A stretch of DNA of 39,515 nucleotides from Nitrospirota bacterium. Lineage in GTDB: Bacteria; Nitrospirota; UBA9217. The stretch spans positions 1-39,515 of the forward strand of contig JAJXTW010000003.1 in assembly GCA_021783455.1 (NCBI GenBank), in the 5' to 3' direction. Position 1 is the first letter of the stretch. Every line of letters starts with the position of its first letter. The notes beneath the pieces were generated by a model. That model was not told where the DNA came from. It searched no databases and saw only the letters and a program-made list of their open reading frames with translations. Made by a program: the position numbers and the translations under genes. Below, one piece after another: positions 1-39,515 of this stretch.

Positions 1-2
1 CC

Positions 3-806
3 GTGACGGCGATGGAGCCGCTGCGTTTTCATGACCAGGTAGATCTCTTTGGTTTTCGACTGCCCACGAGCGAAAACATCTACCTCTTCCGCCATCACGA
101 CGAACTGACCATGATAGACGCCGGCCACGGAATCTATTATTCCGACATCAAGCGCCTGCTCCTATTGCACGGCATGGACCCAGGGAGAGTAAAAAGAATT
201 TACGTCACCCATCCTGATACGGACCATGTGGGGGCTGCGGGCTATTTTGAGGAAGAATTCGAAACCGAGATTTTCATACATAGCGGCAGCGCCGAGGTGA
301 TTGCCAACCTGAACAGGGCCCATGGTGCAACCGGAAGCCTGCTGAACCTGAACAAGTACTACACCCGGCTGTCGAGCAGGTTTACGGAATGCCGCTTTCC
401 AAGCCATCCCCGCCACTTTTCCGCAGCAACAACAAAGAGCATCAACGGTTTCCGGATTATCGACGCTTTTATTATCGGGCCCCTTGCTTTCGATGTTCTG
501 GAAAGTCTCGGCGGACACACGCCCGGCCTGGTCTTTTTCCTGAACCAGGAGCTCGGCCTGCTTTTTACTTCTGATTTTCTCCTGAACGTGAAAAGTCTGA
601 CACCCGAAGACAAGGAACACCTCGGCATCTACCGCTATTTGCTGACCAACCCGAACAGGGATTCAAGAATCTATAAGGAAGAAACTGCAGCGCTGCGGAG
701 CATCATGCTCAACCTGGATGGAGAATTAAAGAAAAGGAGCAGCAGTGCATTGATTTTCCCCGGACATGGAGATTATTATCAAGCCGGGGAATTGAAAGAG
801 AAATGA
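3..806 (+). CDS. MBL-fold metallo-hydrolase, 5' end uncertain
   Basis: Metallo-beta-lactamase-fold hydrolase of unknown substrate, probably cytoplasmic because no signal peptide is seen. Metal-site motifs run in family order: H70-P-D72-T-D74-H75, then GGHTPG with H172, FTSD with D191, and FPGHG with H255. In the classical HxHxDH motif the second residue is His; here it is Asp72, a variant found in some MBL subfamilies. The length of about 265 residues is normal for a stand-alone MBL domain. The start cannot be fixed: a GTG lies at position 3, only two bases from the window edge, and an in-frame ATG lies at 12. The gene converges on the solute-binding-protein gene, with 37 bp between the stops and no obvious terminator. 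The substrate cannot be told from the sequence. Confidence 0.85.
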   Translation: MTAMEPLRFHDQVDLFGFRLPTSENIYLFRHHDELTMIDAGHGIYYSDIKRLLLLHGMDPGRVKRIYVTHPDTDHVGAAGYFEEEFETEIFIHSGSAEVIANLNRAHGATGSLLNLNKYYTRLSSRFTECRFPSHPRHFSAATTKSINGFRIIDAFIIGPLAFDVLESLGGHTPGLVFFLNQELGLLFTSDFLLNVKSLTPEDKEHLGIYRYLLTNPNRDSRIYKEETAALRSIMLNLDGELKKRSSSALIFPGHGDYYQAGELKEK

Positions 807-843
807 TCGTGCTGACCTGGTCTCTGCAGGTAATTTCTCAAAA

Positions 844-1785
844 TCAGATTAATTTGATCCCGTCGCTGTAATGGTCCGCCCCCGCATGGATCCTGTCGAT
901 AAGATCGCGGGAAAATATCCTCTCCTCGGGGACCTCCGCCTGGATATAACCAAGCTTTTTCAGGACCGGAACGAACTTCATGGTCGAAGCGATATATTCA
1001 TCCGAAAGTCTTGCGCAGTATTTCGGTGAAACCTTGAGCGTGTCCAGGACAAAGTCCTTATCAACGACGCTGACGAAATCGGCGATGATCTGCGCAGCCT
1101 TGGCCGGCTCATTTCTCATGAAGGCCGTGGCCTCTTCGTGCAGAATCAGAAACTTCTCCACCACTACCCGTTCCCTTTGCAAAAATTCAGCATCCGCCAC
1201 GATACCGTAGCTCGGATTGTTCGGCCAGAGTTTCGACGCGGGGAAGAGCACCTTGCCGCCTGCAAAACGATTGATCGCAATGGCCAGGGCGGGCGTACCC
1301 ACGGCAGCAGCCACCTCGCCCGCAACCACAGCCTCAGTCACGAGATCTGCCCAGGGAAAGTTCTTGATCTCGATCTCCTGCTGAAGACCCATCTGCTCAA
1401 TACAGTCCTTCAGGATGACGTCGTGAATGGAACCCTTGCCCGGAACGCCGATTGTGCGGCCGCGAAATTGTTCCAAGACAGCCCTGATATCCTTGGCCGC
1501 AGGAAATCCGCTCCACTGCGACTTGCCCGCCATGACCGTACCTTCCACATGACCGCCCGCAACGCACAGGACGTTGATGCCCTGGCTTATACCGATGATC
1601 GCAGGCGGCAGTCCGATGTAGGCAAGATCAAGCTCACGGCGCTCGAAGGACTTCATGATCGCCGGCCCCGTTCCCATCAGCTTCCATTCAACCTCTGCTC
1701 CAAGCCGCGCATCAGCTCTTCCCTGGGCCATGAGCAGGATAGCAGTGTGGTAAAAGGTTGAGAGATGCCCGATCCTGATTTTCAT
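844..1785 (-). CDS. NMT1/TauA-type solute-binding protein, no signal peptide
   Basis: Periplasmic-binding-protein-like fold of the nitrate/sulfonate/thiamine-precursor (NMT1, TauA/SsuA) type. The N-terminus MKIRIGHLSTFYHTAILLMA, the segment RRELDLAYIGLPPAIIG and the later VPGKGSIHDVILKD are typical of these two-lobed proteins. It has no secretion signal, and no ABC permease or ATPase lies beside it, so a role as a classical transporter subunit is doubtful. It could be a cytoplasmic sensor or an enzyme of the NMT1 fold, or it could work with a transporter elsewhere. The ATG at 1785 is preferred because AAAGAG lies about 7 nt upstream. An in-frame TTG at 1809 would add eight residues but has no ribosome binding site. 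The ligand is unknown. Confidence 0.75.
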   Translation of the reverse strand: MKIRIGHLSTFYHTAILLMAQGRADARLGAEVEWKLMGTGPAIMKSFERRELDLAYIGLPPAIIGISQGINVLCVAGGHVEGTVMAGKSQWSGFPAAKDIRAVLEQFRGRTIGVPGKGSIHDVILKDCIEQMGLQQEIEIKNFPWADLVTEAVVAGEVAAAVGTPALAIAINRFAGGKVLFPASKLWPNNPSYGIVADAEFLQRERVVVEKFLILHEEATAFMRNEPAKAAQIIADFVSVVDKDFVLDTLKVSPKYCARLSDEYIASTMKFVPVLKKLGYIQAEVPEERIFSRDLIDRIHAGADHYSDGIKLI

Positions 1786-2016
1786 CGCTTGCTGCTCTTT
1801 CTGTTCCAAGGATACAGGTTCATGAACTTATAATAGTCGCCGTTTTTAACATAGTCAAGCCCTGTCATCGCAAAGAAAATGGCGCATCTGCCTTTCATTC
1901 CGCAATCATCAATCCGCTTGCACCCAGCGCTCACGAGTGCCTAGCGCGACTGCAGGGCGAAATCCGCCGGCCTTTCCTGTTGCTGGGCCAGAGAGAGTGT
2001 GTTAATATAAAATCGT

Positions 2017-4038
2017 ATGAAAATCATGCTCGACAAGGACAGTTCAGAGGTGCTGAGGACTCTCGATTTCCTGAGGATGCCCGCTTTTATCGTTGATACC
2101 AAATGGACCATCCTCTCCTGCAATGACCGCGTCGGCGCCGTCTTCGAATATGGCCGGGCCGAGGTCATCGGCAGGAACCTTGAGAAATTCATCTCCCTTG
2201 ACAGCATCTTCCGGGAGCGCGGCAACGCCGGCTTTTCCTCTCTTGCTGATGCTGTCCGCGAAGGGGAATCGACGGCCCTTCGCGCGTTCTGTTTCAGGAA
2301 AAACGGCAGCCCGCTGGCGTTGCCGATCGCCGTCATTCCCAACAGGCAGCATCGACCCGACCGAATGATCATCGTCGTCCGCGACGCTCCGGGGCAAGAA
2401 GCCGCACCTGCCGACGCCTCCCTCTCCCCCGACAAAGCGTACCAGGGCGAGTTGATCAACGAACTGAGCAGCATCATCAATTCCAGCCTGAGCATCGGCA
2501 CCATCTTTCGCATGGTCGTATCGGAGTTAAGAAAGATCATCGACTACAGCAGGGCGAGCCTGCTCCTGTACAACGACAAAGACAACAACCTTACGATCTT
2601 CGCTCTTGATACGGAAATGAAGACCGTGATGAAAAAGGGAGTAAAGGCCCCTATCGCGGGAACGAGCGCGGGTTGGGTCGTGCGGAACAACAAGCCCTGG
2701 ATCAGCTACGATCTCAATGACACCGCGTTCCCCCTGGACCGGAAGCTTCTGGCCGAAGGCATCCGTTCGACGATCAGCATCCCCCTGTTCCACGACCGCA
2801 TGCTCGGCGTGTTCAATTTCGACAGCACCGAGCCCTCCCAGTATACGGAAAAAGATCTCGAGATTCTCCTCCCGGTGGCCAAACACATCGCCGTCGCCCT
2901 TGAGAACGCCCTGTTGTTCGAAGAGATCTCAAAGGAAAAAAAGGAATGGGAGAGGACCTTCGACGCCATCACCGACATGGTCTGGATCGAGGACGGAAGG
3001 CAAAAGGTGATCCGCGCAAACCACGCCCTCATGGGAAGGACCGGCTTTTCCAAGGCGGAAATCAATGGCAAGCTCTGCAAGGAACTCCTCGAGAAGATCG
3101 GCATCACCGTGACCGGGACCTGTCTCTGCTCTGAAACGCTCTCGTGCAAGAGGCCGTCGTTCCAGGAACTGAAAAGCGCGGGCAACAGCATCTTTCATTT
3201 CTGGGCCTACCCGCTCATCGATGAAGAAAACCGGCTCTATGCCATCGTGCACTACTTGAAGGACGTGACGGCCCAGAAGCGGATCGAGCAGCAGCTCATC
3301 CGGACGGACAAACTCGCCTCGCTCGGCACGCTCGTTGCGGGCATAGCCCACGAGATCAACAACCCGCTGGGAATCATCGCCGGCTACTCGGAAGCGCTGA
3401 TCGACCGGGCCGGCGAAAAGACCTTGCGCGGAATAAAGGAGTTCGAAGACTTTCCGGAATACCTGCGGACCATTCACAGCGAGATCTTCCGGTGCAAGGG
3501 GATCCTGAAGAGCCTGCTCGAATTCGCCCGTCCGTCGGGTGGCACCTTCCGCGAGATCGACATCAACGAACTCATCAAGGAAGTTCTCCTCCTGCTCAAA
3601 CACCGGACCGCGAAATTGCAGCACACGATCGAACTCAATCTGGACCGCGACGTCTCCAAGATCTACGCCGATGCCGGAAGCCTCCGCCAGCTGTTGATGA
3701 ACCTGCTCCTGAACGCCATTTACTTTACGCCCGTGGGAGGACGTATCTCCATTAAAACCGAACCGGACAACGGAGCGCCGGAATCGAGGTTCAACGGATG
3801 TTCCCACCGGGTACGGCTGTCTTTGACAGATACCGGGACCGGCATCCCTGAAGACCTTATTGGCAAGGTCTTCGACCCCTTCTTCACCACAAAGCCCGTT
3901 GGGGAAGGGACCGGGCTCGGCCTTACCATCAGCCACAAAATCATTGAAGAGCACGGCGGCGCCATCGACGTGGAAAGCACACCGGGCAAAGGCGCGACGT
4001 TCATCATCACGCTGCCGTCGATCACCTGCAGGGAATGA
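2017..4038 (+). CDS. PAS-GAF-PAS sensor histidine kinase, NtrB-like
   Basis: Soluble sensor histidine kinase, 673 aa with no membrane segments, that should phosphorylate the NtrC-like regulator encoded 48 bp downstream. Domains in order: PAS (about 10-125), GAF (about 145-295), a second PAS (about 305-425), HisKA with phospho-acceptor His445 in GIAHEINNPLG, and HATPase_c with N-box NLLLNAIYF, G1 DTGTGIP and G2 GEGTGLGLTI near the C-terminus. HEINNPLG is typical of NtrB/ZraS-type kinases that pair with sigma-54 activators. No convincing Shine-Dalgarno precedes ATG 2017, and another in-frame ATG follows at 2026. The signal is not identifiable: the GAF domain could bind a small molecule, and no haem-binding or 4Fe-4S cysteine pattern stands out. 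Confidence 0.92.
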   Translation: MKIMLDKDSSEVLRTLDFLRMPAFIVDTKWTILSCNDRVGAVFEYGRAEVIGRNLEKFISLDSIFRERGNAGFSSLADAVREGESTALRAFCFRKNGSPLALPIAVIPNRQHRPDRMIIVVRDAPGQEAAPADASLSPDKAYQGELINELSSIINSSLSIGTIFRMVVSELRKIIDYSRASLLLYNDKDNNLTIFALDTEMKTVMKKGVKAPIAGTSAGWVVRNNKPWISYDLNDTAFPLDRKLLAEGIRSTISIPLFHDRMLGVFNFDSTEPSQYTEKDLEILLPVAKHIAVALENALLFEEISKEKKEWERTFDAITDMVWIEDGRQKVIRANHALMGRTGFSKAEINGKLCKELLEKIGITVTGTCLCSETLSCKRPSFQELKSAGNSIFHFWAYPLIDEENRLYAIVHYLKDVTAQKRIEQQLIRTDKLASLGTLVAGIAHEINNPLGIIAGYSEALIDRAGEKTLRGIKEFEDFPEYLRTIHSEIFRCKGILKSLLEFARPSGGTFREIDINELIKEVLLLLKHRTAKLQHTIELNLDRDVSKIYADAGSLRQLLMNLLLNAIYFTPVGGRISIKTEPDNGAPESRFNGCSHRVRLSLTDTGTGIPEDLIGKVFDPFFTTKPVGEGTGLGLTISHKIIEEHGGAIDVESTPGKGATFIITLPSITCRE

Positions 4039-4086
4039 GACGCTTCCTGCTGCCAGGGAGGCGCGGAGACAGGCCGTCTATCTACT

Positions 4087-5418
4087 ATGATCAACATTCT
4101 CGTCGTTGACGACGAAGAGCCCTTCAGACGGCTCCTGAACAAAGAACTGACCAGAAAAGGATATGCTGTCGAGGTTGCGCGCGACGGCAACGAGGCACTG
4201 CGCCTTTTGCACGAACGCTCTTTCGACGTCTTGCTTCTCGATGTCGTCATGCCCGGCGTGGACGGCCTTTCGCTCATGAAAAAACTGAAGGAAGATTCCG
4301 GAGCGCCGGCGATCATCGTGCTCACGGGCAAGGCGACGGTCGAGACCGCGGTGGAGGCCATGAAGAACGGGGCCTACGATTATCTCACGAAGCCTTACAA
4401 GCTCGACGAGCTCGCGATCATCATCGACCGGGCCTACGAGTTCAGCCGGCTCTCGGTCAAGAGCAAGCTCCTGGAGCAGGAGCTGGTCAGGAAAGAATCC
4501 CCCTTCGAGTTTATCGGCAAGAGCAAACAGCTCCAGGACATCCTCGCCATGATCCAGAAGGTGGCGCCCACGGACTCGCCCGTATTCATCCAGGGAGAGA
4601 GCGGGACGGGCAAGGAGCTCATAGCGAACACGGTCTGGCATTTCAGCACCAGGAAGGACGCGCCGTTCATTGCCTTGAACTGCGCCACGCTGTCGGAAAA
4701 TCTCATCGAGTCGGAGATCTTCGGCCACGAGAAGGGCGCCTTCACCAACGCCTACCAGATGAAGCACGGCCTCGTGGAGGTGGCGGACAAGGGAACGCTC
4801 TTTCTGGACGAGATCGGCGAGATGCCCATCGGGCTCCAGCCAAAGCTTCTGCGCTTCCTCGATTCCGGCGAGTTCCGGAGAGTGGGGGGGAACAAGACGC
4901 TGCGCGTGGACGTGCGCATGATCGCCGCGACCAACAAGGACCTCGATAGCCTGATCAAGGCAGGGACATTCCGCGAAGACCTCTATTACCGCTTGAACGT
5001 GATCAACGTCGCCATCCCGCCGCTCCGCGAACGGAAAGAGGACGTCGTCGAGCTGTCGCAACATTTCCTGAAAAAATACGCGAAGAAGCTGTCCAAGCCC
5101 ATTACGGAATTCACGTCTGAAGCCCTGGACCTGCTCACGGGATACAACTGGCCGGGCAACGTGCGGGAACTGGAGAACGTCGTGGAACGGGCCGTGATCC
5201 TCTGCGAATCAGGCAGGATCGGCGCGGAAGATCTCTCCATATCATCCTACTCAGCTGTTGCGGAGATGAGCGTGAATCCCTCGCTTGAAGAGATGGAGAA
5301 GAACTACATCCTCCGGGTCCTCAAAGAAGCGGGCAACAATCAGTCCAAGGCCAGCCAGCTTCTGGGCATCGATCGCAAGACGCTCTATCTCAAGCTCAAG
5401 AAATACGGAATCAGCTGA
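4087..5418 (+). CDS. NtrC-family sigma-54-dependent response regulator
   Basis: Three-domain activator of sigma-54 RNA polymerase, 443 aa. The receiver domain (1-120) has acidic DDE at 8-10, phospho-acceptor D52 in LLLDVVMPG and the conserved Lys in LTKPYK. The AAA+ domain (about 140-370) has Walker A GESGTGKE, Walker B TLFLDEIGEMP and the arginine-finger region FREDLYYRLNV. A Fis-type helix-turn-helix closes the protein (NQSKASQLLGIDRKTLYLKLKK). The sigma-54-contacting loop, normally GAFTGA, reads GAFTNA at 217-222. The gene lies directly after the partner kinase, so the two are probably co-transcribed. No strong Shine-Dalgarno sits close to the ATG; a GGAGGCGCGGAG stretch lies farther upstream. 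Target promoters cannot be assigned from this window. Confidence 0.94.
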   Translation: MINILVVDDEEPFRRLLNKELTRKGYAVEVARDGNEALRLLHERSFDVLLLDVVMPGVDGLSLMKKLKEDSGAPAIIVLTGKATVETAVEAMKNGAYDYLTKPYKLDELAIIIDRAYEFSRLSVKSKLLEQELVRKESPFEFIGKSKQLQDILAMIQKVAPTDSPVFIQGESGTGKELIANTVWHFSTRKDAPFIALNCATLSENLIESEIFGHEKGAFTNAYQMKHGLVEVADKGTLFLDEIGEMPIGLQPKLLRFLDSGEFRRVGGNKTLRVDVRMIAATNKDLDSLIKAGTFREDLYYRLNVINVAIPPLRERKEDVVELSQHFLKKYAKKLSKPITEFTSEALDLLTGYNWPGNVRELENVVERAVILCESGRIGAEDLSISSYSAVAEMSVNPSLEEMEKNYILRVLKEAGNNQSKASQLLGIDRKTLYLKLKKYGIS

Positions 5419-5500
5419 GTCTTTACTTTCATCGCTCTTCTTTGACAAAGCTCGGATTTTGTGTTGAAGATGAAAAAGGGGAGTTGCGATCCACCATAAC

Positions 5501-5540
5501 AAAAGGGCTGGCTTCCTTTTTTCGGAAGTCAGCCCTTCTC
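5501..5540. terminator. Bidirectional intrinsic terminator
   Basis: A 14-bp stem (5503-5516 with 5524-5537, one G-U pair) and a 7-nt loop lie between the convergent NtrC-like gene and the 5620-6189 gene. The U-run (CTTTTGTT) is best on the minus strand, but the position suits both genes. Confidence 0.8.
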
Positions 5541-5619
5541 ATTGTAATGGCACCCAGAGATAATAAAGCAGCGCATAGAATCAACAGCCACTTTGGTTTC
5601 CTCGGGCATTGCGGCGATA

Positions 5620-6189
5620 TCAACCTTGGAGCTTCTTGAAAAGGATATCCTTAAGACTGGAGCGGTCATTCCGGGAATAGGACTGATACAGGTTGGCGAT
5701 CTTGGTGTCGCATTCGCTTTCCGATAGAAGGCCAGCTTCTTTGGCCATGTCAAGAATGCTCATCTTTTGCTGCAAGTCGGCCAGGACCTTCTCTCCAAGC
5801 TGCGCAACAAAGGCTTTATCCCGTTCCAGCCGCTTTTCACGGTAATGCTTCATGCTCTTTTGGACCGCATATGCCGTGAGGGCTGTGGCGAAAAGGGGCA
5901 GGAGCACGGAAAGGAACTTGTAGGTCGTCCTGCTGACCACATGGGTGCCCCCTTTCATGAGACCCCAGGAGGACAGAAACCCCTTGATCGGCGAGTTCGT
6001 GAAGGTGGATGCGACCCAGGAGCCAACGAGGATGCCAACAATGGCGCTTACTCCGGGGATCTGGCTGAACAACTGCTTCTTCGTGTAATAGGCGATCTCC
6101 CGCAGCTCCCGCTCCCATGCCGCCCGGTCCATGCTCCGTATCTTCCGGATAAGTTCAATAATATAGTCTACCAGCTTGTCCATAGGCAT
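5620..6189 (-). CDS. Unknown protein with two putative membrane helices
   Basis: I do not recognise this 189-aa protein. It has a charged N-terminal helix (IIELIRKIRSMDRAAWEREL), then a hydrophobic segment at about 47-63 (PGVSAIVGILVGSWVASTF) and a second at about 90-108 (FLSVLLPLFATALTAYAVQ). A basic, probably helical C-terminal half follows (MKHYREKRLERDKAF and onward). The layout suggests an inner-membrane protein with cytoplasmic ends. Two in-frame ATGs (6189 and 6183) are possible starts, and neither has a clear Shine-Dalgarno. The gene faces the two-component operon and shares its terminator; upstream lies the broken toxin-antitoxin locus. Nothing in the context assigns a function. Confidence 0.6.
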   Translation of the reverse strand: MPMDKLVDYIIELIRKIRSMDRAAWERELREIAYYTKKQLFSQIPGVSAIVGILVGSWVASTFTNSPIKGFLSSWGLMKGGTHVVSRTTYKFLSVLLPLFATALTAYAVQKSMKHYREKRLERDKAFVAQLGEKVLADLQQKMSILDMAKEAGLLSESECDTKIANLYQSYSRNDRSSLKDILFKKLQG

Positions 6190-6376
6190 TTATGATAGAG
6201 CGGCGATTTGCCGATGTCAACAGAAATCCTTGCGAGGAGTTCGCTCACTGGGCTACTAGTCGCGGATCAGGTTCAACGCGCGGATGAGGCGCGACGCTTT
6301 GGTTAACGTCGCACTCGATCCGCTGGCTGAAATACGTGCCAGTTGAGCGGTGTTACTGGTTTGTGACAAGAAGGGC

Positions 6377-6669
6377 CTATCGAACGCGAGTTTTCCAGTA
6401 TCCCGGTTCCCGGTGGCAGTGCATTACAGCCATGATAAGAATGTAATCTGCTTCGATGGAGTATAGAATGGCATAAGGAAATACGCGCGTCAGATACCGG
6501 CGTACATTCTTTTCTAGTGGTTTCCATTGTTCGGGTTTTTCGACAATACGCTGAATAGCGTGCTCAATAGCGTCGATAAAACGCTGCCCGAGCCGGGTTG
6601 GCAGCCCTCATAATATCGGGCCGCATCTTGGTATTCTTCCAGAGCCTCGGGATGAAATTCATATCTCAT
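6377..6669 (-). pseudogene. ParE/RelE-family toxin, frameshifted
   Basis: Translation from the ATG at 6669 begins like a RelE/ParE toxin (MRYEFHPEALEEYQDAARYY) and reaches a PGSG stretch. In another frame the family sequence then resumes as GQRFIDAIEHAIQRIVEKP, EQWKPLEKNVRRYLTRVFPY and AILYSIEADYILIMAVMHCH, ending REPGYWKTRVR and a TAG at 6377. One missing base near 6595-6600 (CCCGGCTCGGG where family sense suggests CCCGGnCTCGGG) joins the frames. The first frame stops at a TAG about 80 nt further on. The start codon overlaps the antitoxin stop (ATGA), as expected for a type II module. A single-base assembly error would look identical, so the broken state needs reads to confirm it. Family members cleave ribosome-associated mRNA or poison gyrase; which applies here is unclear. 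Confidence 0.8.
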
Positions 6670-6899
6670 TTTTTGATGGCTTGTCTGACTTGTGCCAAGG
6701 CGACATCACCGGGAATTGCTTGAACGCGGCCACTGCGAATTTCGTCTCGACGCCGACATGCTTCTTTTATCCAGAGTTGACGTATCTCCTCGTCTTCAGC
6801 GGGATCTAGGCTTTCCACTAATCTGTCAGCAAGAAGGGCGCGTGCGTCACTGGGAAGTGAAAGAGCTTCTTCTGCAATTTGCTCGACGGTTAATCTCAT
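6666..6899 (-). CDS. Addiction-module antitoxin (unstable antitoxin family)
   Basis: Small acidic protein, 77 aa, beginning MRLTVEQIAEEALSLPSDAR with the conserved ALLADRLVESLDP segment of the addiction-module component family (the small antitoxins that accompany RelE/ParE toxins). It should bind and neutralise the toxin encoded immediately downstream. The ATG at 6899 is chosen because AAGGAG lies 7 nt upstream; an upstream in-frame start at 6935 has no ribosome binding site. It overlaps the toxin start by 4 bp. The antitoxin appears intact whereas the toxin is frameshifted, which would be tolerated because loss of the toxin removes the need for the antitoxin. Confidence 0.8.
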   Translation of the reverse strand: MRLTVEQIAEEALSLPSDARALLADRLVESLDPAEDEEIRQLWIKEACRRRDEIRSGRVQAIPGDVALAQVRQAIKK

Positions 6900-6955
6900 A
6901 TAAACTCCTTTTTGCAATAAGGCTGAAAACCACAATTAAAACCATTTATAGCGAT

Positions 6956-6984
6956 ATATTACAGATGCGCGGTAACTTAGTCAA
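6956..6984 (-). promoter_or_regulatory. Promoter of the antitoxin-toxin operon
   Basis: On the minus strand TTGACT (6984-6979) and TAATAT (6961-6956) are separated by exactly 17 bp. They lie about 57 bp upstream of the antitoxin ATG. Confidence 0.65.
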
Positions 6985-7011
6985 TCGCAAAAACAGAGGG
7001 GCTGGGCGGCT

Positions 7012-7347
7012 TTAAAATGGAAGAAGTGTTACAAGCTTCCCGGAGACTTCAAGATGCACTTTCTGGTTCTCTATAAATCCATTCTCAGTAAGTACGCGTG
7101 CAAATGCAAGGCTGACTTTATTGCCGCGATTGTCTTTTAGATCTGGAGAAACCCAAACGACGGGCATTCTGGCGGTAGCCCTAAGCCCTGCGTCATATTG
7201 TTCCTTTCCCACATGAAGCCTGAAAGGAATTCTAACATTATCTTGGTAGGGTAGCGGCGAGGCGTTGCGCCGGTCTATTGCGATTTCCATGCGTTCAAGG
7301 TCATCTGCATAGAATTGTGAAAGTCCTCTAACCTGACCCTGCGGCAT
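7012..7347 (-). CDS. Hypothetical protein behind a structured leader
   Basis: An unrecognised 111-aa protein starting MPQGQVRGLSQFYADDLERM. It is soluble, with several predicted beta-type stretches in the C-terminal half (RMPVVWVSPDLKDNRG, KVSLAFARVLTENGF, KVHLEVSGKLVTLLPF) and no signal peptide or membrane segment. The ATG at 7347 is chosen because AAGGAG lies 9 nt upstream; the frame remains open to 7404 but has no other supported start. A strong promoter about 170 nt upstream and a hairpin in the leader suggest regulated expression. It sits between the toxin-antitoxin locus and the Fic gene. A stress or phage-related role would be guesswork. Confidence 0.55.
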   Translation of the reverse strand: MPQGQVRGLSQFYADDLERMEIAIDRRNASPLPYQDNVRIPFRLHVGKEQYDAGLRATARMPVVWVSPDLKDNRGNKVSLAFARVLTENGFIENQKVHLEVSGKLVTLLPF

Positions 7348-7467
7348 ATGCCCCCTCTCCTTAAATTCAACCAGTGTATGATGGGACGGAAACCGCCCCG
7401 TCATTTCAAAAATATGTTGTTGGCGAGTTTAGTAAGAAGAATGCCTAACGTTCTGTTTGTTGTCTCA

Positions 7468-7490
7468 CCCCCGTTTCGGCAGCACGGGGG
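7468..7490 (-). promoter_or_regulatory. GC-rich hairpin in the leader of the 7012-7347 gene
   Basis: CCCCCGT (7468-7474) pairs with ACGGGGG (7484-7490) around a 9-nt loop. It lies about 30 nt after the predicted -10 box and has no U-run, so it is probably a 5' leader structure rather than a terminator. The rest of the 7348-7517 interval shows a second, weaker GACGG/CCGTC pair and nothing else I recognise. Confidence 0.45.
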
Positions 7491-7517
7491 CTTATAATAC
7501 ACTGTGATTATGGACCG

Positions 7518-7546
7518 ATTTTAGGCCTGTCTGATCGCCCTGTCAA
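7518..7546 (-). promoter_or_regulatory. Strong sigma-70-type promoter
   Basis: A perfect TTGACA (7546-7541) and TAAAAT (7523-7518), 17 bp apart on the minus strand. It drives the long leader of the 7012-7347 gene. Confidence 0.65.
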
Positions 7547-7634
7547 ATATATTTAAAGCGTCTCTTGGATGCAATCAGGGTTGACGGTACTAGGTTTGTC
7601 CGGGGAAGTCATGCGGCGCTTGCTGCGGCCATTG

Positions 7635-7685
7635 CAAACAAAAAACTGGGCACCCAACCCCTGTGAAGGGTAGGTGTCCAGTTTT
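7635..7685 (-). terminator. Intrinsic terminator downstream of the Fic gene
   Basis: A 13-bp stem (7642-7654 with 7673-7685, one G-U pair) with further pairing in the loop is followed on the minus strand by TTTTTTGTTTG. It ends transcripts coming from the Fic gene and the small frame below it. Confidence 0.65.
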
Positions 7686-7746
7686 GAAAGTAATTGGCTC
7701 CCCGGTCGAGACGCTCAGCAAAACCATATTCCGTATGTTTTAGCCT

Positions 7747-7875
7747 TTATATGGCATCCCATTGCAAGAAACAACCATCCATCTTCTTTATTATTTCTGA
7801 TGAACCAAGGCAGACACGAATCCGGAAAATCTCCATCTCTTTGAGATTGATTTCTCCTGATTTTGAGACTTTCAC
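7747..7875 (-). CDS. Possible 42-aa small protein downstream of fic
   Basis: A GTG at 7875 with AAGGAG 6 nt upstream opens a 42-codon frame, VKVSKSGEINLKEMEIFRIR and onward, ending in TAA at 7747. It lies in the 300-bp gap between the Fic gene and the terminator at 7635-7685, on the same strand and presumably on the same transcript. No family is recognised, so it may be a real small protein or a chance frame. The ribosome binding site and position are the only support. Confidence 0.3.
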   Translation of the reverse strand: MKVSKSGEINLKEMEIFRIRVCLGSSEIIKKMDGCFLQWDAI

Positions 7876-7980
7876 CTACTACTCCTTACAGCGATTCTCG
7901 CGAAATTCTGCGAACTACCAGTTGTACTTGATAATCCGCGGCTCAGGCGTTGTTTTTGTCAAAACACAGTGAAGACACGT

Positions 7981-8985
7981 TTATGCTAACACGTATTTAC
8001 CTGTCTTATGGCCTCCTCGCCGCACAATGAGATCGCGCTCTAGAAGAGGTTTGATAATATGGTGCGCCCCAGCCCGAGTTGTAACACGAAGTTCCTTCAT
8101 AATATCGTTGATGCCGAGCGGCGAGTTACGAAGGAGGGCCAGGAGCCTTTCCTGTTTCGGTGTCAATATCAGTTCTTCTCCCGGTTTCGCTCCCTGTATC
8201 GCCTGCACCCGCTTCCAAGCCTGGCCCAGGGCCTCAGCTGCGGCAGCTGCAACATATTCGATCCATCCGGAAAGGTTTCCGCCCGCCTCCTGGACTGAGC
8301 GGAGGATAGAAAAATATTTGTCCCGGTCTTCCCAGTAGACTTCGTCTATAGAGAAGATATGGTAGGTGTCGATTTTCCTCCGATAGAGCTCCCATGTGGC
8401 CAGAAGGCGACCCACCCGCCCGTTTCCGTCGCCAAAGGGGTGAATATGCTCGAACTGATAATGCAGAATAGCCGAGGAAATTACGGCAGGCAGGTCCTTG
8501 CCTTGAAAATTGACCCAATCGAGCAGCTCGGAGACCAGCCCGGGCACATCCTGATACCGCGGCGGCCTGTGTTGCCTGATCACGACCTGATAATCCCGGA
8601 ACTTGCCAATGGGCTCTCGCTCGAGTGCATCCCTGCCGACGATAGCGTGCACCCGAAGGACGTCCTTTACGGTGAGGGCTTTCTTGCTGGAATGGGCGGT
8701 AATATAGCGAAGCGCGGCAAGATAGTTCAACACCTCGTTCTTATACCGGCGCTGGGCCATCGGCAAATCGCCGCCTTTTGACAGGATCTCAACCTCCCTA
8801 AAGGTCAGGGGATTCCCCTCGATAGCGGTTGACGTATGCGCCAGCCGGGCAAAGGCATCGCGCTCCAGGCGCGGCCTCCACTGAACGGACACCGGGGACA
8901 TCTCGATCTTCGTCCTGAGCTCGGATATCTTTTCCAGAAGGCCGGCCGTACGGGAAGTTATCGTATATGCTGGTTTATATCCCAT
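7981..8985 (-). CDS. Fic-domain AMPylase with winged-helix C-terminus
   Basis: Fic family protein, 334 aa, that would transfer AMP (or another nucleotide-derived group) to a target hydroxyl. The catalytic motif is H182-PFGDGNGR-190, complete with the nucleotide-binding glycines and arginine. An N-terminal inhibitory motif of the (S/T)xxxE(G/N) type is present as S52-TAI-E56-G57, which fits a class II, self-inhibited Fic protein. The segment RYKNEVLNYLAAL and the flap region (VVIRQHRPPRYQDVPG) also fit. Residues about 270-334 look like a winged helix (SPLGINDIMKELRVTTRAGA), suggesting DNA binding or autoregulation. A 13-bp palindrome lies just upstream. It is isolated from core genes in the accessory stretch beside tRNA-Asn. 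The start at 8985 has only a weak AGGAT ribosome binding site. Confidence 0.9.
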   Translation of the reverse strand: MGYKPAYTITSRTAGLLEKISELRTKIEMSPVSVQWRPRLERDAFARLAHTSTAIEGNPLTFREVEILSKGGDLPMAQRRYKNEVLNYLAALRYITAHSSKKALTVKDVLRVHAIVGRDALEREPIGKFRDYQVVIRQHRPPRYQDVPGLVSELLDWVNFQGKDLPAVISSAILHYQFEHIHPFGDGNGRVGRLLATWELYRRKIDTYHIFSIDEVYWEDRDKYFSILRSVQEAGGNLSGWIEYVAAAAAEALGQAWKRVQAIQGAKPGEELILTPKQERLLALLRNSPLGINDIMKELRVTTRAGAHHIIKPLLERDLIVRRGGHKTGKYVLA

Positions 8986-9003
8986 AATATCCTAGTTTCT
9001 GTT

Positions 9004-9016
9004 CGTATAGTATACG
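9004..9016. promoter_or_regulatory. Palindromic candidate operator upstream of fic
   Basis: CGTATAGTATACG is a perfect inverted repeat around its central base, about 20 bp upstream of the Fic start. It may be an operator for the Fic protein's own winged helix, or a TATACT-like -10 box. The remainder of the AT-rich 8986-9262 gap shows nothing recognisable. Confidence 0.35.
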
Positions 9017-9262
9017 TTAAGCTATTAGTCAAGTCAAATTATATTTAAGGATCAGCAGAGATACAGCGGGACGGCCGGCGAACTTCGGAAAGGCACCTTC
9101 GCTGCAAACTTCAAGATATACTATTGGACATTCGAGAGATCCCAACTCTAAGAACTACAGGAAGCAGTTCTTGACCTATTTTTAATATGACTTTTTGTTT
9201 TAAATACTCAACGATAAAGCGAAGTCTGCATATTAAGGTTTGTTTTGCTGAGAGTCACAGAT

Positions 9263-9306
9263 CAAAAAAATAAAGCCTGATTCTAATCAATAGAATCAGG
9301 CCTTTT
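9263..9306 (-). terminator. Intrinsic terminator of tRNA-Asn
   Basis: An 11-bp perfect stem (9275-9285 with 9291-9301) is followed on the minus strand by TTTATTTTTTT, directly after the tRNA-Asn 3' end. Confidence 0.85.
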
Positions 9307-9311
9307 ATGTT

Positions 9312-9387
9312 TGGCTCCCGAAGCAGGACTCGAACCTGCGACATGGTGATTAACAGTCACCCGCTCTACCAACTGAGCTATTCGGGA
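9312..9387 (-). tRNA. tRNA-Asn(GTT)
   Basis: A 76-nt cloverleaf with acceptor TCCCGAA/TTCGGGA, D arm GCTCAGTTGGTAGAGC, anticodon loop CTGTTAA (GTT, Asn), T arm GCAGG-TTCGAGT-CCTGC and an encoded CCA. It is a stand-alone unit with its own promoter and terminator. It borders the accessory stretch on its 3' side. Confidence 0.97.
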
Positions 9388-9428
9388 ATGATCGGTATGG
9401 CTTGGGAATGCATTAAATCAGGCTGGTA

Positions 9429-9457
9429 TAAATACCATATATTGCGTGATATGTCAA
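9429..9457 (-). promoter_or_regulatory. Promoter of tRNA-Asn
   Basis: A consensus TTGACA (9457-9452) and TATTTA (9434-9429), 17 bp apart on the minus strand. They lie about 42 bp upstream of the mature tRNA 5' end. Confidence 0.7.
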
Positions 9458-9527
9458 CGGGTTATTTACAGGGACGAAGGCAACGGTGTTGCGGTTTTTA
9501 CGCCGACATGGGCGGCTCGCTCCAGCG

Positions 9528-10124
9528 CTACCCGCCCTCCTGTCCTTTTTTGAGCTCCATGATCACGAGCTTGGCAATGGCCTTCAAGGTATCAAACACG
9601 CCGGTGCCGTCGGTTGCAATAGCCTCGTAATCAGGGAGGCCGCGCGGATTAAGCGCTTTCTTCATTTCCTCGAGCGGCACGACATTCGGCAGATCGCGCT
9701 TGTTGTACTGGATGATGAAGGGGACCTTGTCCAGATTGTATCCCTGTTCGGCAAGATTGATGCGCAGGTTTTCCATACTCTCGATGTTGGCTTCCATGCG
9801 CTCGACCTGGGAATCGGCTACAAAGACGACGCCATCAACACCCTTCAGGATGAGCTTGCGGCTTGCGTCGTAGAATACCTGGCCGGGGACCGTGTAAAGA
9901 TGAAAGCGGGTTTTAAAGCCGCGAATCTCACCGAGGGCGAGAGGAAGGAAATCGAAGAACAAGGTCCGCTCCGTCTCCGTAGCCAGCGAGATCATCTTGC
10001 CCTTGCTGTCCGGATTCGTTTTTTTGTAAATCCACTGCAGGTTGGTCGTCTTGCCGCACAGCCCGGGCCCGTAAAAGACGATCTTGCAGTTTATCTCTCT
10101 CGACGAATAATTGATAAAGGACAT
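9528..10124 (-). CDS. mglA: MglA-type small Ras-like GTPase
   Basis: Bacterial Ras-like GTPase of the MglA family, 198 aa, which acts as a polarity or motility switch where studied. The G1 loop is GPGLCGKTT at 19-27, G3 is [10 protein letters not shown] with Gln, and G4 is NKRDLP. The start [20 protein letters not shown] is typical of the family. The partner roadblock protein, its likely GTPase-activating protein, is encoded 49 bp upstream on the same strand. In myxobacteria MglA sets cell polarity and drives gliding; in non-gliding bacteria the role is usually unknown, with links to type IV pili proposed. No pilus genes lie in this window. Family membership is certain; the cellular role is inferred. 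Confidence 0.92.
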
Positions 10125-10173
10125 GAGACGGTAATTCCTCTCCTACCTGCTTTCAGGGATGATCGCGGCTGGG

Positions 10174-10668
10174 CTATCCGAAGAGTTTATCAATATCTTC
10201 GTCCGTTATTTCTGCGAAGGGAGAATCAGCGCTCTTGCCCGAACCCTTTTCTGTTTCCACCTTCTGGAGGAGCTGGCTGAAAATGCTCCCGAGGGCTTCC
10301 GCGCTCTTTTTTACCCGAAGCCGGACAAGGCCGAGCGATGACCGCTGATCGAAGATCACCACCAGGATCACACGTTGCCCGATGATGGAGATATGGATAT
10401 TATCCCGCGCGCCCTCGTGGAACAGGATCGAGAATTCCTTTTCACCCAGGAGTTTGGCCATGCCGCCCGTGGCTGCGATATTGCCGGCGGTGAGCGACGC
10501 AAGCGAGGTGGTGTCGAGGTTTTCCGTCTCGCCGGTGGCCGCTATGAGCTGGCCGTTCTTGTCCACCAGGAACACGACTTTTGCGTTCGCCTGCTGCAGA
10601 AGGCGCTGAAGTTCCGCGTCTATCAGCTTGAATTCTTCATCATACATTACCAAGTCGGAACCCAGCAT
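10174..10668 (-). CDS. mglB: MglB-like roadblock/LC7 protein
   Basis: Roadblock/LC7-domain protein of 164 aa, expected to dimerise and act as GTPase-activating protein for the adjacent MglA. The core from about 10 to 125 carries the typical pattern FLVDKNGQLIAATG, LASLTAGNIAAT and ISIIGQRVILVVIFD, followed by a helix. A longer acidic tail ending DEDIDKLFG follows; it may be a peptide that docks onto another partner. ATG 10668 has AAGGAG 8 nt upstream, and a good promoter precedes it. The order mglB-mglA with a 49-bp gap is the usual operon arrangement. Confidence 0.88.
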   Translation of the reverse strand: MLGSDLVMYDEEFKLIDAELQRLLQQANAKVVFLVDKNGQLIAATGETENLDTTSLASLTAGNIAATGGMAKLLGEKEFSILFHEGARDNIHISIIGQRVILVVIFDQRSSLGLVRLRVKKSAEALGSIFSQLLQKVETEKGSGKSADSPFAEITDEDIDKLFG

Positions 10669-10715
10669 ATATGCATCTCCTTCTTGAATTTGCGCGCCTT
10701 GAGCACTACGGGGCT

Positions 10716-10744
10716 ATTAAACCACACTGACTTGCAGATTTCAA
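10716..10744 (-). promoter_or_regulatory. Promoter of the mglB-mglA operon
   Basis: TTGAAA (10744-10739) and TTTAAT (10721-10716), 17 bp apart on the minus strand, lie about 48 bp upstream of the mglB ATG. Confidence 0.6.
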
Positions 10745-10769
10745 GGCTTTTTTTGAAACCATCCTGTAA

Positions 10770-10803
10770 GTAAAATAGCCGGGAAGACATCCCTCCCGGC
10801 TAT
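10770..10803 (-). terminator. Intrinsic terminator of the por operon
   Basis: A perfect 10-bp stem (10775-10784 with 10794-10803) with a 9-nt loop is followed on the minus strand by a short TTTTA run. It sits 28 bp after the porB stop. Confidence 0.75.
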
Positions 10804-10831
10804 GATCTTGGCCTAGTGCGGCAATAACAAT

Positions 10832-11788
10832 CTAACTCTTGGACATCTCCTGGAGTTTCTTGAGGCTCTCCCAGTCCTGGTCAACAAGCTCCTGGAACCG
10901 GGCGAGTAATGCCTCGTTGCCAGGCGCAAAGAGATGCTTGAACCGGCCCTGGGGCTTGAGCCATTCAGTAATCGGCTTTTTCCTGTCCTTGGGATCGTAG
11001 TTGATGGTCCACTTTCCATCCTGCACTTCATAAAGCGGCCAATAACAGGTTTCAACCGCAAGCCGCGAAAGCAGGATCGAGTCATTCGTCTGCGACCTCC
11101 AGCCCCGGTTGCAGGGAGAGACGACGCCCATATAAGCCGGACCGTTCGTGGCCAGGGCCTTTCGTACCTTGGTCATGAGGTCTTTCCAGTTGTGAGGCGA
11201 CGCCTGAGCAGCATAGGCCACGTTGTGCGCTGCCATAATGCGGGTAAGGTCCTTCCGGCGCTGCGTTTTTCCCTGGATCTTGGACCCCACCGGCTGGGTG
11301 GTCGTATCCGCGCCGAACGGCGTGGCGCTTGAGCGCTGGATGCCGGTGTTCATGTACGCACCGTTGTCGTAGCAAATATAGAGCAGCTGATGGCCTCGCT
11401 CCATGGCGCCCGAGAGCGCCTGGAAACCGATGTCGTAGGTGCCGCCGTCGCCCCCGAAAGCGATGAACTTCATCTCCTTCTTGAGCTTTCCCTGTTTTCG
11501 GAGCGAACGGTACATGGTCTCGATCCCGGAAGCCGTGGCAGCCGCGTTCTCAAAGGCGCTGTGCATCCACGGTACCTGCCACGCCGTATACGGGAACAGG
11601 CAGGTCGAAACTTCGAGACAGCCCGTTGCGTTCGCGATGACCACCGGTTCGTCAATGGCCATCAGGACCTGCCGAACGATAGTCGGGGCGCCGCAACCGG
11701 AACACATCCGGTGGCCGCCGGTAAGATGAACCGGCTTGTGCGTCAATGCTTTCAGGGTCAGGGGATTTTCCTGTGTCGGTGTACTCAT
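10832..11788 (-). CDS. porB: Pyruvate:ferredoxin oxidoreductase beta subunit
   Basis: Thiamine-diphosphate and iron-sulfur subunit of a 2-oxoacid:ferredoxin oxidoreductase, 318 aa. It converts pyruvate and CoA to acetyl-CoA, CO2 and reduced ferredoxin, or runs in reverse for CO2 fixation. CSGCG near the N-terminus, the Cys in NATGCLEVST and the Cys in VSPCNRGW fit the four ligands of the subunit's 4Fe-4S cluster. GDGGTYDIGFQAL with YDNGAYMNTG is the ThDP/Mg signature. It is the last gene of a four-subunit operon, 50 bp after porA, and is followed by a terminator. Pyruvate is the likeliest substrate from overall similarity to PorB, but other 2-oxoacids cannot be excluded. Confidence 0.92.
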   Translation of the reverse strand: MSTPTQENPLTLKALTHKPVHLTGGHRMCSGCGAPTIVRQVLMAIDEPVVIANATGCLEVSTCLFPYTAWQVPWMHSAFENAAATASGIETMYRSLRKQGKLKKEMKFIAFGGDGGTYDIGFQALSGAMERGHQLLYICYDNGAYMNTGIQRSSATPFGADTTTQPVGSKIQGKTQRRKDLTRIMAAHNVAYAAQASPHNWKDLMTKVRKALATNGPAYMGVVSPCNRGWRSQTNDSILLSRLAVETCYWPLYEVQDGKWTINYDPKDRKKPITEWLKPQGRFKHLFAPGNEALLARFQELVDQDWESLKKLQEMSKS

Positions 11789-11838
11789 TGTGTTCTCCTA
11801 TAGGCGATATTCTGAGGATATCGAATGGGAAGTTATTT

Positions 11839-13026
11839 TCAGTTCCGGACCGTAATATACTCTTTTATCATTTTCGCCTTGCCTGTCTTCGCGACCTCAA
11901 TCGTTTCATCGATCAGCTGGTCAACGTCAAGGGGCATCAGGTCCCTGCCGCCCAAACCGTAGACCTTGTTGAACAGCACGGGCCCGCGATGGGGCTGTAC
12001 AGCCGACGCGATCTCCATGAAGAGTGGACCGTAGCCGCCGTAGGAATCGGCGCGGTCCATGACGCAGACGGCCTTGGCGTTCTTGAGAGCAGCGCCGACT
12101 TCCTCGTACGGGAAGGGTCTGAACACGCGGGGCTTGAGCAAGCCGGCCTTCACGCCCTTTTCGCGATATCGGTCAACCTCGTCTTTGATCGTACCCGCCG
12201 CGGAGTTGAGCGCAACAAGAACCACCTCCGCATCTTCGAGCCGGTAGGATTCGAAGAGATCGTATGTGCGGCCGAAAAGCCTGGCGAACTCTGCGGAAAC
12301 ATCGGAAATGACCTTCTTTGCGTTCAGCATGGCTTCGTGCTGGGCCCGCTTGTGCTCCATGTAGTAGTCCGGCAGCACCAGCGCGCCGATGCTCTTGGGG
12401 TGATCGATGTCGAGGAGGGGATCGATGGCGATGTAGTCGCCCACAAATTTTTTCACTTCAGCATCAGGGATGAACGTCATGCTCTCGATCGAGTGGCTGA
12501 TAATGAAGCCGTCCATGTTGACCGCGATCGGCAGCCGAACGTCCTTGTGCTCGGCTATGCGGTATGCCATGATCGTATTGTCGTAAGCCTCCTGGGCGTT
12601 CTCGGAGAAGAGCTGGATCCAGCTGCAGTCGCGCATACCCATGCCGTCCGAATGGTCGCCGTGAATATTGAGCGGCGCTGACAGCGCCCGGTTCACCAGG
12701 GCCATCAGAATGGGCAAGCGATAGCCTGAAGCGATATGCAGCATTTCCCACATGAGGGCGAGGCCCTGTGCAGAGGTCGCTGTTGCCACGCGCCCGCCGG
12801 CTGCCGAGGCGCCGATGCAGGCGCTCATGGCGCTGTGTTCGCTCTCCACGAGGATCGTCTCGGTGTCCACCTTGCCGTCGGAGACGAACTTGGTAAAGGA
12901 TTCCATGATGCCGGTCGATGGCGTGATAGGATACGCGGGCATCACATCGGGGTTGAGTTGGCGAAGCGCTTCGGCAACCGCCTGGTTGCCGGTAACCGCC
13001 ACGATCTTGGTCGTCGTTGCTCCCAT
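11839..13026 (-). CDS. porA: Pyruvate:ferredoxin oxidoreductase alpha subunit
   Basis: Alpha subunit, 395 aa, forming the pyrimidine-binding and interface domains of the 2-oxoacid:ferredoxin oxidoreductase. It has the expected GNQAVAEALRQLNPDVMPAY start, the YPITPSTG loop, the catalytic-region ESEHSAMSACIGASAAGGRV and the domain II stretch EVVLVALNSAAGT. The start at 13026 is used because GAGGAGG lies just upstream and family proteins begin here; the frame is open for another 31 codons but these would run into porD. It follows porD with one base between the genes. Confidence 0.93.
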   Translation of the reverse strand: MGATTTKIVAVTGNQAVAEALRQLNPDVMPAYPITPSTGIMESFTKFVSDGKVDTETILVESEHSAMSACIGASAAGGRVATATSAQGLALMWEMLHIASGYRLPILMALVNRALSAPLNIHGDHSDGMGMRDCSWIQLFSENAQEAYDNTIMAYRIAEHKDVRLPIAVNMDGFIISHSIESMTFIPDAEVKKFVGDYIAIDPLLDIDHPKSIGALVLPDYYMEHKRAQHEAMLNAKKVISDVSAEFARLFGRTYDLFESYRLEDAEVVLVALNSAAGTIKDEVDRYREKGVKAGLLKPRVFRPFPYEEVGAALKNAKAVCVMDRADSYGGYGPLFMEIASAVQPHRGPVLFNKVYGLGGRDLMPLDVDQLIDETIEVAKTGKAKMIKEYITVRN

Positions 13027-13027
13027 G

Positions 13028-13321
13028 TTATTTGCCCTCCTCTTCCATAACAATAGCTTTATTGCCTTTTTTCCCCGGGCATTCCATGGCGCAGACGCCG
13101 CAGCCCTTGCAGTGATCATAATCGAATCCCGTCATCTTTTCATCCTTGACGCTGACCGCGGAGTCGGGGCAGTAGATCCAGCAAAAGAGACATTGAATGC
13201 AGTTCTCTTCGATCCAGCGCGGCTTGAGCGAACGCCACGAGCCGGTCTTATATTCGTTTGCGTTGCCGGCCTTCAATATGGATCCGGCATGGGGCAGTTC
13301 ATTCCAGTTCATCTGTTTCAT
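13028..13321 (-). CDS. porD: Pyruvate:ferredoxin oxidoreductase delta subunit
   Basis: A 97-aa ferredoxin-like subunit with two 4Fe-4S binding motifs, CIQCLFCWIYCP and CKGCGVCAMECP, which relays electrons from the beta-subunit cluster to free ferredoxin. The N-terminal WNELPHAGSILKAGNA stretch is typical of PorD. Its start overlaps the porG stop by 4 bp (ATGA) and its stop lies one base from the porA start, so translation is probably coupled along porG-D-A-B. Confidence 0.93.
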   Translation of the reverse strand: MKQMNWNELPHAGSILKAGNANEYKTGSWRSLKPRWIEENCIQCLFCWIYCPDSAVSVKDEKMTGFDYDHCKGCGVCAMECPGKKGNKAIVMEEEGK

Positions 13322-13893
13322 CCTTCTTTTACCTCCTCGTACCCGCGCTTCACGGCGGCGAGATTCCCATCGATGATCTTCTGCGCAAATTTCTTCCCGA
13401 AGCTGCCTTTCACGTCATCGAGCAGCACATCCATGCCCACGATGCCCGTTGCCCTGTTAACTGCGCCGAGCATGCATGAGTTCGGCATGTTTCTTCCGAT
13501 GGTCTCGACGGCGATCTTCGATGCGTCAACGGTAAAGACTTTTTGGGTCGGCTTGACCTTCAACTTCAGCCGCACATCCTTGGGATCCTTGCCCGTGTTG
13601 ATGATGAATACGGCATCGTCCTTCGCACCCTCGGCCACGTTGATAGCATCGAGGAGTGTTGCATCCACGACCGCCACCACACCGGGGTTCAATACCGGGC
13701 AGTGCATCCTGAGAATCTTCTCGCTGACCCGGTTATACGCGCGGAGCGGCGCACCTGCGCGTTCAGGGCCGTATTCCGGGAACGCCTGCACGTTGCGGCC
13801 TCCGGAGAGACATGCATCTGCAAGCACTTTGGCCGCAGTAACCGTACCCTGGCCGCCTCTTCCGTGCCATCTGATCTCAATCATTTCTGCCAT
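13318..13893 (-). CDS. porG: Pyruvate:ferredoxin oxidoreductase gamma subunit
   Basis: Gamma subunit, 191 aa, the CoA-interacting domain of the oxidoreductase. It has the family's EIRWHGRGGQGTVTAAKVLA start, the EYGPERAGAPL loop and GAVNRATGIV. The ATG at 13893 is chosen because GGAGG lies 5 nt upstream. An upstream in-frame start at 13977 would translate the AT-rich intergenic repeat and is rejected. It is the first gene of porGDAB. The 96-bp gap to recR is largely filled by an inverted repeat. Confidence 0.92.
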   Translation of the reverse strand: MAEMIEIRWHGRGGQGTVTAAKVLADACLSGGRNVQAFPEYGPERAGAPLRAYNRVSEKILRMHCPVLNPGVVAVVDATLLDAINVAEGAKDDAVFIINTGKDPKDVRLKLKVKPTQKVFTVDASKIAVETIGRNMPNSCMLGAVNRATGIVGMDVLLDDVKGSFGKKFAQKIIDGNLAAVKRGYEEVKEG

Positions 13894-13905
13894 AAGAACC
13901 TCCAA

Positions 13906-13986
13906 ATCATTGCGGATTGTGGATTGCGGATTGCAGATTGCAGATTGTACAACAAATCCGAAATCGAAAATCCGCAATCCGAGATT
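13906..13986. repeat. GATTGCGGATT-type intergenic repeat
   Basis: Tandem ATTGCGGATTGTGGATTG units face the complementary AATCCGCAATCC at 13970-13981 across a short spacer, so the transcript can fold into a hairpin. Related motifs occur at 14697-14720 and 18943-18988, always between genes. It may serve as a transcript end or processing site between recR and porG. Confidence 0.6.
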
Positions 13987-13989
13987 ATC

Positions 13990-14661
13990 TTACATTTCCC
14001 TTCGTCCTTCAAGCGCCCGCTGAACGGTGTTCTCGTCGGCGTACTCGATGTCCCCGCCCACCGGGAGGCCATAGGCGATGCGGCTGACGCTGATGCCCAG
14101 CGGTTTGATCAATTTCGAAAGGTACAGGGCCGTAGTCTCGCCCTTTACCGTGGGGTTCGTGGCAATGATGACTTCTTTGATGTCGCCGGACCTGAGCCGC
14201 TCCAGGAGGCCGTCAATTTTGAGGTCCTCGGGACCGATGCCGTCGAGCGGCGAGATCGCGCCGAGCAAAGCGTGGTAGCGTCCCCGGAAGGTGGCGCTCT
14301 TTTCCAGGATGAGAATGTTGCTCGGCTCTTCCACAACGCAAATCCGGGTATTGTCCCGTCTCACGTCAAGGCAAATGCAGCAAATCTCCTCTTCGGTGAT
14401 ATTGTTGCAAACCGTGCAATACCGGCTGTTGTTCTTGAGGTCCAGGATGGCCTGGGCGATGCCCGCTGCTTCTTCGCGCGGCATGCCCAGAACGGCAAAA
14501 GCGAGCCGCTCGGCGCTTTTTCTTCCGATGCCAGGAAGCTTCATGAAGGCCCCGACCATCCGGCCCAAAGCCTTACCGGAGACCTCGGCAACCTGCGCCC
14601 CGGCTTTTCCTTGTCTTCTTCCCAGCGAGGCGGCCCGAGACGTTTGCTCCTGCTCATTCAC
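13990..14661 (-). CDS. recR: Recombination mediator RecR
   Basis: RecR, part of the RecFOR/RecOR pathway that loads RecA onto SSB-coated single-stranded DNA. It has the helix-hairpin-helix KLPGIGRKSAERLA, a C4 zinc module (YCTVCNN with ICCIC) and a Toprim domain (ICVVEEPSNILILE onward), ending PVGGDIEYADENTVQRALEG. The 223-aa frame starts with a GTG at 14661 and is about 20-25 residues longer at the N-terminus than typical RecR, so the true start may be an internal GTG or ATG closer to KLPGIG. It is the last gene of dnaX-ybaB-recR, the classical arrangement. No recF is present near dnaN in this window. Confidence 0.93.
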   Translation of the reverse strand: MNEQEQTSRAASLGRRQGKAGAQVAEVSGKALGRMVGAFMKLPGIGRKSAERLAFAVLGMPREEAAGIAQAILDLKNNSRYCTVCNNITEEEICCICLDVRRDNTRICVVEEPSNILILEKSATFRGRYHALLGAISPLDGIGPEDLKIDGLLERLRSGDIKEVIIATNPTVKGETTALYLSKLIKPLGISVSRIAYGLPVGGDIEYADENTVQRALEGRREM

Positions 14662-14743
14662 TGCGCTGTCCTGTCTTGTTCACCTTGAATCGTATCAAGT
14701 TCGGATTTCGGATTGAAAAAAATCAGAAATCGATAATGCATAA

Positions 14744-15064
14744 TTAGAACAACCCGGGCGGCAGCCCCATTCCCGCGGTAAGTTTGCCCATTTCTTCCTT
14801 CATCAGGTCCTGCGATTTTCTGAGGGCCTCATTCACTGCGGCAGTAACCAGGTCCTGCAGCATATCGATGTCCTTAGGGTCGACCACCGAAGGGTCTATC
14901 TTGATCGAAAGCACTTCCTGCCGGCCATTGCAGACCACGGTCACCATGCCGCCGCCGGAGGACGCCTCAACGGTTTTGCCCGCCGCCTCTTCCTGGAGCT
15001 TTTTCACCCGCTCCTGCATTTGCTGGGCCTGTTTCATGATATTACTGAGCATGTTTTTTGACAT
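14744..15064 (-). CDS. ybaB: YbaB/EbfC nucleoid-associated protein
   Basis: DNA-binding nucleoid-associated protein of the YbaB/EbfC family, 106 aa. It has the coiled-coil NIMKQAQQMQERVKKLQEEA, the central GGGMVTVVCNGRQEVLSIKI and the DLVTAAVNEALRKSQDL helix. The start at 15064 (MSKNML) is chosen over 15139, whose extra 25 residues are hydrophobic and unlike the family; AAGG lies just upstream of it. It sits between dnaX and recR as in most bacteria. The 82 bp to recR contain a short CGGATTTCGGATT repeat. Confidence 0.92.
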   Translation of the reverse strand: MSKNMLSNIMKQAQQMQERVKKLQEEAAGKTVEASSGGGMVTVVCNGRQEVLSIKIDPSVVDPKDIDMLQDLVTAAVNEALRKSQDLMKEEMGKLTAGMGLPPGLF

Positions 15065-15212
15065 TGGCAACCTTATACAGAACGAAATAAAATTAAGAAA
15101 AAGGAATGATATAATAAAAGAATTTTTGCGGTTTTGCAAGCTAAATTGCGGGGTTTATGAATCTATAAAAAAAACAAATGATTTGTTGTTGGAATAGCGT
15201 GGGGCTCGTTTT

Positions 15213-16862
15213 TCAATCCGACGAATGGTCGTTTTCTATGACTTCTCCCTTGGGAAACACCCGGAGCACGTCCTGAATTGCGGGGTCTTGTTCCTCAGGC
15301 CCTGCTTTTTTCTGGCTTTTCGCCCTTGCCTCCGGCTTCGGGGCATCGGCAAGGGGCTGTACCTTTACACTCAGCTTCTTGCTCAGAATGCCTGCAACGA
15401 CTTCTTCCAGGAGCATCCTGCTCTCCCGTTTTTCAACGAGTTCAACTTGAAAACTGGCGCCAGAGACGCCGATAACCAGTTCACTGTCCGTCATGCTCGT
15501 AATCGTGCTATGCGCGAGCGCTGATGCAAGGCCCGGTTTTTTCGACTTGAGCGCGGAGATGACTCCTCCCCAAAGGTCGCCATACTCTCCGCTCCCCAAG
15601 GCAACGACCTGCCGGGACGGCGGGACAAGAGCCTTCGGCGAAGCGGCATAAGGCGCGGCGCCTTCGCTGATTCGGTGGGCAGCAACAGGGGACTTTACCG
15701 GCAAAGAGCCGCCGCGGGCAAGTCTCGCCTCAAGCTCTTTCATGCGGCCCAGGACCTCGGAAAGAGGCTGCAAGGGAGCAATAGCACTGGCCTTCATCAG
15801 ACCCACTTCCAGGGTGAAGCGCTGATGCGGGGACCAGCGCATGTCGTCAAGCGTCTTGGAGAGGCTGTCAAACAGCATGAGGAGGCGGTCGACATCCGCT
15901 TCAGCTGCCTGCTTTTTTATCGCATCGAGATCAACCATGGACAGCTCGATGATCTGGCCCGGATCCGACGCGACTTTCACGACCAGCAGGTTCCTCACAT
16001 GTTCCACCGCGCCGGCCAAAAACTGACGCATGTCCTGCCCCTGCTCCAGTAACGCATCGATCTGCTTCAAAAGGCCGGCTGCGTCCCGTGCCAGGAGGCC
16101 CGTGGTGAACTGCAGAAGCGCCGGCTGGGCAACCGAGCCCAGCGTTGCCTGGAGGTCGTCGTCCTTGATCTCCATGCCGCTGTACGAGACCGCCTGGTCG
16201 AGTAAACTCTGTGAATCACGCATACTGCCTTCCGCAGCCCGTGCAAGCATGGCAAGTCCCGAATCGGATATGGTAATTCCCTCGGCAGCGGCAATCGTGC
16301 GGAGCCGCTCAATGATCTCGTGAAGCGCGACCCGTTTAAAACCGTAGCGCTGGCAGCGGGAGTGGATCGTGGCGGGAATTTTCTGCGGTTCGGTGGTGGC
16401 GAAAATAAAAATCACGTGCGGCGGCGGCTCTTCGAGGGTCTTCAAGAGCGCGTTAAACGCCTCGTTCGTGAGCATGTGGACTTCGTCGATGACATAGACC
16501 TTGTACTTGCCGCCCACGGGCGCATATTTGACGGCCTCGCGCAGCTCGCGGATGTGCTCGATACCGCGGTTCGACGCGCCGTCAATCTCGATAACATCGA
16601 CGGAGGTGCCGGCTGTCGTCTCGATACAAGGATCGCATTTGCCGCAGGGCGTCGGCGTCGGGCCCTGGTCGCAGTTCAGCGCTTTGGCGAGAATGCGGGC
16701 CGTCGTGGTCTTCCCGACGCCGCGGGGACCGGAGAACAGGAAGGCATGGGCAAGCCGTCCCGACGTGATCGCGTTCTGGAGCGTTCGCGTAATGTGCCCC
16801 TGTCCGACCACATCCTCGAAAACCTGGGGCCTCCACTTTCTGGCAAGCACCTGGTAGCTCAT
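15213..16862 (-). CDS. dnaX: DNA polymerase III subunits gamma/tau
   Basis: Clamp-loader ATPase of the replicative polymerase, 549 aa. The AAA+ module has Walker A GPRGVGKTT, a zinc-binding loop with Cys in NCDQG, CGKC and PC, Walker B YVIDEVHML, and the SRC sensor motif HSRCQRYGFKR. The long C-terminal tau-like part ends with an acidic tail. No slippery A-run with a downstream hairpin of the Escherichia coli type is evident, so there is no sign of a programmed gamma form. GAGGGTGCT precedes the ATG. It heads the dnaX-ybaB-recR cluster downstream of the SRP RNA. Confidence 0.95.
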   Translation of the reverse strand: MSYQVLARKWRPQVFEDVVGQGHITRTLQNAITSGRLAHAFLFSGPRGVGKTTTARILAKALNCDQGPTPTPCGKCDPCIETTAGTSVDVIEIDGASNRGIEHIRELREAVKYAPVGGKYKVYVIDEVHMLTNEAFNALLKTLEEPPPHVIFIFATTEPQKIPATIHSRCQRYGFKRVALHEIIERLRTIAAAEGITISDSGLAMLARAAEGSMRDSQSLLDQAVSYSGMEIKDDDLQATLGSVAQPALLQFTTGLLARDAAGLLKQIDALLEQGQDMRQFLAGAVEHVRNLLVVKVASDPGQIIELSMVDLDAIKKQAAEADVDRLLMLFDSLSKTLDDMRWSPHQRFTLEVGLMKASAIAPLQPLSEVLGRMKELEARLARGGSLPVKSPVAAHRISEGAAPYAASPKALVPPSRQVVALGSGEYGDLWGGVISALKSKKPGLASALAHSTITSMTDSELVIGVSGASFQVELVEKRESRMLLEEVVAGILSKKLSVKVQPLADAPKPEARAKSQKKAGPEEQDPAIQDVLRVFPKGEVIENDHSSD

Positions 16863-16902
16863 AGCACCCTCACATCAACCCACATAAATCAATAATCAAT
16901 GC

Positions 16903-16940
16903 TGAATTAACCACGGATGAACACAGATAATAACCGATGG
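16903..16940. repeat. Short CGGATGAACAC-type intergenic repeat
   Basis: ACCACGGATGAACACAGATA is followed by a partial copy (ACCGATGGATGAA), in the gap between dnaX and the SRP RNA. I recall similar short repeats between genes in several environmental bacteria; no function is evident. Confidence 0.3.
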
Positions 16941-16989
16941 ATGAAAGAAAATATTTCATTGAAATTGAGCGGGGAAATTTACATAAAAA

Positions 16990-17108
16990 TAAAAGGCTCA
17001 TAAACCCGGGCGCTCCTGCGGCACACCTGGAACCCGTTTACCGCTGCTTCCTTCCGGACCTGACGGGATTCACGGGACCGCGGTTGCGCAGGACCCGGGC
17101 TCATGAGC
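16990..17108 (-). ncRNA. ffs: Bacterial small signal recognition particle RNA (4.5S)
   Basis: The minus strand carries the SRP RNA signature GTCAGGTCCGGAAGGAAGCA at the tip of a long hairpin. The arms GCTCATGAGCCCGGGTCCTG and CAGGAGCGCCCGGGTTTATG pair at the base. The 3' side ends GAGCC followed by TTTTATTTTTATG, which gives a natural terminator. The product would bind Ffh for co-translational membrane targeting. Exact ends are approximate. It lies between tRNA-Ser(GGA) and dnaX, as scr does next to dnaX in Bacillus. Confidence 0.93.
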
Positions 17109-17185
17109 GCGAAAACTACAGTTCAGCGTAAAAAACAGTCTGTTTCTTTTCACTTTTCACCCTGAACTTAGAACTATTGTTAATA

Positions 17186-17273
17186 TGGCGGAGAGGGTGG
17201 GGTTCGAACCCACGTTAGGTTTCCCTAAACACGCTTTCCAAGCGTGCGCCTTCAGCCGCTCGGCCACCTCTCC
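17186..17273 (-). tRNA. tRNA-Ser(GGA)
   Basis: Class II tRNA of 88 nt with a long variable arm, acceptor GGAGAGG/CCTCTCC, an encoded GCCA end and anticodon loop CTTGGAAAG (GGA). It reads UCC and UCU. It is the last of four serine tRNAs in the cluster. Confidence 0.97.
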
Positions 17274-17312
17274 GGTTTCTACTTATGTTATGTACTCTGA
17301 ACTACGCTTTTA

Positions 17313-17402
17313 TGGCGGAGAGGGGGGGATTTGAACCCCCGGTGGAGTTACCCCCACAACAGTTTTCGAGACTGCCGCCTTCAGCCACTCGGCCACCTCT
17401 CC
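17313..17402 (-). tRNA. tRNA-Ser(CGA)
   Basis: Class II tRNA of 90 nt with a long variable arm, acceptor GGAGAGG/CCTCTCC, CCA encoded, anticodon CGA (loop TCTCGAAAA). It reads UCG. It starts 20 bp after the tadA stop, so it is probably processed from the same transcript. Confidence 0.97.
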
Positions 17403-17422
17403 GAATTTTGACCTGAGAGCCC

Positions 17423-17896
17423 CTATTTCTGCCTGAGCTTCTCAAAAAAACCCTGAAGCATCAAGCGGCACTCAGCCTCGAGCACTCCCGGCGTAATCCG
17501 GTAGTTATGATTTAACCGTCCGTCCCGAACGACATCATATACCGACCCGAGGGCGCCTGCCTTCGGATCCCGGCATCCGTATACCAGCCGATCGACCCTT
17601 GCAAGCACCAAAGCGCCGGCGCACATGAGGCACGGTTCCAGGGTCACATACACCGTGGCATCGTGAAGTCGCCATCTGCCAAGGCGGGCCGAAGCTTCGC
17701 GGACCACGAGAAGTTCTGCATGGGCCGCGGGGTCCTGCCAGGTCTCGCGCATGTTATGCGCCGTAACGACACATTCATGGTTGATGACCAGTACGGCACC
17801 GACCGGGGTCTCGCCGATAGCAGCCGCCTTCTCCGCTTCGGCCAGAGCCATGCGCATGAAATACTCGTCGCTCTTTTGCCCCGATGTCGCTTTCAT
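17423..17896 (-). CDS. tadA: tRNA adenosine(34) deaminase TadA
   Basis: Zinc-dependent deaminase that converts A34 to inosine in tRNA-Arg(ACG). The active site is H-A-E in DPAAHAELLVVREA, with the zinc cysteines in LEPCLMCAGAL. The product is 157 aa from the ATG at 17896, normal for TadA. An upstream in-frame GTG at 17950 would run into the tRNA-Arg gene and is rejected. The ribosome binding site is weak. The gene lies 42 bp downstream of tRNA-Arg(ACG), its own substrate, and 20 bp upstream of tRNA-Ser(CGA), all on one strand. Confidence 0.95.
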   Translation of the reverse strand: MKATSGQKSDEYFMRMALAEAEKAAAIGETPVGAVLVINHECVVTAHNMRETWQDPAAHAELLVVREASARLGRWRLHDATVYVTLEPCLMCAGALVLARVDRLVYGCRDPKAGALGSVYDVVRDGRLNHNYRITPGVLEAECRLMLQGFFEKLRQK

Positions 17897-17938
17897 GATC
17901 CGTTGATACGAGGGCGTCTCCGTACTTCGCGATTTAAA

Positions 17939-18016
17939 TGGTGCGCCCAAGAGGATTCGAACCTCTGGCCTACGGATTCGTAGTCCGTTGCTCTATCCAG
18001 CTGAGCTATGGGCGCA
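17939..18016 (-). tRNA. tRNA-Arg(ACG)
   Basis: A 78-nt tRNA with acceptor TGCGCCC/GGGCGCA, D arm GCTCAGCTGGATAGAGC, anticodon loop CTACGAA (ACG), T arm AGAGG-TTCGAAT-CCTCT and encoded CCA. A34 is the substrate of the deaminase encoded next to it. Confidence 0.97.
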
Positions 18017-18017
18017 A

Positions 18018-18055
18018 ATAAAGTGCACAGATGCGCGCTTTACGCATCTGTGCCT
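18018..18055 (-). terminator. Hairpin terminator after the DUF2155-like gene
   Basis: A perfect 11-bp stem (18025-18035 with 18043-18053) and 7-nt loop, followed on the minus strand by CTTTATTT. It separates the lipoprotein gene from tRNA-Arg, although read-through into the tRNA is possible. Confidence 0.6.
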
Positions 18056-18090
18056 CATCGTGTGTGTTTCGGTCTCACGAGCCGTTGTTG

Positions 18091-18588
18091 TTACTTTGCA
18101 ACTCCGCCCACAAGCAGGATGGCTATTTTTTCGTGTTCAAAGGGATGCACGTCGGGGTGCATGGAATACAGCCAGCCCTTCCACTCCGGTTTTCCCGGCT
18201 CCTGTATGACTACCTGAACTGCCGGATTGTTCGGTTTATCCGTTGCCGAGGTGATTTCCTTGTCGGTCATCCGGAAGTCAGGCAGGAACGCAAGTACCTT
18301 GATTTTCACCTTCGTCTTCGGAATTGCCAGGTCTGATCCCACGGCAATGGTGTATTCCTTCGAACCCTTGGTGGCCTTGTCCGTAATGGCTATTTTTACG
18401 GCTTTCCATTTGGCTTTCACGTCCTTCGGAACGACGACCGTCCGTTCTACTTTGGGCGTGCCCGGCATCCCGTTTTCCATGCCAGGGTGTCCCGGCGGCA
18501 ATTGGGGCGTTGCTTCCTTCTTTTTGCATGCCCCGAATGAAACGGCTAGAATCAATACGGCGATGATTATTCCGAGCTTCTTCAGCAT
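18091..18588 (-). CDS. Lipoprotein, DUF2155-like
   Basis: Exported lipoprotein of 165 aa. The signal peptide MLKKLGIIIAVLILAVSFGA leads to lipobox Cys21, followed by KKKEATPQLPPGHPG. The mature part resembles the DUF2155 family by its ending, in which GWLYSMHPDVHPFEHEKIAI matches the usual pattern of a surface-strand Gly-Trp, a short turn, then FEHP/VEHP. DUF2155 proteins have no established function. It is inserted between tRNA-Ser(GCT) and tRNA-Arg(ACG) and followed by its own hairpin terminator. A link with the surrounding translation genes is not evident. Confidence 0.65.
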   Translation of the reverse strand: MLKKLGIIIAVLILAVSFGACKKKEATPQLPPGHPGMENGMPGTPKVERTVVVPKDVKAKWKAVKIAITDKATKGSKEYTIAVGSDLAIPKTKVKIKVLAFLPDFRMTDKEITSATDKPNNPAVQVVIQEPGKPEWKGWLYSMHPDVHPFEHEKIAILLVGGVAK

Positions 18589-18652
18589 TGTTCAATTCCC
18601 TCCTTAAACTATTTTAAATCGGGCACGACCTGCCTTGCACATCCAGCTAAAA

Positions 18653-18742
18653 TGGCGGAGAGGCCGGGATTCGAACCCGGGGTGGAGTCACCCCCACAAC
18701 TGCTTAGCAGGCAGCTGCCTTCAGCCGCTCGGCCACCTCTCC
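18653..18742 (-). tRNA. tRNA-Ser(GCT)
   Basis: Class II tRNA of 90 nt with a long variable arm, acceptor GGAGAGG/CCTCTCC, CCA encoded, anticodon loop CTGCTAA (GCT). It reads AGC and AGU. Confidence 0.97.
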
Positions 18743-18848
18743 GTGCAACGATAGTTCAAAGGACTCAGTTCCGAGTTCAGAGCAGAATTGGCCCGGCTTT
18801 TTCCGCCGCGCCGCACTCTGAACTTTTAACTCAGTACTTTACTATTTA

Positions 18849-18934
<86 letters not shown>

Positions 18935-18992
18935 GTTAACGATTGTAGATTGCGGATTTTTTATGCCGCCTTCGGCAATCCGAAATTCCCAA

Positions 18993-20294
<1,302 letters not shown>

Positions 20295-20321
20295 TTACAG
20301 TATCATTCTCCTCTTCTGTTG

Positions 20322-21110
20322 TCAATAACTTTTCTTGATGATCCTGTTCTCGAGCGCCCTAATCTTGATCTGAATGGCCTCCGGATTCGGATAGACAGGC
20401 TCGATCTCTTTGTACAGCGCAAGGGCCTCGTTCAGCTTGTCGCCGAGCTCAAGGCATTCGGCAAGGGCGAAGGTGGCCTTGATCTTGAGCTCCTTGTCCC
20501 CATTCTGTTCGAGCGCCTTTCGGTAAAACTGCTCCGACGCTTCCAGCTCGCCTTTCGAGAACGCCGCCGTACCGAGCCTGAAGTACGCAAGCCTCGACTG
20601 CGACCCGTTGGGAAACTCCGCAACCTGACGCATCCAGATCGCCCGAGCTTCTTCTATTTTGCCGATGCGGAACAGACATTCGGCAAGACTGAAGAGGCTC
20701 TTTTCACGGACCTCCCGGTTCGAGTATTCAGCGGCCTTGCGATATTCCCCGATGGCTCCATTGTAGTCATTGTATCCCAGCTCGTAAATCTGGGCGATAT
20801 ACCACTGGGCATAGGGCGCCATGTCGCGGTGCGGATAGGTCTTCAGAAGCAGCCGCAGGGTCTGGAGCGCCTTCTCGGTCTCCCCGAGATAGAGAAACTG
20901 CGTTACGCCGGCCCAGTAGAGCGCATCGTCCGCCTTCGGGCTGTAGGGGTGCTCTTTGACCAGTGCAAAATACATGTTGACCGCAGCCGGGTAATCACCG
21001 GCGTTCCAGCGCTTGGTCGCGTTTTCATAATCGTTGTTCGCGGCCTGGTCAAAAACATCGCATCCCGTGAGGAGGATTCCCAGCAGGAGAAGAACAAAAA
21101 ACTTTTTCAT
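20322..21110 (-). CDS. TPR-repeat lipoprotein
   Basis: Exported lipoprotein of 262 aa with signal peptide [16 protein letters not shown] and lipobox Cys17 (LLTGC). It is followed by about five tetratricopeptide-like repeats (for example [40 protein letters not shown] and [20 protein letters not shown]). The repeats resemble those in YbgF/CpoB and BamD-type envelope proteins, so it may scaffold an envelope complex, but it is not a clear orthologue of either. Its ATG overlaps the gyrA stop by 4 bp (ATGA), so it is translationally coupled to gyrA; serS follows 27 bp later. Confidence 0.8.
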
Positions 21111-23599
21111 GACGCACTGATGTCCTGGCCGGCAGGGGGGTCAGAGACGTTCTTGTCCGTTACAATGTCTTTCTCGTCTTCGCGTTCCACCAGCTTGGCA
21201 AAACTGACCACTTTATCCGCCCCTTCGATGTCGAACAGACGAACGCCCTGCGTATTTCTGCCCTGGACCGAGATGTCTTTGGCCCGGATGCGCAACACTT
21301 TACCGTTTGACGTGATAAGGATGATCTCGTCTTCCTCGGAGACTTGCGCCATACCGGTCACTCGGCCGTTCTTTTCCGTGATCTTGATCGTGATAATGCC
21401 CTTGCCGCCGCGGCCCTGGCTGCGGTAGTCCTCGAGGGTGCTCCGCTTGCCGTAGCCTTTCTCGGTCACGGTCAGGATCGTGGAATCGTCGCGCACGATC
21501 TCCATGCCCACGACCTCGTTGCCCTCTTCAAGCCGGATGCCGATCACGCCCTTGCCAATGCGGCCAATCTCGCGCACATCGTTCTCGGTGAAGCGGATCG
21601 ACAGGCCGTCCCGCGTGCCGAGGAACACGTCCCGCTTGCCGTCGGTGACCTCGGCCGAAATGAGTTCGTCACCCTCTTCGAGCGTGATTGCGATGATGCC
21701 CGACGGACGGGGATGGCTGTAGGACTCAAGTTCCGTCTTCTTGATAATGCCCTTCTTTGTGGCCATGAGGATGAAATGGTCAGGCGTGAACGCGCGAATC
21801 GGAAGCGCCGCGGTAACGCGCTCGTCCTGGCTGATCTGGATCAGGTTCACGATGGCCTTGCCCTTGGCCTGCCTGCTCGCTTCGGGAATTTGGTGCACCT
21901 TGAGCCAGTACACCCGGCCCTTGTTCGTAAAGAAGAGGATATAGCTGTGCGCCTTGGCGGTAAAGAGCCGCTCGACAAAATCCTCTTCCTTGGTCTCCAT
22001 GCCGATCTTGCCCTTGCCGCCGCGCTTCTGCGCCCGGTAGTTGGTGAGCACATTACGCTTGATATATCCCGCATGGGAGATCGTGATGACCATCTCCTCG
22101 TCTTTGATCAGGTCCTCGATGTCGATCTCCGAGGTTGCGGCGACGATCTCGGTCCTCCGGACATCGCCGTACTCGGCTCTGATGGCAAGAAGCTCGTCCC
22201 TGATGATCTTCATCACCAGGGCGTCGCTTGCCAGGATCTCGTTCAGGCGCGCGATTTCTTTCAGGACCTCTTCGTATTCGGAGATGATCTTGTCGCGCTC
22301 AAGACCCGTAAGCCGCTGGAGCCGCATTTCGAGGATGGCCTGGGCCTGGATCTCCGAAAGCTTGAATTCGCGCACCAATCCCGTCTTTGCTTCCTCCGGG
22401 TTCGCCGACGCCTTGATCAACGCGATGACGGCATCGAGATTATCGAGCGCGATCTTAAGGCCCAGGAGAATATGAGCGCGTTCTTCGGCCTTCTTGAGAT
22501 CGTACTTGGTTCTCCTGACCACCACTTCCCGGCGGTGTTGGATAAAGTTCGACAGGAGCTTCTTCAGGTTCAATACCCGCGGCTGGTTGTTCACGAGCGC
22601 CAGCATGATCACGCCGAAGGTGGACTGCATGGCCGTGTGTTTGTAGAGCTGGTTCAGGATCACCGTCGAGATCTCGCCTTTTTTGAGATCGATCGCGATC
22701 CGCATGCCTGCACGGTCGGACTCGTCGCGGATCTCGGAAATGCCGGTAATCTTCTTTTCCTGCACCAGTTCCGCGATCCGCTCCAGAAGCCGCGCCTTGT
22801 TCACCTGATAGGGGAGCTCGGTCACGATGATGCTCTCGCGGTCTCCCCTGCCTTCCTCAATGACCGCCCGCGCACGCATCTGGACAATACCGCGGCCCGT
22901 CATGTAGGCCTGGCGAATTCCCTCGTAGCCGTGAATAAAGCCGGCCGTGGGAAAGTCCGGTCCCTTGATGGAACCCATCAGTTCCGGGATCGTGACCTCG
23001 GGATTGTCGATCATCATGACAAGGCCGTCGACAACCTCGGAAAGATTGTGGGGCGGGATGTTCGTGGCCATACCCACGGCAATACCCGCGGAGCCGTTGA
23101 TCAGGAGGTTCGGCACCCGCGTCGGAAGCACCGAGGGCTCGACGGTGGTATCGTCGAAGTTAGGAGTAAAGTCCACTGTCTCCTTGTCGATGTCCGCAAG
23201 CAGTTCTTCCGCTAATTTTGTGAGCCGCGCCTCGGTATACCGGTAGGCCGCGGCCGGATCGCCGTCCACGGAGCCGAAGTTTCCCTGTCCGTCGACCAGC
23301 GGGTAGCGCATGTTAAAATCCTGCGCCATCCTGACCATGGTGTCGTAGACCGCGCTGTCGCCGTGCGGATGATATTTCTTCAGCACTTCACCCACCACGC
23401 CCGCGCTCTTTGAGTACTTCTTATTGTGCAGGAGGCCTTCCCGGAACATGGCGTAGAGGATGCGCCGGTGCACGGGCTTCAAGCCGTCCCGCACGTCCGG
23501 CAGCGCCCGGCCCACGATCACGCTCATGGAGTAGTCGAGGTAGGAGGTTTTCATCTCCTGCTCGATATTGATCTGCGATTTTATCTCTTGAGGTTCCAT
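21107..23599 (-). CDS. gyrA: DNA gyrase subunit A
   Basis: Breakage-reunion subunit of DNA gyrase, 830 aa. The winged-helix core has [20 protein letters not shown], the quinolone-resistance region [17 protein letters not shown] with the usual Ser and Asp, and the catalytic Tyr in [11 protein letters not shown]. The C-terminal beta-pinwheel carries the GyrA box QKRGGKG that marks gyrase rather than topoisomerase IV. A GGAAA ribosome binding site precedes ATG 23599. It is separated from gyrB by 94 bp and overlaps the TPR gene downstream. Confidence 0.96.
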
Positions 23600-23693
23600 A
23601 ATTATAATTTCCGTTTTTCGACCGCCGGCGCACCAGGCAAAGATATGCCCGCCTCAGTTACGGCAAACAGCAACTCGATTGCCTTTGCCCGCA

Positions 23694-26159
<2,466 letters not shown>

Positions 26160-26278
26160 TCAAATGACAATCGCACAAGCTCCACTCTTCAAATCACAAA
26201 CTCCCTACGTCATTGCGCTTGGGTCACGGGTACCCTGAAGCGTGCCGGAGATGCGGCGTCCGGGACCCGGAATGTTCC

Positions 26279-27394
26279 CTACACCCGCATGGGCATGACG
26301 ACGCACTTGTAATGCTCGTCACCCTCTTCCGTGATCAGGCAGGGACTTAAGGCGTCGTTCAGTTCCAAGGCGATCGTCTGCCGGTCCATGGCCGACAACA
26401 CGTCCATAAGGTAACGCGAATTGAAGCCGATGGCGACGCTGTCGCCTTTGTAGTCCACGGCAAGCTCTTCGCTCGCCTCGCCTACTTCCGGGTTGTTCGT
26501 GGAGAGAATGAGCCGGCCTTCCTCAAGCTGCATCTTTACCGCGTTCGTCTTTTCCTTGGACAGGATCGAGACACGCTTCACCGCATGCGTAAACACGTCT
26601 TTGGCGATGGTGACTTTTTTCGTGCTCTTCGCCGGCACTACCTGAAGGTAGTTGGGGTAATTGCCGTCGATAAGCTTCGATACCATGACCAGCCCGTCCC
26701 GTTTGAACAACGCATGGTTCTTGCTGAAGCCCAGCCGGAGCTCGCCCTTGGGAGAGTCCTCCTCAAGGATACGCCTGAGTTCCAGCATGGCCTTTTTGGG
26801 GATGATGAGGCTCTCTTCCTTGTGCTTGGCGTCAATCACCCGGTCGATCATCGAAAGCCGATGGCCATCCGTGCCGACCATGCGGATATTGAGGCCCCCC
26901 TTGACCTGGGACATGTGCACGAACAAACCGTTCAGCACATACCGGGCATCGTTCTCCCCGACGGAGTAGAGCGTTTTTTTGATCATGTCCCGAAGGATTT
27001 CGCCGTCGATTGCGATCATGCCCTCTTCGGCCACATCGGGAAGGGAGGGATATTCGTCCTTGGGCAGCCCGACGAGCTTGAACTGGGACCGGCCCGAGAT
27101 GATCTTGACCCAATTGCCGTCTTCAACCTTGATCTGCAAATCTTCCGCGGGAAGCTCCCTGACGATCTCGTACATTTTCTTGGCGGACACCGTGACGGCC
27201 CCGGGTTTTTCAACTTCTGCCGCATAGCGGCCGCGCAGCCCGATCTCGAGGTCCGTGGCGACAATCTCAATACTGCTGCCTTCGGCGATCAGAAGCATGT
27301 TCGAGAGAATGGGCATGGTGTTCTTTTTTTCCACAACGCCCTGGATCCTCTGCAGCCCCTTCAGGATTTCCTCTTTCTTGATTGTAAGTTTCAT
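26279..27394 (-). CDS. dnaN: DNA polymerase III beta sliding clamp
   Basis: Processivity clamp of the replicative polymerase, 371 aa, with three clamp subdomains. The N-terminus is MKLTIKKEEILKGLQRIQGV with KNTMPILSNMLL, and the C-terminus ends CLITEEGDEHYKCVVMPMRV, the usual Met-Pro-Met-Arg end. AGGAGG lies 8 nt before ATG 27394. It follows dnaA by 86 bp with its own candidate promoter. Confidence 0.96.
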   Translation of the reverse strand: MKLTIKKEEILKGLQRIQGVVEKKNTMPILSNMLLIAEGSSIEIVATDLEIGLRGRYAAEVEKPGAVTVSAKKMYEIVRELPAEDLQIKVEDGNWVKIISGRSQFKLVGLPKDEYPSLPDVAEEGMIAIDGEILRDMIKKTLYSVGENDARYVLNGLFVHMSQVKGGLNIRMVGTDGHRLSMIDRVIDAKHKEESLIIPKKAMLELRRILEEDSPKGELRLGFSKNHALFKRDGLVMVSKLIDGNYPNYLQVVPAKSTKKVTIAKDVFTHAVKRVSILSKEKTNAVKMQLEEGRLILSTNNPEVGEASEELAVDYKGDSVAIGFNSRYLMDVLSAMDRQTIALELNDALSPCLITEEGDEHYKCVVMPMRV

Positions 27395-27421
27395 CGGGGA
27401 AGCCTCCTGTCACGTCGTAGA

Positions 27422-27450
27422 ATGGTATCAGAAAACCGGCCAAATAGCAA
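27422..27450 (-). promoter_or_regulatory. Candidate dnaN promoter
   Basis: TTGCTA (27450-27445) and TACCAT (27427-27422), 17 bp apart on the minus strand, between dnaA and dnaN. The boxes are imperfect. Confidence 0.35.
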
Positions 27451-27480
27451 TAAGTTTTTACTTGTTTTTATCATTTAGTT

Positions 27481-28809
27481 TCAATGTTTTATCTGTCTAA
27501 TTAACATCTCGATTTTTGCTTTCAAATCCGGGTCTTTTTCTTTTTTTTCTTCGGTGACTTTGCAGGCGTGAATGACCGTGCTGTGGTCCCTGCCGCCGAA
27601 AAAATTTCCTATTTCCGGCAACGATGAATTGGCAAGAGTGCGGCAGAGATACATCGCCACTTGTCTCGGCAACACCACGGCCTTGGTGCGGCGCTTTGAC
27701 TTGAGGTCCGAGATCTTTACACCGAACGACTCAGCCACGACCTTCTGGATCAGGTCGTTCGTGATCGTTTTTTCCCTGCTGTCGAGCAGATACTTGAGCT
27801 CGTTCTTTGCCAGCTCCTGGGTGATCTCGGTATTCGTGAGCGACGAGACGGCGCCCAGCTTGACCAGTCCGCCTTCGAGCTCCCTGATGTTGCTCTTCAT
27901 CATGGAGGCCAGAAAGTGGGCCACGTCGTCGGGCAAACGTATGCTCCAGAAATCCGCTTTCTTCCGGAGGATGGCGATGCGGGTCTCCAGGTCCGGCGCC
28001 TGGATGTCCGAGATCAGCCCCGACTCGAACCGCGAGCGGAGGCGCTCTTCGATGTCGGGAATTTCTTTGGGCTGGCGATCGCTGGTGAGGACGATCTGCT
28101 TTTGCGCTTCATAGAGAGCGTTAAAGGTGTGAAAAAACTCTTCCTGCGTCCGCTCTTTTCCGGCAATGAACTGGATATCGTCGATCAGCAGCACGTCCAT
28201 GTTCCGGTATTTCTGACGAAACTCCTCCATCCGCTGGTGGCTCATGCGATTTATCAGTTCGTTCGTGAACTGCTCCGAGGACAGATAGGCAACCTTTGTT
28301 CGCGGAGATTTACCCTGGATGTGATGTCCGATCGCATTGATCAAATGGGTCTTGCCCAGTCCCACGCCGCTGTAAATGAACAACGGATTATAGGCCCGGC
28401 CCGGCGCGTCCGCCACGGCCTTTGCCGCCGCATGGGCAAACTGGTTGCTCGGCCCGACGACAAAAGTGTTGAAGGTGTATTTTTTTTCGAACAGGCCGAT
28501 TTTCTCTTCCCGACCTTCTTTTTTTTCTTCTTTTGCATGACGAGTTGTTTTTTTCGCCACCTTCGGCTGAACAAAAAACTCGATGTCCATGTCATCGCGC
28601 TTGGTAACTTCGCGGATAACCTCGGTTACCGTGCTCCAGTGATGTTCTTTAATCCAGTCCCGATGGAATTTACTCGGGACTTCTATCAAAAGCCGGTTGC
28701 CCTCAATCGAAAGGAGCTTCGACTGGCTGAACCAGGTATCGTAACCCTGCTTAGACATTCGGTTTTCTATCAGCAGGAGAATTTCTTCCCAAACTTTTTC
28801 CTGATCCAT
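27481..28809 (-). CDS. dnaA: Chromosomal replication initiator DnaA
   Basis: AAA+ initiator protein of 442 aa that binds DnaA boxes at oriC and melts the origin. Domain I starts MDQEKVWEEILLLIENRMSK. The AAA+ core has Walker A YSGVGLGKTHL, Walker B VLLIDDIQFIAG and a sensor stretch LTSDRQPKEIP. Domain IV carries the box-recognition helix FGGRDHSTVIHACKVTEEKK. The ATG at 28809 fits the family; TTG 28821 would add four residues. The candidate origin with DnaA boxes lies immediately upstream. Confidence 0.96.
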   Translation of the reverse strand: MDQEKVWEEILLLIENRMSKQGYDTWFSQSKLLSIEGNRLLIEVPSKFHRDWIKEHHWSTVTEVIREVTKRDDMDIEFFVQPKVAKKTTRHAKEEKKEGREEKIGLFEKKYTFNTFVVGPSNQFAHAAAKAVADAPGRAYNPLFIYSGVGLGKTHLINAIGHHIQGKSPRTKVAYLSSEQFTNELINRMSHQRMEEFRQKYRNMDVLLIDDIQFIAGKERTQEEFFHTFNALYEAQKQIVLTSDRQPKEIPDIEERLRSRFESGLISDIQAPDLETRIAILRKKADFWSIRLPDDVAHFLASMMKSNIRELEGGLVKLGAVSSLTNTEITQELAKNELKYLLDSREKTITNDLIQKVVAESFGVKISDLKSKRRTKAVVLPRQVAMYLCRTLANSSLPEIGNFFGGRDHSTVIHACKVTEEKKEKDPDLKAKIEMLIRQIKH

Positions 28810-28821
28810 GCCATACCCCAA

Positions 28822-29240
28822 AAATACCCCGAAAAACCTGCTCGGTTACAAACATGCTTATCCACACCTGTGGACAATGCAATTTATATCATTTATTCAA
28901 TTGATTATGAGTTCGTTCGGAGGCCTATTGTCTGCTTTTTGAAACCCTATTTTTGCTTGATTTCTTGTTGCCCTTATGAATCGTACTAAGCACGCATCTT
29001 GCACAACAGGGGGCCGCGGGAGGCCGCTTGATCCAGCGGGCCAAACTATACCAGAACCCGGACTTTCTGGCAAGGTATTTTTATCCACAGGCATGGTCTT
29101 GACGGGTTCCTGTGCCTTGTGTTGTCCAACAAAACAAATCCGCAATGAATCTGTTTATCAGGTTCACGACAGCAACAGAAGCGCTTTTCGCTTGAGCAAA
29201 AATGACAGCATCGAGAAAGACCAATCATCGTGACGGCGGT
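28822..29240. other. Candidate replication origin (oriC)
   Basis: This gene-free 420-bp stretch beside dnaA holds two perfect TTATCCACA DnaA boxes (28858-28866 and 29081-29089) and an inverted TGTGGACAA at 28869-28877 that forms a tight pair with the first. A weaker TTGTCCAAC lies at 29122-29130. The AT-rich run at 28880-28910 (ATTTATATCATTTATTCAAT) right next to the paired boxes is a plausible unwinding element. The dnaA-dnaN-gyrBA context supports the call. Without strand-skew data it remains a prediction. Confidence 0.65.
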
Positions 29241-29261
29241 TTCAAGTAATTAAAAAATTGC

Positions 29262-29290
29262 TTGACTTCGCAACTCTAGAACGGTATTAT
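29262..29290 (+). promoter_or_regulatory. Promoter of tusA-dsrE2
   Basis: TTGACT (29262-29267) and TATTAT (29285-29290) are separated by 17 bp. They are followed by a leader of about 60 nt and GGAGGTGAT before the tusA ATG. Confidence 0.7.
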
Positions 29291-29356
29291 AAAACACTTG
29301 TTTCAATGATGAAGATGAACGAATATCGCTTATAACTTTTTCCGGAGGTGATAAAA

Positions 29357-29599
29357 ATGTCAGCAGATGTGAAGGCCGATCAGGTTCTCGATGCAAAGGG
29401 TTTGAGCTGTCCTCTCCCGATTTTGAAAACAAAGAAAGCGGTGGAAGCACTTTCAAAGAATCAGGTGTTAAAAGTAGAAACCACGGATCCGGGATCAAAG
29501 AATGATATGGCTTCCTGGGCAAAAAGAACGGGCAATGAGATCCTGAAAGTTGAAGAGGGATCGGGGACATTCACGTTCTTTATCAAGAAAACCGCATAA
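29357..29599 (+). CDS. tusA: TusA-family sulfur carrier protein
   Basis: Small sulfur-relay protein of 80 aa in the TusA/SirA/YeeD family, which carries sulfane sulfur as a persulfide on a cysteine. The catalytic motif is Cys18-Pro in GLSCPLPILKTKKAVEAL, followed by the typical strand LKVETTDPGSKNDMASWAKR. GGAGGTGAT lies 4 nt before the ATG. It is co-transcribed with dsrE2, ten bases downstream; this pairing is common in sulfur-oxidising and sulfite-reducing microbes, where TusA passes sulfur toward DsrEFH, DsrC or biosynthesis. Confidence 0.93.
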   Translation: MSADVKADQVLDAKGLSCPLPILKTKKAVEALSKNQVLKVETTDPGSKNDMASWAKRTGNEILKVEEGSGTFTFFIKKTA

Positions 29600-29608
29600 G
29601 GAGAAAAA

Positions 29609-30082
29609 ATGGCAAACAAGAAAATGACAATTATTGCATCGAAGGGTTCGCTGGACATGGCTTATCCTCCCTTGATCCTTGCCACCACGGCAGCAGCCAT
29701 GGATGTTGATGTTACGATATTCTTCACGTTCTTCGGTCTCGACATCATAAAAAAGGGCAATGCAGACAATCTGAAAATCTCACCCATCGGAAATCCGGCA
29801 ATGCCGATGCCGATACCCATCCCGACGTTGGTCGGGTCGCTCCCCGGCATGGAAGCCATGGCGACCTCCATGATGAAATCCATGTTCAAGAAGCACGGCG
29901 TTGCATCGATCGGAACGCTGCTCGACCTCGCCAAGGAGAGCGGTGTTAAACTCATAGCCTGCCAGATGACCATGGATGTCATGGGCGTCAAGCAGTCGGA
30001 CATCGTGGACGGGGTTGAGTTCGGCGGCGCGGCCATGTGGCTGGATGAAGCTTCTGATTCACAGATCAATCTGTTCGTGTAA
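29609..30082 (+). CDS. dsrE2: DsrE2-type sulfur-transfer protein
   Basis: DsrE/DsrF-fold protein of 157 aa with the features of the DsrE2 subgroup: MANKKMTIIASKGSLDMAYP, a hydrophobic stretch (AAMDVDVTIFFTFFGLDIIK), the Met-Pro-rich NPAMPMPIPIPT loop and the conserved Cys118 in LIACQMTMDVMG. Family members are often membrane-associated and work with TusA. It is the second gene of tusA-dsrE2 and is followed by a strong terminator. A shorter relative is encoded at 35265-35687. Confidence 0.88.
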   Translation: MANKKMTIIASKGSLDMAYPPLILATTAAAMDVDVTIFFTFFGLDIIKKGNADNLKISPIGNPAMPMPIPIPTLVGSLPGMEAMATSMMKSMFKKHGVASIGTLLDLAKESGVKLIACQMTMDVMGVKQSDIVDGVEFGGAAMWLDEASDSQINLFV

Positions 30083-30112
30083 GCCGCAGATCAAAAATAT
30101 GATGCGTTATTG

Positions 30113-30152
30113 AAAACCGGTTCTGCAAACAGAACCGGTTTTTTGTTTTCTC
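30113..30152. terminator. Strong intrinsic terminator, tusA-dsrE2 and facing barrel gene
   Basis: A perfect 13-bp stem (30113-30125 with 30130-30142) with a CAAA loop, followed by TTTTTTGTTTT on the plus strand. AAAA on the other side allows it to work also for the convergent minus-strand operon ending at 30191. Confidence 0.92.
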
Positions 30153-30190
30153 GGCCTTCTCCTAAAATATTTTTAATATAGGGTCGCCTC

Positions 30191-31441
30191 TCAGAACTCA
30201 TATCTCATCTGTGTATATACATTGTCATTCTTTGCAAATTGCCCGAATTGGCTCCACGGCTTGCCGCCACCGAAGACGTTGCCTCCCATTGCAAGCCAAA
30301 TGGCGTCCGTCAGATTATACTTCACCTCGGGATTCAGCATGTAATCTCCATCCGACAAACCGTAAAACGTAAAGAAGGACAGCCTCAATGTCTGGTTCAT
30401 CAGAAACTGAGTGAGCCGCATTGTCGCAAGCTGATGGAGATGTTTCTCTTGCGGGAAACCGGCGGGCAGGTTTTGAACATAGGCTGAATAATCCTGCATG
30501 TATTCGCCGTAGTACTGAAGCCCCAGCGTGAAGTCCTCCCAGAGCTGTCGTTGATACCCGATCAAATACCGCGTTTGCGAGTTGGGAATCATCGGATCAG
30601 TACCGTGCCTGTCCTGACTCGAATCGTAGTAACCGGCTTCGAGGCTCACGACGCCCTCAAAGGCCTTGCCCTGGGAACTCGCACCGTAGACATTGAGCTT
30701 GGGATAAAAAAGTGTAAGCTTTGTGGGCGTTACCGGGTTGTCGGGCATTATCGACGGCTGCCGTGAGTATCCGCGATAGTAATATAATGATGTATCGAAT
30801 CCGGCCACGTCGCGGTATATACGCATTGCCGTTTCCGCCTCATGGAGGTCTCTGTACGGACCTTGCGCTTCCCTGTTCGTAATGCCCGCCATAGGATCGA
30901 ACATCCAGAATCTTGTCGGGTCAGGGTAATTGTTCGGTTCGAAATACGGGATGGCGATAAGTTCGATTGACGCAAATTCCGGATAGAGACCGATCTTTGC
31001 GCCGTCAACGCCCTTTTTCAGATACTCCAGCGGTCTGCCTGAGAAGAACGCGGCGTAGTCTTTCGGGAATATGTCATTAATAAACAGAAGATCGCCGACA
31101 CCCCAGGTGACGATCTGCCGACCGACGCGCGCGTCCCACTTCTCCGCAGTAAAGTCGAAATACCCTTCCCGGAGTTCCGTAGACGCTTTTTTATCCAGGT
31201 TGTCATAAAAAGCATCTTCCTTCACAAGTAAGTGAAAAGGATCCGCGGCCGCGTCGAGTTTAAGTTGCGCCCGCTCCTCCGACAATTTATAGTCTTTGCC
31301 GTCGGGGTCGTCGGTAACGGTATCTCTTGCGTAGTTTCCCTGAACAAATCCATGCAGGGAAACGTCGCCTGCTGACGCTGTGGAACAGGTAATAATCACA
31401 AGCGCAAGACCAAGAACCGATTTCACAACATTCTCGTTCAT
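30191..31441 (-). CDS. Outer-membrane beta-barrel protein
   Basis: Exported barrel protein, 416 aa, with signal peptide ending ASAGD near residue 25. Many alternating amphipathic strands follow, and the C-terminus MRYEF ends in the terminal Phe typical of BAM substrates. It resembles porin-like barrels (the DUF1302 group) that are frequently encoded beside MMPL exporters and LolA-like proteins, which matches its position here. Its ATG directly abuts the methyltransferase stop codon. Presumably it is the outer-membrane partner of the exporter encoded upstream; the transported molecule is unknown. Confidence 0.72.
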   Translation of the reverse strand: MNENVVKSVLGLALVIITCSTASAGDVSLHGFVQGNYARDTVTDDPDGKDYKLSEERAQLKLDAAADPFHLLVKEDAFYDNLDKKASTELREGYFDFTAEKWDARVGRQIVTWGVGDLLFINDIFPKDYAAFFSGRPLEYLKKGVDGAKIGLYPEFASIELIAIPYFEPNNYPDPTRFWMFDPMAGITNREAQGPYRDLHEAETAMRIYRDVAGFDTSLYYYRGYSRQPSIMPDNPVTPTKLTLFYPKLNVYGASSQGKAFEGVVSLEAGYYDSSQDRHGTDPMIPNSQTRYLIGYQRQLWEDFTLGLQYYGEYMQDYSAYVQNLPAGFPQEKHLHQLATMRLTQFLMNQTLRLSFFTFYGLSDGDYMLNPEVKYNLTDAIWLAMGGNVFGGGKPWSQFGQFAKNDNVYTQMRYEF

Positions 31442-32101
31442 TTACACTCCCTGAGATTTTATCGCGCGAATGCAGACGAAACCCGCGTTTTCAACCAACC
31501 GGTCATAAGCGATTTCATCATGAGGTTGATCGGACGGAGGCAAACAGAGCGCTGAAGAATAACGATCAATCTTTAGCCCTGAACCTGCTATCAACGATTC
31601 GGCCTCTTCGATACGGTAAAAACGGGCCTCCTGGTAGATAGGATGCCCTTGCGCTTTCTTTGTTTCATACAACTGTCCCCAAGGACTTTCTTTGTTGATC
31701 ATTCCCACGATCAACGCCCCATTCCTCTTTAAGACTCTTTTCGCTTCGGACAGCACCGCTGCCGGATCAGCAACAAAACAAAACGTAAAAAGGATAAAAA
31801 CAGCGCCGAAGGACTCATTGCCGAACGGCAACGCCTCGGCTCCTCTCTGCAAAACCCTGACTCCCCGGCTTTCAGCTATTTCAAGTTCCTTTGCAGAAGG
31901 ATCTATGCCAAGGTCAATTCCCAGCGCTTTTGCAAACCTGCCGGTGCCGACGCCGACCTCCAGAAAAGGACGTTCAATGCCTCTCATTAAAAATCGAACT
32001 GCCTCAACTTCAACCCTGAACAGTTTTTTCCCCACAGGGCTGTCGAACCACCTGTCGTAGTCTTCAGCGCGCTGATCGAAGACCGAGACCGCACCTGTCA
32101 T
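31442..32101 (-). CDS. SAM-dependent methyltransferase (class I)
   Basis: Rossmann-fold methyltransferase of the Methyltransf_11 type, 219 aa. Motif I is FLEVGVGTGRFAKALG, followed by GIDPSAKELEIAE, LPFGNESFGAVFILFTFCFV and VLSEAKRVLKRNGALIVGMI. The substrate is not evident. The start overlaps the exporter stop by 4 bp and the stop abuts the barrel start, so the three genes form one tight unit; a role in modifying the molecule handled by the exporter, perhaps a lipid, is possible but unproven. Confidence 0.85.
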   Translation of the reverse strand: MTGAVSVFDQRAEDYDRWFDSPVGKKLFRVEVEAVRFLMRGIERPFLEVGVGTGRFAKALGIDLGIDPSAKELEIAESRGVRVLQRGAEALPFGNESFGAVFILFTFCFVADPAAVLSEAKRVLKRNGALIVGMINKESPWGQLYETKKAQGHPIYQEARFYRIEEAESLIAGSGLKIDRYSSALCLPPSDQPHDEIAYDRLVENAGFVCIRAIKSQGV

Positions 32102-32898
32102 TCGATCATCCTCCTTGGCGGCTGTTTGAGATAGCGTTCTGAAAAGAGGCTGTCCTCGACGCCGATATTGTAATCTACCTTCGTGAACGTCACTTCCGTG
32201 ATATGACCGCTCTGGACGTTCTTCATCGTGCGTTTCGTCACGGTGGGGATGCCCTTCACGTCCCTGATCTCGTCGGCGGTGAATGCCTTATAAAGATCTC
32301 CTTTTTTGTCGTAGTATTCCTCTTTGAGCGGCAGAAAGCTCGTTTTGTCCACCCATGATAGTTTGTATCTGTAATCCACGTCGTCTACCTTGGGCGTGCT
32401 CTTGACCACGACGCAGTCCTTTGCGCCGATCTTTTCCTCCTTTACAACAACATGGGTATCGTCCTCCAGGTACCGTCCCGACACGTCCTCATAGGAGAAA
32501 TCCGATCCCACGAAGCTTGAGCTCTTGTCCTGCGCGGCGATCCGTCTCACCATGCTGATTGCGGGAATAAAGAGCCACCGGTCCGCGTCCCTTCCGGGGT
32601 GCTTCCAGACCATGAAGGTCATGTCCTTCACGTCGGCCGGCTGGAAGAAGTACATGAAGTACTTCTGCTCGCCGCCGGTCGTGCCGTAATTCTTTCGGAT
32701 CATGGTCATTTCGCGTATCCGCTCCTGTCCTCCGCTGCTTACAAGCTTCATCATGACCCGTGCCTTAAAATCTTTGCCTGCGTACAGAAAAGCGGTCTGC
32801 GACTTCTTCATGAGCTCCGCACCGTTGTCGGCGGCAGACGATACAGATGCAGCAAGCACGAATGCTAATACCAGCGATGTTGCGGCAACACGTTTCAT
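32098..32898 (-). CDS. LolA-like protein from internal start in the MMPL frame
   Basis: Alternative 266-aa product of the preceding frame, started at the internal ATG 32898. A signal peptide of about 24 residues precedes a LolA/LolB-like fold, suggesting a periplasmic carrier of lipids or lipoproteins that works with the MMPL exporter and outer-membrane barrel. The perfect AAGGAGG at 32906-32912 is the main support. Separate genes in this order are the family norm. Confidence 0.65.
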   Translation of the reverse strand: MKRVAATSLVLAFVLAASVSSAADNGAELMKKSQTAFLYAGKDFKARVMMKLVSSGGQERIREMTMIRKNYGTTGGEQKYFMYFFQPADVKDMTFMVWKHPGRDADRWLFIPAISMVRRIAAQDKSSSFVGSDFSYEDVSGRYLEDDTHVVVKEEKIGAKDCVVVKSTPKVDDVDYRYKLSWVDKTSFLPLKEEYYDKKGDLYKAFTADEIRDVKGIPTVTKRTMKNVQSGHITEVTFTKVDYNIGVEDSLFSERYLKQPPRRMIE

Positions 32899-35199
32899 GT
32901 TGGTTCCTCCTTCGAATAGCCAGCCCTGAAGTAAGGTGATGAGGGCCGGCAGATAGAGCATGGTCATAAGAGCGCTCAAAAGCATCATTGTTACGATAAA
33001 AGCTCCCACAGTGATATACGGCGTGAGCGGGGCGAAGATCATAACTGCGAAAGAAGCGGCAAACAGCACGGCGTTCCGCATGATCCCCTTGCCGGGCCGC
33101 GCCGCGGTCCAGCAGCAGGCGTCATGCAGGGACTCACCCGGCGCATCCACGAGCCGCTGCCTAAGGCGGCTTACAAAATGGATCGCGAAATCCACGGCCA
33201 TGCCGAGGGAGAGGCAGCTCATGACCGATATCGGCATGTCGAAGTCCTTGCCCGCGAACCCGACAGCGCCGTAGATCATGAGGACCGTGAAGATAAGAGG
33301 GATATACCCTACAAGCGCCCACTTAAACGACCGGAAGTCAAGAGCCAGGACGCAGAAGACCGCGACCACGGCAAGGAGAAAACCCTTGACCATGTCCCAG
33401 AGCACTTCATGGTTCCAGACGAGATTGAAGTAAGCTATGCCGGCCGGCTTTATCTCCATGGGCGTCGGATGGGCTTTTTTGTATTCATCCGCCGCGCTGA
33501 TCACCGTTTGCATGGCCTTTGCGTCCCAGGTCTTGAGCTGCACCCAGATGTTCGCGCGTTTGAACGGGTAGTCTACGACATTGTCCAGATCGGACGGTTT
33601 TGCGGACATGGAGAAGAGAAAAAGATACTGGCCTATGGTCTCTTTCTTATCCGGGACCGCGTCGTATTTCGGGTTGTTGTCATGGAGCACCTGGTTGATC
33701 CTTTTCACATAATCTACGACTGACGTCGTTTTTCCCACAACCGGGAGTTTTTCGAGATGACGCTGCAGGCCTTCGATATAGCGCATGGCTTCGGGCGTTT
33801 TGATGTAATCGTCATTCGGCGCGATTGCAACTATATATCCGAGGTCGGTCCCGCCGAGGGCCGCGTTCATCACCCGGTCCGCGGTGCGGACGTCGCTGTC
33901 CTTCTTGAACCACTCCACGAGGTTGTTGTTCACCTTGGTATGCGCGATGCCGGTGATTGCAATGACCGCGAGAACGAGTCCGACGGCCACGACCGTCTTT
34001 GAGTGGTCCGCGCCCAGCCCGGCGAGTTTCCTGAGGAACCGCGCGGTCCGACCGTGCTCTACGTCTTCCCTGGCGGCGATCTTCGCGATCTTTTCTTCGC
34101 TGACAAACGTGAACATAGCTGGGATGAAGCTGAAACTGAGCACCCTCAGCGCGATCGTGCCAAAGGCCACCAGCCCGCCGAAGACCTTGACCGGGATGAT
34201 GTTCATGAACAAGAGCACGCCAAACCCCGCCGCCGTGGCCAAGGCGGTGTTTCGCACGGGCCTGCTCACCGCCCGCATGGTTTCGAGGATCGCCTGTTTT
34301 TTATTCTTCGTCTCCCGGTACCGGAAGTAGAACTCGTTGAAGATGTGCATGCTGTCCGTGGCGATTGCCATCAGAAATACCGGCGCCATGGAGCTCATGA
34401 TGTGGATCGGAAAGCCCAGACCGATCAGGAGCCCCATGCTCCAGACGATGCTGATCATGGCGTCCATCATCAGGGTTATGGAAAGGAAGAGGTCCCGGAA
34501 CATGAGATACCGGACGATGAGCATAACCATGCCAGCGATAGGGGCGAACACGGCCATGAGCTTGAACATTTCAGCTCCGAAGGTGTCCCTCGCAACGGGG
34601 TCCCCCGCGACGTAGAATTTTTCCTCGCCCTTTTCCTTGGCCACGATCTCGCGTATTTTGTCTGCGATCTCCTTGCCGTTTGCCCCTTTTTCGAGGGGGG
34701 CGTAAATGGCCGTGGTCTTCCCGTCTTTTGATATGATCCGATTTATGAAGAGCGGATTCTCGTAAAGCATCTTCCGAAGCGCGTCGATGCCTTTGGCGTT
34801 TTGCGGAGCCGCGGTCATGAGCGGGGCGACTCTGAGAGTTCCATTTTCCACGGAAACATTATCGATCGTGGTAAAGCTCGACACGTCACGGGCAGCAACA
34901 CCCTTGATCTTCAGTATCTCGTCGGTGATACGCTGGATCTTGCCGAGAGTGTCCGGATTCAGGACGCCCTTCTCGTTCACAATCCCCACGGCGATCGTGT
35001 CCTCGTAGAGGCCGAAGGTCTTTTCAACGCTGTCGTTCCAGACCCTGACATCGGACGTGGCCGGAAGCATGTTCTTCGGGTTCGTGTCGGTCCGCATCTT
35101 CGGGAACTGCGTCATGAAAAGAAGCGTCAGTATTACCGTCAGGACAACGACCAGTTTCGGGTGCTCCACGGAAAACTCAACCAAGGAAAATTTGCGCAT
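32098..35199 (-). CDS. MMPL/RND exporter fused in frame to a LolA-like protein
   Basis: One uninterrupted frame of 1033 codons contains two proteins that are usually separate. Residues 1-767 are an RND/MMPL-type exporter with two periplasmic loops and about 12 membrane helices (an opening helix in VVLTVILTLLFMTQFPKMRT, then groups near 210-380 and 610-765). Residues 768-1033 begin with what looks like a cleavable signal peptide (MKRVAATSLVLAFVLAAS, site near SSAADN). They continue as an outer-membrane lipoprotein-sorting (LolA-like) domain (YFMYFFQPADVKDMTFMVWK). AAGGAGG lies 7 nt before the internal ATG at 32898, so the second part is probably also, or mainly, made as a separate 266-aa protein. 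A lost stop codon or a sequence error could explain the joining. Confidence 0.85.
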   Translation of the reverse strand: MRKFSLVEFSVEHPKLVVVLTVILTLLFMTQFPKMRTDTNPKNMLPATSDVRVWNDSVEKTFGLYEDTIAVGIVNEKGVLNPDTLGKIQRITDEILKIKGVAARDVSSFTTIDNVSVENGTLRVAPLMTAAPQNAKGIDALRKMLYENPLFINRIISKDGKTTAIYAPLEKGANGKEIADKIREIVAKEKGEEKFYVAGDPVARDTFGAEMFKLMAVFAPIAGMVMLIVRYLMFRDLFLSITLMMDAMISIVWSMGLLIGLGFPIHIMSSMAPVFLMAIATDSMHIFNEFYFRYRETKNKKQAILETMRAVSRPVRNTALATAAGFGVLLFMNIIPVKVFGGLVAFGTIALRVLSFSFIPAMFTFVSEEKIAKIAAREDVEHGRTARFLRKLAGLGADHSKTVVAVGLVLAVIAITGIAHTKVNNNLVEWFKKDSDVRTADRVMNAALGGTDLGYIVAIAPNDDYIKTPEAMRYIEGLQRHLEKLPVVGKTTSVVDYVKRINQVLHDNNPKYDAVPDKKETIGQYLFLFSMSAKPSDLDNVVDYPFKRANIWVQLKTWDAKAMQTVISAADEYKKAHPTPMEIKPAGIAYFNLVWNHEVLWDMVKGFLLAVVAVFCVLALDFRSFKWALVGYIPLIFTVLMIYGAVGFAGKDFDMPISVMSCLSLGMAVDFAIHFVSRLRQRLVDAPGESLHDACCWTAARPGKGIMRNAVLFAASFAVMIFAPLTPYITVGAFIVTMMLLSALMTMLYLPALITLLQGWLFEGGTNMKRVAATSLVLAFVLAASVSSAADNGAELMKKSQTAFLYAGKDFKARVMMKLVSSGGQERIREMTMIRKNYGTTGGEQKYFMYFFQPADVKDMTFMVWKHPGRDADRWLFIPAISMVRRIAAQDKSSSFVGSDFSYEDVSGRYLEDDTHVVVKEEKIGAKDCVVVKSTPKVDDVDYRYKLSWVDKTSFLPLKEEYYDKKGDLYKAFTADEIRDVKGIPTVTKRTMKNVQSGHITEVTFTKVDYNIGVEDSLFSERYLKQPPRRMIE

Positions 35200-35264
35200 A
35201 CTCCTCCCCCCCTCTACGCATGGAAATATAGCGATGTTTGCATGTATCGACTGAAATAAAAAAT

Positions 35265-35687
35265 CTAAAACGTAAGGTTCATATCCGCCGGGATCACGGT
35301 TTCCTTGTAATAATGCGCGGGATCGGCAACCTTCACGCCGTCGATTAATTGTTTCGGAGAGATATTGAAGAGCGACACGTTCAAGGGACAGGCAAGTACG
35401 GTCGCGCCCTCGGCGATCAGCATGAAGAAGAGATCCTCGACGGATGGAAGGTCCATTTCCTCCATCTTCTTCATCACCGCGTCGCCCTCTTCCTTCGGCT
35501 GATCAGGCAGGCACTTGAGGTCTTTCACTTTTTCTTTGTGCACCGCGTTGATGCCCCGTGAGCCGAAGAACATGGTGACCTTCGAGCCTTCCCGAAGTAA
35601 GCTAAGCGCGGTCATGAGAGCGTTGTATACCTGGCAAAGCTCGTCATGGAAGCACATGATCGATACATTTTTTATTATCTTGGTCAT
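35265..35687 (-). CDS. DsrE/DsrF-like sulfur-transfer protein
   Basis: DsrE2-like protein of 140 aa, shorter than the one at 29609. It has NVSIMCFHDELCQVYNAL, the KVTMFFGSRGIN strand and Cys100 in VLACPLNVSLFNI, which corresponds to the conserved cysteine in the DsrE2 motif. ATG 35687 has AAAGGAG just upstream. Its start lies 44 bp inside the ArsR gene, and it is the third gene of a sulfide:quinone oxidoreductase-ArsR-DsrE operon. It may accept persulfide from the oxidoreductase product or a glutathione-like carrier; this is inference. Confidence 0.8.
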   Translation of the reverse strand: MTKIIKNVSIMCFHDELCQVYNALMTALSLLREGSKVTMFFGSRGINAVHKEKVKDLKCLPDQPKEEGDAVMKKMEEMDLPSVEDLFFMLIAEGATVLACPLNVSLFNISPKQLIDGVKVADPAHYYKETVIPADMNLTF

Positions 35688-36027
35688 ACTGGTTCTCCTT
35701 TCGCATCCCCAAACCCCGATTCATTGGCGCTGGAGTATCTCCATAGAGCTGTTCCAAACCTTCCTGCATCAAGCTGCACGCCTGACAGATCTTTTCATTT
35801 GCGATTCCATAATACACATTAACGCCTTCCCGTCTCGTCGTAAGGATGCGCTCCATGCGCATGAGAGCCAGATGCTGAGACGAATTCGCCTTAGACACTC
35901 CGAGCTTCTCGGTGATCTCGCCGGCAGTCAGTTCTCCTGACCGGAGCAGACAGAGTATCTCTAGCCTCGTGGGGTTGGAGAATATCTTGCAAAAATCAGC
36001 GTGCAGTTTCAAGATCTCCTTCTTCAT
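35644..36027 (-). CDS. ArsR-family regulator, candidate persulfide sensor
   Basis: ArsR-type winged-helix repressor of 127 aa. The recognition region is GELTAGEITEKLGVSKANSS with QHLALMRMERILTTRREGVN and the wing YYGIAN. Cys26 in RLEILCLLRSGEL occupies the position of the N-terminal sensing cysteine of SqrR/BigR, and Cys81/Cys84 in EKICQACSLMQ are near the usual second one. Such proteins release DNA when the cysteines form a tetrasulfide bridge. The start at 36027 overlaps the oxidoreductase stop by 4 bp (ATGA); an earlier in-frame start at 36192 would lie wholly inside the oxidoreductase gene. The C-terminal tail runs 44 bp into the dsrE-like gene. Confidence 0.82.
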   Translation of the reverse strand: MKKEILKLHADFCKIFSNPTRLEILCLLRSGELTAGEITEKLGVSKANSSQHLALMRMERILTTRREGVNVYYGIANEKICQACSLMQEGLEQLYGDTPAPMNRGLGMRKENQYDQDNKKCIDHVLP

Positions 36028-37214
36028 GGCAGATTGCTGAGCCCCCTCTTCATCTTCCAGAGGAAGTATTTTTCGAACCGGACCTTCATCCACTTCGCCC
36101 AGATGGTCTTCTTCGTGTAGGAACTCTGGCGCGGCGGAAGCACGGGATAGGCCTTCATGTATGCTGCTGTGTTTCCCATGTCCATGAGACAAACCACGCC
36201 GATTTCCGACGGGGGAGGCGGGGTCTTCCCGGTGATGCCGGCAGCGATAGTTGCCGCGGCAATCTTCGCCATCTTCACCGTCATAAATCCGGTCTTGGGA
36301 ACGCCCGTCGGCACCGGCGTCGCCTCCGGCGGTGCAATGGCCATGGTAACACCGACGGCAAAAATATTTTTATATTTCGTGTGACGATAGTTCTTGTCAA
36401 CCGGGATGAACCCGCGGGGATTTCCCAGCGGCATGACGGCAGGCACACCTTTGAACGGCGGCGCGATCATGGCGAGTTTGAAAGGCAGCTTTGTGCCGTC
36501 CTTGAGCTTGATTTCTCCGGGCGTCACCTCTTCAATGGCCTGGCTGATGAGGGGCTTGATGTCCCGCTCGGCAAATTCGTCTTCCATGAAGCGCTTTGAT
36601 TTGCCGAGACCGCCGACGCCCATGTGGCCGAGATAGGGTTCCGAGGTGAGATAGAGGATGGGTACTTTGCTACGTATTTTCCGGCGGCGAAGCTCGGTGT
36701 CCATCTCAAACGCGAGCTCATAGGACGGGCCGAAACAGCTCACCATCTGCGACGAGCCGACAACAATCGGACCGGGGTTCTCCAGGATCTTTTTCCACGA
36801 TTGCCCGGCTCTTAATGCATGATCGAGGGTAAACGTACAGTCGGTATGGCCCCTGTCAGGTCCCAACCCGGGGATCTCATCAAAGGAAAGATGCGGTCCC
36901 GTAGATATTACGAGAAAGTCATAGGGCAGCTCTTTCCCTTTAGCCGTGATGACCTTCGATGACTCAGCGTCAACCTGTTTTGCCGCATCGTGGACGAAAT
37001 CGATCTCTTTGGGTTTAAGAATCTCGCTCACCTTGAGGGTAATATCTTCCGGCTTTCTCCACCCCATGATAAGCCACGGCAGCGACGGAAGGAATACGAA
37101 TCGATCATCGTCGCTCACCACGGTCACGTCGGCTTTCTTCCCGAGCAGACGCTTAAGCTCGAAGGCCGCTGTCAATCCCCCGAACGATCCCCCTAACACA
37201 ACGATCCTTGACAT
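36024..37214 (-). CDS. sqr: Sulfide:quinone oxidoreductase-like flavoprotein
   Basis: FAD-dependent, two-dinucleotide-binding-domain oxidoreductase of 396 aa that would oxidise sulfide to polysulfide or persulfide and reduce membrane quinone. The N-terminal VVLGGSFGGLTAAFEL binds FAD. All three cysteines expected of classical SQR are present: Cys126 (RGHTDCTFTLDHA), Cys160 (MVSCFGPSYEL) and Cys342 (GVVCLMDMGNT). The C-terminal region carries the basic and aromatic WAKWMKVRFEKYFLWKMKRG, likely for membrane attachment. ATG 37214 has AGGAGAGG upstream. It heads the pair with the ArsR regulator, and a dihaem cytochrome precedes it. Confidence 0.88.
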   Translation of the reverse strand: MSRIVVLGGSFGGLTAAFELKRLLGKKADVTVVSDDDRFVFLPSLPWLIMGWRKPEDITLKVSEILKPKEIDFVHDAAKQVDAESSKVITAKGKELPYDFLVISTGPHLSFDEIPGLGPDRGHTDCTFTLDHALRAGQSWKKILENPGPIVVGSSQMVSCFGPSYELAFEMDTELRRRKIRSKVPILYLTSEPYLGHMGVGGLGKSKRFMEDEFAERDIKPLISQAIEEVTPGEIKLKDGTKLPFKLAMIAPPFKGVPAVMPLGNPRGFIPVDKNYRHTKYKNIFAVGVTMAIAPPEATPVPTGVPKTGFMTVKMAKIAAATIAAGITGKTPPPPSEIGVVCLMDMGNTAAYMKAYPVLPPRQSSYTKKTIWAKWMKVRFEKYFLWKMKRGLSNLP

Positions 37215-37264
37215 AATAACCTCTCCTTTCTGCATGTATCTGCGTGACAGATCTTGTTCAAATT

Positions 37265-37939
37265 TTATTTACTGCGTCCATACCGTGTCAGATAACCGAC
37301 GACCTCTGTCTTTTCATTATCCGTAATTATCTTTTTGCCCATGGATCGCATATTGGACTGCATTCTATCTACGACTTTGGGCCATTCGTCGGCTGTATGA
37401 AGCTTTGGGTCCGGAAGAGGATGACACTGCGAGCACGTCTCCTTAAAGAGGACGGCGCCTTGTGATCCAGGGGCAGGAAGTTCGCTGGGAGACAGGGACT
37501 TCATGGCATTGGTCTTTAAGTAAGACACGATCGCCTGTTGTTCTTCGGACGATGGCAACTCTACATTCATCATTCCTATCATGGCGGACATCATGGACAT
37601 GCGAGAGAACATCCGCGAGGTTACGCCCGGCCATTGCTCGGCCGTATGCATTGCCGGACTAGGGAGGTTGTGACATTGGGTGCAATAGCGGACCAGAAGT
37701 TTGGCCCCTGGGCTGTCCGGCAAAGGAAGGTCTTCCGGTGTGATCCCAAGCGGGAGCATGTCCGGCATCATCCTTTGCATCATTTCTTTCATTCCTCCCC
37801 GGCCCATCATTCCACCGCTCGTCATCATGCCTCCAGGCATCCCTAATTGACTGCTCCCGGACCCATGCATTGCGACAATACCTGTTATCCCGAATACGAT
37901 CAAAACAATCGCAATTATCAGCAATCGAATATTCTTCAT
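37265..37939 (-). CDS. Membrane-anchored dihaem c-type cytochrome
   Basis: A 224-aa protein with an N-terminal hydrophobic anchor (about residues 4-24), a Met/Gly-rich stretch (GMPGGMMTSGGMMGRGGMKE) and two haem-binding motifs, C86-TQ-CH90 and C169-SQ-CH173. The two halves repeat (HNLPSPAMHTAEQW and HPLPDPKLHTADEW), suggesting an internal duplication. It is probably periplasmic and tethered to the inner membrane. It lies 50 bp upstream of the SQR-like gene on the same strand, so it may take electrons from the quinone pool or from sulfur oxidation; the partner is unknown. Confidence 0.87.
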   Translation of the reverse strand: MKNIRLLIIAIVLIVFGITGIVAMHGSGSSQLGMPGGMMTSGGMMGRGGMKEMMQRMMPDMLPLGITPEDLPLPDSPGAKLLVRYCTQCHNLPSPAMHTAEQWPGVTSRMFSRMSMMSAMIGMMNVELPSSEEQQAIVSYLKTNAMKSLSPSELPAPGSQGAVLFKETCSQCHPLPDPKLHTADEWPKVVDRMQSNMRSMGKKIITDNEKTEVVGYLTRYGRSK

Positions 37940-37955
37940 GGCGCATTGACTCCCA

Positions 37956-38288
37956 CTATGAAATATCCTTTTTTATCTTTTCATACTCTTCTTTGGTGAT
38001 TTCCCCCTGAGCATATCTTCTTTTCAGAACATCAAGCGCCGTTTCCTGTGGCTGCGGCCCGCGATCTTTCTCAACAACCGCTACTATCCATCGGACAAGC
38101 AGGACGATCCCGGCGATTACGGCAATCCAGAATCCGACCATGATGACGCTCATGAACCAACCCATACCGTATCCCCATCCCATCATTCCAGGCCCCATAC
38201 CGTAACCACCGCCCGGACCCTGTGCAAAAGCATATGAAGCCTCGCTGAGATAGACCGCTGTTATGAATGTTCGTAATGCTTTTTTCAT
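37956..38288 (-). CDS. Small membrane protein with SHOCT domain
   Basis: A 110-aa protein with an N-terminal signal or anchor (MKKALRTFITAVYLSEASYA), a Gly/Met/Tyr-rich stretch, a membrane helix (VIMVGFWIAVIAGIVLLVRW) and a C-terminal SHOCT motif (DVLKRRYAQGEITKEEYEKI). SHOCT proteins are widespread short proteins of uncertain function, often in electron-transfer or envelope operons. AGGAG precedes the ATG. It lies 16 bp before the cytochrome gene, so the two are probably co-expressed. Confidence 0.8.
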   Translation of the reverse strand: MKKALRTFITAVYLSEASYAFAQGPGGGYGMGPGMMGWGYGMGWFMSVIMVGFWIAVIAGIVLLVRWIVAVVEKDRGPQPQETALDVLKRRYAQGEITKEEYEKIKKDIS

Positions 38289-38363
38289 AATATTCTCCTG
38301 GTCGCTCCCTTTTTTTTACCCGGTCCTTTGCGTTTTACGACTCGCGCCGTGACTCTTGGTGGC

Positions 38364-38645
38364 TCAAAACATTCCTGTGACCTTTTCGCCGCTCGTTATA
38401 ATGTCCGTCAATTTATCGTAGTCGATAATTTTGACCCGATCATCCATCTCGGTATCCTTGAGACCCCGGAGCCTCTTGTCGTCATCCAGGACATACACTG
38501 TCCGGGCAAAATCGCCGAGCCGTTCTTTTTTCGCAAAATACACGCCATTCTGCAGCAAGATAAGATCGGCCCCGCTTTCTTTCGCAAGAGTCAATCCGAG
38601 TGCTCCATCAGTCGTATCCGGCGCGCTCTTTATCATCACGAACAT
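38364..38645 (-). CDS. tusB: DsrH/TusB-like protein
   Basis: Third member of a TusD-TusC-TusB (DsrEFH) set, 93 aa, with the DsrH-like pattern MFVMIKSAPDTTDGALGL, GADLILLQNGVYFA and RTVYVLDDDKRLRG. TusBCD complexes pass sulfur from TusA to TusE/DsrC. This subunit contains no cysteine, so it would be structural here. It starts 11 bp after tusC. The 75 bp to the SHOCT gene show nothing notable. Confidence 0.78.
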   Translation of the reverse strand: MFVMIKSAPDTTDGALGLTLAKESGADLILLQNGVYFAKKERLGDFARTVYVLDDDKRLRGLKDTEMDDRVKIIDYDKLTDIITSGEKVTGMF

Positions 38646-38656
38646 AGCAGCCTCCT

Positions 38657-39010
38657 CTAGAATATCATGGTCGATTTTGCTTCCTTCAGCAGTCCCGCAA
38701 TCTCTTTGGCGCCGACCACCTTGACGTTTTCGACGAGCTCGTTTGACGGGACCCCCTGCGTTTTGAGCGACGCAGTGTCGGCATAGACGGCGACTCCCAT
38801 TTCGACGCAGTCCTTGAGAGTGCCTTCGAGATTCGTGAAGCCGGTACCTTTGTCGTCCTGCCCCTTCTTTGCAAGCAGCACCCCGCCATCGACCAGAATG
38901 AGGTCAACGCTTAATTCCCCGGACACCGCGCCGAGGGCGTGGCGCACGGCCTCGGCTGCGTTGATGTCGCCGTAGGGAGATCTCTTCAGGATCATTGCAA
39001 CATTTGCCAT
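38657..39010 (-). CDS. tusC: DsrF/TusC-like protein
   Basis: DsrE/F-fold subunit of 117 aa (ANVAMILKRSPYGDINAAEA, VDLILVDGGVLLAKKGQD, VENVKVVGAKEIAGLL). It has one cysteine (LKDCVEMGV). The family forms heterohexamers with TusD and TusB in sulfur relay. AGGAGG lies 5 nt before the ATG, and the TAG that closes the upstream TusD-like frame overlaps this ribosome binding site, which shows tight packing. Confidence 0.82.
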   Translation of the reverse strand: MANVAMILKRSPYGDINAAEAVRHALGAVSGELSVDLILVDGGVLLAKKGQDDKGTGFTNLEGTLKDCVEMGVAVYADTASLKTQGVPSNELVENVKVVGAKEIAGLLKEAKSTMIF

Positions 39011-39019
39011 ACGCTCCTC

Positions 39020-39376
39020 CTATGCACCGAGATTAATCCACACGTCCGTCTCGCCCATGGTTGCAAACAGGCCTTTGAGCGAGCCGACTTCCGTACCTGC
39101 AAGATAGTCTTCTTTCGCTGCACGGCGAAAGTTGAGGCACCCGCCTCAGAGATACACCTTCAAGCCTTTTTGTATGAGCCTGGTGAACTCCTCCTCGGCG
39201 TTCAGAATGCCTTTCGCTTTCTGTTTGGTCAGGAAACAATAGATTCCGTCAGCCGATGCGATGAGATTGACGGTATGGCCCTTGTTCAAAGCGGATTCGG
39301 CAATGCGGGCGCTTGTTAGTGTGTTCTCGTAGGAATACGGCGAGGTGGTCAGATACAGCGTAACGGTTTTCGGCAT
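39020..39376 (-). CDS. tusD: TusD/DsrE-like candidate selenoprotein (in-frame TGA at residue 77)
   Basis: DsrE/TusD-fold sulfur-transfer subunit. The frame MPKTVTLYLTTSPYSYENTL and onward reaches LKVYL, then a TGA at 39148-39146. It continues as GGCLNFRRAAKEDYLAGTEV, GSLKGLFATMGETDVWINLG and a final Ala, stopping at TAG (39022-39020). Counting the TGA as selenocysteine gives 118 aa with U77 in a U-GGC motif, at the position of the catalytic Cys78 of TusD/DsrE. Without readthrough the protein would lack its active site, and a 135-nt gap would open in an otherwise tight operon. A hairpin suited to a bacterial SECIS follows the TGA. AAGGAGG precedes the start. The alternative is a nonsense mutation of a TGC/TGT codon. 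DsrE-like selenoproteins have been reported before in delta-type symbionts, as I recall. Confidence 0.8.
39112..39131 (-). promoter_or_regulatory. Candidate bacterial SECIS hairpin
   Basis: On the RNA, CUUUCGC pairs with GCGAAAG (7 bp, perfect) around the loop CGUGCA. The stem begins 14 nt and the loop 21 nt after the UGA. Known bacterial SECIS elements place a small loop with G (often GU) among its first bases at about this distance, so it is a plausible SelB binding site. Confidence 0.65.
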
Positions 39377-39387
39377 AGAACCCTCCT

Positions 39388-39515
39388 TTATACGAGTGTT
39401 ATTTCACTGTCGCACATGATCGATGTCTTCAAGCTTTGGTACGTAATGGTATCGTTCCTTGCGATGAGCCGTCCGTTCAAGACAACGGAAGGACAGGGAA
39501 CTGGGTCTCGTTGCC
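39388..39515 (-). CDS. Partial unknown protein, C-terminal 42 aa
   Basis: The C-terminal end of a gene that continues beyond the window. The visible residues include DPVPCPSVVLNGRLIARNDT followed by ITYQSLKTSIMCDSEITLV and a TAA that overlaps the ribosome binding site of the TusD-like gene. The Pro-Cys-Pro followed by a Val-Val-Leu-Asn-Gly strand is reminiscent of thioredoxin-like or sulfur-carrier folds, but the fragment is too short to name. It is the first visible gene of the minus-strand sulfur operon. Confidence 0.55.
   Translation of the reverse strand, partial: QRDPVPCPSVVLNGRLIARNDTITYQSLKTSIMCDSEITLV

Follow-up and report, generated by a model that had tools for sequence, protein, structure and literature searches.

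A predicted selenocysteine-containing DsrE-like protein in an SQR-linked dsrEFH-type operon of Nitrospirota

In the DsrEFH complex of A. vinosum sulfur is bound at DsrE-Cys78 and delivered to DsrC, and Cys20 of the DsrH subunit is essential (PMC3397948). In the DsrEFH type II of cable bacteria DsrE-Cys67 receives its sulfur from TusA and passes it to DsrC; the 2026 survey of types I and II reports this cysteine as conserved in 99.3% and does not mention selenium (PMC13293266). DsrE-like selenoproteins with the motif UxxC have been known since 2005; described cases come from the Sargasso Sea (PMC1088965), from Desulfovibrio vulgaris (PMC1794560) and, as two groups, "DsrE 1/DsrE 2", from the GOS data (PMC2398784). 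The initial annotation of the present locus had stated that such proteins were predicted in other sulfur bacteria. Two selenoprotein reviews name both DsrE and Nitrospirota; one of them, from 2026, places DsrE-like proteins among the selenoproteins with largely unclear function and names the two in separate mentions (PMC13188914). In the open-licence literature (subscription journals lay outside the search) we found no paper that treats selenocysteine and TusD together; a Sulfobacillus genome paper mentions DsrEFH and selenocysteine once each. An active-site selenocysteine (Sec) in a DsrEFH-type complex linked to sulfide:quinone oxidoreductase (SQR) appears to be undescribed in this literature.

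The gene considered here lies in a 39,515-nt stretch of DNA from a Nitrospirota bacterium (contig JAJXTW010000003.1), referred to below as the window. The genome assembly has 2.8 Mb in 302 contigs and is 89% complete.

The gene, its in-frame UGA and the predicted fold

39020..39376, minus strand: dsrE/tusD-like gene, putative selenoprotein of 118 aa with U77-G-G-C80, stop TAG; Pfam DsrE 53.2 bits (cutoff 22.7)
39146..39148, minus strand: proposed Sec codon 77 (in-frame UGA), in the column of the catalytic Cys78 of E. coli TusD
39112..39131, minus strand: SECIS-like hairpin, 7-bp stem CUUUCGC/GCGAAAG, 6-nt loop CGUGCA
38657..39010, minus strand: dsrF/tusC-like subunit; Pfam DsrE 60.9 bits; TIGR03010 41.3 bits, below cutoff
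38364..38645, minus strand: dsrH/tusB-like subunit; Pfam DsrH 39.7 bits; TIGR03011 40.1 bits, below cutoff

The frame runs from an ATG at 39376 to the TGA at 39148-39146 (codon 77), the single in-frame TGA, and on through 41 codons to a TAG at 39022-39020 that shares bases with the AGGAGG of the following dsrF/tusC-like gene (ATG at 39010). The initial annotation had placed one TGA at residue 77 of this frame, followed by 41 DsrE-like codons and a TAG overlapping the tusC ribosome binding site; its coordinates were right to the base, and the read-through product, in which UxxC is present, matches Pfam DsrE over its full length. The codons 3′ of the UGA have dN/dS values of 0.03-0.19 and, by this measure, are under purifying selection. 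TGA also serves as the ordinary stop of the dsrH/tusB-like gene in the same operon (at 38364), so it is not reassigned genome-wide, and the ORF caller terminates dsrE at 39146. A general reading of TGA as tryptophan in this organism was rejected on the stop codon of dsrH and on the cysteines in the aligned column of homologues.

In the AlphaFold2 model of the protein (pLDDT 91.7), residue 77 closes the strand 73-77 and the helix 78-83 comes next, and the top Foldseek hits include YchN (1jx7), DsrE (2hy5_A) and TusD (2d1p_A). A profile search against the PDB also gave matches, the best to YchN, and several designed PPR repeat proteins came up by chance, while phmmer with the single Sec protein found no match in the PDB. 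No NCBIfam family matches the Sec protein, and the dsrF and dsrH products match theirs below cutoff. The Sec column aligns with Cys78 of E. coli K-12 TusD, and on this alignment residue 77 is at the active-site position of TusD. Since an NCBIfam match is absent and TusD has CxxA, the protein is, judged from its sequence, DsrE-like with UxxC, in the manner of YchN (CxxC), and not a TusD equivalog. This refines the initial annotation, which had called the frame TusD-like. Features of a TusD/DsrE subunit that were found are the residue at the Cys78 position, the DsrE fold, and adjacent dsrF/tusC and dsrH/tusB genes.

Homologues, hairpin and selenocysteine machinery

Searched with peptide patterns that leave out residue 77, 84,980 species genomes yielded 80 loci, in which the residue-77 codon is UGA in 72, Cys in 8 (TGC in 7, TGT in 1) and anything else in none. 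The Cys/Sec pairing anticipated at this residue was thus found, and not one of the 80 loci has neither Cys nor Sec there. The 72 TGA loci comprise 70 clean genes, one with UGTS (L102) and one with a frameshift after U (L104). The UGA genes split into clade A (YLUGGC, 51 rows including the window) and clade B (DIUTGC, 19 rows), which join with moderate support (92/75), so that a single origin of both Sec clades is likely rather than demonstrated. Sec77-x-x-Cys80 is present in every intact Sec-type gene but one, L102 (1770-2120), a member of clade A that has lost the second Cys and is possibly a degenerating or divergent copy. All UGA-gene records that name a phylum are from Nitrospirota but one (L099, Nitrospinota); the Cys-type genes are from other Nitrospirota, Chloroflexota and one Bacillota. 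Viral contigs gave 17 pattern matches, none of them confirmed as a relative, and the plasmids scanned held only haloarchaeal Cys-type DsrE of ~32% identity and no Sec-type gene. An in-frame TGA was also seen in a third, distant DsrE subfamily (FAUGTC) in three genomes of another Nitrospirota family (L037 in G035, L038 in G027, and G018:C170); this subfamily is nearer to YchN-like proteins.

The genome of the window contains a second UGA-containing dsrE copy, 95% identical and with the same TGA. It forms a second dsrE-dsrF set (G000:C195:2853-3206; L008, L139) on a contig that stops past dsrF, with an ArsR-type regulator and a TauE/SafE-exporter-like membrane protein upstream.

The hairpin (CUUUCGC-CGUGCA-GCGAAAG) starts 14 nt past the UGA, exactly where the initial annotation had drawn it (39131-39112), and its loop starts 21 nt past the UGA with a G at the second position; a hairpin directly 3′ of the UGA whose small apical loop contains a G is the feature given for bacterial selenoproteins (PMC1088965). 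A 49-nt stretch containing it folds with -18.5 kcal/mol (z = -2.42), and 48-nt foldings gave modest z-scores against mononucleotide shuffles. These modest scores are due to the short stem, and tests on codons took their place. Of the stem pairs in 49 genes of clade A, 93.9% are formed, and 28 genes form all seven, compared with a mean of 75.3% (maximum 81.6%) and 4 genes (maximum 11) when synonymous codons were redrawn at family usage in 500 draws; relatedness inflates such conservation counts. The excess of codon identity over expectation is 0.384 in codons 82-88 vs 0.046 in codons 1-76, the highest codon-identity windows of the whole gene sit over the hairpin, and synonymous sites outside it are near saturation in the more distant pairs (dS ~1 or not computable). 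Arginine has six codons, yet 48/49 of the clade A genes use CGC for Arg84 and 46/49 use CGT for Arg85. Against this stands the middle stem pair, which is a U-C mismatch in 6 and a C-A mismatch in 8 of 53 clade A sequences. One stem pair of clade B is G-C in 8, C-G in 4, U-A in 2 and unpaired in 5 of the 19 sequences, an exchange that goes with amino-acid changes on both sides. By these measures the hairpin is conserved at the codon level and covarying. A comparable hairpin is absent from the four Cys-type Nitrospirota homologues examined.

The selenocysteine genes that had been named for a search, selA, selB, selC and selD, are represented in the genome by selA (contig C43, 616 bits), the N-terminal part of selB (231 bits, cut by the end of the same contig), selD (contig C150, 377 bits), which has its own in-frame TGA, and a tRNA-Sec with UCA anticodon (contig C256, 61.2 bits vs a gathering threshold of 47). 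The selD gene (G000:C150:1439-2353, L137) is itself likely a selenoprotein gene, as in many relatives. Across 61 genomes, with tRNA-Sec counted as present at a hit of ~60 bits or more, Sec-type DsrE occurs in 19 of the 28 that have tRNA-Sec vs none of the 33 that lack it (p = 2e-9, uncorrected for kinship).

If the UGA were a plain stop, a 76-residue protein would be made from a gene whose remainder has decayed. The use of TGA as a stop elsewhere in the operon and the ending of the gene at 39146 by the ORF caller agree with this, but the purifying selection past the UGA, its pairing solely with Cys, the conserved hairpin and the two UGA copies in one genome argue strongly against it, as does the DsrE fold, which would lose its last strands and helices without the 3′ part; we regard a plain stop as extremely improbable. 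The same low probability is given to a UGA read as Trp or Cys, by reassignment or suppression, and to a sequencing error. Near-cognate suppression does occur in general, but the aligned column has Cys and never Trp, and tRNA-Sec is present together with selA, selB and a selD that itself has an in-frame TGA. Most of the sequences come from metagenome assemblies, and because the same TGA recurs in independent assemblies from many sites, an error at this codon is very unlikely. The reading in which the gene at 39020..39376 encodes a selenoprotein with Sec77 is strongly supported by these comparisons.

Operon and genome context

37956..38288, minus strand: small SHOCT-domain membrane protein (local insertion)
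37265..37939, minus strand: c-type cytochrome (local insertion)
36024..37235, minus strand: SQR; PDB 3hyv SQR, E=9.5e-96
35644..36027, minus strand: ArsR-family regulator; NF033788 78.4 bits; likely ATG at 36027 overlaps the SQR stop
35265..35687, minus strand: DsrE2-like protein (Pfam DrsE_2, 53 bits), conserved position
32098..35199, minus strand: MMPL transporter fused to a LolA-like domain, operon member in other loci too
29357..29600, plus strand: TusA sulfur carrier; Pfam TusA 84.4 bits
29609..30082, plus strand: DsrE2 (Pfam DrsE_2, 189 bits), adjoining tusA

In the relatives, genes for other sulfur-carrier subunits always adjoin the Sec-type dsrE. The genes run dsrE(Sec)-dsrF-dsrH-SQR in almost every clade A locus and in about half of those of clade B, several of which have no SQR within the flanking DNA examined. 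Downstream of SQR the Sec-type loci usually have an ArsR and/or a DsrE2-like gene and then MMPL; among the partners, DsrF/TusC, DsrH/TusB and SQR are the conserved ones, often joined by ArsR, DsrE2-like and MMPL. An ArsR-type gene stands upstream of dsrE in several loci, and co-directional genes follow past MMPL. The SQR/dsrEFH operon almost always includes the MMPL gene; MMPL-LolA is one 1033-aa gene in the window and two adjacent genes in L053, L059 and L086. The Cys-type loci retain dsrE and dsrF; in most of them an ArsR gene precedes the pair and a more distant SQR-like protein follows.

The initial annotation had described the context as SQR, a persulfide-type regulator and a cytochrome. 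SQR is indeed conserved, but the cytochrome (37265-37939) has a match in none of the 80 loci and was rejected as part of the system. The SHOCT protein (37956-38288) has matches in only two of the 80 loci, both Cys-type and from Chloroflexota, and, of the Sec-type loci compared, only the one in this genome has the cytochrome and SHOCT genes inserted between dsrH and SQR. The ArsR-family protein scores 54 bits against the BigR model, below its cutoff of 155.

The dsrF/tusC-like product has no Cys at the aligned active-site position, and the dsrH/tusB-like product, whose gene ends in TGA, has no Cys at all. TusA and DsrE2 (29357-30082) are encoded 9 kb from the Sec operon. Elsewhere in the window, four tRNA-Ser genes and a tRNA-Arg gene are clustered at 17186-18934 on the minus strand.

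On another contig of the genome (C272) are dsrAB, a dsrC ending in Gly-Cys-Val, a Cys-type dsrE-dsrF-dsrH set and dsrMKJOP-like genes, the last read from sequence. The Cys-type DsrE beside dsrC has CxxC too (VCEAC). With this set in the same genome, the Sec set is thus a second, SQR-linked one.

Proposed role and comparison with described systems

We propose that UGA77 is decoded as Sec by SelB and tRNA-Sec, aided by the hairpin just downstream, and that the product would be the DsrE (TusD-like) subunit of a DsrEFH/TusBCD-type complex formed with the next two gene products. The selenolate of Sec77, backed by Cys80, would replace the persulfide-carrying Cys78 of TusD/DsrE. It would most likely take the sulfane sulfur released by SQR as Se-SH, directly or via TusA/DsrE2, with Cys80 resolving or regenerating Sec77, and the sulfur would then be handed to DsrC and oxidized through the Dsr pathway. 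As a whole, a selenoprotein DsrE that carries sulfane sulfur from SQR through Sec77 to DsrC is the best explanation of the locus and, in our judgment, a quite probable one. The lack of Cys in DsrH counts against a carrier when compared with DsrH-Cys20 of A. vinosum, and it would also make the Sec subunit the likely transfer site. The Sec complex may serve a partner other than DsrC, since a Cys-type dsrEFH set already stands beside dsrC in the genome.

The main rival accepts a real selenoprotein and makes it a UxxC redox enzyme rather than a sulfane-sulfur carrier, for example one that reduces polysulfide or persulfide to sulfide or resets another protein of the operon. A redox role of the thiol-disulfide type would also fit the motif UxxC, in place of which TusD has CxxA, and the retention of Sec77-x-x-Cys80 in every intact Sec-type gene but L102 points the same way, as do the listing of known DsrE-like selenoproteins with UxxC as a redox motif (PMC1088965, PMC13188914) and the position of YchN (CxxC) as the closest solved sequence and fold. 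However, the three-subunit gene order dsrE-F-H is kept as in the sulfur-carrier complexes, and a second Cys is compatible with carriage, the Cys-type DsrE beside dsrC having CxxC as well. We consider such a redox function in place of carriage unlikely and retain the carrier model.

What appears new is that a known selenoprotein domain is placed in a defined operon conserved across Nitrospirota, which suggests a role for it. One step further, there would be a third, selenium-based kind of DsrEFH, widespread in Nitrospirota, in which SQR-derived sulfur is loaded on the Sec of DsrE as Se-SH and the selenium supply governs sulfide oxidation; we lean only slightly toward this wider proposal. If it is true, selenium chemistry would enter the central step of sulfur trafficking in microbes, and surveys that follow sulfur oxidation by marker genes (e.g. 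for DsrEFH types I and II) would miss a conserved Nitrospirota system, because gene callers cut this DsrE at the UGA. The DsrE-like selenoprotein family would gain a concrete operon and a testable role, for which the Cys-type relatives in Chloroflexota, Bacillota and other Nitrospirota are natural controls.

E. coli YchN is the best sequence and fold match to the Sec protein and has CxxC at the same position, but with Cys in place of Sec; it forms a homohexamer and, to our knowledge, is not in a DsrF/DsrH complex. With E. coli TusBCD and the A. vinosum DsrEFH (type I) the locus shares the adjacent E-F-H (D-C-B) genes, the fold of the E/D subunit and the Cys78 position, but here the residue is Sec and not Cys, the motif is UxxC and not CxxA, and DsrH is without Cys. 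DsrEFH type II, compared by description, is likewise a divergent DsrEFH found in Nitrospirota with its sulfur on the equivalent residue; that residue is Cys67 and the genes lie next to yeeE/tusA (PMC13293266). The conserved neighbours found at the Sec loci are SQR, ArsR, DsrE2-like and MMPL genes. The DsrE-like selenoproteins reported earlier, also compared by description, are alike in the DsrE domain, in Sec within UxxC and in the SECIS-like hairpin; in the available passages of those reports the family is listed without operon or function (PMC1088965, PMC1794560, PMC2398784), whereas here it would be a subunit encoded in a dsrE-dsrF-dsrH-SQR operon.
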